Assembly: GCA_947460595.1 (NCBI GenBank)
Contig: CANHGS010000003.1
Location: forward strand, 1-64,000
Direction of reading: 5' to 3'
Length of the DNA stretch: 64,000 nucleotides
Origin: Bacteroidota bacterium
GTDB taxonomy: Bacteria > Bacteroidota > Bacteroidia > Chitinophagales > Chitinophagaceae
Shown here in pieces: positions 1 through 64,000 of this stretch. Below the pieces are notes generated by a model. It saw only the letters and a list, made by a program, of their open reading frames with translations, was not told the DNA's origin and searched no databases. Numbering within the stretch: position 1 is the first letter of the stretch; each line of letters begins with the position of its first letter. The position numbers were made by a program, and so were the translations under genes.

Positions 1-927
1 CGCAATAACCAACTGGTATTTAGTAAGGTAGAAGTGGCCAATCCTTCTGAATTATATACTTCAGATGCAAATATGAAAAACGCCAAATGTATCAGCCATT
101 TTAACGATGGATGGTTGGCCAATAAATCTTTGAGTTATCCAGAAAAATATAGTTTCAAAAATGAAAAAGGGTTGACTGTGGAATACTGGGTCATGAAACC
201 ATTTGGCTATGAAGCTGGCAAAAAATATCCCGCTATTCTAGATATTCATGGAGGACCAACTGCTATGTGGGGACCCGGCGAATCCAGCATGTGGCATGAG
301 TTTCAGTACTATGCAGCCAAGGGTTATGTGGTTGTTTATGGTAATCCAAGAGGTTCAGGTGGCTATGGTACAGAATTCTTAAAAGCCAACCTCAATGATT
401 GGGGCAAGGGACCTACTTATGACGTATTAACCTATCTAGACAAAGCGGTTGCATTAGGTTTTATTGATAGTTCTAAACTAGCAGTAACAGGTGGTTCTTA
501 TGCCGGTTATTTGGTGGCTTGGATCATTAGTCATGATCAACGATTTAAAGCAGCCTGCGCACAAAGAGGTGTTTATGATTTAGGTACTTTTTTTGGAGAG
601 GGTAACGCCTGGAGATTGGTGCCAAATTATTTTGGCGGTTATCCTTGGGAAGCTGCAGCCAAGCCCAATATTGAAAGAGAATCACCCATTAACTATGTAG
701 CCGATATTCATACACCCTTTATCATTTTTCACGGAGAAAATGATTTGCGCACGGGTGTCATTCAAAGTGAAATGCTCTACAAGAGTCTAAAAGTCATGGG
801 CCGCACGGTAGAGTATGTTCGCCATCCAGGTGGTACCCATGAATTAACCAGGACAGGTAATAATAGACAAAGAATTGACCAGATGCTACGCACCATGGAA
901 TTCTTTGAAAGATTTATTAGTCACTAA
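1..927 (+). CDS. S9-family serine peptidase, C-terminal part (5' end outside window)
   Basis: The frame is open from base 1, so this is the C-terminal part of a longer protein. It carries the alpha/beta-hydrolase catalytic domain of S9 (prolyl oligopeptidase/dipeptidyl peptidase) enzymes, which cleave short peptides, usually in the periplasm of Bacteroidota. The catalytic triad is visible: Ser in GGSYAGY (codon 496-498), Asp in GENDLR (codon 742-744) and His in GGTHE (codon 838-840). DIHGGP near base 240 is the usual oxyanion-side motif. The N-terminal beta-propeller and any signal peptide are missing because the gene begins upstream. It converges on the amidase gene with one base between the stops. 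The family is clear; peptide specificity is not. Confidence 0.9.
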   Translation, partial: RNNQLVFSKVEVANPSELYTSDANMKNAKCISHFNDGWLANKSLSYPEKYSFKNEKGLTVEYWVMKPFGYEAGKKYPAILDIHGGPTAMWGPGESSMWHEFQYYAAKGYVVVYGNPRGSGGYGTEFLKANLNDWGKGPTYDVLTYLDKAVALGFIDSSKLAVTGGSYAGYLVAWIISHDQRFKAACAQRGVYDLGTFFGEGNAWRLVPNYFGGYPWEAAAKPNIERESPINYVADIHTPFIIFHGENDLRTGVIQSEMLYKSLKVMGRTVEYVRHPGGTHELTRTGNNRQRIDQMLRTMEFFERFISH

Positions 928-928
928 T

Positions 929-2098
929 CTAGTGAAGCGTTTTTAGCCAGTCTTGGATTCCAAGTGTCACTTTCTTAGCCACGTCTAAGCGAAACTTGGG
1001 ATCCATGATTTTTTTCTCGTCTTCTGGATTGCTCAGAAAAGCAATCTCTAGCAAAGCATTGGGAAAATCTGTAGGAGCATTTAAGGTAAAATTAAAATTG
1101 CCCACGTTCCCAAACTCCTCCAATTTAAGCGTGAGCATTTGCTTGAGCAAGGCCTGAGACAATGGCCTAAAACCAATATGTTTATAATAAGTACTCACAC
1201 CTTGCACAGCACTATTGGCCGATGAATTCAAGTGCAAACTAATTAGAAAATCAGGGTTCTGTTGTTGCAGAAACAATACGCGGTCTTTCATGTCAAAACT
1301 GGTGTCATTGTTGCGGGTCATCACCACTTTTTTGACACCCAATTTTTTCAAATTCTTTTCTAAGGCTTTTGCAAAGAGTAAGGTAGATTCTTTTTCCACC
1401 ACGTGGTACTTACTACTTTCTGCACCTGCATTATTACCCCCATGACCTGCATCAATGGCAATCACCATTTTCTTCAAATCAGGTAATACGGGTTGTCTTT
1501 TAATTTGCAATACCAAACTCTTTCCCTTATAGCCAATAGAATAGCCCCAGTGCTGTTGGTGTTTGAGCTCAATGGTTACGCGCACTACATCATCTTCAAT
1601 TTGATTATAATAGAGGTTCTTGACTTCTTTGAGTGTTTTGAGCTGGGTAATCCAATTGGTATTGGTTTGCACCCCATAGAGGTCTACCATAATTCTGGCT
1701 GGCTCAATTTCCATCCAGCTTTTATAAGGCAAATTCTCTTCCATTCTAATTTGAACCAGGTCATGTAAAGTATCGCCCTTGGCTAAAAAAGAACCTGTGA
1801 GATAAAAGGGCTTTAGCTTGGTACTAGGGTCTGGTTTTAAATAGGCTTTTTCAATATAAGCACTATGGTATTTTGACAATTGTACGGCATAAAGATCCTT
1901 GGTGCTATCCACTACTTTCAACAACACATTGGTATCAATATAGCCCAACTTAGTGCCTCCCAAACGGTCTTCTCCAAGCCCATACAAAAGAGATGGCAAT
2001 TTACCTGTTGTCTTTGCAAGCCAATAGGTTGAGGGCATTTTTTGTGCCTGTACTAGTCCAATAGAAGTTACCAATAACAGCGTAAGAATTGTTCTCAT
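929..2098 (-). CDS. N-acetylmuramoyl-L-alanine amidase (Amidase_3), exported
   Basis: A zinc amidase that cleaves the bond between N-acetylmuramic acid and L-alanine in peptidoglycan, acting in the periplasm. The ATG start is followed by a clean signal peptide ending VQAQ (residues 1-19). Residues about 20-205 form an AMIN-like N-terminal region of uncertain fold. The Amidase_3 domain covers about 211-386: Zn ligands H219 (AGHGG), E235 (VEKES) and H289 (SLHLN), and catalytic Glu near 351 (LLEIAFLSN). All expected residues are present. A terminator lies just upstream, so it is probably transcribed separately from the neighbouring isomerase gene. Confidence 0.92.
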   Translation of the reverse strand: MRTILTLLLVTSIGLVQAQKMPSTYWLAKTTGKLPSLLYGLGEDRLGGTKLGYIDTNVLLKVVDSTKDLYAVQLSKYHSAYIEKAYLKPDPSTKLKPFYLTGSFLAKGDTLHDLVQIRMEENLPYKSWMEIEPARIMVDLYGVQTNTNWITQLKTLKEVKNLYYNQIEDDVVRVTIELKHQQHWGYSIGYKGKSLVLQIKRQPVLPDLKKMVIAIDAGHGGNNAGAESSKYHVVEKESTLLFAKALEKNLKKLGVKKVVMTRNNDTSFDMKDRVLFLQQQNPDFLISLHLNSSANSAVQGVSTYYKHIGFRPLSQALLKQMLTLKLEEFGNVGNFNFTLNAPTDFPNALLEIAFLSNPEDEKKIMDPKFRLDVAKKVTLGIQDWLKTLH

Positions 2099-2109
2099 GA
2101 CTTGAAGAT

Positions 2110-2136
2110 AAAAAAAAAGGGCATGTTGCCATGCCC
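2110..2136 (-). terminator. Rho-independent terminator of the isomerase-like gene
   Basis: Read on the minus strand: a perfect 7-bp stem (GGGCATG/CATGCCC, 2119-2125 and 2130-2136) with a 4-nt loop, followed by nine T (2110-2118). It lies 44 nt beyond the stop of the isomerase-like gene and 12 nt before the amidase start. Confidence 0.85.
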
Positions 2137-2180
2137 CCTGCTACTTAAACCTGTATATTAAACTAAAGAAAAAGGTTTTA

Positions 2181-3035
2181 TTAATCGCGTTCCGCAGCAA
2201 CAATACCACGGAAATAACCAATGGATTCTGCAATCCCTGGCATAGGATCTCCCATGTCTTTTTCAAATTCTATGCTACATATACCCGTGAATTTAACTTT
2301 ATACAATGCCTGCACTACTGCTGGATAATTGATGACGCCCCTACCCATTTCAACGGCTTTGCCATCTTTGGCAGCTAGGGTAACGTCTTTGATATGTAGA
2401 TCAAACAAACGGTCTTTATAATCTTTGATGGCTTTTTCAGGTGCTGTTCCTGCACGAACCGCATGACCTACGTCTATGCACATACCCATTCTTGGGTCCA
2501 TGTTTTTGATTCTATCATACACGTCTTTGGGCGCTGGATATAATTTGTCTTCCGGACCATGGTTGTGAATGGCCAATTTAATACCGGTAGCTTTTACCTG
2601 GGTTTCAGAATATTCAATGAGGTCATAATTGGGTACCCCTACAATTAAGTCTACCCCTACTTTTTTGGCATATTGAAAAGCTTGGTCAACTGCTTCCTTG
2701 GTTTTCATATAGATCACACCAACAGCGTAAATATTAATCCCAGCAGCTTTGAATTTGCCCAAGACTTCGGCAATTTTTTCATCTGTGCTATTCAATGGCA
2801 GGTGAAATTCTTTTAAGGAAAGATTGGTCACCCCAATTCTTTTCATCATGGCAATGGACTGTTCCACATTGAATTTGACAAATGTGTAACCAGCCACCCC
2901 AATATTTAAAGGTTCTTGGGCAACATTATTAGTTGGAGGTACCGCACCTACAGCGGCTTTCCCAAACAAGGGAATAATGGCCGATCCAGCCAAACCCATT
3001 GCAGTTTTTTGAAGGAAGTTCCTACGAGAAGACAT
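2181..3035 (-). CDS. Tat-exported sugar phosphate isomerase/epimerase-like TIM-barrel protein
   Basis: A xylose-isomerase-like TIM barrel (AP endonuclease 2 family), typical of sugar or polyol isomerases and epimerases. The frame opens at a TTG at 3101, but the ATG at 3035 is preferred because it puts a twin-arginine signal directly at the N terminus: SSRRNFLQK, then a hydrophobic stretch to about residue 28. Barrel motifs include NLSLKEFHLPL, LAIHNHGPED, GMCIDVGHA, LFDLHIKD and SIEFEKDMGD, which supply the His/Asp/Glu metal ligands. Tat export suggests a folded, metal-loaded periplasmic enzyme. Substrate cannot be read from sequence. A terminator follows, so it looks monocistronic. Confidence 0.85.
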   Translation of the reverse strand: MSSRRNFLQKTAMGLAGSAIIPLFGKAAVGAVPPTNNVAQEPLNIGVAGYTFVKFNVEQSIAMMKRIGVTNLSLKEFHLPLNSTDEKIAEVLGKFKAAGINIYAVGVIYMKTKEAVDQAFQYAKKVGVDLIVGVPNYDLIEYSETQVKATGIKLAIHNHGPEDKLYPAPKDVYDRIKNMDPRMGMCIDVGHAVRAGTAPEKAIKDYKDRLFDLHIKDVTLAAKDGKAVEMGRGVINYPAVVQALYKVKFTGICSIEFEKDMGDPMPGIAESIGYFRGIVAAERD

Positions 3036-3176
3036 GGCAATCAATGATTTAATCGTGAAAAATAGATTTAGGAAAAGTGTTTCCGTACTGTGAATTTGCA
3101 ACTTTTATCTAGTAAGCTTTAAGATTATCCTTACTAATTTTACGAAACCGATATAGTTTTCATGACCCTAAAATGT

Positions 3177-3209
3177 AAAGGCCTTAGTACTTGTGATACT
3201 AAGGCCTTT
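3177..3209 (-). terminator. Hairpin terminator after the acyl-CoA dehydrogenase gene
   Basis: A perfect 13-bp inverted repeat (AAAGGCCTTAGTA, 3177-3189, with its complement at 3197-3209) around a 7-nt loop. It lies 75 nt past the stop of the dehydrogenase gene. The T-run after the stem is short on either strand, so strength is uncertain, but no other feature explains it. Confidence 0.65.
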
Positions 3210-3283
3210 TACTGAGCAAGCAATCGTAAGATTATCTAAAGGTTAAATTTAGAGAAATATTTCAATTTCTCCCAAATTTTCTT

Positions 3284-5071
3284 TTAGAACTTGTAACCCC
3301 CGTCAGCAATCATTTTATCAGCAATTCTTCGTCTTGCATCCTTACTATTAAATGGTTCTACTTTGGTAAATCGTTTTAGTCCAATATGCATCATTCTAAG
3401 TTCATCGCCATCGGCAAAGCTATTGAGGGCGTCTTTTCCTGCTTTATTAATCCGGTCAGCAGCGTCATAGAGGTAAACATGCATCATATCGGCCTGAATA
3501 TTGGCGGCTTGCTCACCCTTGGTTTGGGTCAGTTTCATCACGCGTAATAAAGCAGATTCGGCATGGAATACTTCAATACTCATATCGGCAATATTCATCA
3601 GAATCTCTTGTTCTTTGTCAAGACTCATCATTAGTTTTTGAACGGCAGCACCTGCCACCATCAAAATGGCTTTCTTAAAGTTGGCAATATACTTTCGCTC
3701 TTTTGCAAAAGGAGCATCGTCATCGCTATTGAAATCAGGGATGCTCATTAATTCTTTTTGAACCGCCATGGCTGGTCCCATTAAATCTAACTTACCCTTC
3801 ATAGCGCGCTTCAGCACCATGTCAACGGTCAAGAGACGGTTGATTTCATTAGTGCCTTCGTAGATTCGGTTGATTCTGCTGTCGCGATAGGCTCTGGATA
3901 TAGCATACTCATCGCTAAAGCCATTACCGCCGTGCACTTGAACTCCTTCATCCACTACATAATCCAAAGTCTCACTACCAAATACTTTGAGTATGGCACA
4001 CTCAATAGCAAATTCTTCTGCAGCACCCAATAAAGATTCAGCAAAGGATTTACCACTGGCTTCTGCTTCGTGCTCATTATCATCAATCCATTTTGAGGTA
4101 CGATACAAGGCAGACTCACAAACCCATAAACGGGTAGCCATTTCAGCTAACTTGTATTTGATGGCACCAAATCTAGAAATAGAGATCTTGAATTGCTCAC
4201 GCGCAATAGCGTATGCTACCGTAGTGTTCAATGCATGTTTTGCTCCACCAAGTGTTGCTGCACATAATTTTAAACGACCAATATTTAAGATGTTGAAAGC
4301 AATGATATGACCCTTGCCAATTTCACCCAATACATTCTCTACAGGTACTTTACAATCTTGGAAATACAATTGCACCGTAGAAGAACCCTTGATACCCATT
4401 TTGTGTTCTTCTGGTCCTTGTGTAAAGCCTTCCATACCACGCTCTACAATGAATCCGGTAAATTTGTCTCCGTCAATTTTTGCAAAAACGGTATACACGT
4501 CTGCAAAACCACCATTGGTGATCCAGCATTTCTGACCATTTAGTATATAGTGTTTCCCATCATCGCTCAACTTGGCGGTACTCTTGGCACCTAGGGCATC
4601 TGAGCCACTATTGGGTTCCGTTAAACCATAAGCTCCCTTCCACTCACCACTGGCTAATTTTGGAATGTATTTTTCTTTCTGCGCATCGGTTCCAAAATAC
4701 AAAATGGGCAAAGAACCAATACCGGTATGTGCAGCAATAGCTACAGAAAATGAATAGCCACCACCAAGTCCTTCATTGACAATGGTAGAAGTAATAAAGT
4801 CTTTTCCCAATCCACCATATTGCTCTGGGAAAGAGGTAGACAGCAATCCTTGCTCACCAGCTTTTTGCACCAAAAAAGGCATCAGCCCTGGCTCCAATTT
4901 TTCAATCCTATCAATGATGGGAATGATTTCTGTGGTCAGGAATTGTTGGCACATGTCCATGACCATTTGCTGCTCTTCATTAAAGTCTTCCGGGATAAAA
5001 GTATCCATTGGATTACTTTCTTTGATAATCCATTCGCCGCCTTTTAAGGCTGTTTTGTTGTTGGTTTCCAT
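3284..5071 (-). CDS. Acyl-CoA dehydrogenase, long form (595 aa)
   Basis: A flavoprotein that introduces the C2-C3 double bond into acyl-CoA in beta-oxidation. Motifs in order: YGLTEPNSGSDA (about 148-159, FAD/substrate), CWITNGG (182-188), MGIKGSST (225-232), VHGGNGF (379-385) and the catalytic-base motif RIYEGTNEINR with E405. About 165 residues follow the usual ACAD core, the extended form resembling mitochondrial VLCAD and ACAD9, common in Bacteroidota. It follows the MarR gene by 34 nt on the same strand, so the two are probably one operon under MarR control. Chain-length preference is not readable. Confidence 0.93.
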   Translation of the reverse strand: METNNKTALKGGEWIIKESNPMDTFIPEDFNEEQQMVMDMCQQFLTTEIIPIIDRIEKLEPGLMPFLVQKAGEQGLLSTSFPEQYGGLGKDFITSTIVNEGLGGGYSFSVAIAAHTGIGSLPILYFGTDAQKEKYIPKLASGEWKGAYGLTEPNSGSDALGAKSTAKLSDDGKHYILNGQKCWITNGGFADVYTVFAKIDGDKFTGFIVERGMEGFTQGPEEHKMGIKGSSTVQLYFQDCKVPVENVLGEIGKGHIIAFNILNIGRLKLCAATLGGAKHALNTTVAYAIAREQFKISISRFGAIKYKLAEMATRLWVCESALYRTSKWIDDNEHEAEASGKSFAESLLGAAEEFAIECAILKVFGSETLDYVVDEGVQVHGGNGFSDEYAISRAYRDSRINRIYEGTNEINRLLTVDMVLKRAMKGKLDLMGPAMAVQKELMSIPDFNSDDDAPFAKERKYIANFKKAILMVAGAAVQKLMMSLDKEQEILMNIADMSIEVFHAESALLRVMKLTQTKGEQAANIQADMMHVYLYDAADRINKAGKDALNSFADGDELRMMHIGLKRFTKVEPFNSKDARRRIADKMIADGGYKF

Positions 5072-5105
5072 GGAAGAAAATTGTTTGTTTTTGTTATGCC
5101 AATTA

Positions 5106-5546
5106 TTATGTTAAGTTGTCGTAGACTCTTTGAAAAACATCTTTTACAATATCAATATCTTCTTTCTTCACCCCTATCAAGGCTTCACTCATGGTTTGAT
5201 TGGCTAAATCAATAGTGAGCTGTTGTAAGTTCTTTGCTGGATCTGTTAAGCAAACCAGGTTAATACGTCTGTCTGTTTTAGAAGGCATTCTTTTAACCAA
5301 GGATTGCTTTTCTAAATTGTCAATCAAGCGGGTAATACTGGGTTTGTCTCTAAAAGTTCTATTGCATAATTCTTGTTGGCTCAAACAATCTTCCTTCCAC
5401 AAATGGTACAAGACACTCCATTGCTCAATGGTAATTTCTAAACCTGCTTGTCTAAAATTTTTTTGCAGTCTTCTGGCAACAGCTGTAGAAGCCATACCAT
5501 TGATGACGCTGTATAATTCTCCTCTTCTGAAATGGTTGTTTGGCAT
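5106..5546 (-). CDS. MarR-family transcriptional regulator
   Basis: A 146-residue winged-helix repressor-type protein that normally binds DNA as a dimer and releases it on binding a small ligand. Helix-turn-helix region about 30-100: TIEQWSVLYHLW, LSQQELCNRT, SITRLIDNLEKQSLV, then the wing SKTDRRINLVCLT. It lies 34 nt upstream of the acyl-CoA dehydrogenase and is probably cotranscribed with it. The inferred role is control of fatty-acid breakdown in response to an acyl-CoA or fatty acid. A palindrome four bases upstream of its ATG is a candidate autoregulatory site. Confidence 0.9.
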   Translation of the reverse strand: MPNNHFRRGELYSVINGMASTAVARRLQKNFRQAGLEITIEQWSVLYHLWKEDCLSQQELCNRTFRDKPSITRLIDNLEKQSLVKRMPSKTDRRINLVCLTDPAKNLQQLTIDLANQTMSEALIGVKKEDIDIVKDVFQRVYDNLT

Positions 5547-5550
5547 ATAG

Positions 5551-5566
5551 TTAGTTATGCAACTAA
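5551..5566. promoter_or_regulatory. Candidate MarR operator palindrome
   Basis: TTAGTTATGCAACTAA is a 6+6 inverted repeat around ATGC, four bases upstream of the MarR start codon. Upstream on the minus strand is a weak -7-like TACTTTG (about 5571-5577). The size and place suit a MarR dimer site; binding is inferred. Confidence 0.4.
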
Positions 5567-5649
5567 ATCAAAGTACGTGAGTTTCCCTAAGAATACCAAG
5601 TATTTTACTGTTAATTTTCTTTACAATTTAAAATTAAGGGGCTCCCAGA

Positions 5650-6837
5650 ATGGGCGGGGTGAACCGTTTTGCAGAAATAGCCGTTTCTTTGTTCATGCTC
5701 AATACGGTATTTTATATTACGGTTGGTTTAATCAATGCTTACGCCTTGTTAATCCTGTTATATAGACGCTGGTTTCTATTGCTAGAACTCTTTGAACCCA
5801 ATAAAGCATTAAAAGCCCAAACCTTTTTTAGCATTGTTATTCCTGCAAGAGATGAACAAGCAAATATTGGCGCCTGTTTGGCCACTATTCTGGCCAATAA
5901 TTATCCTAGTCATTTGTATGAAATCATTGTCATCAATGATCATTCAACAGATCAAACTGCTGCAATAGTTGAAAAATGGCAGCAAGATTATCCGCAATTA
6001 AAACTGATGCATCTGGCAGACCATATTGAACCCGGTTTAAATGCCTATAAGAAAAAGGCCATTGAACTAGCCATTGCCAAAACAAAGGGAGATTGGATTG
6101 TCTCTACCGATGCAGATTGTGTTGTTTCAACAACATGGCTGTCCTTATTAGATGCCTATATTCAGAAAACAGGGTTGGTATTTGTTGCAGCACCTGTAAA
6201 GTTTACCAATATGGGAAGTTTTGTCTCCTTATTTCAAGTACTAGACTTTATGAGTTTGCAAGGCATTACTGCAGCAGCCGTAGGCGCAGGAGCACATTCC
6301 ATGTGTAATGGGGCCAACCTAGCTTATGAGAAAAAAGCATTTTACGCAGTTGGGCAGTTTGCGGGCATTGACCAAATTGCCTCCGGCGATGATATGTTGC
6401 TCATGCAAAAAATTAAGCAGGCCTTTCCAGGAAAACTGGGATTTCTATTTCATCAAGGCGCCATTGTTAGCACCCTTCCTATGCCCAATTGGAAACAGTT
6501 TATCAATCAACGAATTCGCTGGGCCAGCAAGGCAACCCATTACCAAGACAAGCGTATTTTCTGGGTATTACTCTTAGTGTACCTAGTAAACCTGAGTCTC
6601 TTACTATTGTTTATACTGGGATTTTTTAAAGGAGAACTTAGTCAATTCTTTAATTTACTTATTTTCAAAACCGGGGTAGAATTATTCTTCCTCTATCCTG
6701 TGAGTAGGTTCTTTGGCCAAACGGCACAACTCATTTATTTTCCCATCATGCAGCCCATACATATTTGTTACACGGTGATTGCGGGTTGGTTAGGAAAATT
6801 TGGCAACTACCAATGGAAGGGAAGAAATACTAAATAA
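5650..6837 (+). CDS. Membrane-bound GT2 glycosyltransferase (processive-synthase-like)
   Basis: A 395-residue glycosyltransferase of family 2 with one N-terminal membrane helix (about 15-40) and three near the C terminus (about 300-390). Motifs: FSIVIPARDEQANI (nucleotide-sugar fold), INDHST, STDADCVV (DxD, metal and UDP-sugar) and NQRIRWASK (QxxRW-like acceptor motif, with an R before RW). The arrangement resembles poly-beta-1,6-GlcNAc synthase and related lipid or polysaccharide transferases. It is divergent from the MarR gene and monocistronic. Product unknown. A start 15 codons in, at MLNTVFY, is also possible. Confidence 0.85.
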   Translation: MGGVNRFAEIAVSLFMLNTVFYITVGLINAYALLILLYRRWFLLLELFEPNKALKAQTFFSIVIPARDEQANIGACLATILANNYPSHLYEIIVINDHSTDQTAAIVEKWQQDYPQLKLMHLADHIEPGLNAYKKKAIELAIAKTKGDWIVSTDADCVVSTTWLSLLDAYIQKTGLVFVAAPVKFTNMGSFVSLFQVLDFMSLQGITAAAVGAGAHSMCNGANLAYEKKAFYAVGQFAGIDQIASGDDMLLMQKIKQAFPGKLGFLFHQGAIVSTLPMPNWKQFINQRIRWASKATHYQDKRIFWVLLLVYLVNLSLLLLFILGFFKGELSQFFNLLIFKTGVELFFLYPVSRFFGQTAQLIYFPIMQPIHICYTVIAGWLGKFGNYQWKGRNTK

Positions 6838-6870
6838 AAACTGCACAGTTCATTGGGGGTAAACTGGTAG

Positions 6871-6963
6871 CTAATGGGCCTGTTTGTTTTCAGGCCACCA
6901 AGCGTACACCATCAAACCAATCATTGCAATAAGCACAAACGGAAAAAGCAAAAAAGATTTCAT
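6871..6963 (-). CDS. Small membrane peptide, 30 aa
   Basis: A complete ATG-to-TAG frame of 30 codons, below the usual calling limit. It begins MKSFLLFPF, has one hydrophobic segment at about residues 4-23, and ends in a short polar tail (WWPENKQAH). This N-in single-span layout suits bacterial small membrane proteins. It lies alone in a 305-base stretch (6838-7142) in which nothing else was seen. The internal GGCCTG/CAGGCC repeat (6877-6896) has no T-run and is not a terminator. Function unknown; conservation in relatives would decide whether it is real. Confidence 0.45.
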   Translation of the reverse strand: MKSFLLFPFVLIAMIGLMVYAWWPENKQAH

Positions 6964-7142
6964 AGTGATTTGATTTGGTTTACAATACTGGGACACTGGC
7001 ATTAAAGAAAGGTTTAATGGATATCTATTAAAGCTTGCTTAAAAAGATAGATACCATTACAAATTGGAACGTTGCCCAGCTAATTGTCAAATCGGTGAAA
7101 TCAGATTTTAGGGGGGTGAGTAAGAAATGTTGCAAAAGGAAC

Positions 7143-8588
7143 TTAGGCTATTAAGGACTGTTCCACTTTTGATTTATTGTCTAATAACAACAGTAATCCC
7201 AAACAGAGCCAAAAAAGACTACCCAATTTATCGGTTTCAATCATATCACTCATAAAATTGATAACCCCCAACATGGAAAGAACCAATGCAATACATAGGG
7301 CCACCTTGCTAAAAAATTGGTTTTGAAATTGGTGATAGAGAGACTGGGCTTTGAGTAGCATACCAAAATACAAGGCACAGAAAAGAACTAATCCTGGAAT
7401 GCCTTGTTCACACAAAGTGAGCAAGAAATAATTGTGTACGGTGCTATGTTCTGGATTATCACTTACCCAAGTTTGAAACCTATTTACGGTATAAGTTTTG
7501 TATTGACTATAAAAACTATTGGGGCCAAAACCGGTGATGGGTCTTTCAACAAACATATTAAAACCAGCCACCCACCTATAAAATCGCTCAGCGTTAGAAA
7601 CATCTTTTAAAGCAACTGTTGCTGCTAGATGTTCCTTAATATTGGTATGAAAAATGGTTCTGTCATGATCAGGCGCAAAACGCATATAGTTGTAATCAGT
7701 AGCTAGCCAGAGGGTAATAGACAGCAGCATTGCCACGGCTCCAATCAGCAATTGCTTCAACCATCTTTGTTGAATCACATAATACATGCCTACTCCTACC
7801 AATAAAGCCAACCATGCTCCCCTGGAATAGGCAAATACCAATGCAATTAATCCAACAATCATTCCACGCTTGATCCAAAATTTTTTTGAATTTTCTGCTG
7901 GCGTTAATTGATACATGATCCAAGCCACTGGTAGTAAACAAACCAGCATGGCTGAGTAAGTCACGTGATTTCTAAAAAAAGGAGTAATGGTTTTTTTTAC
8001 AAGTTCAAATGAAAACCCGTAAAAGCTATGCCGGATCAGCGTTTGAAGCGCTAATAAAAACATGGGAACCAACAAATAGAAAGCCATTTTACTAATCCGC
8101 GCTTGGCTATCTAATAAAATCTGTGGGAGAATTACAAAGGGAACGATGTACCAAACTCTGGCTAAAAAAAACTTATATCCCAACATTGGATTGGTGCCGT
8201 AGGATGCACTCAGAAAGCTCCATGCCATCATCAAGACTACCACAAAAAAAAGTGGGGAGCTTTTTACATATTTGGGAAAAGAAGTTGGCTGATGTAAGAA
8301 TTTCAGCACCGCCAATCCTGTAAGCAGCAACATGATAGGCTCATCCGGAAAGTCTAATCCAAGGGAAGAAGTTATTTGTAATTCAGTGGACAATGGAATC
8401 AACAATATCAGTAACCAAAACAGTTGTTCCGTTTTGTTAACACAATAATCAAAAGCAAATGGAAACAATAACCAAGCAAATGGTATCAACAAAATAGCCG
8501 GCTCTTTGAGCACAATGGCTAAAACCAGAGAAAGCATAAAAACAATGCTGGCTATGAGTTTGGACTGATATGAAAACAGCTTTGGCAT
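7143..8588 (-). CDS. O-antigen ligase / polymerase-like membrane protein (Wzy_C)
   Basis: A 481-residue polytopic inner-membrane protein with about eleven hydrophobic helices. Before the last helices is a periplasmic loop with the Wzy_C/WaaL signature: RWVAGFNMF, PITGFGPNSF and then TVHNYFLLTLCEQG, where the His aligns with the conserved ligase residue. Such proteins ligate or polymerise undecaprenyl-linked glycans. Its start overlaps the stop of the Wzz-like gene by one base (TAATG), so translation is coupled. The pair sits far from the main glycan locus and is less AT-rich. Whether it is ligase or polymerase cannot be settled from sequence. Confidence 0.82.
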   Translation of the reverse strand: MPKLFSYQSKLIASIVFMLSLVLAIVLKEPAILLIPFAWLLFPFAFDYCVNKTEQLFWLLILLIPLSTELQITSSLGLDFPDEPIMLLLTGLAVLKFLHQPTSFPKYVKSSPLFFVVVLMMAWSFLSASYGTNPMLGYKFFLARVWYIVPFVILPQILLDSQARISKMAFYLLVPMFLLALQTLIRHSFYGFSFELVKKTITPFFRNHVTYSAMLVCLLPVAWIMYQLTPAENSKKFWIKRGMIVGLIALVFAYSRGAWLALLVGVGMYYVIQQRWLKQLLIGAVAMLLSITLWLATDYNYMRFAPDHDRTIFHTNIKEHLAATVALKDVSNAERFYRWVAGFNMFVERPITGFGPNSFYSQYKTYTVNRFQTWVSDNPEHSTVHNYFLLTLCEQGIPGLVLFCALYFGMLLKAQSLYHQFQNQFFSKVALCIALVLSMLGVINFMSDMIETDKLGSLFWLCLGLLLLLDNKSKVEQSLIA

Positions 8589-9460
8589 TAAAATGCTTCT
8601 TCCCGGTGATAGACCAATAATCCCATCAGACCAAAAATTAAACTAGTCATAAAAGCTGCCAACAAAACCTCCCATTTATTGGGCTTTTCTGACTTGGCTG
8701 CGGGAACCGCTTTTTCTAACACATAGAGTGCGGGTGCATTATTATCAATAGCCAACTGAAATTCATTAGCTGCTTTTTGATAGCTATTCATTTGATCCAA
8801 TATATTCTGCAGTTTGCTTTGGTTTAATTTAGTCTCCGCTACTGATAGCCCTGTAACAGTTGCCAGTGATTTGTACTCCCCTTCCATACCAGCAATGTTG
8901 GATTGTAGTTTTGCTAAAGAATTACGGTAATTCTCTTTCCAAATAGCGGCTTCTGTTTGCTGAACAATTTCTACCAAACGGTTCACAATTTTTGCCGAAA
9001 GGTCTTTCTCTTTTGTCCAAGCAAATACTTTTAGTTGACCCAAATCCGTTTTTTGAAAAGTCAGGTCTTCTCTTAATTCCAAGACCGCTTTTCTTCTATT
9101 AATCGCTTGATCTGAATTGGTTAATTTATAATACTTCACCAATTGAAAACTATCTACTAATTGCTTATAGACCGTATCCATACTGGCAATACCAAACAAC
9201 CTATCTAAATCATCACCTGTTCCAAAATAAGAATAGAGTCCTTCAATATTGGCATTGAATAGCCTTGCCCTGTCGGCCAACGCCGGATTGGCTGGAACCA
9301 GAATGGCAAAAGACCGATAATACTTGGGAACTATAAATAAAGTGATGGTTGTAACCAACAAAGCTATGACCACAAAACCTGCCAATTGCTTCCATTTGTC
9401 TTGGAGCAGTTGTGCCGTTTTTTGTAGGTTGAATTTAGGATAAGTTGTGTTTGCTTGCAT
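8588..9460 (-). CDS. Wzz-like chain-length determinant protein
   Basis: A 290-residue protein with two membrane helices (about 27-48 and 263-282) around a periplasmic, largely helical domain, the layout of polysaccharide co-polymerase (Wzz/GNVR) proteins. There is no C-terminal tyrosine kinase domain. The segment about 165-245 is rich in heptad-like Leu/Ala spacing and probably coiled. A Pro-rich motif (ALYVLEKAVPAAKSEKPNKW) precedes the second helix, as in the family. Transcribed first, coupled to the O-antigen ligase-like gene, it probably sets chain length for that partner. A good promoter candidate lies just upstream. Confidence 0.8.
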   Translation of the reverse strand: MQANTTYPKFNLQKTAQLLQDKWKQLAGFVVIALLVTTITLFIVPKYYRSFAILVPANPALADRARLFNANIEGLYSYFGTGDDLDRLFGIASMDTVYKQLVDSFQLVKYYKLTNSDQAINRRKAVLELREDLTFQKTDLGQLKVFAWTKEKDLSAKIVNRLVEIVQQTEAAIWKENYRNSLAKLQSNIAGMEGEYKSLATVTGLSVAETKLNQSKLQNILDQMNSYQKAANEFQLAIDNNAPALYVLEKAVPAAKSEKPNKWEVLLAAFMTSLIFGLMGLLVYHREEAF

Positions 9461-9473
9461 GGTGGTGAAAATA

Positions 9474-9502
9474 CAAATTTAAGTTTTAGAACTACTGCTC
9501 AA
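9474..9502 (-). promoter_or_regulatory. Candidate Bacteroidota promoter for the Wzz-like/ligase operon
   Basis: On the minus strand, TAAATTTG (9474-9481) fits the TAnnTTTG -7 consensus exactly. A TTG lies 18 nt upstream (9500-9502). The element is 13 nt from the ATG, implying a very short leader. Confidence 0.4.
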
Positions 9503-9573
9503 GCATAGTATTAGATGGTAAAGTGTAGTTCATGACTAATTTATAACCAAATACAGACCAGTTTATGACTAGT

Positions 9574-10041
9574 TTAAGGGGCAACCACTACATTGCGGGT
9601 AAGACTTTCGTCTAAGGAAATAAAGGTCTCTGTACGCTCAATTCCTTTGATTTTCTGCAATTCATCGTGTAACACAAAACGCAATTGCTGAATGTCTTTA
9701 CACACAATTTCTGCAAACATGCTGTAGTTTCCTGTTGTATAATTTAATCTTACTATTTGGGGTATTTTCTTCAATTCCTTGGCAACACTATCATATAAGG
9801 AACTTTTTTCTAGATAGATTCCAATAAAAGCAATAACATCGTATCCTAAAGCTTTTAAATCAATAGATAGTTTTTTGCCTTTCACAATACCGGATTCCTC
9901 TAATTTCTTAATCCTAACATGAATGGTACCGCCAGACACAAAGAGCTTTTTGCCTAGGTCCGCATAGGAAATTTCGGCATCGCTCATCATTTCCTGGATA
10001 ATTTGCAGGTCTAGTTTATCTAAATTCAATTTAATGGACAT
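9574..10041 (-). CDS. Lrp/AsnC-family transcriptional regulator
   Basis: A 155-residue regulator of standard length. The helix-turn-helix covers about 6-60 (DLQIIQEMMSDAEISYADL, SGGTIHVRIKKLEESGIV) and the RAM ligand-binding and oligomerisation domain about 65-150 (VIAFIGIYLE, VRLNYTTGNYSMFAEIVC, ERTETFISL). Family members sense amino acids and form octamers that wrap DNA. It is monocistronic and diverges from the RNA gene at 10.15 kb. An AT-rich stretch of about 100 nt between them could hold binding sites, but none was recognised. Confidence 0.92.
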   Translation of the reverse strand: MSIKLNLDKLDLQIIQEMMSDAEISYADLGKKLFVSGGTIHVRIKKLEESGIVKGKKLSIDLKALGYDVIAFIGIYLEKSSLYDSVAKELKKIPQIVRLNYTTGNYSMFAEIVCKDIQQLRFVLHDELQKIKGIERTETFISLDESLTRNVVVAP

Positions 10042-10148
10042 AAATGATCTTTTTTTGAATTTTATCTATATTAATAGGCAAATTATTAAATATTTTCTAT
10101 ACTTTTTAAATTTTCTTTAAATTTTTTTAAATTTGTGATGAACGGCTG

Positions 10149-10156
10149 TATATTTG
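10149..10156 (+). promoter_or_regulatory. -7 promoter element of the tRNA-like RNA gene
   Basis: TATATTTG matches the Bacteroidota -7 consensus TAnnTTTG exactly. A very AT-rich tract precedes it. A TTTG at 10132-10135 is only 13 nt upstream, closer than the usual spacing, so the -33 element is unclear. Transcription would start near 10162, about 25 nt before the acceptor stem of the RNA. Confidence 0.6.
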
Positions 10157-10186
10157 TACTCCCAACCGGGGAAAGCTCTTATATAC

Positions 10187-10354
10187 TGTGGGGTGATGAA
10201 ACTTTTGGCAGACATGCCCTCTTGTCTCGGGGGTGAAGATCATAGGATAAACATAGCATAGAGCCGTCCCGATTTATCGGGATGACCAGGGTCGACCACT
10301 GAACTTTGTGCTATAGCTAACTACTTCGTGGAGGTTCGACCCCTCCCCCTACAG
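10187..10354 (+). ncRNA. tRNA-like structured RNA with a giant variable arm
   Basis: Hand folding gives a full class II tRNA cloverleaf. Acceptor: 10187-10193 with 10347-10353 (7 bp, one G-U). D-stem: ATG/CAT with GG at 10207-10208 in the loop. Anticodon stem: 10217-10221 with 10229-10233, loop TTGTCTC. T-arm: GGAGG-TTCGACC-CCTCC (10330-10346). Position 73 is G and CCA is not encoded. Instead of a 10-20 nt variable arm there are about 96 nt, folding as a rod: TGAAG/CTTCG, TAG/CTA, an 11-bp helix (10253-10263 with 10304-10314) and an 8-bp hairpin (10265-10284). The nominal anticodon GUC is followed by U at position 37, where tRNAs nearly always have a purine. It has its own promoter and terminator. 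tmRNA, 6S, SRP and RNase P signatures were not found. Function unknown. Confidence 0.65.
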
Positions 10355-10358
10355 CAAT

Positions 10359-10398
10359 AAAAATCTCCTATTAAATTTCAATTTATAGGAGATTTTTT
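10359..10398. terminator. Bidirectional Rho-independent terminator
   Basis: A perfect 13-bp stem (10359-10371 with 10385-10397) around a 13-nt loop, with T-runs on both strands. It ends the tRNA-like RNA on the plus strand and the aldehyde dehydrogenase on the minus strand, whose stop is at 10426. Confidence 0.9.
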
Positions 10399-10425
10399 AT
10401 TTTACGCGTTTGACTGAATCATCCT

Positions 10426-12036
10426 TTAAAAAATATAGTCTAATCGCAGATAGTTGCTTTGATGTTCTCTAACAATTGTTTGCACTATGTTTTTGTTGGC
10501 AACAGTATCTTTGGTACTGATTAACATACGAATACTAAACGCTCTTAAGGCATCATCAACGCTAAGTGTTCCCTCGGCACTATCTTTTCTTCCGTTAAAG
10601 GGGTAAGTATCTGGTCCACGCTGACATTGCGCATTGATGTTGATTCTACCTACTTGGTTGGCCAATTCGTCAATTAAATGACCAATCAATTTTGGGTTGG
10701 TTCCAAAAATACTTAGCTGTTGCCCAAAGTTGGATTGAACCACATAGTCAATTACCTCTTCAATATTTTTGTAGGATACAATTGGTACCACGGGGCCAAA
10801 CTGCTCTTCCGTATACAATCGCATTTGTGCATTTACTGGATAAAGTACCGCAGGGTAGAAGAAAGTATCATTTACTTCACCGCCATTTTCATTAATGACT
10901 GATGCACCAAACTGCTTGGCATTATTAACAAGTTCTTTTAAATAATCTGTTTTGCCAGGCTCAGGCAAAGGGGTAATCTTAACATCTTTTTCCCAGGGCA
11001 TCCCACATTTTAATTTAGCAACCCCTTCTGTGAATTTTTTAATGAAACTATCTACAACCTGCTCCTGAACAAAAATTATTTTTAGTGCGGTACATCTTTG
11101 ACCATTGTAAGAAAGTGATCCAGCTACACATTCACTAACCGCTGTTTCTAGGTCTGCATCTGGTAAAACAATGGCAGGATTCTTTGCATCTAATCCCAAA
11201 ACACTTCTCAATCTATTTGGCTTTGGATGCAATTTTTTAATGTCGCTGGCGCCTTTATTGGTTCCTATAAATGCAAAAACATCTATTTTACCAGTTTCCA
11301 TTAAAGCCCCCACTGTTTCTCTTCCCTTGCCATAAATAATATTGATGACACCTTTAGGGAAACAATTTTGAAAAACAGAGAGCAATGGTTTTATAAAAAG
11401 TACCCCATACTTGGCTGGTTTAAATACCACCGTATTTCCCATGATCAGTGCCGGGATAAGGGTTGTGAAGGTTTCATTTAATGGATAATTATAGGGGCCC
11501 ATACACAAGGCAACGCCTAATGGCACCCGCCTAACCTGAGCTATTACACCTTCTTCATTTTCAAATTTGGAATTGCGTCTATCTAAATTTTTCAATCCCT
11601 TAATGGTATCTTCAATATAAATACAAGTACGGTCAAACTCCTTTTCACTGTCAGGTAAATTTTTACCAATCTCCCACATCAACAACTTAACCACAGTAGA
11701 ACGTTGCTTTTTCATTTCTACCAGAAATTGTTCCACATGAGCAATTCTTTTGGCAATACTCATGGTTGGCCACTCCCCAGTACCATTACTATAAGCAGCT
11801 ACAGCAGCATCTAATGCTTCCAGCGATTCCTTTTGAGTTAGGAGCGGCGTTGTTCCAATAATATTTTTCTCAATACTATTGCCTGTATTGGTAGATACAG
11901 GAGAGACCACTTCATTCATTGGACCATCCCAAATTCTAAGTTCTCCATTTACTAGATACGCTCTTTGTTCAATGAAATCGTTTAGCTGCCATTCAGTAGG
12001 AATCTCAGCAACAAGAGGGAAAATATTCTTTAGCAT
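10426..12036 (-). CDS. Aldehyde dehydrogenase, GapN-like (NADP-dependent glyceraldehyde-3-phosphate dehydrogenase type)
   Basis: A 536-residue ALDH-superfamily enzyme. By resemblance to Bacteroidota GapN-like proteins it would oxidise glyceraldehyde-3-phosphate to 3-phosphoglycerate while making NADPH. Motifs: MGPYNYPLNET and VFKPAKYG (cofactor binding), FIGTNKGAS, and the nucleophile in YNGQRCTAL (C315). The general-base Glu of ALDHs lies 34 residues before the Cys; here that position is G281 within LGLDAKNP, with Asp two residues on. I believe this substitution is typical of the subfamily. Monocistronic, ending in a shared terminator. Family sure; substrate moderately sure. Confidence 0.85.
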   Translation of the reverse strand: MLKNIFPLVAEIPTEWQLNDFIEQRAYLVNGELRIWDGPMNEVVSPVSTNTGNSIEKNIIGTTPLLTQKESLEALDAAVAAYSNGTGEWPTMSIAKRIAHVEQFLVEMKKQRSTVVKLLMWEIGKNLPDSEKEFDRTCIYIEDTIKGLKNLDRRNSKFENEEGVIAQVRRVPLGVALCMGPYNYPLNETFTTLIPALIMGNTVVFKPAKYGVLFIKPLLSVFQNCFPKGVINIIYGKGRETVGALMETGKIDVFAFIGTNKGASDIKKLHPKPNRLRSVLGLDAKNPAIVLPDADLETAVSECVAGSLSYNGQRCTALKIIFVQEQVVDSFIKKFTEGVAKLKCGMPWEKDVKITPLPEPGKTDYLKELVNNAKQFGASVINENGGEVNDTFFYPAVLYPVNAQMRLYTEEQFGPVVPIVSYKNIEEVIDYVVQSNFGQQLSIFGTNPKLIGHLIDELANQVGRININAQCQRGPDTYPFNGRKDSAEGTLSVDDALRAFSIRMLISTKDTVANKNIVQTIVREHQSNYLRLDYIF

Positions 12037-12101
12037 GGTAAATTATGATTATAAATTGACTCTAATTATGAGATAAACATTAAATATGGGGTCTTTGTTC
12101 G

Positions 12102-12135
12102 CAACTATAGCATTTAATGAGTTTCCAACTATAGC
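12102..12135. repeat. Two direct repeats CAACTATAGC
   Basis: Two identical 10-mers at 12102-12111 and 12126-12135, start to start 24 bases apart. They lie between the divergent aldehyde dehydrogenase and histidine kinase genes. The spacing is slightly over two helical turns, so a regulator could bind both; this is inference. Confidence 0.5.
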
Positions 12136-12157
12136 TATCCCTAACATTATGATAACC

Positions 12158-12181
12158 TTTGAAATTTGTAACAATTTCAAA
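12158..12181. repeat. 9-bp inverted repeat in a divergent promoter region
   Basis: TTTGAAATT and its exact complement AATTTCAAA flank TGTAAC, 48 bases before the histidine kinase start. No T-run follows, so an operator is more likely than a terminator. Confidence 0.45.
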
Positions 12182-12229
12182 TGAACATGTCACAGTTTGC
12201 TATAAAAGACTATTTACCTTGAACAAGGA

Positions 12230-14167
12230 GTGTCAATAACCTCCTTCCATATGCTTAAGACAGACGAACATTTTAATTACGATGTACTTTCCGCACTCAG
12301 TTCGTTGATAGCTGTTATAGACAAAACAGGCAACATTATAGCTATAAATAATAATTGGGATGAATTTGCTAATTTGAATGGGACAAAGAATCTGAAACTT
12401 ACTTCTATTGGCAGTAATTATTTTTCAGCTTGTAATAACGCAATAAAATTCGGAGATAGTATTGCCGCAGAAACAATGACAGGTATTATTGCTGTTTTTG
12501 AAAAGAAAATAAAAGTCTTTGAACTAGAATACCCATGTAATACTGCAACAGAAAAGAAATGGTACCTGCTTCATGTAATGCTATTTGGGAAAGAAAGTTC
12601 TAGAGTGTTAATATCACACCAAGACATCACAACCAGAAAAAAAAATGAGGATTTCCTTATAGCTTCTGAAATTAGGTACCGTCGCATATTTGAAGCGGCC
12701 AAAGACGGTATTATCATTCTCAATGAAAGTTCCGGAGAGATCATTGATGTTAACCCTTTTCTAATAAATTTATTGGGTTATACTTTTGAAGAATTTTTGG
12801 GGAGACAACTTTGGGAAATTGGATTATTCAAAGATATTGAAGAATCAAAAAAAGCATTTGAAGAACTGAAGAAAAACAAGTACATCCGATATGAAGATAT
12901 GCCACTTAAAACTAAAAGTGGTCAAATCCGGAATGTGGAATTTGTTAGTAATGTTTACGAGGAGAATAATAAAAATGTGATTCAGTGTAATGTTCGGGAC
13001 ATTACCGATAAGGTAAATACAAATAACCGATTAAGGGAAAATGAACAGAAATTAAGGTTGCTGAATACCTTACTTTTAGAAGAAACTGAAAGACTAAACG
13101 ATGCACAATCAATAGCTAAAATTGGAAACTGGGATTTGGGTATCCCCGATTATAAGGTAACATGGTCCAGGGAAGTATATAAAATATTTGAAGCTGATCA
13201 GGAAACATTCATTCCGTCTGTAGAAATATTTTTTAAGCATCTACATCCAGATGATATTGAGAAAGTAAATAATGCTTTTAAAGAATCCTATATAAGTCAA
13301 AAGCTAAACTCGGTGGAACATCGGGTAATTACTTCAAATAAGGGGACAATATACATATTAGAAAATTGGAACGTGATTTTAGATGAAAAAGGAAATCCAA
13401 TTCGCATTAATGGTACCTGTCAAGATATTACAGAACTAAAAAAGCTAGAACATGAATTGTTAGAAATGATTAGGCAATTACAAATTAAGAACAATGACCT
13501 AAATCAATTTGCTTACATAGTATCTCATAATTTACGTTCTCATATTGCCAAAATTCAAGGATTAATGTATCTATTTCAAAAAGAAATTGATAGTAAACCC
13601 AATAATCCAGAACTATTAAAAATTATTCTACATGAAGTAAATGGTTTAGACATTGTTATTCGGGATCTCAATAAAATTCTTTCCATACAAGATTCTGGAA
13701 ATAAATCAATGGAACTTGTTTTATTTGAAACAATTTTAGAACAGATAGAACAATCATTGTCAGTTCAAATGGAAGAATCAAAAGCATTGATTAATTCCAA
13801 TTTCTCCAATTCTCCTAAACTGGTTACAATAAAAAGTTACTGTTACAGTATCTTACAAAACCTCCTATCTAATGCCATTAAATATCGTTCTCCCAATCGT
13901 CCACTACAAATTCTCATCCAAACCAACATAGAAGGTTCATTTGTTTGCCTCTCCTTTAAGGACAATGGAATGGGTATTGATTTAATCAAGAATAGCAATA
14001 AAATATTTGGATTGTATAAAAGATTTCATGGAAATCTAATTCCTGGAAGAGGAATTGGGTTAAATCTTATCAAAATACAAATTGAATCACTAGGTGGCAG
14101 AGTAGAAGTTCAAAGCACCGTTGATGTAGGAACGGAGTTCAAAATATTTTTTCCACTAGTAAATTAA
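12230..14167 (+). CDS. Soluble PAS-domain sensor histidine kinase
   Basis: A 645-residue kinase without membrane helices, so probably cytosolic. Three PAS-type regions: about 20-130 (VIDKTGNIIAINNNW), 145-265 (YRRIFEAAKDGIIIL, with PAC) and 285-405 (PAS_3 type, AKIGNWDLG, HLHPDDIEK). The DHp H-box is YIVSHNLRSH with H433; the ATPase has N548 in SNAIKY, DNGMGID and GRGIGLNL. There is no receiver domain or adjacent response regulator, so the partner is elsewhere. The frame starts with GTG at 12230; an ATG at 12251 is an alternative, and the AAGGAG beside the GTG is too close to be its ribosome site. Confidence 0.9.
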   Translation: MSITSFHMLKTDEHFNYDVLSALSSLIAVIDKTGNIIAINNNWDEFANLNGTKNLKLTSIGSNYFSACNNAIKFGDSIAAETMTGIIAVFEKKIKVFELEYPCNTATEKKWYLLHVMLFGKESSRVLISHQDITTRKKNEDFLIASEIRYRRIFEAAKDGIIILNESSGEIIDVNPFLINLLGYTFEEFLGRQLWEIGLFKDIEESKKAFEELKKNKYIRYEDMPLKTKSGQIRNVEFVSNVYEENNKNVIQCNVRDITDKVNTNNRLRENEQKLRLLNTLLLEETERLNDAQSIAKIGNWDLGIPDYKVTWSREVYKIFEADQETFIPSVEIFFKHLHPDDIEKVNNAFKESYISQKLNSVEHRVITSNKGTIYILENWNVILDEKGNPIRINGTCQDITELKKLEHELLEMIRQLQIKNNDLNQFAYIVSHNLRSHIAKIQGLMYLFQKEIDSKPNNPELLKIILHEVNGLDIVIRDLNKILSIQDSGNKSMELVLFETILEQIEQSLSVQMEESKALINSNFSNSPKLVTIKSYCYSILQNLLSNAIKYRSPNRPLQILIQTNIEGSFVCLSFKDNGMGIDLIKNSNKIFGLYKRFHGNLIPGRGIGLNLIKIQIESLGGRVEVQSTVDVGTEFKIFFPLVN

Positions 14168-14387
14168 AAATAATAAAGCAGGTCCTGTTTGTAGGTGACA
14201 AAATACGCACAAACCCGATAGACGCAAGTTCTGCAAATGACTTGAAATTAGTTGATAGTCAACGCAATTTTTGACGATTTTGTTATATATCTCAATTATT
14301 TATTACCCTCCAAATTTATGATAGATTAATAAATTTATCCCTGGTTTTAAAAAATTTGAAAGTCTCCTCTTTCAGTAAAACAATAAT

Positions 14388-15794
14388 ATGTTTTTACTCA
14401 TCAAATTTGCAGTTTTTGCAATAGGTCTTTTTGTGTTACTGCTTTATATGGCCAGCCATAAAAAGGGGTTTGCTTTTCTTTTTCTTGGTTTACACTATAT
14501 GATTATTTTAAGCATTTCATTTACCTACATTTTATTTGAATCAGGGTATATTGTAAAATTTCCTCATTTTTTAAGAGTAGCAGCGCCATTGGGATATTTA
14601 ATTGGTCCTTTTACTTATTTGTTTATTAGAACATTACTAAATAACGAAACCAAACTTCAAAAAAAGGATTATTGGCATTTTTTACCTTTTGCTTTACACT
14701 TACTAGAAGAACTTCCTTTCTATTTTTCTAGTACCTCTACTAAAACAGACATAGCCAAACAACTAGTAGGACAAGGATTGGTGGAGATGATAGAAGTAAA
14801 TAGCAGTAGTGCATTAGCTGGATTACATAATTTACTAAAATTTTTAAGCGTAAACCTATACCTACTCTACTCTTTTAAATTTTTTAATCTATTTAAAAAG
14901 AATGCTCCACAATACATTTTAATTGAAAATAATAGGCTCTTATTATTTGCCAAACAGTTTTTACAATTAAAATTATTGGCCTTTTTACTTGTTTTAGGAG
15001 CTGCCCTTGTTGTAGTATTCACTAGTAATATTCAATTTAATCTGGTATTGCTTGATTTAAGTACGCTGTTAGTGATTGTTATAAATATTTACCTATTTAT
15101 TTTGAATCCAAACCTACTCTATGGCATGCAATACTCATTTGCGTATGGAAAACAGCATGTAGAAAATCATAAATTAAATATGGTTTATTCGAGTCTTGAA
15201 AATGGCTCTACAGATGTTGCCGTATTCATCAATTCTGACTACAAAGTCATACATTATAATGCTGCTGCAGCAAAAGAAGTTTGGTCAATTTTTGAACATG
15301 AACTAAGAGCGGGAGATGATATTAGAAATTTTATTAAAGGCAGCTTTGAGCAACAATTCATGGAAGGATTCACTAAAGCAATTAATGGGAAAAAATTTTC
15401 TACAGAATACCAGTTCTTAAATTGCTCAAATCAACGTGATTCTTGGAGATTAATTGAATTATACCCAATTACCAATGACAAAAAAGATTTATTGGGACTA
15501 ACATTCAATATGAAGGATATCAGTAACTTGAAATTCAGCGAAATTAAAATATCTGAATACCAAAACAAATTAGATGATATTGCTTGGAGAGAATCGCATT
15601 TGTTAAAAGCACCCATTGCAACTCTATTGGGTCTTTCAAAATTACTGTTAAAACCAGATAATAGCTTGAGTTATGAAGAAAAAATGATGTTGGTCAACAA
15701 TATTCAAAAAGAAGTTGAACGCTTAGACGCTGTTATCAATAATATTGTTGACATTTCATCGGACAAGGAAAAAGAAAAAGCAAAAACTATTTAA
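14388..15794 (+). CDS. Membrane PAS protein ending in an isolated histidine-phosphotransfer (DHp) domain
   Basis: A 468-residue protein. About seven hydrophobic helices fill residues 1-245, like the membrane part of some Bacteroidota AraC-type sensors. A PAS domain follows (about 265-385, VAVFINSDYKVIHYN to LLGLTFNMKDIS). Then comes a HisKA-like hairpin with H404 in RESHLLKAPIATLLG. It stops about 65 residues later with a charged tail, without any ATPase N, G1 or G2 box, and no such motif follows in the next bases. It could accept phosphate from another kinase, such as the one just upstream, or act by heterodimerising. Such proteins are seen in this phylum; the role is inferred. Confidence 0.75.
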   Translation: MFLLIKFAVFAIGLFVLLLYMASHKKGFAFLFLGLHYMIILSISFTYILFESGYIVKFPHFLRVAAPLGYLIGPFTYLFIRTLLNNETKLQKKDYWHFLPFALHLLEELPFYFSSTSTKTDIAKQLVGQGLVEMIEVNSSSALAGLHNLLKFLSVNLYLLYSFKFFNLFKKNAPQYILIENNRLLLFAKQFLQLKLLAFLLVLGAALVVVFTSNIQFNLVLLDLSTLLVIVINIYLFILNPNLLYGMQYSFAYGKQHVENHKLNMVYSSLENGSTDVAVFINSDYKVIHYNAAAAKEVWSIFEHELRAGDDIRNFIKGSFEQQFMEGFTKAINGKKFSTEYQFLNCSNQRDSWRLIELYPITNDKKDLLGLTFNMKDISNLKFSEIKISEYQNKLDDIAWRESHLLKAPIATLLGLSKLLLKPDNSLSYEEKMMLVNNIQKEVERLDAVINNIVDISSDKEKEKAKTI

Positions 15795-15801
15795 TGATCC
15801 A

Positions 15802-17088
15802 CTATTTTAAATAGCTTTCTACAAAACTTTGCTTCACTTTATTCACTTGCGATTCCCAAATTTTTTTATAGTCAGTTTGCGTAAAATGGTGTGCCCTATA
15901 AGGCGCAGTCAGAATAATATTCTTTCCTTCTGTTTGATTAAGTGCCGCATAGAGCGCAGAAGATGGGCAGGTCTGGTCTATTAACCCAATTTCTGCAACT
16001 ATAGTAGCCGTTGATCCTTTGAGTAAATGAACTGCGTCAAAATAGGGCAGGTTAGCTTCTAAAACAGTTTTGTCCAGTTTGTTATCAAACAAATAGGGCC
16101 AAGAGCCTTTTCTGCCTACCAAGCTTCCACCCCAATCACACATAGCTGGCACGGTTACAACCGCTGCCGTAACGCGCTTATCAAGACCAGCAGCCACTAG
16201 GGATTGACCACCACCTTGGCTCTCCCCAATGACCAGGATTCTTTTACCATCCCACTCGGGTAAACTGGTTAAATAATCAATGGTTCTAAGCAAGCGTTGA
16301 TACATACCTAAGAAATAAGATTCATTTTTATTAGCAATTCCTATTTGCGCATATCTATTTAATTCGCCCCTATCCAAACTATCATAATACGCTTGGGATT
16401 GTCCATTTAACATGCCGTGAGCATTTAAGTCAAAAACCAATGCACCTTTTCCCATGCGTGCATAACGCAGTGCAATCTCAGGTTTAGATTTGCACCAGTC
16501 GCCATTTACGCCAGCAGCATGAAAATTTATGACAATGGGAAGGGAACTTTTAGCGGCATTGGTTGGCATGGCAAAATAGCCGCGTACCGGCTTGGGCGAT
16601 GTGCAGTTGATTTCTACATCAAAGCACTGATAAGTAGGATCATTATTAGCTGCCGGTATTGAAATCAATTGTACGGGCAAGGCTCGCAAATCTTTTTTCT
16701 GTTTGTTCCAAAATGATTCTAAGTCTGCAGGTCTTTTTGTTCCTGGCTGATACAATTCGGGGTTGACAATTAAACCAATCCATCCTGAATCATTGGTAGT
16801 TCTAGCTTCAAAAACCAGGGTGACTGGTTCACTAACAATTTGATCAAAAACTACCAAGGAGTCTCCACTATAACTTAACTGATCCGAGGTAAAGCTGCTA
16901 AAATTGTGTTGCGTCTTCAGCGTAACTACTTGTGCTGATTTGTCTTTGATAGAAAGGACTACCCTTGCCCTATCACCATTATGATAAACGCCGTTTTCAT
17001 GGCTTTGCCTAAAGAGAATTCCTTGAGCATGAACAAAGGAACCCACGCCCATTGAAAAGAATAAAATAAAAGCAACTAAGTATTTCAT
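15802..17088 (-). CDS. Acetylxylan esterase / cephalosporin-C deacetylase family esterase, exported
   Basis: A 428-residue alpha/beta-hydrolase of the AXE1 family (carbohydrate esterase 7-like), which removes acetyl groups from xylan or other sugars. It has a signal peptide (about 1-21, ending FVHAQ) and a beta-sandwich-like N-terminal domain to about residue 120. The catalytic domain has nucleophile Ser in GESQGGGQS, Asp in IGLIDQTCPSS and His in YRAHHFTQ, with the family motif RYARMGKGALVFD. It is probably periplasmic or surface-exposed. It converges on the PAS protein gene with 7 bases between them. Substrate is inferred from family only. Confidence 0.88.
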   Translation of the reverse strand: MKYLVAFILFFSMGVGSFVHAQGILFRQSHENGVYHNGDRARVVLSIKDKSAQVVTLKTQHNFSSFTSDQLSYSGDSLVVFDQIVSEPVTLVFEARTTNDSGWIGLIVNPELYQPGTKRPADLESFWNKQKKDLRALPVQLISIPAANNDPTYQCFDVEINCTSPKPVRGYFAMPTNAAKSSLPIVINFHAAGVNGDWCKSKPEIALRYARMGKGALVFDLNAHGMLNGQSQAYYDSLDRGELNRYAQIGIANKNESYFLGMYQRLLRTIDYLTSLPEWDGKRILVIGESQGGGQSLVAAGLDKRVTAAVVTVPAMCDWGGSLVGRKGSWPYLFDNKLDKTVLEANLPYFDAVHLLKGSTATIVAEIGLIDQTCPSSALYAALNQTEGKNIILTAPYRAHHFTQTDYKKIWESQVNKVKQSFVESYLK

Positions 17089-17142
17089 GATAATTTATCT
17101 AAATTAAAAGTAGGTCAATTAACTTAAAATATAAACGCTTAT

Positions 17143-17622
17143 CTATTTACTAGTCAGAATAAATAAAAAGATTACAATTGGAATAGCTACAATAGAAGCA
17201 ATTTTTATTTTTTTAAACTTTTCTTTTAATTTAATGTCATATTCTTTTTGAACTATTGTCCAATCACATTCTAATGCTAATAGTTCACCAAATCCAATTA
17301 TTTTTATGGAATTCCATTTTATTTCATTAGACAATGATTTTTCTTTTATGCTACTTTTAATAATTGACTTATAAAGTATATTAGAATTTGATGGCTTAAA
17401 TTTTACTAAAATATCAGCTAGTGCATCTGATTGTTTATTTATTTCATTATACACCATAGTAGAATCTTCCTTCCATTTATCGATGGCAGTTTTTCTGATG
17501 CTTGAATCAAATAAAGAGGAAAAGTTTTCTTTTAAAAAAGAGGCATTTTTTTGTAATTTCTGCGCATAGGCAGCATTTGAAAGGGAGAGTACTAATAAGA
17601 GAACTGGTATTGTTTTTTTCAT
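17143..17622 (-). CDS. Hypothetical exported protein with C-terminal membrane anchor
   Basis: A 159-residue protein with a signal peptide (about 1-20, ending AYAQ), a Lys/Ser-rich helical middle part, and a terminal hydrophobic segment (about 138-156) followed by only TSK. It resembles a periplasmic domain anchored by its C terminus. No family was recognised. It marks where the sequence becomes visibly AT-rich. It stands alone: the esterase gene lies downstream on the same strand and YdcF diverges upstream. Confidence 0.6.
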   Translation of the reverse strand: MKKTIPVLLLVLSLSNAAYAQKLQKNASFLKENFSSLFDSSIRKTAIDKWKEDSTMVYNEINKQSDALADILVKFKPSNSNILYKSIIKSSIKEKSLSNEIKWNSIKIIGFGELLALECDWTIVQKEYDIKLKEKFKKIKIASIVAIPIVIFLFILTSK

Positions 17623-17858
17623 GCTTTATTATTTAATGACTATTTATAAATTATAATGTAGATATTGTTTAATTTTTTTAGATAATTTAAAAGGGTAATG
17701 TAACTTTATTTAAGGATAGCACAAATTAATAAAATACATTAATTAGTCTGAGGTTCAATAATTATATAGCTACTATCTTTTTCAAATTATTTTACTCTCC
17801 GAAAACTAGCTATTGTTTAAAACTTGAATTCTTTAGCATATTTAAATTAATTAGCAAT

Positions 17859-18599
17859 ATGATTTATATACATAAAATAGTTGGCATTATATTTTCACTT
17901 TCCTACATTTCAATTATACTTATTGTATTAAGTATTATAAAAAATATAAAATGGTTAACCTATACAATGGTTTGTACATTAGTATTTTTTTCTACTCAAT
18001 TTATTTCTAATAAATTAATGCATCTATTAGAACAACCTGAAATAAGAAAAACCCCCGATGAAGTATCAAATGCAGATGCAGTAGTAGTATTAGGGGGAAT
18101 GTTGGGGCATACTAAAACAAATTCCGGCAATACATTTGAATGGAATGATCCAGATAGATTTTTTGGTGGAATTGAATTGATAAAATCAAAAAGGGCTAAG
18201 TATTTAGTATTCATGGGAACAAAATTACCTTGGACAAACGCTAAACTAAATGATGGTCAAATTCTAAAAAAATACAGTATAAATTTTGGTATACATAAGG
18301 ATTCAATACTTATTACAGATGAAGTAGAATCTACAGAAGCTGAAGCAAAAGCAGTTAATAAACTATTTAAAAATAAAAGAATTAAGATATTATTAGTTAC
18401 TTCAGCATTTCACATGAAAAGAGCTAAGATAATATTTGAAAAAGCAGGTTTCTTAGTAGAAACTTATCCGGTTGACTTTCGTACAAATGATGACAAAACA
18501 AGTATTTTAGCGTTTATGCCAACTATTGGAAGTTTGGCACAGTCTGAATTTGCTTTAAGGGAGTTATTGGGAATTATGATTTATACTTTAAAGCGTTGA
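17859..18599 (+). CDS. YdcF/ElyC-like DUF218 protein
   Basis: A 246-residue protein with two membrane helices (about 8-28 and 32-50) and a DUF218 domain: ADAVVVLGGM, RFFGGIELIKSKRAKYLVFMG, EVESTEAEAKAV and LLVTSAFHMKRAKIIFEKAG. The family includes SanA, YdcF and ElyC, linked to cell-envelope and undecaprenyl-lipid homeostasis; the biochemistry is unsettled. It is the only plus-strand gene between 17 and 64 kb and faces the glycan locus, which suits an envelope role. It converges on the GldK-like gene with 13 bases between. Confidence 0.8.
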   Translation: MIYIHKIVGIIFSLSYISIILIVLSIIKNIKWLTYTMVCTLVFFSTQFISNKLMHLLEQPEIRKTPDEVSNADAVVVLGGMLGHTKTNSGNTFEWNDPDRFFGGIELIKSKRAKYLVFMGTKLPWTNAKLNDGQILKKYSINFGIHKDSILITDEVESTEAEAKAVNKLFKNKRIKILLVTSAFHMKRAKIIFEKAGFLVETYPVDFRTNDDKTSILAFMPTIGSLAQSEFALRELLGIMIYTLKR

Positions 18600-18612
18600 T
18601 AATCTATTATTA

Positions 18613-19896
18613 CTATTTTCTCTTGGGAGATAAATCTATGACACATCTAAACCCTATATAAGATTTAGCGGTATCTTGATATTCATAATTACGTGTACTA
18701 ACTTGTAAAAAATAACCTATATCCTTCCAGCTTCCACCTCTTACAACTTTCCTTTTTTCGCGTGGTTTATCATTCATATTTGCATCGTATGAAATGTCGG
18801 GACTAAAATCAGAAATAAAATTATACGCACCTTCATAAAAATAAGACCCAGTCCATTCAGCAACATTACCTACCATATTATAAAGACCATAATCATTTGC
18901 ATTATATTGTTTTGCTGGAACAGTATAGAAACCACCATCTTCTGCATAATTACCTCGCCCTGGTTTAAAATTAGCTAATAAACAACCCTTTTTGTTTCGC
19001 AAATAATAATTACCCCATGGATACATAGAATTTTGTAATCCTCCTCTAGCAGCATATTCCCATTCAGCTTCAGTGGGTAATCTATAGCTACCATCTACTG
19101 AAAATTTATTCTTTTCTAAATAAGAATTTTGAATATGCGTTCTCCAATGACAAAAAGCAACTGCTTGTTTCCATGTCACTCCAACCACAGGATAATTACC
19201 AAATGAAGGATGTGAAAAATAACGTTTGGTCATTGGGTCATTATAGCTATAAGTAAAATCCCTTATCCATACAAGTGTATCGGGATATACTGGTTCATCA
19301 TAGGATTTAATAAAAGCAGATCTATTAATATTTGTGTTTTTATTTTGGGCTGCTTCCTTTAAATCAAGATATTCATAATGAAATATTATTTTAAATGGAT
19401 CTATTTCAATTTTACCATTTATTCTAAATGGAAGATCCTCAATTAATTTATTACTTAGTTTTTCCAAATTTGTTTTATCATATTTAATGGTACTTGCTTT
19501 AATCCAATCAATATTATTAGTAGTGTTAGACCCATTTAATTTATTATCAGATTTAAAATAACCTAATTCTGTTGCAGCAATAGAATCTCTTGTCCAAATA
19601 ACGAAACTTCTATATTGGTTATTAGAAATTTCAGTTGCATCCATCCAAAAACCAGCAATTGAAACGGTTCTAGATCTTTGTATTAGGTTACCTGTAATAT
19701 CCTCATCGCTAGGACCTATACGAAATTGGCCAGATGGGATTTTAACCATATTTATAGGGGACTTCTTATACATATTATAAGCAGAAATAACTCCATGTAA
19801 TTGTCCATCATCTTTATTACGCTTTGGTAAAACATGAAATGGTTGGGAACAAGAAATAATGAAACTAATAGATAATATGTATAGAATTTTTTTCAA
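18613..19896 (-). CDS. GldK-like SUMF1-domain lipoprotein
   Basis: A 427-residue lipoprotein (signal peptide with lipobox ISFIISC, C16) carrying a formylglycine-generating-enzyme-like (SUMF1) fold. Motifs: KIPSGQFRIGPSDEDI, WMDATEISNNQYR, YPVVGVTWKQAVAFC, LPTEAEWEYAARGG, YNMVGNVAEWTG and IGFRC. The opening closely resembles GldK, the outer-membrane lipoprotein of the type IX secretion ring, but no gldL, gldM or gldN is nearby, so this is a paralogue. The start is TTG at 19896; the next Met would remove the signal peptide. It is last in a block with the PAP2-like and PD40 genes. Enzyme activity is unlikely. Confidence 0.8.
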   Translation of the reverse strand: MKKILYILSISFIISCSQPFHVLPKRNKDDGQLHGVISAYNMYKKSPINMVKIPSGQFRIGPSDEDITGNLIQRSRTVSIAGFWMDATEISNNQYRSFVIWTRDSIAATELGYFKSDNKLNGSNTTNNIDWIKASTIKYDKTNLEKLSNKLIEDLPFRINGKIEIDPFKIIFHYEYLDLKEAAQNKNTNINRSAFIKSYDEPVYPDTLVWIRDFTYSYNDPMTKRYFSHPSFGNYPVVGVTWKQAVAFCHWRTHIQNSYLEKNKFSVDGSYRLPTEAEWEYAARGGLQNSMYPWGNYYLRNKKGCLLANFKPGRGNYAEDGGFYTVPAKQYNANDYGLYNMVGNVAEWTGSYFYEGAYNFISDFSPDISYDANMNDKPREKRKVVRGGSWKDIGYFLQVSTRNYEYQDTAKSYIGFRCVIDLSPKRK

Positions 19897-19935
19897 ACTG
19901 TTTCTTTAGTAATTGAAAATAAAAGAAATATAAAT

Positions 19936-20568
19936 TTATTTTAAAAGTAAATAGTTATTCATAAATTTCTCTTTCTTCTTTTTTTCAAATAAGGATTTGT
20001 ATAAGTAATGATTTAAATATGCACTACCAACTCCAATTAAAACTGCGCCAACAAAATTGGATGAATAATTTTCTCCTAATTGTGATCTAGAATAAACAAC
20101 TCCAGATGCCCATAAATAAGATGGAACAACATAATACCATTTGGGATTATTAATGGCAAATGTAGCTGCAGTATTAAATGCAGTTGTACTATGTCGTGAA
20201 GGAAGGGAAACAATAGTATATTGGCCTAAAGGATTGGAAAAGAAACCTGTATTAACATTTTGCTGTTTATAAATAGATGCTTTTATAAAATCAGTTACTA
20301 ATTCATTGATTATTAATCCACCAGTATACCTTAAACCTTTCAATTGTAATTCTTTATCTTTTTTTATTAAACCCTTTGTTAAATAGAAAAATGGCAATCC
20401 AAAAGAAATTGGATAAATTGAATTTGCGAACAAAGTATAAGCACCTTGATTTTCATATAAAAATATATTATTACTCGGATTAGATGGAGGCGTACTTTGC
20501 GCAATCGCATAGTAACTTAAAAATAAAAACGAGAGGCAACCTAAGATTCTTTTAATTAATTGATTCAT
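19936..20568 (-). CDS. PAP2-fold protein with altered catalytic motifs
   Basis: A 210-residue protein with an N-terminal signal or anchor (about 1-24) and four to five hydrophobic helices, the PAP2 lipid-phosphatase layout. Motif 1 (K-x6-RP) is K96 then Q103-N104. Motif 2 is PSRH (S124, H126 kept). Motif 3 (SR-x5-H-x3-D) is S160-R161 with N167 and N171. So the motif 1 Arg and the nucleophilic His and its Asp of motif 3 are replaced. The fold is clear; normal phosphatase activity is unlikely, and a binding or assembly role is inferred. It lies between the GldK-like and PD40 genes, 29 bases after the latter. Confidence 0.75.
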   Translation of the reverse strand: MNQLIKRILGCLSFLFLSYYAIAQSTPPSNPSNNIFLYENQGAYTLFANSIYPISFGLPFFYLTKGLIKKDKELQLKGLRYTGGLIINELVTDFIKASIYKQQNVNTGFFSNPLGQYTIVSLPSRHSTTAFNTAATFAINNPKWYYVVPSYLWASGVVYSRSQLGENYSSNFVGAVLIGVGSAYLNHYLYKSLFEKKKKEKFMNNYLLLK

Positions 20569-20597
20569 GGTAATATTTTTAAACTTACTATTTTTTT

Positions 20598-22928
20598 TTA
20601 TGGATACTTATTTTCAGATTTAACAAAATGGAGAATAGCGTTATGAGATAAATCTGTAGAAACGTATTTAATATATTGTTTTTTTAAGGAATCGGTTATT
20701 ACAATTATGGCAGAATTGGGAGGTTCCAAACCAAGATTATCAGCTACAATAATTATTTCATTTTTTAAAGAATAAGCATTCATTTTAAAAGAAAATCTTA
20801 CAGGTTTTTTTTCATCCGTGCTAATTTCATTTCTAAATACCACCATGTTATTATTATAAATAATAGAGATAGTATCATGGTCAAATTTTCCATTATCAAA
20901 AATATCAATAGTCACTGAGTCAGCAGCGGTATATAAAACAATAGGATTTAAGCTAATTCTATTTTTTAAACTGTCAACGCTTAAAGTAGATGAAATGCTA
21001 ATATTTTGGGGTGCTAGTGTAGAATTAGTAATAAATTCCTTGGGTATTAAATCTTCTCTAGAAATGGATTTTGTTATAGATGTATCATTTTTGTTAAATA
21101 GTATATTTTGTTTAGCAATTGAATTATTTGATTGAGCGTTTTTCACTGAGGAAACGTTCTTAGGGGGAATTATTGCTATACTTTCAGATTTAATATTTTT
21201 GTCTTTTTCATATTTTTTTAAATAGGAAGTATCTACAGACAATAGAGAAGAATCAATTATGATTTTTTTTGAATTTATATTTTTTCTATTACTGGTAGTA
21301 GAGATTGTATTTCTTTTATTTATAAGAGAATCTAATGAATTTGATTTTTGTGTCTTAATTAATTTTACTTTATTTTTTATGGAATCTGTATTACTTGAAT
21401 CTATATTAGGTACTTTATTATTTATTTTACCTAGTAATTTATCATTTTTACTAACAAATATTTGACTACTATCCCTAGGCTGATTTTTATTAACAAGTAA
21501 TTCTTTAGAGAGTCCCAATGGTTTCAATGGTTTATTTAAAAGCACATTTCCAAGAATAAATTTATTCTTTAAATTCTTATCACGAATTAATAAATCAGCT
21601 TTGTATTTTCCAAATATTATTGTATTATTTAGAGTATCTAATTTTTTATTAAATTTTATATTATAAGAAATATCCGTACCATTACGTTTAGATATAATAG
21701 AACCTTTAGTACTATCTTCTGTTAAATCAAATCCATAGTCATCATGCCTACTATTAATTGGGCTTGGTAAATGAATAACAAGATCATTTCCACCTAATAT
21801 TTTAAGTTTCACCTTATAAACATCTAATCCACCTAAGCCTTCTCTTCCATTTGTACTGAAATATAAATAGTCATCTATACCAAATGAAGGAAATACTTCA
21901 TCCCCATTTGTATTTAAAATATTTAGTGGCATTGGTTTTGTCCAAGAATTACTACTATTTGATTTTTCAGAAAAGTAAAAATCAAATTGATTATTGATAT
22001 AGTTACTTATAAATATTAATACTTTACCGTTGGGACTAATGACCGGCTGTAACATACTATAATAACCCTCTCCTAGTGTAAAGCTTATTATTTCAGAAAT
22101 TTTTGAACCGTCTAATTTAGATTCCGCTATTCTCAAATAATTAGGTATACTAGTATTGACTTTTTTTGAAAAGAACTGTTGAAATATTGTAAAATATATT
22201 TTACCTGTTTCAATTGAATAGGTGTAGGAAGATGGATTTGAAAAAATTGTTTCATTACTATTTTGTTGATTAGAAGACTCAATAAATGAGTTTAAGCGTA
22301 ATTTATTGCTTGATGAAAAGTATTTGGATAGATCAGATCCTTTGGGGGCCGAAAATATTTGTTCTTTATTAACCCAAATTAAACTGTCTTTAACTAATGC
22401 TGGATATAATGTATAAATTGCTGATTTTTTAGCTTCCAAAATTGTGATACTAGTATCTTCTTTATTTAATCTTGCTATATTATCGTAACCATTTCTTTTT
22501 TTTTCAAAACCAGTTACGCCTAATAAAAACTTTGATGCTAGAGTATAATTACCGTTCATTGCTGATAATTCAGCAAGATGCAATCTTTCTACTGAACTGA
22601 AATTAATATTAGATTTGACTAATGTATCGTAACAAAATTTAGATTCTTGGTATTTCCTTATCTTCCAATAACAATCTGCTAGTATTTGAAGAGACTTCAG
22701 GTCATTTTTGAAGTTAGGAATAGTCCTGAACTTAACAAGGTCTTCAATAGCTTTATCGTATTCTAGATTATCTAAATTAATCATTGCTGATTTATATATT
22801 GGATGATTATAAATCCCAATATCAATCTGAGCATTAATTGAATAGGCAATTAATAAACAGATCAAAAGAATTATAAACTTTTTACTAAATATGTCTCTTT
22901 TAAATAATAAACTAAAATTCAGAAACAC
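20598..22928 (-). CDS. TPR/PD40 beta-propeller protein with a shared C-terminal domain
   Basis: A 776-residue exported protein. Signal peptide about 18-34 (IILLICLLIAYSINAQ), TPR-like helices about 40-140 (LADCYWKIRKYQ), PD40 propeller motifs about 270-390 (QPVISPNGKVLIF, YFSTNGREGLGGLDVYKVKL), a long Asn/Ser/Lys-rich low-complexity stretch (about 470-665), and a terminal domain of about 107 residues (IDIFDNGKFDHDTIS to NAILHF). It is a paralogue of the next gene upstream but lacks the regulatory-like and OmpA domains. The start is GTG, two bases after the upstream stop. Probably periplasmic and not peptidoglycan-bound. No named family fits the C-terminal domain. Confidence 0.75.
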   Translation of the reverse strand: MFLNFSLLFKRDIFSKKFIILLICLLIAYSINAQIDIGIYNHPIYKSAMINLDNLEYDKAIEDLVKFRTIPNFKNDLKSLQILADCYWKIRKYQESKFCYDTLVKSNINFSSVERLHLAELSAMNGNYTLASKFLLGVTGFEKKRNGYDNIARLNKEDTSITILEAKKSAIYTLYPALVKDSLIWVNKEQIFSAPKGSDLSKYFSSSNKLRLNSFIESSNQQNSNETIFSNPSSYTYSIETGKIYFTIFQQFFSKKVNTSIPNYLRIAESKLDGSKISEIISFTLGEGYYSMLQPVISPNGKVLIFISNYINNQFDFYFSEKSNSSNSWTKPMPLNILNTNGDEVFPSFGIDDYLYFSTNGREGLGGLDVYKVKLKILGGNDLVIHLPSPINSRHDDYGFDLTEDSTKGSIISKRNGTDISYNIKFNKKLDTLNNTIIFGKYKADLLIRDKNLKNKFILGNVLLNKPLKPLGLSKELLVNKNQPRDSSQIFVSKNDKLLGKINNKVPNIDSSNTDSIKNKVKLIKTQKSNSLDSLINKRNTISTTSNRKNINSKKIIIDSSLLSVDTSYLKKYEKDKNIKSESIAIIPPKNVSSVKNAQSNNSIAKQNILFNKNDTSITKSISREDLIPKEFITNSTLAPQNISISSTLSVDSLKNRISLNPIVLYTAADSVTIDIFDNGKFDHDTISIIYNNNMVVFRNEISTDEKKPVRFSFKMNAYSLKNEIIIVADNLGLEPPNSAIIVITDSLKKQYIKYVSTDLSHNAILHFVKSENKYP

Positions 22929-22930
22929 AC

Positions 22931-25840
22931 TTAATCTTTATTTAGATTGATGAAATAAACAACTTCATTATGCATTAAATCTGTTGTTAAATAAATCTTT
23001 TTTTGGTTATTTAATTTATCACGAATTATTAGTAGTGCAGAATTAGGTGCTTCTATTCCTAGATTTTCTGCAATAATTACCATTTGATTTTTAAGTGGGT
23101 CGTCATTTAATTTTAAAGTAAATCTAATAGGATCTTTAACATTTGTTCCAATTTCTTGTCTATCAACAACTAATTTATTATTAAAAATAACTGAAATAGT
23201 ATCGTGATCATATACACCATTATCATATACTTCAATAAATAATGAATCAGAAAATGTATTTACCATAATTGATTTTTTGTTCTCTCTGGTGGTAAGATAT
23301 TCTCTTATTCGATCTTGTTCAGCATTAATTGACAACATATTTTTTGGTGAATTAGTAGTGGTTTTCTTTGAGTCATTTATGCCAAATGTATTGGTTTTAG
23401 ATGAAGGTGTACTATTGCCTGTAGAAGTATATTGTTTACTAAGGAAAGAGCGAACAAGAGATTTATTAGGATCATCTTTTGGTACGCTTTCTGAAGGTTT
23501 TTCAGTAAAGGTATAAACTTGGGTTTTAGAATTATTTGTATTTTTGTTTGGACCTTGCGATGGTACAGTATTTACTTTAGGCTTTATATAAAAATCAGCT
23601 GTAGGTATTTCTTTAGCAACAGGAATTGTTGGTGATTTAGCTTCTGTGGTTTCATTATTAGAAGACTTGCTTGCTGTTACTGAAGAAGGATTAATAGAAT
23701 TAGATTTTGTTATTCCAGTAGAAGTTGGACCATTAACTGAAACGTCAGTAGGCACTAACTTGGGTGCTGTATTTGATCCTTTACTAGCATCAAGCTTTGC
23801 TTGTGTTTGCGTTGTTGTAATAGCTTTTGAATCAATATCCTTTTTAGCACCATTATCTATGGTAGCAGATGGAATAAATAAATTATTAATATTGATTGAT
23901 TCAACTTTTATGGATGTGTCAGTATGTATTTGTTGCCAATCTTTATTATTGCTTTTACTTACATAAACTTCTGTTCGTCTATTTACTGATTGTGTGGAAG
24001 ATTTATAATTAGTTTCAGAACAAGGATTAATTAGGAATTCATTTCCAAAATGACTTTCCTTAAGTCTTGATTCAGATATCCCTTTGCTTTTAAGATAAGA
24101 CAACATTTCTTTTGATCTTAGGGCAGATAATTTAAGATTGTATGCAGGCTTACCAGAACAATCAGTAAAGGATGCAGCAATGCCATAATATGATGGATTA
24201 TCTTTTAAGTATTTGATTAATGAATCTAACACTATTTTACTTTCCTTAGATAGTGTTGATTTTCCAAATTCGTAATTAATGACAAACTTATTTAAAACAG
24301 AGTCCGTATTTACAGGTTTAGGTTTATTTCTATCTTCTAATAATACTGTTTCTAGAACTAGAGGTTCTAATTTATCAATAGTCTCAACAAACATTTCTAA
24401 ATTTTCTGGCTCATCAATTATAATTGCTTTATAAATAGAATTGGGTCTGCCTTTAAATTGATACTTACCGTCATAATCAGTTAACAAGCTATCTTTTAAA
24501 ATCCAATTGCCATCAGTATCTTTTTCGTAAATTAAGACAGACCTGTCTGAAATAGGTTTTTTTGTATCAACAAATAATAATTGTCCTAAGATCTTAATGT
24601 ATTTTTTTTTATAGTCAAAATAATAATATTCGTCTTTGCCAGATCTATCAGAAACAAAATAGCCTTTTTCAGCATCATCTGTTGTTGAAAAATGAAAATC
24701 ATCATTTGATGTATTAATAGGATAAGGAAGATGGTTTACAATATCGTCTCCTCCCATTATTTTTAGCTTAACCTTGTAAATATCTAATCCGCCAAGTCCT
24801 GCACGACCATTACTATTAAAGTAAAGATTTCCAGAAGCATCAAAAATTGGAAATAACTCATCCCCAGAAGTGTTAATAGTAGTTAATGGGAAAGGCCTAC
24901 CCCAATGATTATCTTTGTATAGGCAATAATAAATATCAAATTGATCCGCATTTTTATTAGAAAGAAAAATTAATACAGTACCATCAGGACTTATCACTGG
25001 ATTTATCATCGTATAGTCACCTTCACCTAAAGAAAATGTAACTAAATTTTTTAAAGAACTTCCTTTAACATCCGCTTCTGCAATACGGGTACGATAAATA
25101 TCGTCTACATCATTTTTTATGGTAAAATAAACTTTTTTGGTGCCTGGCAAGTAGCTAATAGTCACTGGATTAAAAATGGTTGACCCTGATTCTTCCTCTA
25201 GTAGAATAGATTTTTTTGTTTTGGCTTTTTTATAATTATTTTTTTTCATGTCTTTTAAACTTGCCATAGATAAAACAGGCAAATTCGGAGACTCCATGGT
25301 CCAAAACAAACTATCCCCATAAAGTACTGGAGAAATTGTTTTTTTATTTAAGTTACTATTAGTGTTATCTAAGTGTTGAACACTATAATCTAATGAATCT
25401 AAAAAATATTGTTTCGTATTTTGAAATCCAAAAAGTATATCTTTCTCTTGATCCATACCTACCAAAAAACGTGAGGCAATATCATAGTTTTCGTTCATGG
25501 CATTTAATTGCGACAAGTGAAGTTTACTAGAAGCAGATATGCTTTTTGATGCAATTAATAAATTATCGTATGTTAGTTTAGCAAGCTTATAATTTCTTAA
25601 TTTCCAATAACAATCAGCCAATAATCTTAAAGCCAAAGTATCATCATATGCACCTGCTTCAGACCTCCTGTATAATTCTATTTTTTCTGATGATAATGAA
25701 AATTCCTTACTATTGTATAAGAGGATAGCTGACTTTAATTCTTTATTTTTAATTCCTTTCAGACTCACCTGAGAAAATGTATGTTTGGAAAAAATAAAAA
25801 GAAAAATAAATAATATATAAGTTGGTTTGGAATGTAACAT
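22931..25840 (-). CDS. PorE-like protein: TPR, PD40, regulatory-like and OmpA domains plus a C-terminal extension
   Basis: A 969-residue exported protein (signal peptide about 1-23, ending TFSQ). Domains in order: TPR (about 30-130), PD40 propeller (about 225-400; NPVISPDGTVLIF, GRAGLGGLDIYKVKL), carboxypeptidase-regulatory-like (about 415-490; ILGQLLFVDTKKPIS) and OmpA (about 520-635; INYEFGKSTLS, the peptidoglycan-binding Asp in FTDCSG and Arg in NRRTEVYV). That is the layout of PorE of the type IX secretion system. Unlike PorE it continues with a Ser/Thr/Asn-rich linker (about 640-860) and the 105-residue domain also found in the next gene. It probably bridges peptidoglycan to an outer-membrane assembly. 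Confidence 0.8.
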   Translation of the reverse strand: MLHSKPTYILFIFLFIFSKHTFSQVSLKGIKNKELKSAILLYNSKEFSLSSEKIELYRRSEAGAYDDTLALRLLADCYWKLRNYKLAKLTYDNLLIASKSISASSKLHLSQLNAMNENYDIASRFLVGMDQEKDILFGFQNTKQYFLDSLDYSVQHLDNTNSNLNKKTISPVLYGDSLFWTMESPNLPVLSMASLKDMKKNNYKKAKTKKSILLEEESGSTIFNPVTISYLPGTKKVYFTIKNDVDDIYRTRIAEADVKGSSLKNLVTFSLGEGDYTMINPVISPDGTVLIFLSNKNADQFDIYYCLYKDNHWGRPFPLTTINTSGDELFPIFDASGNLYFNSNGRAGLGGLDIYKVKLKIMGGDDIVNHLPYPINTSNDDFHFSTTDDAEKGYFVSDRSGKDEYYYFDYKKKYIKILGQLLFVDTKKPISDRSVLIYEKDTDGNWILKDSLLTDYDGKYQFKGRPNSIYKAIIIDEPENLEMFVETIDKLEPLVLETVLLEDRNKPKPVNTDSVLNKFVINYEFGKSTLSKESKIVLDSLIKYLKDNPSYYGIAASFTDCSGKPAYNLKLSALRSKEMLSYLKSKGISESRLKESHFGNEFLINPCSETNYKSSTQSVNRRTEVYVSKSNNKDWQQIHTDTSIKVESININNLFIPSATIDNGAKKDIDSKAITTTQTQAKLDASKGSNTAPKLVPTDVSVNGPTSTGITKSNSINPSSVTASKSSNNETTEAKSPTIPVAKEIPTADFYIKPKVNTVPSQGPNKNTNNSKTQVYTFTEKPSESVPKDDPNKSLVRSFLSKQYTSTGNSTPSSKTNTFGINDSKKTTTNSPKNMLSINAEQDRIREYLTTRENKKSIMVNTFSDSLFIEVYDNGVYDHDTISVIFNNKLVVDRQEIGTNVKDPIRFTLKLNDDPLKNQMVIIAENLGIEAPNSALLIIRDKLNNQKKIYLTTDLMHNEVVYFINLNKD

Positions 25841-25885
25841 ATCAATATTGAGGTAATTATAAAATATTTATTTAAATAAAAGGGA

Positions 25886-27016
25886 TTAAACTATTTTTTT
25901 TAATTCTAATTTTAGAATATTCTTGAGATTCAAATTTTCATTCGGCTGAATATCATTAGCCCTAATTTCTCGTTTCATTTTATTTTTAAATGTAATAAGC
26001 TGTCTAATAATTTGAACGAATACTAAGTATAAAATAAAAGCAAAAGCAAAATATAATATCCAATAGGCAGTAGTTAAAAAAGCTATTCCAATGAATATTA
26101 AATGTAAGATGCTCAACCAAAATGTTACTTGATTATGAGTTAATCCTAACTCACATAATAAGTGATGAATATGCATTTTATCTCCCTTGAAAGGGTTTTT
26201 ATTCCTATAAATACGAACAAAAAATAGTCGTACCAAATCTAAAGTTGGTAATCCAATAATTGAAAGAGAGAGAATAAACCTTGTACTAAAAGTAAAATTC
26301 AAATTATTTTTAGGTTCTTGAATAAATACTAGTGTAAATATACCAAGAACTAATCCTAAAAATAAAGAACCAGAATCACCCATATATATGTGTGCAGGTG
26401 ACTTGTTGTATAAAAGAAAGGCAAAAACAGAACCAGTTAAACCAAATGCCATTGCAGCATAAAAATATGACTGATTTATAAAAAATATTATCCCATAAAT
26501 AACTAATGATATTATAGCAATTGATGAGGCCAAACCATCAATACCATCTATCAAATTAAAAGAGTTGATGCAAATTAATATTATGAGACTATTTATTACT
26601 ATTGAAAGAATAGATGAAGGGATAAAAATATTAGGAAACAGCACAGTTGGAATTCCTAATTTACACAAGTAAATCAGTATAAAACAAACTATAAATTGGG
26701 AGAGTAATTTTGTAATGGGTTTATAAATCAATAAATCATCAGCAATGCCAGACAAAAATATAATTAATAAGGCAGCCCTAAAATAGGGAGCATAGAATGG
26801 AGCTTGTAAACCACCATTTAAAAAACATAAAAAGGGTATTAAAAAACCAAAAACAATTGCTACACCTCCTAGCAAAACCGCTTTTTTGATTTTTTTTTGT
26901 TCGTCAATCGAATTATCTAATATATTAAATTTTATACATGCTTTAGAAACAATTGGAACTAAAAATAACGTAGTTAAGAAAGTAGAAATAAAAATTATAG
27001 ATAATAAAGAAAACAT
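25886..27016 (-). CDS. WecA/TagO-like undecaprenyl-phosphate sugar-1-phosphate transferase
   Basis: A 376-residue membrane enzyme of the MraY/WecA/TagO family with about ten to eleven helices. It transfers a HexNAc-1-phosphate (probably GlcNAc) from UDP-sugar to undecaprenyl phosphate, the first step of glycan assembly. Family motifs: LLGGVAIVFGF, GIADDLL (Mg-binding DD), NSFNLIDGIDGLA, HIYMGDSGSLFLG and KGDKMHIHHLL. It is 45 bases upstream of the PorE-like gene on the same strand, so cotranscription of the glycan initiator with the propeller genes is possible. A 201-base AT-rich gap (27017-27217) upstream may hold a promoter; no consensus element was seen. Confidence 0.92.
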   Translation of the reverse strand: MFSLLSIIFISTFLTTLFLVPIVSKACIKFNILDNSIDEQKKIKKAVLLGGVAIVFGFLIPFLCFLNGGLQAPFYAPYFRAALLIIFLSGIADDLLIYKPITKLLSQFIVCFILIYLCKLGIPTVLFPNIFIPSSILSIVINSLIILICINSFNLIDGIDGLASSIAIISLVIYGIIFFINQSYFYAAMAFGLTGSVFAFLLYNKSPAHIYMGDSGSLFLGLVLGIFTLVFIQEPKNNLNFTFSTRFILSLSIIGLPTLDLVRLFFVRIYRNKNPFKGDKMHIHHLLCELGLTHNQVTFWLSILHLIFIGIAFLTTAYWILYFAFAFILYLVFVQIIRQLITFKNKMKREIRANDIQPNENLNLKNILKLELKKIV

Positions 27017-27217
27017 TTTAATTAAATATTAAATGAATATTATAGAACTTAAAGTTTTAGTTTACAGATTTTTTAAATAAATAAAATAAAGTTCTTTATA
27101 AATCTAATGATATCTAAGTGAAGCTTCTTAATATGCTTATAATTGTTAATTTTTTGAATTAAATATATAATCTATAATAGAATTTTGGGATTAGATGAGA
27201 GGTCTACTCGGACTAAT

Positions 27218-27961
27218 TTATTGTACTAATGTTTTATTATAAAAAGGATAATCTAAAATTTTATACATCATTTTATCATTTAATAGTTGGTTTAGTAAAT
27301 GAATATGTTTTAAATTATGTACATCTGTACCAGCCCAATGATATAGTTTATGATCTAATAGATATTTTGCTGTCTTTCTAATGTTTTTTCCATAGTGATT
27401 TACCAAACTAAGTAGATTTAGTTGCAAGTGACAACCCATCCCTACTAGTTTTTGAATATAATTCATGTTATTTTGTAAATAATTATATCGTTCAGGATGT
27501 GCTAAAATGGGTTGAAATCCTAAAAGTTGTAATTGAAATATTTCTTCTTCTACATTTTGTGAAATGTTTAAATAACTCATTTCAATCAATATATTTTTAT
27601 CTCCAAAATGTATTAATTGATTATTCTTTCGTAGGTGCGTAAAAGAACTATCTAAGTAATATTCAGCAGAAAATGATACTATTTCAGGTAAATTCAATTT
27701 GTCAAAATCTAAATTAGTTGTTAAGTTTAAATAAGAATTATTAATTGTATGTTGACTATTAGGATAAATCGTATCTATAATATGTGGTGTAGGTATTATT
27801 TTAGAGAACCCTAATTTTTTCAATTCTTGCATAAGGATTAAACTATCTTGAACAGATGATGCTCCATCATCAATACCTGGCAAAATATGATTATGCATAT
27901 CCACCTCTAAGAAAGAAAAATCACTAATTTTTTTATTTTTGTTATTACAAAAAGAAATCAT
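27218..27961 (-). CDS. CpsB/YwqE-type PHP-domain phosphotyrosine phosphatase
   Basis: A 247-residue polymerase-and-histidinol-phosphatase (PHP) metal enzyme of the CapC/CpsB/YwqE type. Members dephosphorylate the bacterial tyrosine kinases that control polysaccharide assembly. Motifs: DMHNHILPGIDDGA (metal site), IPTPHI, QPILAHPERY and WAGTDVH. All metal-binding His/Asp/Glu residues appear present. Its ATG overlaps the stop of the GT2 gene upstream by four bases (ATGA). No tyrosine kinase is in the window, so its partner must be elsewhere. Confidence 0.88.
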   Translation of the reverse strand: MISFCNNKNKKISDFSFLEVDMHNHILPGIDDGASSVQDSLILMQELKKLGFSKIIPTPHIIDTIYPNSQHTINNSYLNLTTNLDFDKLNLPEIVSFSAEYYLDSSFTHLRKNNQLIHFGDKNILIEMSYLNISQNVEEEIFQLQLLGFQPILAHPERYNYLQNNMNYIQKLVGMGCHLQLNLLSLVNHYGKNIRKTAKYLLDHKLYHWAGTDVHNLKHIHLLNQLLNDKMMYKILDYPFYNKTLVQ

Positions 27962-28824
27962 TTAATATTTGTATTTAATGATAATTTAATTTCGCTATTT
28001 AATTTGACTAGCGGATGAACATTATTAATTATAGGGCGATATTCTGGATGTTCATGTAAACGCCATTTAATTGAGAAATAAGGTATAATAAACTGAATTA
28101 TTTTTCTTAATGGTTTTAAATAAAGGGTGTACCATCTAGGAGTTATCCCAACCGATTTCCATGCACCCCAATCTTCTTGATGTACTTTAATTCTAGATGA
28201 CATGTTCTTATTAGTTGCACCACCAGTGCGCATGTAAACTAATATTTCATGAATAGTTTCAACAGAAATTTGATGTTTTAATAAAAAACGAAGCATAATT
28301 TCATAATCTGCTGCAAAGTTGAAATCGGTATTAAATACCCCATAATTTTGATAAACTTCCTTTTTTACATAAAATGTAGGATGTGGTAACATCCATCCTT
28401 TGTAAGGCAAATTATGATTATAATCATCTGCTTCCCATACCCTATGAATTTCATTTAATGCATGTTCCTTAACATAGATTAAACTACCATATACTGCATC
28501 ACAATTAGTTTGCTTAAAACGATTTACAATTTTAGCTATAACATCAGGTCCAGAAAAATAATCATCTGAATTTAAAAATCCAATAACATCTCCAGAAGCT
28601 AGTGCTAATCCTTTATTCATTGCATAATAAATACCATTATCTGGTTCAGAGATGATTTTAGTTACATGTGAAAATTGTTTTGCAATCTCTAATGTTCTAT
28701 CGGTACTTCTGTTATCGATTATAATATGTTCAATATCTAAATGTGTTTGTATAGCTATACTTTGGAGATTCCATGCTAATGTAGATGCACTATTAGAAGT
28801 ACATGTAATAATTGTAACTTTCAT
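27958..28824 (-). CDS. GT2 glycosyltransferase
   Basis: A 288-residue family 2 glycosyltransferase. Motifs: VTIITCTSNSAS at the N terminus, IIDNRSTDRT, GIYYAMNKG, and FLNSDDYF as the DxD-type metal site (about 84-91). The acceptor side has GWMLPHPTFYV and FAADYEIMLRFL. This pattern is typical of WcaA- and WbbD-like O-unit transferases that add a sugar to the growing lipid-linked unit at the inner face of the cytoplasmic membrane. The stop overlaps the phosphatase ATG by four bases, so they are coupled. Sugar specificity not readable. Confidence 0.88.
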   Translation of the reverse strand: MKVTIITCTSNSASTLAWNLQSIAIQTHLDIEHIIIDNRSTDRTLEIAKQFSHVTKIISEPDNGIYYAMNKGLALASGDVIGFLNSDDYFSGPDVIAKIVNRFKQTNCDAVYGSLIYVKEHALNEIHRVWEADDYNHNLPYKGWMLPHPTFYVKKEVYQNYGVFNTDFNFAADYEIMLRFLLKHQISVETIHEILVYMRTGGATNKNMSSRIKVHQEDWGAWKSVGITPRWYTLYLKPLRKIIQFIIPYFSIKWRLHEHPEYRPIINNVHPLVKLNSEIKLSLNTNIK

Positions 28825-28872
28825 AGTAAAGAAGTATGATTACTTGAAGAATGAAATTATATTAAGGAAAAA

Positions 28873-29259
28873 TTATCTAGTCCTTACTGCACGTACATTG
28901 TATTTAACATACATTGGAGTTTCGCCCTTAAACCCATTTAGAAAATACATATGCCATGCACTAAGCTGATCAATTTTAGTAGAGCTCCAATAATCTCCAA
29001 TTGTAAATCCTCCAATACTGTCTTTATATAGTTTAAGAATACTTAATTCATCTATACTCGGTAGTCTCCAACCAGAATCTAGTGAACCACAAGTTGACAC
29101 AGCTGTATTCCAATCCATTAAACGAGGAAAATCTTTTTCAGCCACTATTAAGTTTCCAATAATTTTAGGTGTACCTATAACTTTAAAATTGGTATTTTTA
29201 TTACAAGAAAGTAATAAAATCATACATAGAAATAATAATGATTTACATTTCATTTTCAT
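28873..29259 (-). CDS. Small DUF1566-type lipoprotein
   Basis: A 128-residue lipoprotein with lipobox LLLSC (C19) and a DUF1566 (Lcl C-terminal-like) fold: DWNTAVSTC, GWRLPSIDELSIL, YWSSTK and VRAVRTR at the end, where the usual arrangement finishes. Related Lcl proteins bind collagen or glycosaminoglycan at the cell surface. It lies between glycosyltransferase and acetyltransferase genes on the same strand with gaps of about 47 bases, so it is probably expressed with them. A role in holding the glycan or contacting surfaces is inferred only. Confidence 0.75.
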   Translation of the reverse strand: MKMKCKSLLFLCMILLLSCNKNTNFKVIGTPKIIGNLIVAEKDFPRLMDWNTAVSTCGSLDSGWRLPSIDELSILKLYKDSIGGFTIGDYWSSTKIDQLSAWHMYFLNGFKGETPMYVKYNVRAVRTR

Positions 29260-29305
29260 GGGATTTAATTTTTTTAAATATTTAGATAAAAATTAAGCTT
29301 TTGAA

Positions 29306-29851
29306 TTAGGAAATTCTTTTTCTTACGGGTAAAGCTGGATCTCCAGTATATACAGTGTTTTCTGATAGATTTTTCTTTGCTACGGCATTGACACACAGAA
29401 CTGCATTTTTATTACAAATAACATTTGGACAAATTATAGCCTTTGCACCTATCCAAACTCCAGATTTTAAATTGATAGGGCCTGTCTCTAAATCAAAAGA
29501 TTGTTTTTTATAATTATGATTCCCCGTCAAAAGAAATGCACCTTGAGAAATACAAACATTATCTTCTATGATAACAAAATCTAAATTATCAATCCATACG
29601 TTTTCACCAATCCAACAATAATCACCAATTGATAATTTCCATGGAAATTTAATATTTATACAAGGTTTAAAAACTATTTTTATTCCTAAATTGGCTCCAA
29701 ATAATTTTAGAATAAAAGACTTAAATATAGAGGGGTATGGGATTGCTGACTTAAAAAATATTATATTAAAAAGAATCCAAAGTATCATTTTTGGTTTAGA
29801 TGCACCTATAATCAAGGTATGCTTGAAACTTTGTAAATTTTGAAAGGACAT
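29306..29851 (-). CDS. WcaF-like hexapeptide-repeat acetyltransferase
   Basis: A 181-residue left-handed beta-helix acyltransferase of the colanic-acid WcaF type, which O-acetylates sugars using acetyl-CoA. N-terminal residues about 1-50 resemble the family lead-in (WILFNIIFFKSAIPYPS). Imperfect hexapeptide repeats run about 55-165: GDYCWIGENVWI, NVCISQGAFLLTGNH (with the catalytic His), SGVWIGAKAIICPNVI, NAVLCVNAVAKK. It lies three bases after the upstream GT4 gene, so the two are coupled. It probably acetylates the locus glycan; target sugar unknown. Confidence 0.85.
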   Translation of the reverse strand: MSFQNLQSFKHTLIIGASKPKMILWILFNIIFFKSAIPYPSIFKSFILKLFGANLGIKIVFKPCINIKFPWKLSIGDYCWIGENVWIDNLDFVIIEDNVCISQGAFLLTGNHNYKKQSFDLETGPINLKSGVWIGAKAIICPNVICNKNAVLCVNAVAKKNLSENTVYTGDPALPVRKRIS

Positions 29852-29854
29852 TAG

Positions 29855-31006
29855 TTAATTAAATAAATGATTATAATCAGAAATAAGGTTTGGATTACTA
29901 ATATATTCATGAGCAAGATCCCATGCACCTTTGCAATAAAGATTGAAACTTTCTTGTTCCCATTTAGCCGCTTTTTCAATAAATGGGACAAGGGGATAAT
30001 TTTGATTTAAATTAATATCCCAACCTGCATTCTTCTTGTTTAAATCTAACCATGGAGTTTGATCACTAATTAAAACTGGACGACCGCTCAAGAATGATTC
30101 AAAAATAGAATGTCCAAAGTTTTCACCTTGTGTTGGAAGACAATACAAGTGATGTTTTTGAATAAGAGGCAAGATATCAATCGGAATAATTACCCCAACA
30201 TACGTTACTGTAATGTTATGTGGTAATTTTTTTATGACTGATAGACATGATAACCAATATTCTTTATCTCCAATAGGTCCTGCAATAGTTAAAGTAATAT
30301 TTGATTTAACTAGCTGTAGATTTTGCAGTAATATTTTTAAATTTTTAATTTCAACAATCCTTGCTATAAAAACAATTTTTAATTCGCCCTTATTTTTAGT
30401 AATTGGACTAAATGCTGGTTGATGTAAATCTGGTAAATTATTAGCCAATATAATATTAACTTCTCCAAAATATTTTTTGATAGTAAATTTTTCTTGCCAG
30501 GATGTAGCATGAAATAAAATATGTTTATGAATACTAAATAATTGAATAACTGCTAGTAAGATTCTTTTCTTAACGTAAGTATTTAAATAATGAATAGCAC
30601 TTTCAAATAAAGCACCGCGAGGGCATAATACTACTTTTATAAAATTGAATTTCACAAAACATATAACTAAGGGCTTTAACACAAACCAATAGCTCCACAT
30701 ATGGTTTAAATAAACAAATTCGGGATTAACTTCATTTAATATGTTGTTGATACTCTTACTATTTAAATTACTTTTAGAACAGTAAAAAACCTTAATCTCC
30801 GAATTAACAAAAGGCTTTATCCAGGAATTTGTATCTATTTTTGAATAAGACTTGTTTTCAGTTATATCAGAATCAGAAGTAAATACATACACATCATATT
30901 GGTATTGAAGTGCTATTGATAAATTAAAAAGACTTTTTATTGGTCCTCCAGCCTTATAACCCGGATAAAACCAATCGGAAAATATTAAAATCTTCTTTTT
31001 TTGCAA
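29855..31006 (-). CDS. GT4 glycosyltransferase
   Basis: A 383-residue GT-B glycosyltransferase of family 4. N-terminal LIFSDWFYPGYKAGGPIKS is the acceptor-domain glycine loop. The C-terminal donor domain has KIVFIARIVEIKNL, TIAGPIGD, LPTQGENFGHSIFESFLSGRPVLIS (the E-x7-E region) and LISDQTPW. The start is TTG at 31006; the next Met is far inside. It is coupled to the acetyltransferase gene by a three-base gap and follows the polymerase gene by 12 bases. Donor and linkage are not readable. Confidence 0.87.
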   Translation of the reverse strand: MQKKKILIFSDWFYPGYKAGGPIKSLFNLSIALQYQYDVYVFTSDSDITENKSYSKIDTNSWIKPFVNSEIKVFYCSKSNLNSKSINNILNEVNPEFVYLNHMWSYWFVLKPLVICFVKFNFIKVVLCPRGALFESAIHYLNTYVKKRILLAVIQLFSIHKHILFHATSWQEKFTIKKYFGEVNIILANNLPDLHQPAFSPITKNKGELKIVFIARIVEIKNLKILLQNLQLVKSNITLTIAGPIGDKEYWLSCLSVIKKLPHNITVTYVGVIIPIDILPLIQKHHLYCLPTQGENFGHSIFESFLSGRPVLISDQTPWLDLNKKNAGWDINLNQNYPLVPFIEKAAKWEQESFNLYCKGAWDLAHEYISNPNLISDYNHLFN

Positions 31007-31018
31007 AATAAATAAATA

Positions 31019-32317
31019 TTAGTTAGTTGTATTTTGTAAATGCACTAAATTCTTTTTAAAATATCCTTTATAATAATTAACAACTAATCCATAAATTATA
31101 ACTGATTTAACAATGTGACCAAGTATGGTTTGAAGTTCACAGTCTGGTCTAATTGAATAATTTAATATTGGGAATATAAATAGAAAGAAAAAGGGAGAAA
31201 CTTTTGTCCAGCCACTAACAATCTTGAAAATTATTGCAAATAAGAGACCAAATATAAATCCAAATATAAAGACACCTAATTCTCCATATGCTATGTATCC
31301 ATCACCTAATATACCAATCCCCATAGAAGTATCATCATTAATACGTGTGCCGGAAAATTGATTAAATATTTTTTTATCTCCAGCTCTTAATTTATCTGGA
31401 GCTAAAAGTCTGGGAAGTAATGCAGCTTTAAAATATTCAATCACAACTGTTAGCCCTTGAAAGTTTCTATAACGATCCATATTGTCAACTACACTAGCAA
31501 GTATCCAACCTTGGTTAATTCGAGTTATTGAATTAATGAAGTTATCACTATAAAATACATTATTAGTTTGATTATTGTTTTGAATAAGTTTAGATGACTT
31601 TATAAAAGTATTCAATCCGGCTGTTTCTTGTCTTCCTAATGCTTCACGATAGGTAGATTTAGAATTTTGTATAAAAGATACTGCAATAAATGCAATGAAC
31701 ATTAAAAGTACTTTTTTAGGGTTTGTTATTTTTTTAAAATAAAAATAATAAATGATAAAAAAAACAGTCCACATGACAAAATCATGAAACATCCCGTATC
31801 GTAGTGAAATAATAAATTCATAACCCAAAACACCAATAACATATTTCCAATTAGCGCTAGGATTTAAAGAATACAAACCAAATGCACCTATAAAACGAAT
31901 TAATGACAATAGATATATTAAAAAAGCAATCTCGGTAGGGAATAAACTAGCAATAAAACTTAATGCAATTCCTGCGTAGAGCCACGATTGAAGAACTTTT
32001 TTATTTATCGCAGATTCTAATTGAATAAGTTCAATATTGGGTTTAAATAATAGGGGATTCTTAATGATATTAACTCCTATTAATATACCCAACAGACCTA
32101 TGGATGCAATATAAAAATAATGATCCGCTGTAATTCGCATTTTATAAAACACATATTCTTCTGGAATTAAATAAATTATGGCAGGTGATAATAAATAATT
32201 TATTACGTATAACATTAAAAAGAATTCTTTAAAAGAAACTTTATTATTTAAACTAATAAAAAAATACCAGCACGAGATAAATCCAATTAATAAAGCAATT
32301 AAAATCGAAATCTCCAT
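31019..32317 (-). CDS. Wzy-like O-antigen/EPS polymerase
   Basis: A 432-residue inner-membrane protein with about eleven hydrophobic helices and a large periplasmic loop at about 235-330 that contains LLPRLLAPDKLRAGDK and GTRINDDTSMGIGILGD. The helix count and loop position suit Wzy-type polymerases that join flipped glycan units. Primary sequence in this group is poorly conserved, so the call rests on topology and on its place among glycosyltransferases. Its start overlaps the stop of the GT4 gene upstream by one base. Confidence 0.75.
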   Translation of the reverse strand: MEISILIALLIGFISCWYFFISLNNKVSFKEFFLMLYVINYLLSPAIIYLIPEEYVFYKMRITADHYFYIASIGLLGILIGVNIIKNPLLFKPNIELIQLESAINKKVLQSWLYAGIALSFIASLFPTEIAFLIYLLSLIRFIGAFGLYSLNPSANWKYVIGVLGYEFIISLRYGMFHDFVMWTVFFIIYYFYFKKITNPKKVLLMFIAFIAVSFIQNSKSTYREALGRQETAGLNTFIKSSKLIQNNNQTNNVFYSDNFINSITRINQGWILASVVDNMDRYRNFQGLTVVIEYFKAALLPRLLAPDKLRAGDKKIFNQFSGTRINDDTSMGIGILGDGYIAYGELGVFIFGFIFGLLFAIIFKIVSGWTKVSPFFFLFIFPILNYSIRPDCELQTILGHIVKSVIIYGLVVNYYKGYFKKNLVHLQNTTN

Positions 32318-33492
32318 TAAATATTATTGAGTAAAAGCGTTAAAGAATTGATGGTAGTATTATAATTGAATTTCTGAATGTAAACTTGAGAATTAAAACC
32401 ATTTGAAGTTGAATTAGATTTATTATTGAGATAGTGTAACATTGAATTGTATAAAGCTATTTGATTATCTGATTCAAAAATTAAACCCGTATTAGGTGTA
32501 ACCAAATCTATTGCTCCACCACATTTATCACTTACTATTACTGCCAAGCCAGACGCCATAGCTTCATTTATAGCTAACCCCCAGGTTTCATTTGGTCCTT
32601 GTGATGGCAAAATCAATACATTTCCTAAACGATACACGAATGGCATTTTTGATTGATTTTGAAAACCCAAAAATATAATACGAGAATCAGACTGAGAAGC
32701 CGTTTTCATTGTACCAGACAAAACACCATCGCCTACAAATAGTAACTTAGCTGTGGTATGAGTTAATTGCTTAAACGCCTCTATTAGTAATAATGGATTT
32801 TTCTTTTGCTCAAATTTACCAACAAATAGAAAGACAAAATCTTTTTTGTCAATTCCTAATTCTATTTTCCATTTTTCTATTTCAGTTTTTTGTTGATGTG
32901 TAATAACGCTAAAACGTTGATTATCTATAGCATGTGGACCAAACAACAATTGATTATTTTTCAAACCCATCATCTTATAATAATCATAATTTGATTTTCC
33001 AACAAATAGAGCGTAATCAACGTGTCTGTAAATCCAAATTAAAAATATTCGTCTAATAAATGATTTAAAAAATAATAAATTACCACCGGAATTATCAAGT
33101 AAGGTAGAATCTCCTCTGAAAATAATGGGAATACTACCTTTAAAATATCTAATAATAGCAAGATGGCTTTTGAAACTCCAACCATACACTAATAAAGAAT
33201 CAGGATTGAACAACTCAATAGTTCTAATTAAACTTGGGTTATTAATACCGTAAAAATGATGTGATCCAGGATCAGTTGCAGTATTTTCTATAAAACAATA
33301 ATCATAGCCTTCTAACAAATCAATATCCCACTCTCTCTTAATATTAAAATCAGGATCAATAATGTCTCCACTTTTAGATTGCCCCCAAGTATAAAACACT
33401 TTTATTTCAAATACATCATTCTGAGCCAATTTCTTAAAAAATGGTGCATTGTATTGTATAGGATGGGAAGTGATTATTGCAATTTTTTTCAA
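32317..33492 (-). CDS. GT4 glycosyltransferase
   Basis: A 391-residue GT-B enzyme. N-terminal AIITSHPIQYNAPFFKK is a signature of a GT4 group common in bacterial polysaccharide loci. The donor domain has FVFLFVGKFEQKKNPLLL, KLLFVGDGVL, LPSQGPNETWGLAINEAMASG and SDKCGG. The start codon is TTG at 33492. It is followed by the polymerase gene with a one-base overlap. Sugar specificity unknown. Confidence 0.88.
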   Translation of the reverse strand: MKKIAIITSHPIQYNAPFFKKLAQNDVFEIKVFYTWGQSKSGDIIDPDFNIKREWDIDLLEGYDYCFIENTATDPGSHHFYGINNPSLIRTIELFNPDSLLVYGWSFKSHLAIIRYFKGSIPIIFRGDSTLLDNSGGNLLFFKSFIRRIFLIWIYRHVDYALFVGKSNYDYYKMMGLKNNQLLFGPHAIDNQRFSVITHQQKTEIEKWKIELGIDKKDFVFLFVGKFEQKKNPLLLIEAFKQLTHTTAKLLFVGDGVLSGTMKTASQSDSRIIFLGFQNQSKMPFVYRLGNVLILPSQGPNETWGLAINEAMASGLAVIVSDKCGGAIDLVTPNTGLIFESDNQIALYNSMLHYLNNKSNSTSNGFNSQVYIQKFNYNTTINSLTLLLNNI

Positions 33493-33545
33493 TGAATATT
33501 TATAGTAGAATTTATTAGCTCAGCAATATTTATAAAAAGCGTATG

Positions 33546-34814
33546 TTAAAATAAAGAATCAAGAAAATCAGCCAATTTTTTTGTTACAGATTTAGCCGAA
33601 TATTCGCTAAACTGTTTTTGGTTAATATTATTTTTAAATTGTTTAGAATTAGAATTTATAAATTCAAAGAAAGAGCCAACAAAATATTGTCTTATTTTTT
33701 CAATCCCACTATCTAAGTCAAAAGTTAAAACACTACCTATACCTAAGTTTTCAATAAAGTTAACAGCAGTGCTTTCTTTGTGTAATAAAGCATACAGTTT
33801 TTTGTTACTTAAAACTGCTTGATAAACTTTTGAAGGACTATAATGCGGCTCCGTACTACCTAGTATAAATATGGATTCCGCCGCATTCAAGTGAACTAAA
33901 ACATCTAAATAGGGAATTCTTTGGGGATATTCAAAAATTATAGTTTCCCATAATCCATACTTTTGAGCTAAGGGTTTAATATTAAATCCGTATGCATCAT
34001 TGGGTGTCTTCCCTGTACCAATGAAATGGAATTCAATGTGTTCAAATTTTGTTTTATGATTTGAAATTTCAGAAAATATTACCTCTAATAATTCGTAGGC
34101 TTTGGGAAGCATGGCCCCTGCGTAAACCAATTGAAACTTAGAATTTTTTTGAAATAGATAGGGAGACAAATTTAATGATATTGCCAATTCATGATCCATG
34201 ATCTCTCCACCATATGGCATACTTCCAAAAATACAAGTATTTTTTAAGCCTGGAATCCGTGAAAGTACTCCTTGATAGTATCCTTCAGCAACTCCAGTAA
34301 TTAAACTAGCTTCTTTAACTGCAATTGGTTCTAATATTTTTGCAATTTTTGTAGTAAACCAATGCCTCGAGAATATTTTTTCTGAACCGGGGAAAATATG
34401 GACCCAAGGATCAATATAATCAATACCATATTTGACACCAGTCTTATAGTTTAAATATCTTCCCAAAATTCCTAAATAAAATGATGGGATTGGAATATAT
34501 ACAAAATCAATTCTTTCTGATTTAATAAGCTCCAAAGCTTTATTCCGAAATTGAATAAATGCCCTTAATCCAATGTCCCCTATTAATCTTGGTTTAGTAA
34601 TGTTAAAAGCGTTTACTTTTTCTATTCGCTGATTAGAAGGTAATAAAGAGAACAAATTCCAATCTAACTTTTCTTCATAAAAGTCTTCATGAACTGTTAA
34701 AATAATTGGATCCCATCCAAAGCTTGGCAAATGTTGTGCAAATAACCTAGACCTATGTACACCAGCTAAATTAGAAGGGGGATAATGCGATGTAATGATT
34801 AAGACTTTCTTCAT
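33546..34814 (-). CDS. GT4-like glycosyltransferase
   Basis: A 422-residue GT-B-fold protein. The N terminus VLIITSHYPPSNLAGVHRS carries the acceptor-domain loop; GIDYIDPWVH is typical of a subgroup often annotated as glycosyltransferase near O-antigen genes. The C-terminal half has FQLVYAGAMLPKAYELL, FHFIGTG and SIFILGSTEPHYSPSKVYQAVLS, where Glu and the SPSKVYQ motif replace the more usual E-x7-E segment. It lies 44 bases downstream of a related glycosyltransferase gene. Function by fold; specificity unknown. Confidence 0.78.
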   Translation of the reverse strand: MKKVLIITSHYPPSNLAGVHRSRLFAQHLPSFGWDPIILTVHEDFYEEKLDWNLFSLLPSNQRIEKVNAFNITKPRLIGDIGLRAFIQFRNKALELIKSERIDFVYIPIPSFYLGILGRYLNYKTGVKYGIDYIDPWVHIFPGSEKIFSRHWFTTKIAKILEPIAVKEASLITGVAEGYYQGVLSRIPGLKNTCIFGSMPYGGEIMDHELAISLNLSPYLFQKNSKFQLVYAGAMLPKAYELLEVIFSEISNHKTKFEHIEFHFIGTGKTPNDAYGFNIKPLAQKYGLWETIIFEYPQRIPYLDVLVHLNAAESIFILGSTEPHYSPSKVYQAVLSNKKLYALLHKESTAVNFIENLGIGSVLTFDLDSGIEKIRQYFVGSFFEFINSNSKQFKNNINQKQFSEYSAKSVTKKLADFLDSLF

Positions 34815-34858
34815 ATACTAAGAAATGTAAATTGTAGATGTCTTGAATTAGAAATAAT

Positions 34859-36118
34859 TCACGCCTGATGTTTCAGAATGATATTACTAATAAAAGAATT
34901 CAATTTAGTAAACTCATTATTCCAATTATACTTTGAATTTGCAATTTTAGTGGCGTTAGATGAATGCAAACTTAGAATGTCAGGATTTAAATAATAAAAA
35001 TGCAAACAATCTACAATTGATTCAATATTATTCTGATTATACAACAAACCAACTTCAAGTTCATGCATAAATAAAGATTGCGCTTTGGTATTAGAATAAA
35101 TTATTGCATTACCTGCTAATAAGTAAATAAATAATTTATTTGTTAAACAGATATCCCTATTAATGATATTAGAAACTTCTGTAGCTAACCCTATATGATG
35201 TTGAGAAGAAATGAGAACTAATTCGTATTCACTAACAGTTGGTAAGAAAATTAAACTGGTTGAATTTATCCTATTATTAATAGCTAAATTAATAAATTCA
35301 TTTTTTTGATCTTCTAAAATATTCCCTAATAATGTCAATTCAATTTGACAATCCTTTAATCGACCCATTGCAATTATAACTTCTTCGATACCTCTATTTT
35401 TTCCAATAGTCTGAGAAAACCAAAATAATTTTAAAGGTAAATCAGGTATTAAATTGTTTTTATAATTTTTAAGGTCTTGAGAAAAACAATTTAAAACAGT
35501 TTGAAAAGGAAGATTTGGAAATAAATTCTGGTACGCTATTTCAATCAAAGGACTAGATGAAATTGCAGCACTTAAATACTTTACATAACAATTTTCAATT
35601 GAAATTACTTTCCTAAAATGTAATAGGTTTTCCTGCCCTTCACCACGATGAAAATCTTCAAAATCATAAATACAAGGGGATTTAAATTTTTTAGATGCCG
35701 AAACAATAGCTGGGAATGAACCTAAATTATGACCAATATATAAATCGGCTTTTATACGCTTTGCTTTCCGTCTAAGTTCTTGACTAAATAAAACCAATGA
35801 TTTTAAAGCAGCTCCGTTAATATCTCCCCCTAAGTAATATACAACTTTATAAAATCGCTGTCTAAATAAAGCTAGTTGATAAAGAATTGGTTGTTTTTTG
35901 GCATGAAATCCAACCTGAATCCAACGAATATTATTCTGTAATTTAAATAAGTTATCATCAAATGTGTCTGCCCAAGGCGATATTGGGGTATATAAAACTG
36001 TCACATAATACCCAGCCTCGTTCAAAGAAATTGCTTCTTTCTTCATACGTGGATTAGCAGTAGGCTGAGCGGAAGTTACTATTAAAACTTTCTTCAAATC
36101 TTTAAACTTGGTTGACAA
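34859..36118 (-). CDS. GT4-like glycosyltransferase
   Basis: A 419-residue GT-B-like protein. N-terminal VLIVTSAQPTANPRMKKEA and later YIGHNLGSFPAI and CIYDFEDFHRGE characterise a Bacteroidota glycosyltransferase group. The donor half has LKLFWFSQTIGKNRGIEEV and LTLLGNI; the final Glu motif is weak (LTNKLFIYLLAGNAIIYSN). The start is TTG at 36118. A 178-base AT-rich gap lies upstream (36119-36296) with no recognised promoter element, yet it is among the larger breaks in the locus and may start a transcript. Confidence 0.75.
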   Translation of the reverse strand: MSTKFKDLKKVLIVTSAQPTANPRMKKEAISLNEAGYYVTVLYTPISPWADTFDDNLFKLQNNIRWIQVGFHAKKQPILYQLALFRQRFYKVVYYLGGDINGAALKSLVLFSQELRRKAKRIKADLYIGHNLGSFPAIVSASKKFKSPCIYDFEDFHRGEGQENLLHFRKVISIENCYVKYLSAAISSSPLIEIAYQNLFPNLPFQTVLNCFSQDLKNYKNNLIPDLPLKLFWFSQTIGKNRGIEEVIIAMGRLKDCQIELTLLGNILEDQKNEFINLAINNRINSTSLIFLPTVSEYELVLISSQHHIGLATEVSNIINRDICLTNKLFIYLLAGNAIIYSNTKAQSLFMHELEVGLLYNQNNIESIVDCLHFYYLNPDILSLHSSNATKIANSKYNWNNEFTKLNSFISNIILKHQA

Positions 36119-36296
36119 TCTAGATTACATTTTTTTCATCTTGAAGGTTATATTCAAAGATGAAATGAATCATAGAAAGAAACTTTTGATTGATATTATT
36201 TAATATTTTTTTTAAGAGACATATGGGATAAGATGTGACAATTGAAATTTTAAATAATAAAGTTCAACTTCTCACTCTTTATTAAATGGAACTAAA

Positions 36297-37313
36297 CTAT
36301 AAAGAAAGATATTGTTTAGCAATAACCTTTACATGAAATTTACTTTTTGCTAATTCACAACACTCCCTCCTGTCTATTTGATTTATAACTTTAACTGCTG
36401 AAATCATTTGTGCAAGGTCTTCAACAATAAAACCTGTTTTCCCTTCCGTAATAACTTCATTTACAGAACCTTTATTAAGAGCAATCACGGGCGTACCACA
36501 AGCCATTGCCTCAACCATAACCATACCAAATGGTTCATTCCATTCTATAGGAAATAGCAATGCTTTTGATGAACCAAGCCATTTGTTCTTTTGTTCATCA
36601 TTTAAAGGACCTAAATAAATTATTTGAACTCCATCAATAAATGGTTCAATCTGGTTTTTAAAGTATAATTGTTCTTCAGGCAAAGGAGAAATATTTCCAG
36701 CTAAAATCAATTTACTTCCTGTGGATTTAGCTACAATTATCGCATTATGAGCACCTTTAACCTTTTCTATTCTCCCTAAAAACATTAAAGGAGCATCCGA
36801 ATCCACATTTGAGTATAAAGTATATGAATTGAAATCTATTGCATTATAAACTGTTGTCCAATTTCCACTAGTTTCAATTCTACTAATCAAATTAGAACTA
36901 CAACCAGTAAAACAAATATTCCTATTAGGTAACTTATTTACCATAGAAATATTCTTACTGGTAATTTCTCTGCCATAAGTCATTATTTTTTTAATCTTAT
37001 GATTGAGAACTGGAAGCAAATAAGCAAGTCTTCCGAAATTATGAATCAGATCAAATTTGTTTTTATGTTTCATCAGAAATATCCAAGCAGTAGGTATTGC
37101 TAATAAACTATCTATTTTTTTTGGAGGGAATCCCTCTTTGCCAATTGAGTGAACAATACAATTGTTAATCTTGGATCCTTTTGTAACTAACAAATGAACT
37201 TCATGACCAAGTCTTACATATTCCTTAGCAAACATATATACCAACCGTTCATGTCCGCCATAGCCCTTTGGAGGTACTAATATTCCTGGATCCATCACTA
37301 ATAAAATCCGCAT
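36297..37313 (-). CDS. GT4 glycosyltransferase
   Basis: A 338-residue GT-B enzyme, shorter than most. N-terminal ILLVMDPGILVPPKGYGGHER includes the acceptor-side glycine loop PPKGYGGHE common in GT4. The donor domain has APLMFLGRIEKVKGAHNAI, KLILAGNIS, ALLFPIEWNEPFGMVMVEAMACG (with E-x7-E) and TPVIALNKGSVNEVI. It starts two bases after the stop of the upstream GT4 gene, so translation is probably coupled. Specificity unknown. Confidence 0.88.
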   Translation of the reverse strand: MRILLVMDPGILVPPKGYGGHERLVYMFAKEYVRLGHEVHLLVTKGSKINNCIVHSIGKEGFPPKKIDSLLAIPTAWIFLMKHKNKFDLIHNFGRLAYLLPVLNHKIKKIMTYGREITSKNISMVNKLPNRNICFTGCSSNLISRIETSGNWTTVYNAIDFNSYTLYSNVDSDAPLMFLGRIEKVKGAHNAIIVAKSTGSKLILAGNISPLPEEQLYFKNQIEPFIDGVQIIYLGPLNDEQKNKWLGSSKALLFPIEWNEPFGMVMVEAMACGTPVIALNKGSVNEVITEGKTGFIVEDLAQMISAVKVINQIDRRECCELAKSKFHVKVIAKQYLSL

Positions 37314-37315
37314 TA

Positions 37316-38641
37316 TTAATTAAGCATTTTTTTGTATAAATTAAAATAGGCATTAGATACATTAGAAAAATCATTTGGTGCTGCTATATTATTAATTAAA
37401 TTTTCTAGCAAACTTGGTTCATTTATACATCTTAATAATTGCTTTTTTAAAGAGTCAGTATCATTAAAATTAAAAAGAAGACCATTGTAATTATGTTGAA
37501 TTTGCTCTGCATTTCCTTTTACATTACTAGCAATTACAGGTGTTTGTGCTGCAAAAGATTCTTGAATTACTAGAGGAGACATTTCTGAAAATGTAGAACA
37601 CAAACATAGTAAATCATAATTCTTCATTGTTTGAACAATATTGGAATGTAATATTGGTCCTTTAAAAGAAATCATGTTATTTGTTAAACAGCTTTTTTTA
37701 CAATCCGTTTCATACTCATCATTATTAGATTGACCATAAATATCAAGTGAAATTTTATATTCACGTAATTCGGAAATTGCCTTTAAAAGCAAATGCAATC
37801 CTTTAAATTCAACAATTCTACCTATAAATACTAATTTTAAAATTGAATTGGTTTTTAACCGATCCTTCTTTGGGATTGCATATTCTTCACTGATCAATCC
37901 TTGTGAAATGTGCACAAGCTTTTCTTGTGGAACACCATTAAGCATCAATACTTTTTTATACCATTCGGTTAGTACTACAATAGTATCACATTTATCAATG
38001 AGGTAATTAAAATTGACTCTTAATTGACTAATCTGTTGAACTGTCGAAAATGCAGTACCAATAGAATTTTTCCAATTGTAAGGATTTACATTAAAATAAT
38101 TAAATAGTGTAGAAACATTAACTAGAAAAGGAGTAGTTACTTTAGTTCTTTTTTTTGTATTTAAATAACAAATACTGCATTTTCTATTTTCAATTATACC
38201 ATCACATTCTTTGACTCCATTATATAGTAATGTGTCAGATTTACAAGTATAACCAGCTAAATGGAAAGTCATTAAAATTTTTATACCAGATTTCTTAACT
38301 ACATCTAGATGGTGTAAACCAATGCCAGAACTACCAGACAATTCATGAAAATGAACAATATCTGGCTTTTCAGTTAAAATAATTTGTTCAAAATTTACTA
38401 AGCCCAATGGCTTAATCAAACCCATTTGAAGCTCTCTAGTAACTAATGACGGTTCTGCATAACTAAATACTTTTAAACCATCAAAAACATACTCAAAATC
38501 ATTTTTAGAATCATAATTAGGGATCACAACAGAAGAGTCAATATTAAGTTTTTTAAGATGCTTATTTAATGCCCAAACATAAATTTCTGTTCCGGCTGTT
38601 TGTTTGGGCAAAAAATGATTTAAAACTTGTAAAACTTTCAT
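37316..38641 (-). CDS. GT4 glycosyltransferase with Cys-rich insert
   Basis: A 441-residue GT-B enzyme. N-terminal VLQVLNHFLPKQTAGTEIY holds the acceptor loop. At about 133-168 lie Cys residues (YTCKSDTLL, KECDG, KCSICYLN) resembling a small zinc-binding insert seen in some GT4 proteins. The donor domain has LKLVFIGRIVEFKGLHLL, LLCLCSTFSEMSPLVIQESFAA and TPVIASNVKGNAEQI. Its ATG overlaps the stop of the methyltransferase upstream by four bases. Specificity unknown. Confidence 0.86.
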   Translation of the reverse strand: MKVLQVLNHFLPKQTAGTEIYVWALNKHLKKLNIDSSVVIPNYDSKNDFEYVFDGLKVFSYAEPSLVTRELQMGLIKPLGLVNFEQIILTEKPDIVHFHELSGSSGIGLHHLDVVKKSGIKILMTFHLAGYTCKSDTLLYNGVKECDGIIENRKCSICYLNTKKRTKVTTPFLVNVSTLFNYFNVNPYNWKNSIGTAFSTVQQISQLRVNFNYLIDKCDTIVVLTEWYKKVLMLNGVPQEKLVHISQGLISEEYAIPKKDRLKTNSILKLVFIGRIVEFKGLHLLLKAISELREYKISLDIYGQSNNDEYETDCKKSCLTNNMISFKGPILHSNIVQTMKNYDLLCLCSTFSEMSPLVIQESFAAQTPVIASNVKGNAEQIQHNYNGLLFNFNDTDSLKKQLLRCINEPSLLENLINNIAAPNDFSNVSNAYFNLYKKMLN

Positions 38642-39420
38642 GACTTTTCACAAACAGCTATTAAAACAAAAGGACCGTTTGAACTTGTATCAATTGATGA
38701 ATAATTTTCATAAGGAACAATGTCAAAATCCTCCAGTTGTTCAGGTAGTTGAGTTGAAAAAATATGTCCTTTAAAAATACGTTGAATAAATTGACCAATT
38801 CTAATAAATGGATTACTTAGAATAGTATTCAGTTCACTCCTAAATTGTTTTCTGAGTTTGCCAATTGAGGTAAGTTCTTGTCCGAATAATTGAATACTTA
38901 AAAAACCAGCTTTTTGTAAAATAGAAACAAAATCATGTGGTGTATATTCTTTTTCATGAAACTCCCATTTATTTTGATTCTCTATATCAGAAACTATCTG
39001 ATTAGGAGTACTAATAAATAATCTTCCACCTATCTGTAAATTATTAAAACACTGTCTTAAAAATTCATCTGGATTTGGTAAATGCTCTAATGTTTCAAAA
39101 CTTATAATTGCATCAAATGGACCATAGGATTTAGAATTTTCAAGAGTATGACAGTCATCTTCCAAATAGTGAATATTATGACTATTAAACTTTGACCTAG
39201 CAATTTCTAGTGCCACTTTAGATCTGTCAATCGCTACTATATTAGTATCAGGATTAGAACTAAGTAGAAAACTTCCATACCCTACACCACAGGCCGCATC
39301 TAAGATATTAAAGTGTTTCATTAAAGGTATTTGTGAAACAACAAATTGATACCTTTTAATATGATTAGCGTAAAATGCATCCCATTCTTTTGTTCCTGGA
39401 ATAATTCTTTCAATGGCCAT
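38638..39420 (-). CDS. Class I SAM-dependent methyltransferase
   Basis: A 260-residue methyltransferase of the Methyltransf_11/UbiE-like type. Motif I is NILDAACGVGYGSFLLS (about 39-55), followed by IVAIDRSKVALEIA, the post-motif FDAIISFETLEHLPNPDEFL and GGRLFISTPNQ. It probably methylates a sugar or a glycan end; the pattern is common in O-antigen loci, where end-methylation can stop chain growth. Its stop overlaps the downstream GT4 ATG by four bases. Confidence 0.88.
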   Translation of the reverse strand: MAIERIIPGTKEWDAFYANHIKRYQFVVSQIPLMKHFNILDAACGVGYGSFLLSSNPDTNIVAIDRSKVALEIARSKFNSHNIHYLEDDCHTLENSKSYGPFDAIISFETLEHLPNPDEFLRQCFNNLQIGGRLFISTPNQIVSDIENQNKWEFHEKEYTPHDFVSILQKAGFLSIQLFGQELTSIGKLRKQFRSELNTILSNPFIRIGQFIQRIFKGHIFSTQLPEQLEDFDIVPYENYSSIDTSSNGPFVLIAVCEKS

Positions 39421-39428
39421 ATAATATA

Positions 39429-40295
39429 TTATTTAAAATATTTTCTCCAACCTAATTGCCACATTTTATGTCGCACTAAACCAACATAATGCCTAATAGC
39501 AAAATCGCGTATATCAAGTGGCTTAAGTGAAAAATGGTCATTGGCTGAAGCGTGAAAAATTCTAGGATCTAATATCATTGCCTCAAAATCTTTTGAGAAT
39601 ATTAGGTTTAATGCTGTTTGATCTAGAAAGTAACTTTCCGACTTTAGTTTTTTTGCTTGATTTAAATAATCAAAACCAAGTTCCCAATTCAATTCACTGT
39701 TTACAATAACAAAACCTGCGTTTACAGAATACATCAATTTTTCGAATCTGAAATCTTCTCCTAAGGAAGAATCATAATTACAACATTCTGGAGGCTCTGG
39801 CAAATACCAATTTTTTGTTTTAAAAGCTGGTAAATAATCATAAAATTTAGGATAGTAAATAATATCAGAGTCAGTAAAAATAGTTGTTCCATGAATCCAA
39901 TGGCTTGAAAATGCAATAAACTTTCTTAATTGCCATTTTTGCGAATAATCATCGGATTTATCTTGTGAAACAAAATGATTCCACTTAAAATATTGAACAA
40001 ATCCGAATTGTTTGATTAAACTAATTTGTTGAGCTGTTAGATTGTCATCAAGGTATAATGTCCATACTTTCGGCTCTCCTATTGAATCAAGAAAAGAAAT
40101 AATACATAATAATAAATCTGTGATATTATTAGAATTAACAAATGTAACAAGCGAAATATCAATAAATTCTTTTTTTGAATGAAGATGTAATTTTACATCA
40201 TTTGAAGAAATATAATTTTCAAATTCATTTTTATTATTCTTACCTATTTGTTTACTGATAAATTTATTAACTCTTCCTAAACCTGCAATCCGCAT
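39429..40295 (-). CDS. Putative GT-A-fold transferase
   Basis: A 288-residue protein with features of a nucleotide-sugar transferase. It has SLVTFVNSNNITDLLLCI, VWTLYLDDNL, a metal-type motif FTDSDIIYYP (about 149-158), NAGFVIVNSEL and YFLDQTALNLIF. This is the pattern of GT8- or GT2-like GT-A domains in which DSD binds metal. No exact family was recognised. It lies between two methyltransferases in a tightly packed run, which supports a role in glycan assembly. Confidence 0.65.
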   Translation of the reverse strand: MRIAGLGRVNKFISKQIGKNNKNEFENYISSNDVKLHLHSKKEFIDISLVTFVNSNNITDLLLCIISFLDSIGEPKVWTLYLDDNLTAQQISLIKQFGFVQYFKWNHFVSQDKSDDYSQKWQLRKFIAFSSHWIHGTTIFTDSDIIYYPKFYDYLPAFKTKNWYLPEPPECCNYDSSLGEDFRFEKLMYSVNAGFVIVNSELNWELGFDYLNQAKKLKSESYFLDQTALNLIFSKDFEAMILDPRIFHASANDHFSLKPLDIRDFAIRHYVGLVRHKMWQLGWRKYFK

Positions 40296-40310
40296 AATAT
40301 TAATAATATT

Positions 40311-41156
40311 TTAGTATGAATCGATAGCTAGATTAGTATTAGCAAGTGCTATCAACCATTCCATTGTGAATGCCCTACCTTCCTGAACTAATTTAATCTT
40401 TTCAAGATTGGTAAAAGTGGCATATTTTAATGGCAGATCAAATATTTTTCTTTTATCATCAAGACTAGAAATAAATTGCAAATGATGCGTATTTTTAAAC
40501 AAATCAATTAAATATTGTTTTACGTCTTTTTCAAACATGGGGTGCATTTCAATAATTAAATCACAGCTTGAAAGATTTGAAACATTTGTATCGTCAAAAA
40601 GCTTGATTTCAAATCCTTCGCAATCACAGATTATTAGAGACTTTTTTTCAAAATCAAATGAACTAAGCCATTTATTTGTACATACACCATTTACAAATAC
40701 ACGTTTGTTTGTTGCGTTGATAACAGACATTTCTTTGCATAACTGCTGTGCTAAAATATCAATATCAAAAGCGTAAATATTAGATGCAGGAAATTTTAGG
40801 GCTAGACCATTAGCATAAAATCCCTCCGCAGAACCAATATCAATAATAGAATTATAGGTGTTAGATTGAATCTTTTCAAACACAGGAGTTAATTCATTTT
40901 CATAAGTTCCAGAAAGTTTAGGAAATAAGGAACTACCAAATGAATTAAATCCCGAATATTTTAAGCCCTTAAAAAATCCATCCCTAACAAGAAGATCATT
41001 AAAGTGTGTAATTAGTCTCTGTTCAGCTACTAGATGATCATGACAACTTTTCTCAAACCTAAACCATTCTCCTATCCGTATAATAAACAAACAAATTTTC
41101 CATGTATATTTATTTGAAACTAATAACTTAATAAAAGGTAATATCACATTTTTCAT
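40311..41156 (-). CDS. FkbM-like SAM-dependent methyltransferase
   Basis: A 281-residue protein whose central part has a methyltransferase fold: SIIDIGSAEGFYANGLAL (SAM-binding glycine loop, about 99-116), NIYAFDIDILAQQLC and LIICDCEGFEIKLFDD (the FkbM-type DxEG motif). The N-terminal 80 residues have a hydrophobic patch and are of unknown role. It probably O-methylates a sugar of the locus product. It overlaps the upstream GT2 gene by four bases, so they are coupled. Confidence 0.78.
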   Translation of the reverse strand: MKNVILPFIKLLVSNKYTWKICLFIIRIGEWFRFEKSCHDHLVAEQRLITHFNDLLVRDGFFKGLKYSGFNSFGSSLFPKLSGTYENELTPVFEKIQSNTYNSIIDIGSAEGFYANGLALKFPASNIYAFDIDILAQQLCKEMSVINATNKRVFVNGVCTNKWLSSFDFEKKSLIICDCEGFEIKLFDDTNVSNLSSCDLIIEMHPMFEKDVKQYLIDLFKNTHHLQFISSLDDKRKIFDLPLKYATFTNLEKIKLVQEGRAFTMEWLIALANTNLAIDSY

Positions 41157-42067
41157 TGTGCATTTTTTTTTAGTCTTAGCCTTAATGGGAATAAAGCCTT
41201 TATAAAATCATAATACTTGATGTTTGAATGCTTATATAAATCATGAAATCTTATTGGCTTAAGTTTAAATAATAGAAGAATTAGTAGATGTCTACAAAAC
41301 AAAGATTTTTGTATCATTTTACTTTTCACAATTTGACTTTTATACAAAGGGCAATTAATATTACTAAGTAAATCTAAAGAAAGCAGATATTTTGAGAGTA
41401 AGTGTGATTCAAAATATAAAGTATCTGCCATGCGAGATTCTTGCCTGTTATGAATACGCCACCAAATTAGACCCGATTGAAAAACAATACAATCGAATTT
41501 AGATGACAACTTTAGCCATAACTCAAAATCACCTACAAACCTGTTTCCACTAAAACCACCAACCTTAAAGAAGGATTCTCTTTTAATTATACTAGAACCT
41601 GGTCCTGCATAAAAATATCCACCTTTCAAAAAATGTTCTTCGTATGCCTCCTGTGGTGAATACAAAATAGGGAAAGGCTTTAAATCATTTTGTACTTTTC
41701 TATATGAAAATCCATAAGCTGCACTAGGATTAGATTCCATATAATCAACCATCATTGAGAGTGAGTATTTATAAATACTATCATCGTGATCAAGAAACTT
41801 TAAATATTTTCCATTTGCATAAGAAGCTGCAATATTTCTATTTGCATAATCACCCAAATTAGTCTTATTTGTATAAACAAATATTCTGTTGTCTAAATCT
41901 GCAAACCTGTTACAGATTTCTAAAGTATTGTCAGTTGAACAATCATTTACAATAATCAATTCAAAATCTGTATAGCTCTGTAATAAAACACTTTGAATAG
42001 CATCAGCAATAAACTGTTCGCTATTATAAGCCGCCATTAAAACACTTACAATAGGTCTACTTGACAT
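41153..42067 (-). CDS. GT2 glycosyltransferase
   Basis: A 304-residue family 2 enzyme. Motifs: PIVSVLMAAYNSEQFI, IIVNDCSTDNT, NRNIAASYANG and FLDHDDSIY as the metal-binding DxD-type site. The acceptor side has GGYFYAGPGSSIIKRESF and FVGDFELWLKLS. The C-terminal 60 residues are basic and hydrophobic and may touch the membrane. It overlaps neighbours by 11 bases upstream and four downstream, in a translationally coupled run. Specificity unknown. Confidence 0.9.
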   Translation of the reverse strand: MSSRPIVSVLMAAYNSEQFIADAIQSVLLQSYTDFELIIVNDCSTDNTLEICNRFADLDNRIFVYTNKTNLGDYANRNIAASYANGKYLKFLDHDDSIYKYSLSMMVDYMESNPSAAYGFSYRKVQNDLKPFPILYSPQEAYEEHFLKGGYFYAGPGSSIIKRESFFKVGGFSGNRFVGDFELWLKLSSKFDCIVFQSGLIWWRIHNRQESRMADTLYFESHLLSKYLLSLDLLSNINCPLYKSQIVKSKMIQKSLFCRHLLILLLFKLKPIRFHDLYKHSNIKYYDFIKALFPLRLRLKKNAQ

Positions 42068-43235
42068 AGATATTTTTTCTAAATAACCGAGTAATAAAAT
42101 TAGGTATCCAAAACTGATCTAATTTTGATCCTATTTTTCTTGAAACGGAATGATGATTGGGTGAACTATTATTTTCAAAAAGGTGTAAGAATAATTTTTG
42201 ATATTTTGGCATTTGTATGGAAGCATTATAATATTTGTATATTTTTTCTTGAGCATTTTGTTTTAATTGAAATAATATCATTCTATTTAAATGGAGATAT
42301 ATAATCTTTTCTGCAAATAATTCATTATCATCCAAAGTACATTTGTATCCATTAATATTATCCTCAACTAATTCTTGGATCCCTCCTTCTAAATTTGAAA
42401 CAATTGGTACACAACCCATACTCATAGCTTCTAGCATTGCAACTGGCAATCCTTCAAACTTAGTAGGTAATACTAAAATATCACAATCCTTAATTTCATT
42501 CATAACTTCAGAAACAGTTGGTGGATGCCTAAAAGAAACATTAGGTTCGTTTTCCCACTCTTTTTTAAACTGTTCAGTGTCAGGTCCGTTTCCGAGTATA
42601 ATCCAATTAACATAAATACATTTTTCAACAAGTATTTGATTTATTTTAATAAGATCAAATATCCCTTTAGAGGCAGTATGCCTTCCAAGAAATAAAAGAT
42701 TTAATGATTTGGATTCGTTTATAGATATTGTACTAGAAGGATATAAAGGAATTCCATAGGGTATAAAATGAATATCTGCAATTCTATGTGGAAATATTCT
42801 TTTTAAATTATCAGAAATGAACAAACTATGTGCTATAAAGACATCTATACAATCATGATATTTTATAGATAAATCTAGATTATAAAGATCATGAACAATT
42901 TGAACAACTTTCTTTGGTATATTAAAAGCTTGTAACATTATTAAATCATATTGATCATTGCTAACCAAAATACCATCTTCAGAACTTAATTTTTTAGCCA
43001 ACTGTCCAAATGTATAATACCAATTGTTTTTAGAATCAATAATTTGATTTTCGGTTGGTTTAATTCTATCATCTAATTTAGCTGGTGTATTTAAATTCCC
43101 ATTGATATCAAGTTGAATTAAACTTTGTTCAAGTGAATAATCTCCTTTGTATATAATTAAATGTTGTACTAAGGAAGTAATACCTCCCATATTATTCACA
43201 ATTACATGAGAAACAACGGAATTTTTATGCTTCAT
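42057..43235 (-). CDS. GT4 glycosyltransferase
   Basis: A 392-residue GT-B protein. N-terminal VVSHVIVNNMGGITSLVQHL contains the acceptor loop. The donor domain has LNLLFLGRHTASKGIFDL, WIILGNGPDT, ILVLPTKFEGLPVAMLEAMSMG (E-x7-E) and VPIVSNLEGGIQEL. Its ATG overlaps the epimerase stop by 11 bases and its end overlaps the next gene by 11. A full-length, intact enzyme by every visible motif; specificity unknown. Confidence 0.9.
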   Translation of the reverse strand: MKHKNSVVSHVIVNNMGGITSLVQHLIIYKGDYSLEQSLIQLDINGNLNTPAKLDDRIKPTENQIIDSKNNWYYTFGQLAKKLSSEDGILVSNDQYDLIMLQAFNIPKKVVQIVHDLYNLDLSIKYHDCIDVFIAHSLFISDNLKRIFPHRIADIHFIPYGIPLYPSSTISINESKSLNLLFLGRHTASKGIFDLIKINQILVEKCIYVNWIILGNGPDTEQFKKEWENEPNVSFRHPPTVSEVMNEIKDCDILVLPTKFEGLPVAMLEAMSMGCVPIVSNLEGGIQELVEDNINGYKCTLDDNELFAEKIIYLHLNRMILFQLKQNAQEKIYKYYNASIQMPKYQKLFLHLFENNSSPNHHSVSRKIGSKLDQFWIPNFITRLFRKNIYVK

Positions 43236-44133
43236 TTAATAACCATTTAGCTGTTTTAGATAATCCATCATCAATCATACATTTAGAACTAAAACCAACT
43301 GAACTTAATTTAGATATATCTGCTTTCCAAAATTTAGGATCACCCTCTCTAACAGTTTGATTAAATAGCAATTTGTGATTCCATCCTAAGTGTTGTAGTA
43401 ACTTCTGTAAAAAGTATTTAATAGATATTTCATTTCCTGTAGCAACATTAAAGATTTCAAATGATTCAATTTTTGATATAATCAGATGAAATAAACTATC
43501 GGTTAAATCATCAATATAAATAAAATCACGAGTTTCATTTCCAGTACCTGACAATTCTATTATTTTATTAATCTTTCCTTTTTGAAAAGTATCCCAAATA
43601 ATTTGTTTTTTTAAACCTGGACCATACACTGAAAAGGGACGAACAATAAATATATTTATTCCATATAATTGTGCATATTCTTTACATAATATTTCAGATT
43701 GCACTTTATGAAAACCGTAAGGTGAAATAGGACTAATTAAACTTGTTTCTTTAATTGGCAAAGTTTCCGGATTACCATATACAGCTGCACTTGAGATATG
43801 AATATATTTTGTTGATTTTTGGTACTTTTTTATAGCTTCTAATATGAAAAGAACATTGCTAACATTCAATAAAAAATCTTGTATAGGATTTTCTATTGAG
43901 AAAAATACATTGCCACTACCAGCACAATTAATAATACAATCAAATGAAACCTCAGATAATAAAGTACAAAATGCATTGGTATCTACTGAAATATTAAAAT
44001 AATTATACTCAATATTTGAATGCTTTACAATATCGCACCCAAAAACTTGATACCCATTTTTAATTCCCTTCTGAATTACGTGCAACCCAATGAAGCCCTC
44101 AGATCCCAAAATCAAAATCTTATTCAATGACAT
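43225..44133 (-). CDS. NAD-dependent epimerase/dehydratase (extended SDR)
   Basis: A 302-residue extended short-chain dehydrogenase. The Rossmann motif is ILGSEGFIGLHV (GxxGxxG, about 8-19). The catalytic region has HISSAAVYGNP (Ser) and YGFHKVQSE (YxxxK), followed by VRPFSVYGPGLKKQI and DFIYIDDLTDSL. The size and motifs suit UDP-glucose 4-epimerase-like or NDP-sugar dehydratase or reductase enzymes that make a sugar donor in the cytoplasm. Exact reaction unknown. Overlaps the downstream GT4 gene. Confidence 0.88.
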   Translation of the reverse strand: MSLNKILILGSEGFIGLHVIQKGIKNGYQVFGCDIVKHSNIEYNYFNISVDTNAFCTLLSEVSFDCIINCAGSGNVFFSIENPIQDFLLNVSNVLFILEAIKKYQKSTKYIHISSAAVYGNPETLPIKETSLISPISPYGFHKVQSEILCKEYAQLYGINIFIVRPFSVYGPGLKKQIIWDTFQKGKINKIIELSGTGNETRDFIYIDDLTDSLFHLIISKIESFEIFNVATGNEISIKYFLQKLLQHLGWNHKLLFNQTVREGDPKFWKADISKLSSVGFSSKCMIDDGLSKTAKWLLNEA

Positions 44134-44140
44134 ATAAATT

Positions 44141-45016
44141 TTAGCGTATAAAACGGTGTAGACCTAATAAAGAATAAAAAAATGACCGTATATATTTAAA
44201 TCTATTATAACTAAAATACTTTGTGAGTATTATATATAAATAATTAAATATTAAACGCTTAGAAGAACTATTAATAATAAGTAAGTGTAAAAAACTAGAA
44301 CATGATAAATAATCAGAATAGGATTTATTCTCATTACCAATTCCAATAAATTTTGGTAGTGACTTTATCCATTTTTCATGAAGTACTATTGAGTCATCAA
44401 GCCATTTTTTATTGAATTTCCCTTCCGATAAGTGTTCAATTAAAATATTATTAGTTACCAATAATTTAAATTCATTTCCAACAGCAAGTGAAATATCAAT
44501 ATCATATCCATGAAACCCATTGAGTAAACTATCATCAAATTTAAACATCGTAAAGATTTCTTTTCTTCCAGCAAGAAAAACTCCATCTAAAACAGCAACT
44601 TCACAAAATTCCATGCCAATTGGAAAATAATTTGATGCTACAACCTTTTTAGAACCATGAAAATGCTGTAATGTATTATTTCTATAAAATGATTTCTCAC
44701 AACATGTCCATGGAGCTGGATAATTGGACTTATAAGTAGTACCAGACACTCCTACTAAACCTGTGTCCTTCTTGCTTAAAAGAAATTCTAGTTGTATTCC
44801 CCAGTTATTAGTATGAAAAATAACGTCTTCATGAACAAAGCAAACTAAATTATATTTTGTTACAACTAAAGTATCGTTGTAAACTTTGCAAATACCTTTA
44901 TTAATACTATTGTTTACAATTAATAATTCGTGCTCAACACCTATGGTAGCTGCTATATTTTTAATTATATTATTGCGTAAATGCTCATTAATAGAACAGA
45001 TAATAATAGAAATCAT
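44141..45016 (-). CDS. GT2-like glycosyltransferase (StrF-like)
   Basis: A protein of 291 residues from the ATG at 45016. The frame is open further up to 45091, but the chosen start gives a four-base ATGA overlap with the upstream stop and begins directly with the GT2 strand ISIIICSINEH. Further motifs: HELLIVNNSINKGI, CFVHEDVIF (metal-type site), DGVFLAGRKEIF and GFHGYDIDISL. This looks like the Glyco_tranf_2_5/StrF-like group found in polysaccharide loci. Specificity unknown. Confidence 0.82.
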   Translation of the reverse strand: MISIIICSINEHLRNNIIKNIAATIGVEHELLIVNNSINKGICKVYNDTLVVTKYNLVCFVHEDVIFHTNNWGIQLEFLLSKKDTGLVGVSGTTYKSNYPAPWTCCEKSFYRNNTLQHFHGSKKVVASNYFPIGMEFCEVAVLDGVFLAGRKEIFTMFKFDDSLLNGFHGYDIDISLAVGNEFKLLVTNNILIEHLSEGKFNKKWLDDSIVLHEKWIKSLPKFIGIGNENKSYSDYLSCSSFLHLLIINSSSKRLIFNYLYIILTKYFSYNRFKYIRSFFYSLLGLHRFIR

Positions 45017-45996
45017 AAAAGCTGAAGTGCCTTTTTTATAAAACCGGACTGTAATTTGGGATAGATGGATGACTTTAATATTAGAAACCAACCATAAAGA
45101 AACAATCCATTACCCAAAACAAATAGACCTAGATTTCCTTCATCTAATTGAATTGCACTTTTATTATATTCAACACTTCTTTTAGGTAAAACAATTGAAT
45201 GTAATTTTAAAAATTGAATGATATTTTTTCTTAAAATATAATCAAATTTCGGTGAATATTGATTTTCACTTTTCAAACTATTAGCTAGACCTATTACACT
45301 TTTAGAATGATATCTAAAATAATTTAAATGATTATGGATATAGGCAACTTTACCATAACATAGCATTTTTAACCATGTTAACCAATCACTATTTGTTTTT
45401 AACATTTCATCAGCCCCACCTACTTTATCAAAAATTGATTTTCTAAATAATACGGCACTTGCATTAGGAATAACATTTCTTTTAATAAGAAATTTATCGA
45501 TAAACTGAATACCCTCCATTACAAAATCTTCTTCAAATTGTATTGAATCTAAATCTGCTGTGTAATCAAGCCAACTACCTGTAACATTACCCTGATGATT
45601 CATTTTATGACTTTGACAATAAGATAACACAATATCTTGGTCTTCTATTAATGGCTTCAAAAGCTTAGCTAGTAATTCAGAATCTGCTATATCATCCGAT
45701 TCGGCCAGCCAAATAAATTCTCCTTTAGCAAGATGTACACCTTTATTCCATTGTACAAATGTATTACCCGAATTTTGTAAATATTTGAAACTTCTAATGC
45801 GATCATCTTCGCCAACAAAACTGTCAATTATTTCAACACTGTTATCTTCACTAGCATCATCCAAAATAATACATTCAAATGCTTCAAAAGATTGTTGAAC
45901 AATAGAAATTAGTCTTTCTTTTAAATATAATTGATGATTAAAGCTTGGAACAATAACAGATACCAAAACTTTATTTTTGGTATTGTTATTTATCAT
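45013..45996 (-). CDS. GT2 glycosyltransferase
   Basis: A 327-residue family 2 enzyme: VLVSVIVPSFNHQLYL, CIILDDASEDNS, GNTFVQWNKGV, WLAESDDIAD (metal site), IPNASAVLFRKSIF and NSDWLTWLKML. It is similar in layout to the transferase at 57519-58439 (shared QWxKGxxLxxGxxxWxAESDD pattern), so the two are probably paralogues adding related sugars. Starts 11 bases inside the upstream gene and ends over the next start: coupled translation. Confidence 0.9.
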   Translation of the reverse strand: MINNNTKNKVLVSVIVPSFNHQLYLKERLISIVQQSFEAFECIILDDASEDNSVEIIDSFVGEDDRIRSFKYLQNSGNTFVQWNKGVHLAKGEFIWLAESDDIADSELLAKLLKPLIEDQDIVLSYCQSHKMNHQGNVTGSWLDYTADLDSIQFEEDFVMEGIQFIDKFLIKRNVIPNASAVLFRKSIFDKVGGADEMLKTNSDWLTWLKMLCYGKVAYIHNHLNYFRYHSKSVIGLANSLKSENQYSPKFDYILRKNIIQFLKLHSIVLPKRSVEYNKSAIQLDEGNLGLFVLGNGLFLYGWFLILKSSIYPKLQSGFIKKALQLL

Positions 45997-46831
45997 TTCT
46001 CTTCATTAATTTAAATGGTAGGAGCAAAATTCTTCCAAGGCGATAACTAAAAGAGTTATAAATATCATTTTTATACTTTACATAATTGGATTGCTCATTT
46101 TTTAAATATTCATATTCCCGTAAATGAGTTAGAGGTAAATAAATGTATTCTAAATATTTACTAATATGTTTTAAATATAATTGCTGCTCTACAATTTTTA
46201 GTTGTTCATTTTTTAATGACGCATTTCTGGAATCACTCACAATACGATAAAATAGATGAGAGGAGTCAAGCTTATAAACTTGATTTGAATGGTTTATTAA
46301 TCTTAACCAAAATTCCCAATCTTCCCAACCTGTTAAAAATGATTCATCATACCCTCCGCAGATTTCCCAATCTATTTTACGATAAAATGAAGAATTAAAA
46401 ATGAGATTTTGCTTTAACATTGTTTGCTCATTGTAATTAGGATGTTTGATACAACCTGTAAGTGCTCCAAAATATTCACCATTTGCATATACTAATTTAA
46501 TTTGGTCATTTTGATCTAATACGTTTACAGCTTCCATTAAATAATTTGACCCTATTTTATCATCTGCATCAAGAGGCAAGATGTATTTTCCATTACTGTT
46601 TTGGATAGCTAAATTTCTAGCTGCTGAAACACCTTTATTTATAGTATGAAATATTTTTGTCTTTTCAGGCGAATAGGAGCTTAATAATTCTTTAGTGTAT
46701 TGATCATTAGATCCGTCATTAATAACAATAATTTCAAAGTCAGTGAATGTTTGAGTAAGAACTGAATTAATAGCTTCTTCAATAAATAATCCCTGATTAT
46801 AGCAAGGTATGATAACTGAAACTTTAGGCAT
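45986..46831 (-). CDS. GT2 glycosyltransferase
   Basis: A 281-residue family 2 enzyme: KVSVIIPCYNQGLFI, IIVINDGSND, NKGVSAARNLAI, PLDADDKIG as the DxD-type site (about 94-102), NLIFNSSFYRK and GWEDWEFWLRL with a likely catalytic Asp/Glu. The C terminus is basic (SYRLGRILLLPFKLMKRNDK), a common membrane-contact tail. It overlaps the upstream gene by eight bases and the downstream one by 11. Specificity unknown. Confidence 0.9.
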   Translation of the reverse strand: MPKVSVIIPCYNQGLFIEEAINSVLTQTFTDFEIIVINDGSNDQYTKELLSSYSPEKTKIFHTINKGVSAARNLAIQNSNGKYILPLDADDKIGSNYLMEAVNVLDQNDQIKLVYANGEYFGALTGCIKHPNYNEQTMLKQNLIFNSSFYRKIDWEICGGYDESFLTGWEDWEFWLRLINHSNQVYKLDSSHLFYRIVSDSRNASLKNEQLKIVEQQLYLKHISKYLEYIYLPLTHLREYEYLKNEQSNYVKYKNDIYNSFSYRLGRILLLPFKLMKRNDK

Positions 46832-47804
46832 TTCGTAAAAAATGTTTTCTAAATGATATATTACCTATGTATAGTTTAACAAATAATGCAAGTGTTTGAA
46901 AATTTAAACTAATTCTATTATTTAATAGTAATTGCTTGAAAGCAAATTTGCAAAATTGAGTATTGCCAATACTATATGCTTTGTATAGATACATGGCAGC
47001 TATTTTATTATTAAAAGCATTCTTTGAAATTGCGCAAACATCCCAATTGTAAGAAGTATACTTACCACTATTTTTAAAATAGCTAGAAACAGCTTTTTTA
47101 GTATCTAATACTGTACAAAAATGAAATAACACTGATGATTCTTCAATTCTAAACTCATCATTGCTACTAACTGTTTTTGAATCATCATGTAACCTGAAAT
47201 TTGCTAATACGGTATCGCCTAATTTAATTCTATTTTGGCCATACTTAGAAAGGTAACGCCACCATAGTTCTAAATCCATTATATAATGAAGTGAATCGTT
47301 AATACCACCCAGCTTATTAATGATAGCGCGTTTATAAAACATAGCGGGTTGATTTATTCTTTGATTAACAATGGTTTCTTCTAATTCAGTAAATAATTCT
47401 GTGCGATGGCTATATAAGGTAAAACCATCTTTATCATTAAATATTTGAGAAATTCCACAATAAATATCAATATCACTTTGGAATGCGTTTGCAATATCAA
47501 AAAGCGCATTAGGGGCTAATAGGTCATCAGAATTAATCCAATTAAAAATATCGCCACTAGACTTTAATAATCCTTTCCTAATGGCATCACTTTGCCCATT
47601 ATCTGACTCACTGATCCAATAGCTTACCTTATCCTCATATTTCTTAATAATATCTAATGTATTATCAGTACTACCTCCATCAATAATAATATATTCTAGA
47701 TTTGGATAACCTTGATTAATAATTGATAAAATAGTTTGTTCAATAAAATTGCCTTGGTTAAAACTTGGTGTTACAATAGAAATTTTAGGATAATGTAAAT
47801 TCAA
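46824..47804 (-). CDS. GT2 glycosyltransferase
   Basis: A 326-residue family 2 enzyme: ISIVTPSFNQGNFI, YIIIDGGSTDNT, ISESDNGQSDAI, WINSDDLLAP (metal site) and YIMDLELWWRYL. It is of the WcaA-like type that often adds the second or third sugar of a repeat unit. The start is TTG at 47804, 41 bases after the epimerase stop. It is first in a tightly overlapping run that goes on to about 37.3 kb. Confidence 0.9.
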   Translation of the reverse strand: MNLHYPKISIVTPSFNQGNFIEQTILSIINQGYPNLEYIIIDGGSTDNTLDIIKKYEDKVSYWISESDNGQSDAIRKGLLKSSGDIFNWINSDDLLAPNALFDIANAFQSDIDIYCGISQIFNDKDGFTLYSHRTELFTELEETIVNQRINQPAMFYKRAIINKLGGINDSLHYIMDLELWWRYLSKYGQNRIKLGDTVLANFRLHDDSKTVSSNDEFRIEESSVLFHFCTVLDTKKAVSSYFKNSGKYTSYNWDVCAISKNAFNNKIAAMYLYKAYSIGNTQFCKFAFKQLLLNNRISLNFQTLALFVKLYIGNISFRKHFLRNA

Positions 47805-47845
47805 AATATAGAGCTAATTTTTGAAATGGTAGAATTTAATAAATA

Positions 47846-48853
47846 CTATTTTTCAAACGTTTCAACTTGTGATTTAATCCATTGGTAGGTGTTAGACATT
47901 CCATCAATTAATGGTGAAGAAACGGACCATCCTAACTTTTCTAAATAAAGTGTGTTGTCTGAATTTCTACCTCTAACACCAGTAGGACAATTAAAACCAT
48001 ATTTATTAAAAAATTCTTGACCATAAATATTATATATAGATATATTTTTTCCTGAAATGGCAATTGCCATCTTTGCTAAATCATTTATTGAAATTTTTTC
48101 TTCAGATCCAATATTAACAGGCCCGGAAAATTCTGATTCCATTAAACGTATAATAGCTTCAATACATTCACTGATATAAAGAAAACTTCTTGTTTGTAAT
48201 CCATCACCCCAAACTTCAAAAGTTCCATTATTTTCTGTTTGAGCAACTTTCCGCAACATTGCAGCAGGTACTTTTTCTTTCCCTCCCATCCAGGTACCTT
48301 GTGGACCAAAAATGTTATGAAAACGAGCAATTCGAACATCCAAATTATGATTTCTCTTAAATGCTAGAAACATACGTTCACTAAATAATTTCTCCCATCC
48401 ATATTCAGAATCAGGATTTGCTGGGTATGCTGTTGATTCAATACAATTAGGATTATCCGGATCAAGTTGATTATGCTCTGGATAGATACAAGCAGATGAA
48501 GAGTAAAATACTTTTTTTACTTTTTTTAACACACACTGATGAGCAACATTTAAATTAATAATAGCCGAATTATGCATGACATCTGCGTCATTTTGACCCG
48601 TATTAATATAACCAGCTCCACCCATATCAGCAGCTAATTGATAAACCTCATCACAATTTTCAGTAATCACTAGTTCTACTAGCTTAGCATCTGTTAAATC
48701 ACACAAAATAAACTCATGACAAATATCTTCTTTTTTAAAGAATTCATTCTTCTTAATATCTGCAATTCTAACATGATTACCTAAATCTTTCATTTTTTTT
48801 GCAAGGTGCCCTCCAATAAATCCACCACCACCAAGTACAATTACATTCTTCAT
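47846..48853 (-). CDS. GDP-mannose 3,5-epimerase-like SDR enzyme
   Basis: A 335-residue extended SDR strikingly similar to plant GDP-D-mannose 3,5-epimerase, which makes GDP-L-galactose (and GDP-L-gulose). Motifs: GGGGFIGGHL (NAD), AADMGGAGYI, YSSSACIYPEHNQL with catalytic C122, YGWEK (Y151/K155), RFHNIFGPQGTWMGGKEK, WGDGLQTRSF and VRGRNSDN. The acid/base Cys and the GTW-GG-EK loop are specific to GME rather than ordinary epimerases. It would supply an L-galactose-type donor to transferases here. The nearest alternative is another C3/C5 epimerase of a GDP-sugar. Confidence 0.82.
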   Translation of the reverse strand: MKNVIVLGGGGFIGGHLAKKMKDLGNHVRIADIKKNEFFKKEDICHEFILCDLTDAKLVELVITENCDEVYQLAADMGGAGYINTGQNDADVMHNSAIINLNVAHQCVLKKVKKVFYSSSACIYPEHNQLDPDNPNCIESTAYPANPDSEYGWEKLFSERMFLAFKRNHNLDVRIARFHNIFGPQGTWMGGKEKVPAAMLRKVAQTENNGTFEVWGDGLQTRSFLYISECIEAIIRLMESEFSGPVNIGSEEKISINDLAKMAIAISGKNISIYNIYGQEFFNKYGFNCPTGVRGRNSDNTLYLEKLGWSVSSPLIDGMSNTYQWIKSQVETFEK

Positions 48854-48857
48854 ATAA

Positions 48858-49841
48858 TTAGTTTATATTTTTAATAAATGATTTTTTTATTACATCCCAT
48901 CGATGCATCCAAGTATGATTATTTATTACAGTTGTATAGTTTTTTTCAATCAAATATTTGTAATCTTCAAAATCATTTAAAATATTTTCAAGTTGATTAA
49001 CTGGATCATTCCAATTAATCTCTATAACTGGATTATAACCAAATAATTGAATCATTTCTTCCGGAGCTTTACCTATAATTAAACATTTAGACACAATAGA
49101 TTGTAAATATCTCATTGTCATAATTTCTATATCTCCTGCTCGGTCAGGATGTGTAATATTAGATGGGAAGCAAATTGATATTTTAGAATTACCCAATGCA
49201 TTTATAAAATCAGATCTTTTTTCGAAAATGACTTCGCCTTTAATTTTTTCAAATAAATACACTTTATTGTTTTTTTCGAAAAAAGGGAGGATAAGATTGT
49301 GATATCTGTCATATTTTCTTCCAAAAGAAAGGACATCAATGGTTTTAATATCTGAATACAAATAACCATCTGGGTCAATTGCTTCAGGTATCCAATGGAC
49401 ATTAGTATTAGTAAGTTGCTTTTTTAATGTCGCAGTGGCTTGAAGTGATGTTAGAAATAAATGATCTATTTTATTTTTTAAAAGAAATAAAATAATTGTA
49501 TCATGATGACAAGGCCAAGCATCAAACATATATATACTTCTATTACAAGAAACAAAATAACTAAATGGCAAATATTTTTTAAAATCCGGTCCAATCATTA
49601 GAGTAAACAAATGATTAGAATCGGATAGTGGATTGTTTAATAAAGCATATGGAGTGATACGAATGTGATTTATTTTAAATAAACCAAGAATTTTCGCAGT
49701 CAATTTTAGCATGCTGAGATGTAATCGTGAAGGTTGAGCAACAGGCTTCACAATATCATCAGTTAAAATTGCTTTCTCACATTCATGTAAATCAAAATCG
49801 TTAAATGTAACATATGGAAAATGGTTGACAATAAACTTCAT
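48858..49841 (-). CDS. CgeB-like GT-B glycosyltransferase
   Basis: A 327-residue protein resembling CgeB/Glyco_trans_1_2 transferases. Visible segments: FLTSLQATATLKKQL, HWIPEAIDPDGY, VLSFGRKYDRYH, SKISICFPSNITHPDRAGDIE and a donor-side Glu in TMRYLQSIVSKCLIIGKAPEE split across the usual motif. The N-terminal 60 residues (VTFNDFDLHECEKAIL) are less typical. It precedes the GME-like gene by four bases, so they are coupled. Specificity unknown. Confidence 0.68.
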   Translation of the reverse strand: MKFIVNHFPYVTFNDFDLHECEKAILTDDIVKPVAQPSRLHLSMLKLTAKILGLFKINHIRITPYALLNNPLSDSNHLFTLMIGPDFKKYLPFSYFVSCNRSIYMFDAWPCHHDTIILFLLKNKIDHLFLTSLQATATLKKQLTNTNVHWIPEAIDPDGYLYSDIKTIDVLSFGRKYDRYHNLILPFFEKNNKVYLFEKIKGEVIFEKRSDFINALGNSKISICFPSNITHPDRAGDIEIMTMRYLQSIVSKCLIIGKAPEEMIQLFGYNPVIEINWNDPVNQLENILNDFEDYKYLIEKNYTTVINNHTWMHRWDVIKKSFIKNIN

Positions 49842-49894
49842 TATAAATAAGGACTGACTGTGATAAATTAAATAAGCGATGATTATATGTAATT

Positions 49895-51217
49895 CTATAA
49901 ATGCCTAAAATGTAAATTCCTAAAATGATATAAACCAAATGATGCTGCTAAAGAAAAGAATGGCAGCATTACAAATTTATAACGAGTGGCAACAACTGGA
50001 CCAATAACAATAGCTAAATAAAATATAGCAAATAAAATTAAATTGAAAACGTAATACTTTTTTTCAATAAACAATATTATCAATCCATATACAAATAAAA
50101 TATAAAAGAAGGCAAGTAAACACCAACTTACTAATTGCAAAAAATATGGAAGGAGATTACTTTTTTTTATTGAAATATTATTTACATCAAATTTTTTCAA
50201 ATATTGTATTGCAGTTGTATCTCCAAATATGCTGAAAAGAGCAATTGTACCGGTTCCAGCGTATAACCTGGGATGCCTAGTTAATATAGTATGAATATAG
50301 TCATGAAGATTACTCTTGATTTCTGACTGTGCAATATTTCTGAGGATAATACTTTCAGTCATATAATTCATATGATTGGTATCTATCTTATTAAATGCAA
50401 AAGACTTTTTTTCATTTAACACAGAATCAACATTTACAATATTTTGATCTTCTAACATGTAACGGTAATTACAATAAAAAAGATTTGTACCTGTTATTGA
50501 ACTTATTTCAGGTGTCCCAAAAACTTTATAATTGCGGTATACCCATGGGAAAATCACCATAAAAAAGGACACAACAGCAATCAATAATAAAGGCACTTTT
50601 TTAAATAATATCTTTTGAGTAAGCAAAAAGACAATACAGATGAAAATATAAATAGGGAAAAATGTTATAGAAATAGGTTTTACTAGAATACTGAATCCCA
50701 ATAAAGTAAAAGAAATTATTAAACTTTTATTTTTAAAAATGAATAACCAATGGACAAAATAGTAAATACTAAAAAGTAGGAAAGCTGTAAAAAGACTTTC
50801 CGGCATATAAAAAACAGAATAAGGAAATGAATCAGGAAATAATCCAAAGATTAATACAGACAAAAAAGCAACTTTTTGTTTTTTGGATAATAAATAACTA
50901 ATTTGATATAGTGCAAATGAGGAGAGACCAAAAAACAAACAGTTTAATACAGATACTATTTTAAGTACAATAAATTGACTTTTAAATAAAAGCAACAATA
51001 CAAAAATCAACCCAGGAAATAGAGGCATATCATGAGCTGTAGGTTGAGGATTTAGCACATTTTGTGTTGAAAATATTCCAAATTGATTCAAGTTAATAGC
51101 TTCGGTCAAATATCTACCACCGTCATCACCTTCTAAATTATGAGCGCAGAAAACGATTATAACTCTAATTAGTATAATACCTAACAGAAGTATACCCAGC
51201 TTTTTATTAAAAACCAA
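49895..51217 (-). CDS. GT39/ArnT-like membrane glycosyltransferase (PMT_2)
   Basis: A 440-residue polytopic protein with about ten to eleven helices. The first periplasmic loop has the acidic motif NLEGDDGGRYLTEA, the catalytic-type Asp pair of PMT/ArnT/GT83 enzymes, which use polyprenyl-phosphate sugars to decorate lipids or proteins in the periplasm. LPFFSLAASFGLYH ends the last helices. The start appears to be TTG at 51217. In this locus it would add a side sugar after flipping. A DPM1-like donor synthase was not specifically recognised. Confidence 0.78.
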   Translation of the reverse strand: MVFNKKLGILLLGIILIRVIIVFCAHNLEGDDGGRYLTEAINLNQFGIFSTQNVLNPQPTAHDMPLFPGLIFVLLLLFKSQFIVLKIVSVLNCLFFGLSSFALYQISYLLSKKQKVAFLSVLIFGLFPDSFPYSVFYMPESLFTAFLLFSIYYFVHWLFIFKNKSLIISFTLLGFSILVKPISITFFPIYIFICIVFLLTQKILFKKVPLLLIAVVSFFMVIFPWVYRNYKVFGTPEISSITGTNLFYCNYRYMLEDQNIVNVDSVLNEKKSFAFNKIDTNHMNYMTESIILRNIAQSEIKSNLHDYIHTILTRHPRLYAGTGTIALFSIFGDTTAIQYLKKFDVNNISIKKSNLLPYFLQLVSWCLLAFFYILFVYGLIILFIEKKYYVFNLILFAIFYLAIVIGPVVATRYKFVMLPFFSLAASFGLYHFRNLHFRHL

Positions 51218-51269
51218 CTTGCAATTCTTTTTTTAATTGAAAATAATACTGAAGAAAAGATAAAGGGAA

Positions 51270-52301
51270 CTAGTAACAATCATATTTAAAATTCCTGAAA
51301 ACAGCATAAATTGATTTTAATCTAATTACTATTTTACATAATTCTAATATTCTGGTAATCTGATTTCTCTTGTCTATCCCTAGTTGATACCCTTCTCTGT
51401 TTTCAACAAAAGCTATAAAAATAGTTTTATAGTAATTTATAGTATTGTAACCCGAAAAGAAAAGATAGAAAGACTGAAATAAATTTTTTGTGACATGTCT
51501 TTTAAAAACATCTCTAGTTTTTAATTGACCATCTAAATACATAACATAATACTCAAAATAAACCTGCGATCTTGTAAACCCAATTTTCATATTTAAAAGA
51601 TGGTTCCAAGTAATTCGTGAGGAAGGTAAAGCATGTGTATATGTTAGTCTTTCATCATAATATATACCATATCCGATTGAATTAACTAGTATACACAATT
51701 CAGTATCTTCTCCTGCCATTTTAACCTTGCTTGTTTTTTTGCCTGTAAGAAAAGAGCTAAATCCATTATCTATCAACTGATTCCAAACAGATTTTCTTAT
51801 TAGCATCCCGGCACCCCAAACACTAGGAAATTCACCTATAATTTCACCGGAAAAAGAATGTTGATTTCCAATAGCCCAGGCATTTTCGTGTATATGAAAC
51901 CATTGGGGTAATTGATAATCATCAGGTAAAATTCCTTTGCCACCAATTATACCAATTTGAGGATTTTCTAAAAAGATAGTTTCAGCAACTACTAAATAAT
52001 TTTCATTTAAATGATTATCGTCATCACAAATAACTAAATAATCAAAAGAAGCTTGTTTAAACCCCGCAATCAGTGCATTGGCCTTTCCTGGTTTTTCTTC
52101 TTTAATTACATGGATTTTAATTTTATCAACAAGCAATGCAGCTTGAAAAGCAACATTAAAAGTATCATCATTTGAATTATTGTCTACAATGATAATTTCA
52201 AAATGAAAGTTTGAAACTTTCAACTGAGTGAGAAATTTTATAACTTTTGATATCCTAAGAGATCCATTATAAGAACAAACAATGATACTAAACCCTTTCA
52301 C
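51270..52301 (-). CDS. GT2 glycosyltransferase
   Basis: A 343-residue family 2 enzyme: GFSIIVCSYNGSLRI, IIIVDNNSNDDT, KPGKANALIAGF, YLVICDDDNHL (metal site), GGKGILPDDYQ and WGAGMLIRKSVW, then GEDTELCIL. The C-terminal 80 residues are hydrophobic and basic and may dock on the membrane. The start is GTG at 52301. A 60-base gap precedes it; the GT39-like gene follows after 52 bases. It resembles transferases that add a branch sugar; specificity unknown. Confidence 0.88.
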   Translation of the reverse strand: MKGFSIIVCSYNGSLRISKVIKFLTQLKVSNFHFEIIIVDNNSNDDTFNVAFQAALLVDKIKIHVIKEEKPGKANALIAGFKQASFDYLVICDDDNHLNENYLVVAETIFLENPQIGIIGGKGILPDDYQLPQWFHIHENAWAIGNQHSFSGEIIGEFPSVWGAGMLIRKSVWNQLIDNGFSSFLTGKKTSKVKMAGEDTELCILVNSIGYGIYYDERLTYTHALPSSRITWNHLLNMKIGFTRSQVYFEYYVMYLDGQLKTRDVFKRHVTKNLFQSFYLFFSGYNTINYYKTIFIAFVENREGYQLGIDKRNQITRILELCKIVIRLKSIYAVFRNFKYDCY

Positions 52302-52362
52302 GAAAAATTATATATAGCATATCAAAGTATAAATATATGACCATGCCTGATTTGGATATTTT

Positions 52363-53343
52363 TTAATTAGCTAGAACTTCAAGAATATATTTTAAATCTA
52401 TCAATGGAACCGTAACATCAGAAATATGGGTATCATTTGTTGAGCCCTTACATTGCTGATAATAATAATTCATATTTAAATCTGAAGCAAGTGAAAAATA
52501 GCAATTATTATGGGCATCCCCATAATTACGTAATTCTATAACGTTACCATTTTGTGGCATGAATAACATATTTGTAAGTCCTGATCCATGCAGTCCAATC
52601 AAAGTTTTGGTTTGCTGCATTATTTCAATTTGCTTAATTACCGAATATTCTTCAAAATAGTGAATCTCAAAATGATAACGTTTTAAAAGAACAAGCAACT
52701 CCTCTTCATTGCTAACCAATCGTTTTTCACTTTTTTTTCTACTGATATATATATTCCTAAATACAGTTACATCATTTTTAATCCCAAATCTCTCTCTCAA
52801 TTGTGTTAATATAAATTGATTATAATTACCTGATTGAGCTGTATGAGATGGTAACAATAATTTTTTTATATGAACTTTATTTTGAACTATCTCATAATTA
52901 AGCCCCAAAAGATTTAATGAATCTGAAATAAATCTTATTTTTCCGAGTTGACTTGGAATTAGAATAATATGATTATCAATATGATCATTACAAGCTATTA
53001 ATCTAGGTAAAGCATCAGTAAGCCAATGAAAGTATCCACCACTCCAATTATCAGTTATCCAGATACCCTCATATATTGTATTTCCGTTTCTAAAAATCAT
53101 GGATAAATTCACCAAGAGACTTTTAATTGAAGGCGAAATGGTATGAGTATATGAACTAAGAAACTTTACTCTAGAAATATGAAATAAAGAATTACCTAAA
53201 TACAAAACATTATTTAATGTAGAAACCGTTGTTTGATTAATCACTTTGTGGTACTCGTGAATGAACAAGGCATCATCTTCACTTTTAATATTAAAAGGAG
53301 GTTTTCTTATAGATATTGTTTGGGGAATAATTTTTAAAACCAT
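52363..53343 (-). CDS. GT61-family glycosyltransferase
   Basis: A 326-residue GT61 (DUF563) protein. Segments: EGIWITDNWSGGYFHWLTDAL with conserved His, HIILIPSQLGKIRFI, ISRKKSEKRLVSN, LIGLHGSGLTNMLFMP (HGxGLTN) and NGNVIELRNY, followed by YFSLASDLN. GT61 includes bacterial and eukaryotic enzymes adding xylose, GlcNAc or arabinose. It is the only GT61 in the window. Donor unknown. Confidence 0.88.
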   Translation of the reverse strand: MVLKIIPQTISIRKPPFNIKSEDDALFIHEYHKVINQTTVSTLNNVLYLGNSLFHISRVKFLSSYTHTISPSIKSLLVNLSMIFRNGNTIYEGIWITDNWSGGYFHWLTDALPRLIACNDHIDNHIILIPSQLGKIRFISDSLNLLGLNYEIVQNKVHIKKLLLPSHTAQSGNYNQFILTQLRERFGIKNDVTVFRNIYISRKKSEKRLVSNEEELLVLLKRYHFEIHYFEEYSVIKQIEIMQQTKTLIGLHGSGLTNMLFMPQNGNVIELRNYGDAHNNCYFSLASDLNMNYYYQQCKGSTNDTHISDVTVPLIDLKYILEVLAN

Positions 53344-53425
53344 ATAAATTAATAAAATAAACTGTCCTAACTTGTCTATAAACCAATTATGTTGTTAGAC
53401 TTCAAACAAATTCCCTGAAAATAAT

Positions 53426-54601
53426 TTAGAATATTATTTTATCCATTTTCTTTTCCCATAAGACTTTGGTAAATGTTGAATTGAATTTTGTATACCCATT
53501 TAATCCTAAGTGATTACGAAGAGCTTTATCATTCAAAATTGAAAGAATAGCTGAAACAGATTGATCAATGGTATCAATTTCAACAATATAACCCGTTTCA
53601 TTATTAACAACAGATTCAACCAACCCTCCTTTATTTGATACAACACAAGGGATAGCATTATACATAGCACCTAATACTGAAATTCCATGACTTTCATAAA
53701 TGCTAGGTTGGAAATATATAGAAGCTGATTGATATAATTCGTCGGTATCCTTAGTAAATCCAATAAATTTAATATTTGGAAGGTTCAATGTTTTATTCTT
53801 ACAATCTTCAAACATACTGCCGTCTCCTGCCCATACAAACTTTACCGGATAGGCAAAATGATTGGTAACTTTCTCACAAACATCAATCCAAAATAATGGA
53901 TTCTTATAATATTCAGTTGATCCGATTGTTAAAACAGTAGGAATTGATTCTAGTTTTTTATCTAACAAATTATCTGGTTCATAATAGTTGTATATAACAT
54001 GAATATTGGTAAGATCCTTGGAATTAAACCAATTTAACAACAAGTATGATTTTGCAGCATTAGATACCACTATAATTTTCTTCCTTTTGGTAATTAAATT
54101 TCTAAGTATCCACTTTTTAAAAAAGTCCAATTTATCCATCGTGACTGTATGGAGAATATAAATTACTCTGGAAGGAAATAAAATTAAAAATAATAACCAT
54201 TCAGGATTAGCAGTACTGCAAATCAATAAAGCAGGTTTTAATCTTTTGATAATATTAGAGAAATATAAGAACTCATTAATTTGATAAATAAAATAGGTCT
54301 CATTTATTTTTGTAAAAATCGGATTCTCAAATCGTGTTCTCCAAATATCAAATTCAAGGATTTCAATATTAAAATGATATTGTGATTGTAGTAATAGTAT
54401 ATCCGGACTTATCTGATGCAAAGCAATTAAAACGGTAACCTGGTAATTTTTTGAAACAAGGTATTTAACAAGAGAGATAAAATATGTTTTAGTACCGCCA
54501 TAACTAGAAAAATCAGCAACTAACAAACAATTCTTTTCTTTTTTTCTGGTTAATAAGATGGAAATATATACCAGAATTGCTTTAAAGATCATTCGAATCA
54601 T
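53426..54601 (-). CDS. GT4 glycosyltransferase
   Basis: A 391-residue GT-B enzyme with a short N-terminal hydrophobic segment (about 5-18). LLVADFSSYGGTKTYFISL gives the acceptor loop. The donor domain has VLTIGSTEYYKNPLFWI, FVWAGDGSMFEDC, SIYFQPSIYESHGISVLGAMYN (the E-x7-E motif appears as ESHGISVLGA, with the second Glu missing) and IPCVVSNKGGLVESV. The missing second acidic residue is unusual but occurs in some GT4. Specificity unknown. Confidence 0.83.
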   Translation of the reverse strand: MIRMIFKAILVYISILLTRKKEKNCLLVADFSSYGGTKTYFISLVKYLVSKNYQVTVLIALHQISPDILLLQSQYHFNIEILEFDIWRTRFENPIFTKINETYFIYQINEFLYFSNIIKRLKPALLICSTANPEWLLFLILFPSRVIYILHTVTMDKLDFFKKWILRNLITKRKKIIVVSNAAKSYLLLNWFNSKDLTNIHVIYNYYEPDNLLDKKLESIPTVLTIGSTEYYKNPLFWIDVCEKVTNHFAYPVKFVWAGDGSMFEDCKNKTLNLPNIKFIGFTKDTDELYQSASIYFQPSIYESHGISVLGAMYNAIPCVVSNKGGLVESVVNNETGYIVEIDTIDQSVSAILSILNDKALRNHLGLNGYTKFNSTFTKVLWEKKMDKIIF

Positions 54602-54616
54602 AGTAAATAGTTAACC

Positions 54617-55702
54617 CTATTTTGCTAAAATGAAGATACTTATTGAATTGCTATCAATTTTTAAATTATAATCATCAATCCTATGGCGATTAATACCAAC
54701 GAAGTAATTGAAGAATGATAAAATATCATTCTTGATTACTTTTTGATTGGTAATTTCTTTAGATCGTTCTTTTTTAGAAAAGTACTTAACATACCATGGT
54801 AGTTTCACAACATCATTATCTTTTTCAACATATTCAACATGAGCAATTTCACCAGATTTCATTTGATAAAATGATTGAATAAATGAATTAAAATATAATA
54901 AACTCCCATCTACTTCAAGCGATATTTTATTGATAGCTACTGACGTCTGATCTACGTGTAATAATTTTCTATCAGAAATACTTGTACAATAACCCAGATT
55001 CATTTGTCCTGTATGTATACTTTCTTTTTTATAAAAATAGGTAAGCATAGTAAGATACCAAAGGGAAGGCTTTTGGGGTGCTTGAATCAAATGCCATTGA
55101 TGAAAAACATTGAATTGATTAGCATTAAATTGAATGTGCGAAATTCCTGAAGCAACTAATCTATGATAGATATCATCATCTTCTACACCCCATACAAAAT
55201 AAAATTCATCAAATGCTTGTATACTATTTAAAGCAATCTTAGAAACAGCACAAAGTCCAACATAATTCTGTTCTAAATGAATTGCTTTGTTTTTTAGGGT
55301 ATGTGGTGTAATTTCAAAATTTATTGGAAGATAAAAACAACTAAACGTATAAAAACTGGAAGAATAATCTAATAATAATATTTTTTCAATAAATGTAGGT
55401 TCCAGAATCAAGTCAATATCATAATAAAGTATTATGTCATTTTTTGCATATTTAAATCCAATGTTTAGTGCATGAGCTCTATTCCAAAACCATCCATTAG
55501 TGTGAGCATAGATATAATGAACAAAAGGATATGAATTAACCAAATTTTTAGTATCAGTTGAGATAACCTCATCACTACCATAATCAATAAATATAACTTC
55601 AAATGATAAATTTGTTTGTTGAAATATGGAGTCTAAAGAATGCTTAATTCTTTGTAAGTCTCTGTTTTTAAATCCAATAATAATTGATACAGCCAAATTC
55701 AT
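54617..55702 (-). CDS. GT2-type glycosyltransferase with a GT7C-like C-terminal domain
   Basis: A 361-residue protein. The N-terminal GT-A part has VSIIIGFKNRDLQRI, VIFIDYGSDE, FWNRAHALNIG and ILYYDIDLIL (metal site). A galactosyltransferase-like (Glyco_transf_7C) part follows with FYFVWGVEDDDIYHRL, the acceptor motif of beta-1,4-galactosyltransferase-like proteins. It follows the GT11 gene by 37 bases. It may add the galactose or HexNAc on which GT11 and GT6 act, but this is inference from position. Confidence 0.82.
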   Translation of the reverse strand: MNLAVSIIIGFKNRDLQRIKHSLDSIFQQTNLSFEVIFIDYGSDEVISTDTKNLVNSYPFVHYIYAHTNGWFWNRAHALNIGFKYAKNDIILYYDIDLILEPTFIEKILLLDYSSSFYTFSCFYLPINFEITPHTLKNKAIHLEQNYVGLCAVSKIALNSIQAFDEFYFVWGVEDDDIYHRLVASGISHIQFNANQFNVFHQWHLIQAPQKPSLWYLTMLTYFYKKESIHTGQMNLGYCTSISDRKLLHVDQTSVAINKISLEVDGSLLYFNSFIQSFYQMKSGEIAHVEYVEKDNDVVKLPWYVKYFSKKERSKEITNQKVIKNDILSFFNYFVGINRHRIDDYNLKIDSNSISIFILAK

Positions 55703-55739
55703 GATTCAGAAAATATAAGAAAGCATTTGAGTTGATAAA

Positions 55740-56603
55740 TCATAATCTTACCCATGTTTCAGGAATTAAATCTCCAGTAGAATCATTAAGTTCTTTATTA
55801 GAAAACCAATTTTTAGGTGAAATAATTTGTTTATGTTGATTTTTATTTAACCATGCTCCCCACCAACTAAATGTACTATTAGCAATTATCTGGTGCTTAC
55901 ATTGAGACATCAAATATAAATCCCGCCAAGAATCAACACCTACATTATTAGTGGACACAATAATAATATTTTTAAAAAGAGGTAACATATTTATTCTAAC
56001 CCATTCAATATCATTAGTAAAAATATAAAAGCTAAGATCTTGCTCTTTACTTAATAGGTAATTAATTGCACGTTTATAATAATCAACACCACAAAATCCA
56101 TGTTTTTCAAAATTTTCCGGAATTGAAATATAGTCTCCTCGTCTTACATGAATAGCCACTGAATTACAAAGAGTAATTTGATTCAGATATGATGTGCTAA
56201 TAAAATCCAAAATAGGAGAAACTGAGAATAACAAACGAACCTGCTTATTAAATTCAACAAAGTATTTTTCTGATTGCCAAAAACCTTTAAAAAGGGTAGG
56301 ATGAAGTAAATCTATGTTAAGCTTAGAATATCCAAAATTCAATTCTTGAAAAGTTTGGTACTTATTGAATTTTAATTTCTTAAAATTAAAAAAACAATCA
56401 TTCCGATTGAATTTATCAATCTCATACAAATTTAAAATTCTAAATGAACGGCTAATAAAGGAATTATCCCCATTATTAGAAAATATTGGATGAACATCTC
56501 CAGTCAAATAAAACTCTTTAGAATACTTTATAGATAGTGAATACCCAAAAGCAATCTGAAATAATTGATTCCCTAAACCATCCGACAATCTGACTGCTAT
56601 CAT
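55740..56603 (-). CDS. Alpha-1,2-fucosyltransferase (GT11)
   Basis: A 287-residue GT11 enzyme that transfers L-fucose from GDP-fucose, usually to the 2-OH of galactose. Motifs: RLSDGLGNQLFQIAFG at the N terminus, VAIHVRRGDYI (the RRGD donor-binding motif), GVDYYKRAI, FYIFTND, and the C-terminal HQIIANSTFSWWGAWL. All hallmarks of bacterial FucT/WbsJ/FutC proteins are present. It lies 17 bases after the GT6 gene, so both are probably expressed together. GT11 and GT6 enzymes jointly build H and then A/B-type structures elsewhere. Acceptor here is inferred. Confidence 0.93.
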   Translation of the reverse strand: MIAVRLSDGLGNQLFQIAFGYSLSIKYSKEFYLTGDVHPIFSNNGDNSFISRSFRILNLYEIDKFNRNDCFFNFKKLKFNKYQTFQELNFGYSKLNIDLLHPTLFKGFWQSEKYFVEFNKQVRLLFSVSPILDFISTSYLNQITLCNSVAIHVRRGDYISIPENFEKHGFCGVDYYKRAINYLLSKEQDLSFYIFTNDIEWVRINMLPLFKNIIIVSTNNVGVDSWRDLYLMSQCKHQIIANSTFSWWGAWLNKNQHKQIISPKNWFSNKELNDSTGDLIPETWVRL

Positions 56604-56620
56604 TTTTTTAAACTATTTTC

Positions 56621-57466
56621 TTAGCTTCTCAAAAGAATATGATCAGCTTGTTTTGATTTTTGTAGCATCAAAATATTCTTTTTAAAGGGCAGATTAATCT
56701 CTTCCGGATAAGCATATCCTGGATGCAGAACAAATGGTGGATTCAAATGAAAAAACTTATTCAAGTAAGATTCATCATGCCATACTGGTATTTTATTACC
56801 AATCAAATCATCCTCTGTCCATTCACTGATTGTTTCTACTAGTATTCTAAAGTTGGTATAATTACCTCCATAAAAACATCCTTGAAAATAATGCTCAATA
56901 TGCTCTATTTCATTAGCGCTGAAATATGCATTACAACTCAAATTTGATTCAACAGGGAAGAAGTTAGATCTTTTATGAAAATAATAAGGTTGCAAAACAC
57001 CAAATAATTTATTCTTTGTTCCTAATCCCAGATCGTTCAAAAATATATTTTCTTTGAAAACCATATTTGCATTACAGAAGATTAAGTAATCCATATTAGC
57101 AAATAGATGAAAATGCTGCATAAAATATCTATTTCTAAGCAGTGTATCATAGGGCCAACCTATTTTTTTTGTTTCAATAAAAGTGATATAGGGTGTATAC
57201 CTATATCTATTAATTAAGGTAACGCTATCTGTAAAAACGAAATATGTTTTATTGGATCCTAGTAAAAAATTTTTTTGAGCTGTTTTATAAAAGTTTTTAA
57301 AATATTTATCGTATTTACCAACACAGATATAAAGTATACCAACATTTATAACAGTATGCTTATTCGTAGAAAATAAGTTGTGGATGAATTTAAAATTGGT
57401 TGAATATATTTTTGAGCGTATTTTAAGATTAACTTTTTGCAGAAACTGTTGTATTAATTTAAACAT
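56621..57466 (-). CDS. GT6-family (ABO-type) glycosyltransferase
   Basis: A 281-residue protein from the ATG at 57466; a TTG five codons upstream is less likely. It matches GT6, the family of the human ABO transferases: LYICVGKYDKYF, YFVFTDS, MDYLIFCNANMVF, GVLQPYYF, YFQGCFYGGN and the catalytic IPVWHDESYLNK. The DxD metal motif is NAN, as in the metal-independent bacterial GT6 of Bacteroides ovatus. GT6 enzymes add alpha-1,3-linked GalNAc or Gal to fucosylated galactose. At the sites that separate A from B transferases this protein has Gln and Cys (YFQGC), so the donor cannot be predicted. It precedes the GT11 gene. Confidence 0.9.
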   Translation of the reverse strand: MFKLIQQFLQKVNLKIRSKIYSTNFKFIHNLFSTNKHTVINVGILYICVGKYDKYFKNFYKTAQKNFLLGSNKTYFVFTDSVTLINRYRYTPYITFIETKKIGWPYDTLLRNRYFMQHFHLFANMDYLIFCNANMVFKENIFLNDLGLGTKNKLFGVLQPYYFHKRSNFFPVESNLSCNAYFSANEIEHIEHYFQGCFYGGNYTNFRILVETISEWTEDDLIGNKIPVWHDESYLNKFFHLNPPFVLHPGYAYPEEINLPFKKNILMLQKSKQADHILLRS

Positions 57467-57518
57467 AAGTATATAGCTCAACTGAAATAAGAGATGATGT
57501 TATCAATCTCTAATTAAA

Positions 57519-58439
57519 TTATTGGGTTTTGTATTTAACTGTAATTCTAAATATGAAATCATTTATTCTTTTATATTGTTTTCTAAATTTTAAAACGATA
57601 TAAATATAGTTTTCTTTATAGGGGTTTATTTTGGCGATGCCGTATTTATGTAAGTTTTCGAAAAACACATCTTTCGTAATTATTTTTTTTCTACTTAGAT
57701 ATAATAATATTTTTTTTCTTTCCTCATTTATAATATGAGTACCGGCAGAGGAGCTTCTAACTGTATTTGGATGGTACCTAAAATAATTATTCGTCATTAC
57801 AGTATAATAGATAAATCCATTCTCTAGTAACATAATCCAAAAAAGCCAATCTCCAGATAACCTATATTCAACAATCTGTTTTAACGACTTACTAATAGAT
57901 TTTTTTCTAAATAGAACTGCACTGGCATTTGGAATGGTATTCTTGTTTACTAAATATCTAACAATTTCATCCTTTCCATTATTTGTGAAATCATCTTCCC
58001 ACCTACACAATTGGAATTCTTTATAGTAGTCACTAAGCCCGTTTAAAATATTATCTTTTTCATCAACTTGAATTGTATTGCAATATGCAATAGTTACTGA
58101 AGGATATCGCTCTAATCTATTTACTAAAACATTTAAAAAGTTGGAATCACAAAAATCATCACTTTCGGCAATCCATATATATTTTCCAATAGATAATTTA
58201 ATTCCCTTTATCCATTGAAAAAATGTGCTTCCACTATTTTGTTCATTAAATAAAAGATGAGATATTTTGGAATTACTAGCATACCCTTCTAAAATAATTC
58301 TACTTCCATCACTTGAACAGTCATCTAAAATGATTAATTCAAAATCTGTAAATGTTTGATTTAAAATACTATCAATTCTTCTTCGTAGATAAGCGGCATG
58401 ATTATAACTAGGTAAAATAACGGAAACTAAAGGCGGCAT
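57519..58439 (-). CDS. GT2 glycosyltransferase
   Basis: A 306-residue family 2 enzyme: PLVSVILPSYNHAAYL, LIILDDCSSDGS, NSGSTFFQWIKGI, WIAESDDFCD (metal site), IPNASAVLFRKKSI and SGDWLFWIMLL. It shares this pattern with the transferase at 45013-45996, suggesting duplication inside the locus. It is two bases from the GT4 gene upstream and 52 bases from the GT6 start downstream. Specificity unknown. Confidence 0.9.
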   Translation of the reverse strand: MPPLVSVILPSYNHAAYLRRRIDSILNQTFTDFELIILDDCSSDGSRIILEGYASNSKISHLLFNEQNSGSTFFQWIKGIKLSIGKYIWIAESDDFCDSNFLNVLVNRLERYPSVTIAYCNTIQVDEKDNILNGLSDYYKEFQLCRWEDDFTNNGKDEIVRYLVNKNTIPNASAVLFRKKSISKSLKQIVEYRLSGDWLFWIMLLENGFIYYTVMTNNYFRYHPNTVRSSSAGTHIINEERKKILLYLSRKKIITKDVFFENLHKYGIAKINPYKENYIYIVLKFRKQYKRINDFIFRITVKYKTQ

Positions 58440-58440
58440 T

Positions 58441-59598
58441 TTAATTGTTTATTATATCTAACAGTGGTTTCATTTGTTTAGCATCTGAAGCATAGGCTAT
58501 AATTTTTGAATTAACTGCAATGCCAAATTTTTTGAGTAATTCATTATTAGAAGCAAGCATACCTAAATTATTAACCATTTCATCAATATCAAGGTAATCA
58601 ATAGGTATTCCAGCATCAGTACCCAAGAATTCAAATATGCCGCCTGCTTCTCTAAAATAAATACAGGGTACTTTATATTGTGCCGCTTCTAGAACAACTA
58701 ATGGGAAAGCATCTTCTCTTGATGGCAATAACAGAATACTACTGTTCTTCAAATAATTATGAATATTATGTTGCTTTTCTATAAAGGTTATTTTGTTTTG
58801 TAAATTCAATTTATAGAGGTCCTCCATCAAGACTAGGTATTCTTTTGAAGATAGATCTGCACCAATCCATTGAAAAATAATATTGGAAGTTGGAAATTTT
58901 TTGTATGTTAATTTCATTATTAGCGGAACCAGATCGCAACCTTTTCTCCAATCTAATGTACCACAGAATGAAACAACGAATGATTTATTAAGTGAATTGA
59001 ATTGTTTAAAATGCAAATCAGAGTTGTCATTTACTAAATCCCATTTTGGTATAATATATTTTAGTATGGTGATTTTATTAGAATTATAATTATACCCATT
59101 TACTAAATTTACTTTAACTGCTAAAGATGGAACAAATAAATAATTAGATTTATCGTGAATTAGTTTCATTTTTTCATAAGATGAATCAATTTTAATACCA
59201 ACCTCTAATTCATGTAGATAAGTAATAATTATTTTATTATCCAAATTCAACACTTCTAATAAATCTCCATTTGCAATTGTATTATTGAAAACTAGGTCTA
59301 CTTTAGATAGTTTATTAATAATATCATCCCTATGATGCTGAATTTTACTGTTGACTTTAATCTTAAATTTATTTAAAATTCTAATTGCTAATTCGTCTTT
59401 TATTCGATATTTTTTTTCAGGATTCCATTCATAAACTTTACCTAATTTTTCAAATTGATGCTTTAATTCACCACCATGATTCAAAAGAATTATTGGAGTA
59501 AATTCTACTTTTTCCAACAATTCATTGATTAGTCTTAGTAGCAATATTGGTGCGCCAGTATTAGAAGCATTATGAGAAATAAATAAGATCTTTTTCAT
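58441..59598 (-). CDS. GT4 glycosyltransferase
   Basis: A 385-residue GT-B enzyme. ILFISHNASNTGAPILLLRLI contains the acceptor loop of a GT4 subgroup that often acts on large glycans. The donor domain has FVVSFCGTLDWRKGCDLV, FQWIGADLSSKEY, ILLLPSREDAFPLVVLEAAQY (E-x7-E) and VPCIYFREAGG. A one-base gap joins it to the GT2 gene downstream. Specificity unknown. Confidence 0.9.
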   Translation of the reverse strand: MKKILFISHNASNTGAPILLLRLINELLEKVEFTPIILLNHGGELKHQFEKLGKVYEWNPEKKYRIKDELAIRILNKFKIKVNSKIQHHRDDIINKLSKVDLVFNNTIANGDLLEVLNLDNKIIITYLHELEVGIKIDSSYEKMKLIHDKSNYLFVPSLAVKVNLVNGYNYNSNKITILKYIIPKWDLVNDNSDLHFKQFNSLNKSFVVSFCGTLDWRKGCDLVPLIMKLTYKKFPTSNIIFQWIGADLSSKEYLVLMEDLYKLNLQNKITFIEKQHNIHNYLKNSSILLLPSREDAFPLVVLEAAQYKVPCIYFREAGGIFEFLGTDAGIPIDYLDIDEMVNNLGMLASNNELLKKFGIAVNSKIIAYASDAKQMKPLLDIINN

Positions 59599-59615
59599 TT
59601 AATTATAAAAATAAA

Positions 59616-60749
59616 CTAGGATGTTATTTTTTTAACAGTTTCTAAATATTTATGCCCCCATTTTTGACAAGGTTCAAGATGATTACCTTCCGCCCATTCA
59701 TTCCAAGCATTAATAAAAATGAAATTATTATCATCCGTTTTATTTGCTAAATTATCAGATAGAAATTTGAGCCATTGTTCAAATTTTTGTGGGGTAGAAT
59801 TTTTCAAAAAGAATGCATTATTTCCTCTTCTAGCAGTATTATCCCATGAAGGTGTAATGCCTGGATATTTAACGTAATCTTGTTCAAATTGATAGTGGTT
59901 AATTAAATAATCAACAAAATCAGAATATTCTAAATTTTGCATCACAGTTTTCTTACATTTTTCATACAAGTTTGAACTGCCTTTGGGGTAATTAAATATT
60001 TTGAAAACTTCTTTAAATATCCTGTTTCTGAATATTGAATTCAACAATTGTAAAGTCTTTGACTCTATAAATTCGTATAAATAATTTGAAAATGGTTGAA
60101 ATTCTATACTTGCATCAAATCCATTTTCAATCATTTTAATACCATGATTCCCAAAACTTTCAAATACACACAAATACAAATCAAGGTTTTCTAATTTTGC
60201 CTCTTTACGCCAAACAGATATTGTTTTCTGAATATTGGGGAGGAGTGCAGATTTGTAAATAGCAAAAACAGGTTTCCCATTTATTTTTATATACCTACTA
60301 TCTTTAAAAAATGGAATTAATGATTTAATATGAGCTATATCATCTTCTTCTGAATATTTCTGTTCAAGTAATATATGTTTATTCAATCCATCCCAGGTTC
60401 GGGTCCAATTTTCATTTGCCCAACATAACATAAATGGGAAATCCGGTTTTTTAGAATCATAAACTTCTTGAAAAGGTCTGTCTAAAATTCGCCTTCCATT
60501 AAACCAATAATGGTAGTAACAAAATCCATGAATACCATAATCTTTTGCCATTGTTGCTTGTGCAATTCTAACTTCTTCTAATCTTAAATCATAAAATCCT
60601 AAGTCTGCTGGTAAGTGTGGTTGATAATGATTATTAAATAAGGGTTTAGCTTTAGTAACGTTTGTCCATTCAGTGAATCCTTTACCCCACCATTCATCAT
60701 TTTCAGGAATTGGATAAAATTGTGGTAAATAAATAGCTATTGGTTTCAT
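59616..60749 (-). CDS. WbsX-family protein (GH99-like domain)
   Basis: A 377-residue member of the WbsX family, found in O-antigen loci and related in fold to glycoside hydrolase 99 enzymes. Motifs: AIYLPQFYPIPENDEWWGKG, TEWTNVTKAKPLF, HLPADLGFYDLR, FCYYHYWFNGRR, MLCWANENWTRTWDG, and at the end FIFINAWNEWAEG. Several conserved Glu/Asp/Trp lie in the barrel positions. Database labels vary between glycosyltransferase and endo-hydrolase, and its role here (adding or trimming sugar) is not known. It lies between a GT4 gene and an oxygenase gene, 17 and five bases away. Confidence 0.85.
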   Translation of the reverse strand: MKPIAIYLPQFYPIPENDEWWGKGFTEWTNVTKAKPLFNNHYQPHLPADLGFYDLRLEEVRIAQATMAKDYGIHGFCYYHYWFNGRRILDRPFQEVYDSKKPDFPFMLCWANENWTRTWDGLNKHILLEQKYSEEDDIAHIKSLIPFFKDSRYIKINGKPVFAIYKSALLPNIQKTISVWRKEAKLENLDLYLCVFESFGNHGIKMIENGFDASIEFQPFSNYLYEFIESKTLQLLNSIFRNRIFKEVFKIFNYPKGSSNLYEKCKKTVMQNLEYSDFVDYLINHYQFEQDYVKYPGITPSWDNTARRGNNAFFLKNSTPQKFEQWLKFLSDNLANKTDDNNFIFINAWNEWAEGNHLEPCQKWGHKYLETVKKITS

Positions 60750-60754
60750 TTTTA

Positions 60755-61738
60755 TTAATCAAATATTGAATAATCAAAATCATTATTATGATTAATAGTT
60801 AGGCTACTATTCTTAATTAAACGATCATTATGATAGGTGTAATCCCAAAATAATTCTTTTGATACTTTTTTATGTTCGTTAAAGAATACATCCATATGGT
60901 GAACAGATATGTTTTTAGGTGTGGTATGAACAACATATGATAATCTTGTACGATCAACATCCAATATATCTTTACCACCATGAGCTAATAATGGATGCCA
61001 AATAATAGTATCCCCTTTTTTAACATGTACTTCTTTTTTGTGCAAACCAGCTTTCTGGCACTCCTCAATTATTTTATTTTGATATTTATCCCATAACTCT
61101 TGATGAATAGGTTGTATATCAGAAATTGATATTTTCAGTTCCTTTGCAAATTTTTCTCTACTGAATAATGGTAGTTTGTGGCTGCCCGGAATTACAATCA
61201 ACGGACCGTTAGAAGAATCTGTATCCTCTAGTGCTAACCATGTTCCAAAATACATGAAAGCTGGATCATTCCAAAATAGCGGAATATCTCTGTGAATCGT
61301 CTGAGTACTGCCAATTTCAAAAAATAGAGAGGAGTAGAGAACGGTTTCCTGCGAAAATAAATAATCTTGAACCAGCAATGCCTTATTTGTGCTAAAAAGA
61401 TCTTTAAAACTAGAAAGCTTAGTATGTATATCTATTATTCTATTTAATCTACCATCTATTTTAAAAAAATCGTTTGGCATTTTGCCAGCGTTCTTGAATT
61501 TCCAATTATAAAATTCAGTTACAGCTTTGTCTATTAAATCAAGATTTACTGAATTTTCAACCACAGTATATCCATTTTCAATTATCTCAAGAGCATATTT
61601 TTTTAAGTCTGAATCCTTTAATAGTTGTGTCTTTTTGTGGAATTTATATGTAAAATATTCTGGTTTTTTTTCAGTAATAATTTCAGTCTCAAATTTTCTA
61701 AATATCCTCTTTAAGATTCTTTTTAAATGTAAAAGCAT
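60755..61738 (-). CDS. PhyH-family Fe(II)/2-oxoglutarate dioxygenase-like protein
   Basis: A 327-residue protein of the phytanoyl-CoA dioxygenase family, which hydroxylates small molecules using iron and 2-oxoglutarate. Metal ligands are visible as H-x-D in STQTIHRDIPLFW and the distal His in HPLLAHGGKD; the 2OG-binding Arg fits DRTRLSYVVH. FGTWLALEDTDSSNGPLIVI is the characteristic strand. It is unusual among sugar-transfer genes. It might oxidise a sugar, a lipid carrier or an unusual substituent. It is five bases from the WbsX gene downstream. Confidence 0.85.
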   Translation of the reverse strand: MLLHLKRILKRIFRKFETEIITEKKPEYFTYKFHKKTQLLKDSDLKKYALEIIENGYTVVENSVNLDLIDKAVTEFYNWKFKNAGKMPNDFFKIDGRLNRIIDIHTKLSSFKDLFSTNKALLVQDYLFSQETVLYSSLFFEIGSTQTIHRDIPLFWNDPAFMYFGTWLALEDTDSSNGPLIVIPGSHKLPLFSREKFAKELKISISDIQPIHQELWDKYQNKIIEECQKAGLHKKEVHVKKGDTIIWHPLLAHGGKDILDVDRTRLSYVVHTTPKNISVHHMDVFFNEHKKVSKELFWDYTYHNDRLIKNSSLTINHNNDFDYSIFD

Positions 61739-61770
61739 AATAATATTATAGTTTTCTAGGTTAATTAATT

Positions 61771-62817
61771 TTACCTCTTAACTAATTTGGAAAGGATTAA
61801 AGTAGTATATCGATGTTGCTTAAGGATATAATAAATCTTATGAAATATTGATAATTTAGATTCCATTAAATATTTTCTGTTGTTAAATATTGCAGTGTTA
61901 TGTTTATCATATTTACGTTTTGCCAAACTAAATTTAGTATTAGCAAGTAAAATACAATCTGTAAGGATTGTGTCACTAGGATTACATAGCTCAATAATTT
62001 CTTTGGTAGAAATTCCAAAAAAATCAAAGTCATTTTTCATAGAAGCTGAAAATTTTCCATTTTGATAATTAGGATCAATTATCTGGATAGTCTTTCTATT
62101 CTTAGACCAACTAGAAGTACATATCCATGAAATGCCACTGCTGCATCCAACTAACAAATCACAATAGTTTATTAGTTCTGCATTTTCACGTAATGACAAT
62201 GAACTAGCATCAATTATATTGGCAGACTCTGTATTGAATTTATTTGGTGATGATAAAATGAACTTTATTTTTATACTTTGGATTACTATTGTTTGAGCAA
62301 TTTTTAAAGCTCTTTCAAAATTGATTAATGATTGTCCGCTATTAGGTGAACACTCAAATAAAATATTATATGTTGCATTATTTATATTATTCTTCTTAAT
62401 AAATTCTGTAACATTCTCTATTTCTGAATTAAATAATACTACTACTGGCTCTGGCTTAACTTTTAAGGGATGAGGATAACTCCTAAAAAGCGATGATCTA
62501 GTAGTCCCATACCAATTTTTATAAGTATCAGTGGTGTAATCGGTAACAAATATTTTATCAAATTTTTGTTTAGCATAATCCCTTATAAAAGAAGGTATAC
62601 TGTTCCTGGTTATTGTTAAGTCTGATACTATTGGAATCTCAATAATGTCATCAATATGAGGATTATTAAGTAAAGTACTTTTATATGGCGCAGCAACCAT
62701 CCATGTTAAGTGTGAATTGATATAATCATACTCTTTTATTTGCTTAGCAATTGTAGTAACCAGTATACAATCTCCATTAGCACCCAATTGAACCAACAAT
62801 ATTCTTAGTTTGGGCAT
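61771..62817 (-). CDS. GT9/heptosyltransferase-like glycosyltransferase
   Basis: A 348-residue GT-B protein like the ADP-heptose:LPS heptosyltransferase family (GT9). Segments: ILLVQLGANGDCILVTTIAKQI (N-terminal loop), LTWMVAAPYKSTLLNNPHIDDI, KIFVTDYT, NILFECSPNSGQSL, IVIQSIKIKFILSS, and LINYCDLLVGCSSGISWICTSS, where GT9 proteins have the conserved D-G-H-A-like patch. It is divergent, so heptose is not certain. Its ATG overlaps the stop of the next upstream gene by 13 bases. Confidence 0.78.
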   Translation of the reverse strand: MPKLRILLVQLGANGDCILVTTIAKQIKEYDYINSHLTWMVAAPYKSTLLNNPHIDDIIEIPIVSDLTITRNSIPSFIRDYAKQKFDKIFVTDYTTDTYKNWYGTTRSSLFRSYPHPLKVKPEPVVVLFNSEIENVTEFIKKNNINNATYNILFECSPNSGQSLINFERALKIAQTIVIQSIKIKFILSSPNKFNTESANIIDASSLSLRENAELINYCDLLVGCSSGISWICTSSWSKNRKTIQIIDPNYQNGKFSASMKNDFDFFGISTKEIIELCNPSDTILTDCILLANTKFSLAKRKYDKHNTAIFNNRKYLMESKLSIFHKIYYILKQHRYTTLILSKLVKR

Positions 62818-63239
62818 AATTCAAAAGCTATATTATTGATTGCATCAATGCATATATTTCTTTCTAAATTTAAAATTGCTAGTTTATTAACAACTATATC
62901 TTTTTCTTCAGGTTTAACCTTGCTAAAATCATATACCTTCTCTTGTTCGTGCCACAAGTCACAATTTATTTTACACAATTCAGAAAATATTTGGCCAAGA
63001 TTTCCAGTAATTATTCTAGTGTTATTAATAGATTCATTATAAACTTTATTTGCTGCAAACCTAACTAAGCTCTTTGGAATACTTCCATTGGAAACACTAA
63101 TAACATATTCATCAATTTCATTTACTAAGTTTTTCTGTTGTTGACTTAAGCTTATACTTTTCTGCTTATCATTGGTATGATATATTTTAAGTCTTACAAT
63201 TGAAAGTTTATCACATAAAGAACCTAGTGTTTCAGCCAT
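62805..63239 (-). CDS. Small helical protein, DUF4254-like
   Basis: A 144-residue, probably all-helical, soluble protein. ETLGSLCDKLSIVRLKIYH at the start and INCDLWHEQEKVYDF with KLAILNLERNICIDAINN near the end resemble the DUF4254 family, which is often linked to LPS-type glycosyltransferases. I recognise it by pattern only. It overlaps the GT9-like gene by 13 bases, so the two are translationally coupled and probably act together. No catalytic motif is visible. Confidence 0.55.
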   Translation of the reverse strand: MAETLGSLCDKLSIVRLKIYHTNDKQKSISLSQQQKNLVNEIDEYVISVSNGSIPKSLVRFAANKVYNESINNTRIITGNLGQIFSELCKINCDLWHEQEKVYDFSKVKPEEKDIVVNKLAILNLERNICIDAINNIAFELCPN

Positions 63240-63244
63240 AGTTT

Positions 63245-64000
63245 CTATTTATTATTTAGCATTAAATCTGCTAGTTGAGTAAAACTTGTTGATGGGTACC
63301 AACCTAATTTATTAATAGTTTGAGGATTGCTAACAAGGATGTCATACTGCTTTTCAAAATTGCTATTAATAATACAATGATCCATCCAACTTCTATTAAC
63401 TGTATTAAAGCAATAAGTTAACCAGTCTTCAATACTATATGAAATACCTGTACCAATTATAGCCTCAAAAACTGAATCTTGGTTTACTAAAGTCCAAACT
63501 GCTTCAACAAAATCACCGGCAAATCCAAATTCTTTACGAACTTTTACATTTCCAATTTCAAACTTAAGGTTCTGTTGATGTGATATATTTTGAATATACC
63601 TTATAATTTTTTGGTTTATGTGAACTTCTGAACGAAGGGGGCTATCATGGTTAAAGAAATAACCAATATAGACATGCAGATTAAATTTATCTCTAAAATA
63701 TCTAGCGGAGTAAACAGATTGTATTCTGGAAATTGCATAAGGACTACTAGCAAAAAATTCAGTGTCTATATCTATTGGATTACCGTCATTTCTAAATTGT
63801 AATGCACTGCCCGAAAGGAATATTTTTGAAGAAGGAGAATAAAGGCGTGCTGCTTCAAGAATATTGAAGGTTCCAGTACCGATTGTATCATTATTTTCAA
63901 AAATATGAATATGACTGGTAGAAGATACTGCTGCAAAATGGAAAATATAATCCGGAAGATGTTGTTTAATTAAGGTTGAGACAAATAAATAGTCACTAAC
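63245..64000 (-). CDS. GDP-mannose 4,6-dehydratase-like SDR, 3' part (start beyond window)
   Basis: An open minus-strand frame of 251 codons ending in TAG at 63245-63247 and running off the right edge. It looks like the GMD/GDP-sugar SDR group: PDYIFHFAAVSSTSH, GTFNILEAAR, SSPYAISR, GYFFNHDSPLRSEVH and VRKEFGFAGDFVEAVW. In the active-site motif the usual YxxxK is YAISR (Tyr codon 63737-63739, Arg codon 63725-63727), and the Ser/Thr-Ser-Glu motif before it is SGSALQ. So it lacks the canonical Lys. The N-terminal NAD loop is outside. It may be an altered reductase or a non-catalytic SDR. Confidence 0.8.
   Translation of the reverse strand, partial: VSDYLFVSTLIKQHLPDYIFHFAAVSSTSHIHIFENNDTIGTGTFNILEAARLYSPSSKIFLSGSALQFRNDGNPIDIDTEFFASSPYAISRIQSVYSARYFRDKFNLHVYIGYFFNHDSPLRSEVHINQKIIRYIQNISHQQNLKFEIGNVKVRKEFGFAGDFVEAVWTLVNQDSVFEAIIGTGISYSIEDWLTYCFNTVNRSWMDHCIINSNFEKQYDILVSNPQTINKLGWYPSTSFTQLADLMLNNK

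Follow-up and report, generated by a model that had tools for sequence, protein, structure and literature searches.

The window analysed here, a stretch of 64,000 nucleotides of a Bacteroidota genome, encodes a tRNA-like RNA divergent from a gene for an AsnC-like regulator (Table 1). Read from the sequence, the RNA folds as a class II tRNA with U1 at 10187, an acceptor stem of UGUGGGG/CCCUACA, the anticodon GUC at 10224-10226, a U at position 37 and a 96-nt variable region at 10234-10329 on the forward strand. A covariance model matches 10186-10354 with an E-value of 3.8e-48, the window RNA being one of the seeds of the model. The upstream element at 10149-10156, which we take to be a Bacteroidota-type promoter element, has counterparts in the relatives described below: TAnnTTTG lies within 160 nt upstream in 94 of 142, against a mean of 18.3 over 50 letter shuffles, and in 66 of 142 it is accompanied by TTG 17-23 nt further up (shuffles, 1.9). 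Downstream, a run of at least five T occurs within 90 nt in 115 of 142 relatives, a raw count without shuffle control. The 250-nt stretch, terminator included, folds at -82.5 kcal/mol (z = -4.78), and none of 200 shuffles was as stable. The initial annotation, which had seen here a stand-alone tRNA-like RNA between a TAnnTTTG element and a terminator, is upheld by the sequence and by this fold. It had also described the variable arm as 5-bp, 3-bp and 11-bp helices with an 8-bp hairpin; these helices are seen, except that the base stem has 4 bp (10235-10238/10324-10327) instead of 5 and is followed by a 4-nt bulge before the 3-bp helix.

Table 1. Features of the tRNA-like RNA locus and its divergent neighbour (window coordinates).
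Feature	Position	Strand	Remarks and basis
Divergent AsnC-like regulator, 155 aa	9574..10041	-	NCBIfam AsnC, PDB match, adjacency
TAnnTTTG promoter element, TATATTTG	10149..10156	+	Fits TAnnTTTG; sequence
Mature tRNA-like RNA, U1 to G73	10187..10354	+	168 nt before CCA addition; predicted ends; sequence, covariance model, covariation
Acceptor stem, 5' side, with U1-A72 and G2-C71	10187..10193	+	Both pairs in 142/142; lower acceptor pairs covary
D-arm, 3-bp stem AUG/CAU, loop with GGCA	10196..10215	+	Sequence; GGCA in 132/142 relatives
Anticodon arm CCCUC-UUGUCUC-GGGGG, loop UUGUCUC	10217..10233	+	GUC in 139/142 by alignment column
Long variable arm: base stem, 3-bp helix, internal loop, 11-bp helix, three-way top	10235..10327	+	Fold, covariation
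Variable-length hairpin at arm top, 8 bp here	10265..10284	+	Fold
Conserved bulged hairpin with UNGACCAC, typical of long forms	10287..10301	+	Fold; relatives
T-arm GGAGG-UUCGACC-CCUCC, loop UUCGACC	10330..10346	+	Sequence, covariation
Acceptor stem, 3' side, and discriminator G73 (10354)	10347..10354	+	G73 in 142/142; CCA not encoded
Intrinsic terminator-like hairpin with T-run	about 10359..10398	+	Fold of 250-nt stretch

The structure is supported by covariation at two depths. Within the genus, 24 distinct sequences show changes on both sides in 11 of 44 pairs, which 0 of 500 shuffles reach, while one of five measures (further pair types) stays within the shuffles (393/500). Across the class, 100 distinct sequences show such changes in 34 of 43 pairs with 96.2% of cells paired, and 0 of 500 shuffles compare on all five measures; this alignment was fitted to the structure and therefore leans towards it, but the MAFFT alignment of the genus, which was not structure-fitted, agrees on four of the five. 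Compensatory changes are thus abundant among homologues, and the complete class II cloverleaf with a long variable arm that had been read from the window alone is borne out. A chance fold is ruled out by covariation together with conservation, and it is practically certain that the window RNA and its relatives form a real RNA family. An intron-bearing tRNA, one of the possibilities raised initially, finds no support: conservation and covariation extend to the arm, and the relatives found are all at least 108 nt long, none of them with an ordinary short arm.

The family is widespread in the Bacteroidota. With blastn at E <= 1, 43 of 60 relatives gave a match, in some cases a trivial one, and 29 of 37 genus members, the window genome included, matched better than 1e-18. 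A covariance model built from 25 genus sequences was searched against 396 genomes of the order and found matches at E <= 0.01 in 245, which represent 99 of 164 genera; at least the matches in G239, G047 and G140 are weak, perhaps no more than ordinary tRNAs. A second model from 71 wider sequences gave matches in 219 of 325 genomes of the class at the same threshold, many of them of ordinary tRNA length (about 83 nt); counted strictly, at better than 1e-15, 56 of the 325 remain, and every one of these matches exceeds 105 nt. When 84,980 species genomes were scanned with an exact pattern, at least 119 stretches were returned, and the 80 matches listed are all Bacteroidota by title, including Chitinophaga, Ferruginibacter, Sediminibacterium, Niastella, Segetibacter, Saprospiraceae, Dyadobacter, Cyclobacterium, Algoriphagus, Emticicia, Runella and Flammeovirga, some being labelled only to phylum or class. 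An origin from a phage or plasmid was rejected, the matches being only short and weak. For position counts, 142 distinct relatives were pooled from alignments A1, A3 and A4, one ordinary tRNA match (L178:6648) being excluded; they were found with genus-seeded models, so conserved positions are somewhat favoured in them. A1 comes from the first 30 loci, of which L001 is the window itself, without L010, L024 and L029 (cut), L030 (partial match) and L028 (arm shortened); A3 kept matches stronger than E 1e-21, and A5 those stronger than E 1e-18.

The 142 sequences range from 108 to 200 nt with a median of 158. All share the tRNA body, and the arm opens with a base stem that covaries, followed by another short helix and an internal loop, conserved as GGGAUAAA/GCUAA in most forms. 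Long forms continue with the 11-bp helix, the variable hairpin and the bulged hairpin with UNGACCAC; this motif is present in 92 of 103 forms of at least 140 nt, and short forms are without its hairpin. Tandem copies are frequent among the loci read, with three in L178 and two each in L116 and L126. Those of L178 (4094-4463, reverse strand) are head-to-tail short forms of 110 nt, two of them identical. L115 (3652-3994, reverse strand) has two additional copies in tandem in which the arm and a terminator-like hairpin are retained but the acceptor, D- and T-parts are altered. L122 has near-identical copies of the arm region at 3503-3570 and 3821-3888 (reverse strand), without an intact tRNA body and inside a larger repeat. 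In the genus member L028 (1547-1663), about 50 nt of the arm are missing, leaving a 117-nt form that reflects either a deletion or an assembly fault.

Standard tools do not recognize the RNA where they were tried. ARAGORN reported no tRNA in the window, and the relatives of the RNA at 22 loci were likewise passed over. Rfam 15 gave no match at gathering score for window positions 8000-13000, since the weak matches near the locus stay below that level and lie on the opposite strand or at other places; with 15 relatives, the only matches at gathering score were five ordinary tRNAs of L178. The Rfam check proposed in the initial annotation therefore leaves the RNA without a known family in the window part and the 15 relatives searched. 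RF00005 found 34 tRNAs above its cut-off over the whole genome, the RNA locus not among them; an ordinary tRNA was rejected on this ground and on the drift of the decoding positions. A tmRNA was rejected as well, since the only RF00023 match above cut-off is the tmRNA of the genome on contig C28, and the RNA locus is absent from all 13 matches. Among the open PMC texts listed, judged by title and the start of the abstract, none describes this RNA.

The nucleotides that are kept in the RNA are those expected to be read by two enzymes. U1-A72, G2-C71 and G73 are each present in 142 of 142 relatives. The anticodon GUC is found in 139 of 142 by alignment column (a loop search favouring GUC gave 140), with L190, L200 and the gapped L199 as the exceptions, and C38 follows in 138 of these 139, so that G73, G34, U35, C36 and C38 are all present in the window RNA and in 138 of the 142 relatives. 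These five are the strong aspartate determinants named in passages of one source, which also give the pair 1-72 (G-C) and G2-C71 as helpers for bacterial AspRS, U1-A72 as the feature that lets the bacterial amidotransferase act on Asp-tRNA-Asn, and G1-C72 with U20a as amidation antideterminants in tRNA-Asp (PMC9976931). The G1-C72 helper for AspRS is absent from the RNA, its place being taken by U1-A72 throughout. The D-loop has GGCA in 132 of 142 relatives and other letters in ten, with no U20a (20a in our own numbering); the tRNA-Asn of the genome carries U20a in the same numbering. Because of U1-A72, G73, GUC, C38 and the lack of U20a, the RNA bears the strong marks for AspRS together with the mark for amidation, and neither antideterminant. 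The elbow of the cloverleaf is also kept (GG in the D-loop, UUCGA in the T-loop), and the stems covary.

The positions that serve decoding behave differently. Among the 139 GUC-bearing sequences, position 33 is U in 120, C in 11 and G in eight (non-U in 19/139), and position 37 is U in 124, C in eight, G in six and A in one (non-purine in 132/139). By contrast, U33 and a purine at position 37 occur in 29 of 29 tRNAs of the same genome, these being the ones among the loci examined, with repeats removed, out of the 34 above the cut-off. A normal tRNA-Asp is present in the window genome. The early judgement that this is not a normal tRNA was therefore sound: position 37 is a pyrimidine in most relatives, position 33 drifts, and neither ARAGORN nor RF00005 recognizes the RNA. 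As far as sequence can tell, the RNA is one that carries marks for AspRS and GatCAB while the requirements of decoding are not kept. In L190 (4072-4187, reverse strand) the loop CUCUCUC replaces the GUC loop; its genome, G612, has AsnA, and selection may be relaxed there.

The protein encoded by the divergent gene scores 156 bits with the NCBIfam AsnC model against 55.6 for Lrp, short of the AsnC equivalog cut-off of 227, and its best PDB match is E. coli AsnC (2cg4, 112.6 bits; Lrp, 45.4). A gene of the same family lies directly upstream on the opposite strand at 67 of 101 loci, nearly always 91-252 bp away, and this adjacency spans many families with otherwise unlike surroundings; the other 34 loci have no AsnC-like neighbour in the stretch examined. 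All 39 neighbours scanned match the AsnC model with the lowest best E-value, and all also match six other models of the Lrp/AsnC family with weaker best E-values. A conserved operon partner was sought and rejected, as no other neighbour family occurs at more than 12 of the 101 loci (most families are unannotated). E. coli AsnC, according to passages of PMC8707732, activates asnA, responds to asparagine and is divergent from its target. At 13 asnA/asnB loci, no AsnC-like gene was found within about 4 kb, which is unhelpful to the account proposed below.

The distribution of the RNA was compared with that of gatB, the GatCAB gene searched, in a non-random panel of 80 genomes picked before the gatB search, with G475 left out. 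The RNA was scored as present in 40 genomes with a match better than E 1e-15 and as absent in 40 with no match or with matches of ordinary tRNA length only; 20 of the latter are the listed non-matching genomes of the order search, all from the family of the window. AsnRS is encoded in 80 of 80 genomes. gatB is present in 40 of 40 genomes with the RNA and in 12 of 40 without it. GlnRS was found in 29 genomes of the first group, G574 being counted as lacking it since its match is fragmentary, and in 31 of the second. Where GlnRS and AsnRS are both present GatCAB is not needed for translation, and in this subset gatB accompanies the RNA in 29 of 29 genomes against 3 of 31 without the RNA (Fisher p 4e-14, genomes taken as independent). 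Tallied by hand by genus, with no phylogeny beyond that level, the figures are 17 of 17 against 3 of 22 (p 2.6e-8). A broader model run on the 40 RNA-lacking genomes gave, among the matches listed, best first, only sequences of 81-89 nt and at most 60.3 bits; in the 30 genomes for which a locus was examined, the top match was always a tRNA-Leu, and no hidden divergent copy of the RNA was found with this model in the 12 that have gatB. AsnRS, GlnRS and gatB occur without the RNA in G176, G405 and G439. At locus L208 of G439 (contig C19, 2407-7124), a gatA-like amidase gene (465 aa) is followed by a gene for a 1106-aa protein that joins GatB domains to a class II synthetase which has anticodon-binding and GAD domains; G439 has AsnRS, GlnRS and a second AspRS-like match elsewhere, and no tRNA-like RNA was found in it. 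To judge from its domains, this GatB-AspRS protein looks like a natural fusion for the conversion of Asp to Asn.

Asparagine synthetases show the opposite tendency. AsnA or an E. coli-type AsnB is present in 2 of 40 genomes with the RNA and in 10 of 40 without it (Fisher p 0.025, genomes taken as independent), and in the GlnRS subset in 0 of 29 and 10 of 31, respectively (p 8.5e-4). The query for E. coli-type AsnB came from the RNA-lacking panel genome G467, which is itself one of the five matches. In six genomes from which both the RNA and gatB are absent, although relatives from the genus or family carry the RNA, one of these two enzymes is found: G247 and G305 (genus g27), G309 and G323 (g50), G428 (g31) and G467 (family f61). 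Within the family of the window, 6 of the 20 RNA-lacking genomes have one of the two enzymes and 14 have neither. Both enzymes, the RNA and gatB are all missing from G443 (g179) and from G117, G267 and G420 (g28), whose genera include members with the RNA, and 21 of the 31 RNA-lacking genomes with GlnRS have neither enzyme. The RNA and AsnA occur together in G612 and G729. The broad AsnB family is uninformative as a marker, with matches in 70 of 80 genomes. At least one such protein, which may be a true asparagine synthetase, is found in 37 of 40 genomes with the RNA, and the RNA is therefore rarely the sole candidate for asparagine synthesis; genomes without AsnA and without any AsnB-family match are only G131, G429 and G741 among those with the RNA, and five (G070, G251, G277, G420 and G462) among those without. 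In the window genome, the only AsnB-family match is a 967-aa protein encoded on the contig of the window but outside the window (L210, 956-3859, reverse strand); its N-terminal part is asparagine-synthase-like, its C-terminal part appears by eye to be glycosyltransferase-like, and the adjacent gene looks Wzc-like.

We propose that the RNA takes no part in decoding and is a tRNA dedicated to tRNA-dependent asparagine synthesis, in which it would be the covalent carrier, with free asparagine as the purpose, and we put the probability of this reading at roughly 0.65. That the RNA is linked to AspRS and GatCAB we consider likely, judging from its determinants and the distribution of gatB. The RNA lies behind a putative promoter of its own and divergent from the AsnC-like gene, whose product would control its transcription. 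The tRNA shape and the uncoded CCA suggest that it would be trimmed and receive CCA as any tRNA does. Ordinary AspRS would then charge it with aspartate through G34-U35-C36-C38, G73 and G2-C71, all of which the RNA has, and GatCAB would convert Asp-RNA to Asn-RNA because the 1-72 pair is U-A and U20a is absent, in keeping with the co-occurrence of gatB. Asparagine would finally be released, or used from the RNA, and so supply free asparagine to AsnRS. The drift at position 33, the pyrimidine at 37 and the long arm would stop the Asn-charged RNA from misreading Asp codons. In its widest form, namely that many Bacteroidota have taken a tRNA paralogue out of translation, left it only the marks for AspRS and GatCAB, and placed it as a carrier for free asparagine in a loop with AsnC, we hold the account to be somewhat better than an even bet. 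The whole is not rated higher because most RNA-lacking genomes have neither AsnA nor E. coli-type AsnB.

Four other explanations have to be weighed. The charged and amidated RNA might be a donor of Asn or Asp for a non-ribosomal transferase that recognizes the long arm, for example in making a cell-envelope or peptide product. Such a donor would account for arm motifs that AspRS and GatCAB should not need (UNGACCAC in 92 of 103 long forms, and GGGAUAAA/GCUAA), and AsnB-family proteins are present in 37 of 40 genomes with the RNA; yet the UNGACCAC hairpin is missing from short forms, apart from the AsnC-like gene no neighbour family exceeds 12 of 101 loci (most being unannotated), and several genomes with AsnA or E. 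coli-type AsnB lack the RNA and gatB together, which fits free asparagine as the product. We therefore regard a donor role as rather unlikely. A regulatory RNA, acting as a competitor for AspRS or GatCAB or signalling the state of Asp/Asn charging to AsnC or some other partner, would suit the AsnC-like gene adjoining 67 of 101 loci and an anticodon loop like that of tRNA-Asp. A decoy for AspRS only, however, would need neither U1-A72 in every copy nor the co-occurrence with gatB, and no conserved target gene lies beside the RNA, so that we judge regulation to be unlikely. The initial annotation came closest where it suggested a non-canonical tRNA or one acting on an aminoacyl-tRNA synthetase, whereas its tRNA mimic and Y-RNA-like scaffold are less favoured, because U1-A72 in all aligned relatives, the AsnC-like neighbour and the co-occurrence with gatB, none of which it had noted, point more to asparagine synthesis.

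It is also conceivable that a non-discriminating AspRS produces Asp-tRNA(Asn), that GatCAB is retained for its amidation, and that the RNA is only a co-inherited passenger. According to passages of PMC4206432, the AspRS of Bdellovibrio charges tRNA-Asn and, with GatCAB, rescues an asparagine auxotroph of E. coli, and the same is proposed there for further genera, among them Bacteroidetes, in which GatCAB occurs beside AsnRS and GlnRS. G176, G405 and G439, where gatB is present without the RNA, could be such cases. The passenger reading would leave unexplained why determinants for AspRS and for amidation meet on one conserved RNA and why gatB is found in 29 of 29 against 3 of 31 genomes, and the tRNA-Asn of the window genome has U20a, described in passages of PMC9976931 as an antideterminant for tRNA-Asp. 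A mere passenger is thus improbable to our minds. That the RNA decodes Asp codons or serves a recoding event we find scarcely credible: the anticodon GUC and the complete tRNA fold would allow it, but position 33 is non-U in 19 of 139 and position 37 non-purine in 132 of 139, against 29 of 29 canonical tRNAs of the genome itself, and a normal tRNA-Asp is already there.

If the carrier reading is true, the RNA would be a tRNA turned metabolic carrier, an RNA cofactor dedicated to the synthesis of an amino acid, in a widespread family that Rfam 15 and ARAGORN did not report where they were tried. It would explain tRNA-dependent asparagine synthesis alongside a discriminating AspRS, AsnRS and GlnRS. 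It also predicts a route to asparagine that pathway annotation would miss, so that some Bacteroidota called asparagine auxotrophs may not be. Passages of PMC4206432 describe as a puzzle that some bacteria, Bacteroidetes included, keep GatCAB beside AsnRS and GlnRS, and the RNA would offer an answer.

Compared with tRNA-Asp (GUC), the RNA shares G34, U35, C36, C38, G73, G2-C71 and the start of the T-loop, but it has a class II long arm, U1-A72 for G1-C72, mostly a pyrimidine at position 37, a variable position 33, and GGCA instead of GGUU in the D-loop. Like tmRNA it joins a tRNA-like domain to a long extra RNA part; unlike tmRNA it has its insert in the variable region and retains an anticodon arm, and the tmRNA of the genome is separate. 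The non-translational tRNA-Gly of Staphylococcus, a glycine donor for the cell wall that is of ordinary size and involves no amidation, is likewise a tRNA reserved for a task outside translation. In E. coli asnC-asnA, as described in passages of PMC8707732, an AsnC-type regulator is also divergent from the gene for a component of asparagine synthesis, although the partner of the regulator here is an RNA and not an enzyme. Another close counterpart is the tRNA-dependent asparagine synthesis of Deinococcus, Thermus and Bdellovibrio, in which a non-discriminating AspRS and GatCAB act on tRNA-Asn. The two predicted enzymes, U1-A72 and the puzzling presence of GatCAB beside AsnRS and GlnRS (passages of PMC4206432) would be the same; the difference is that the RNA would be a separate carrier with an Asp anticodon, not built for decoding. 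Since it has that anticodon, an ordinary discriminating AspRS could charge it, and a separate carrier would thus remove the need for a non-discriminating AspRS.
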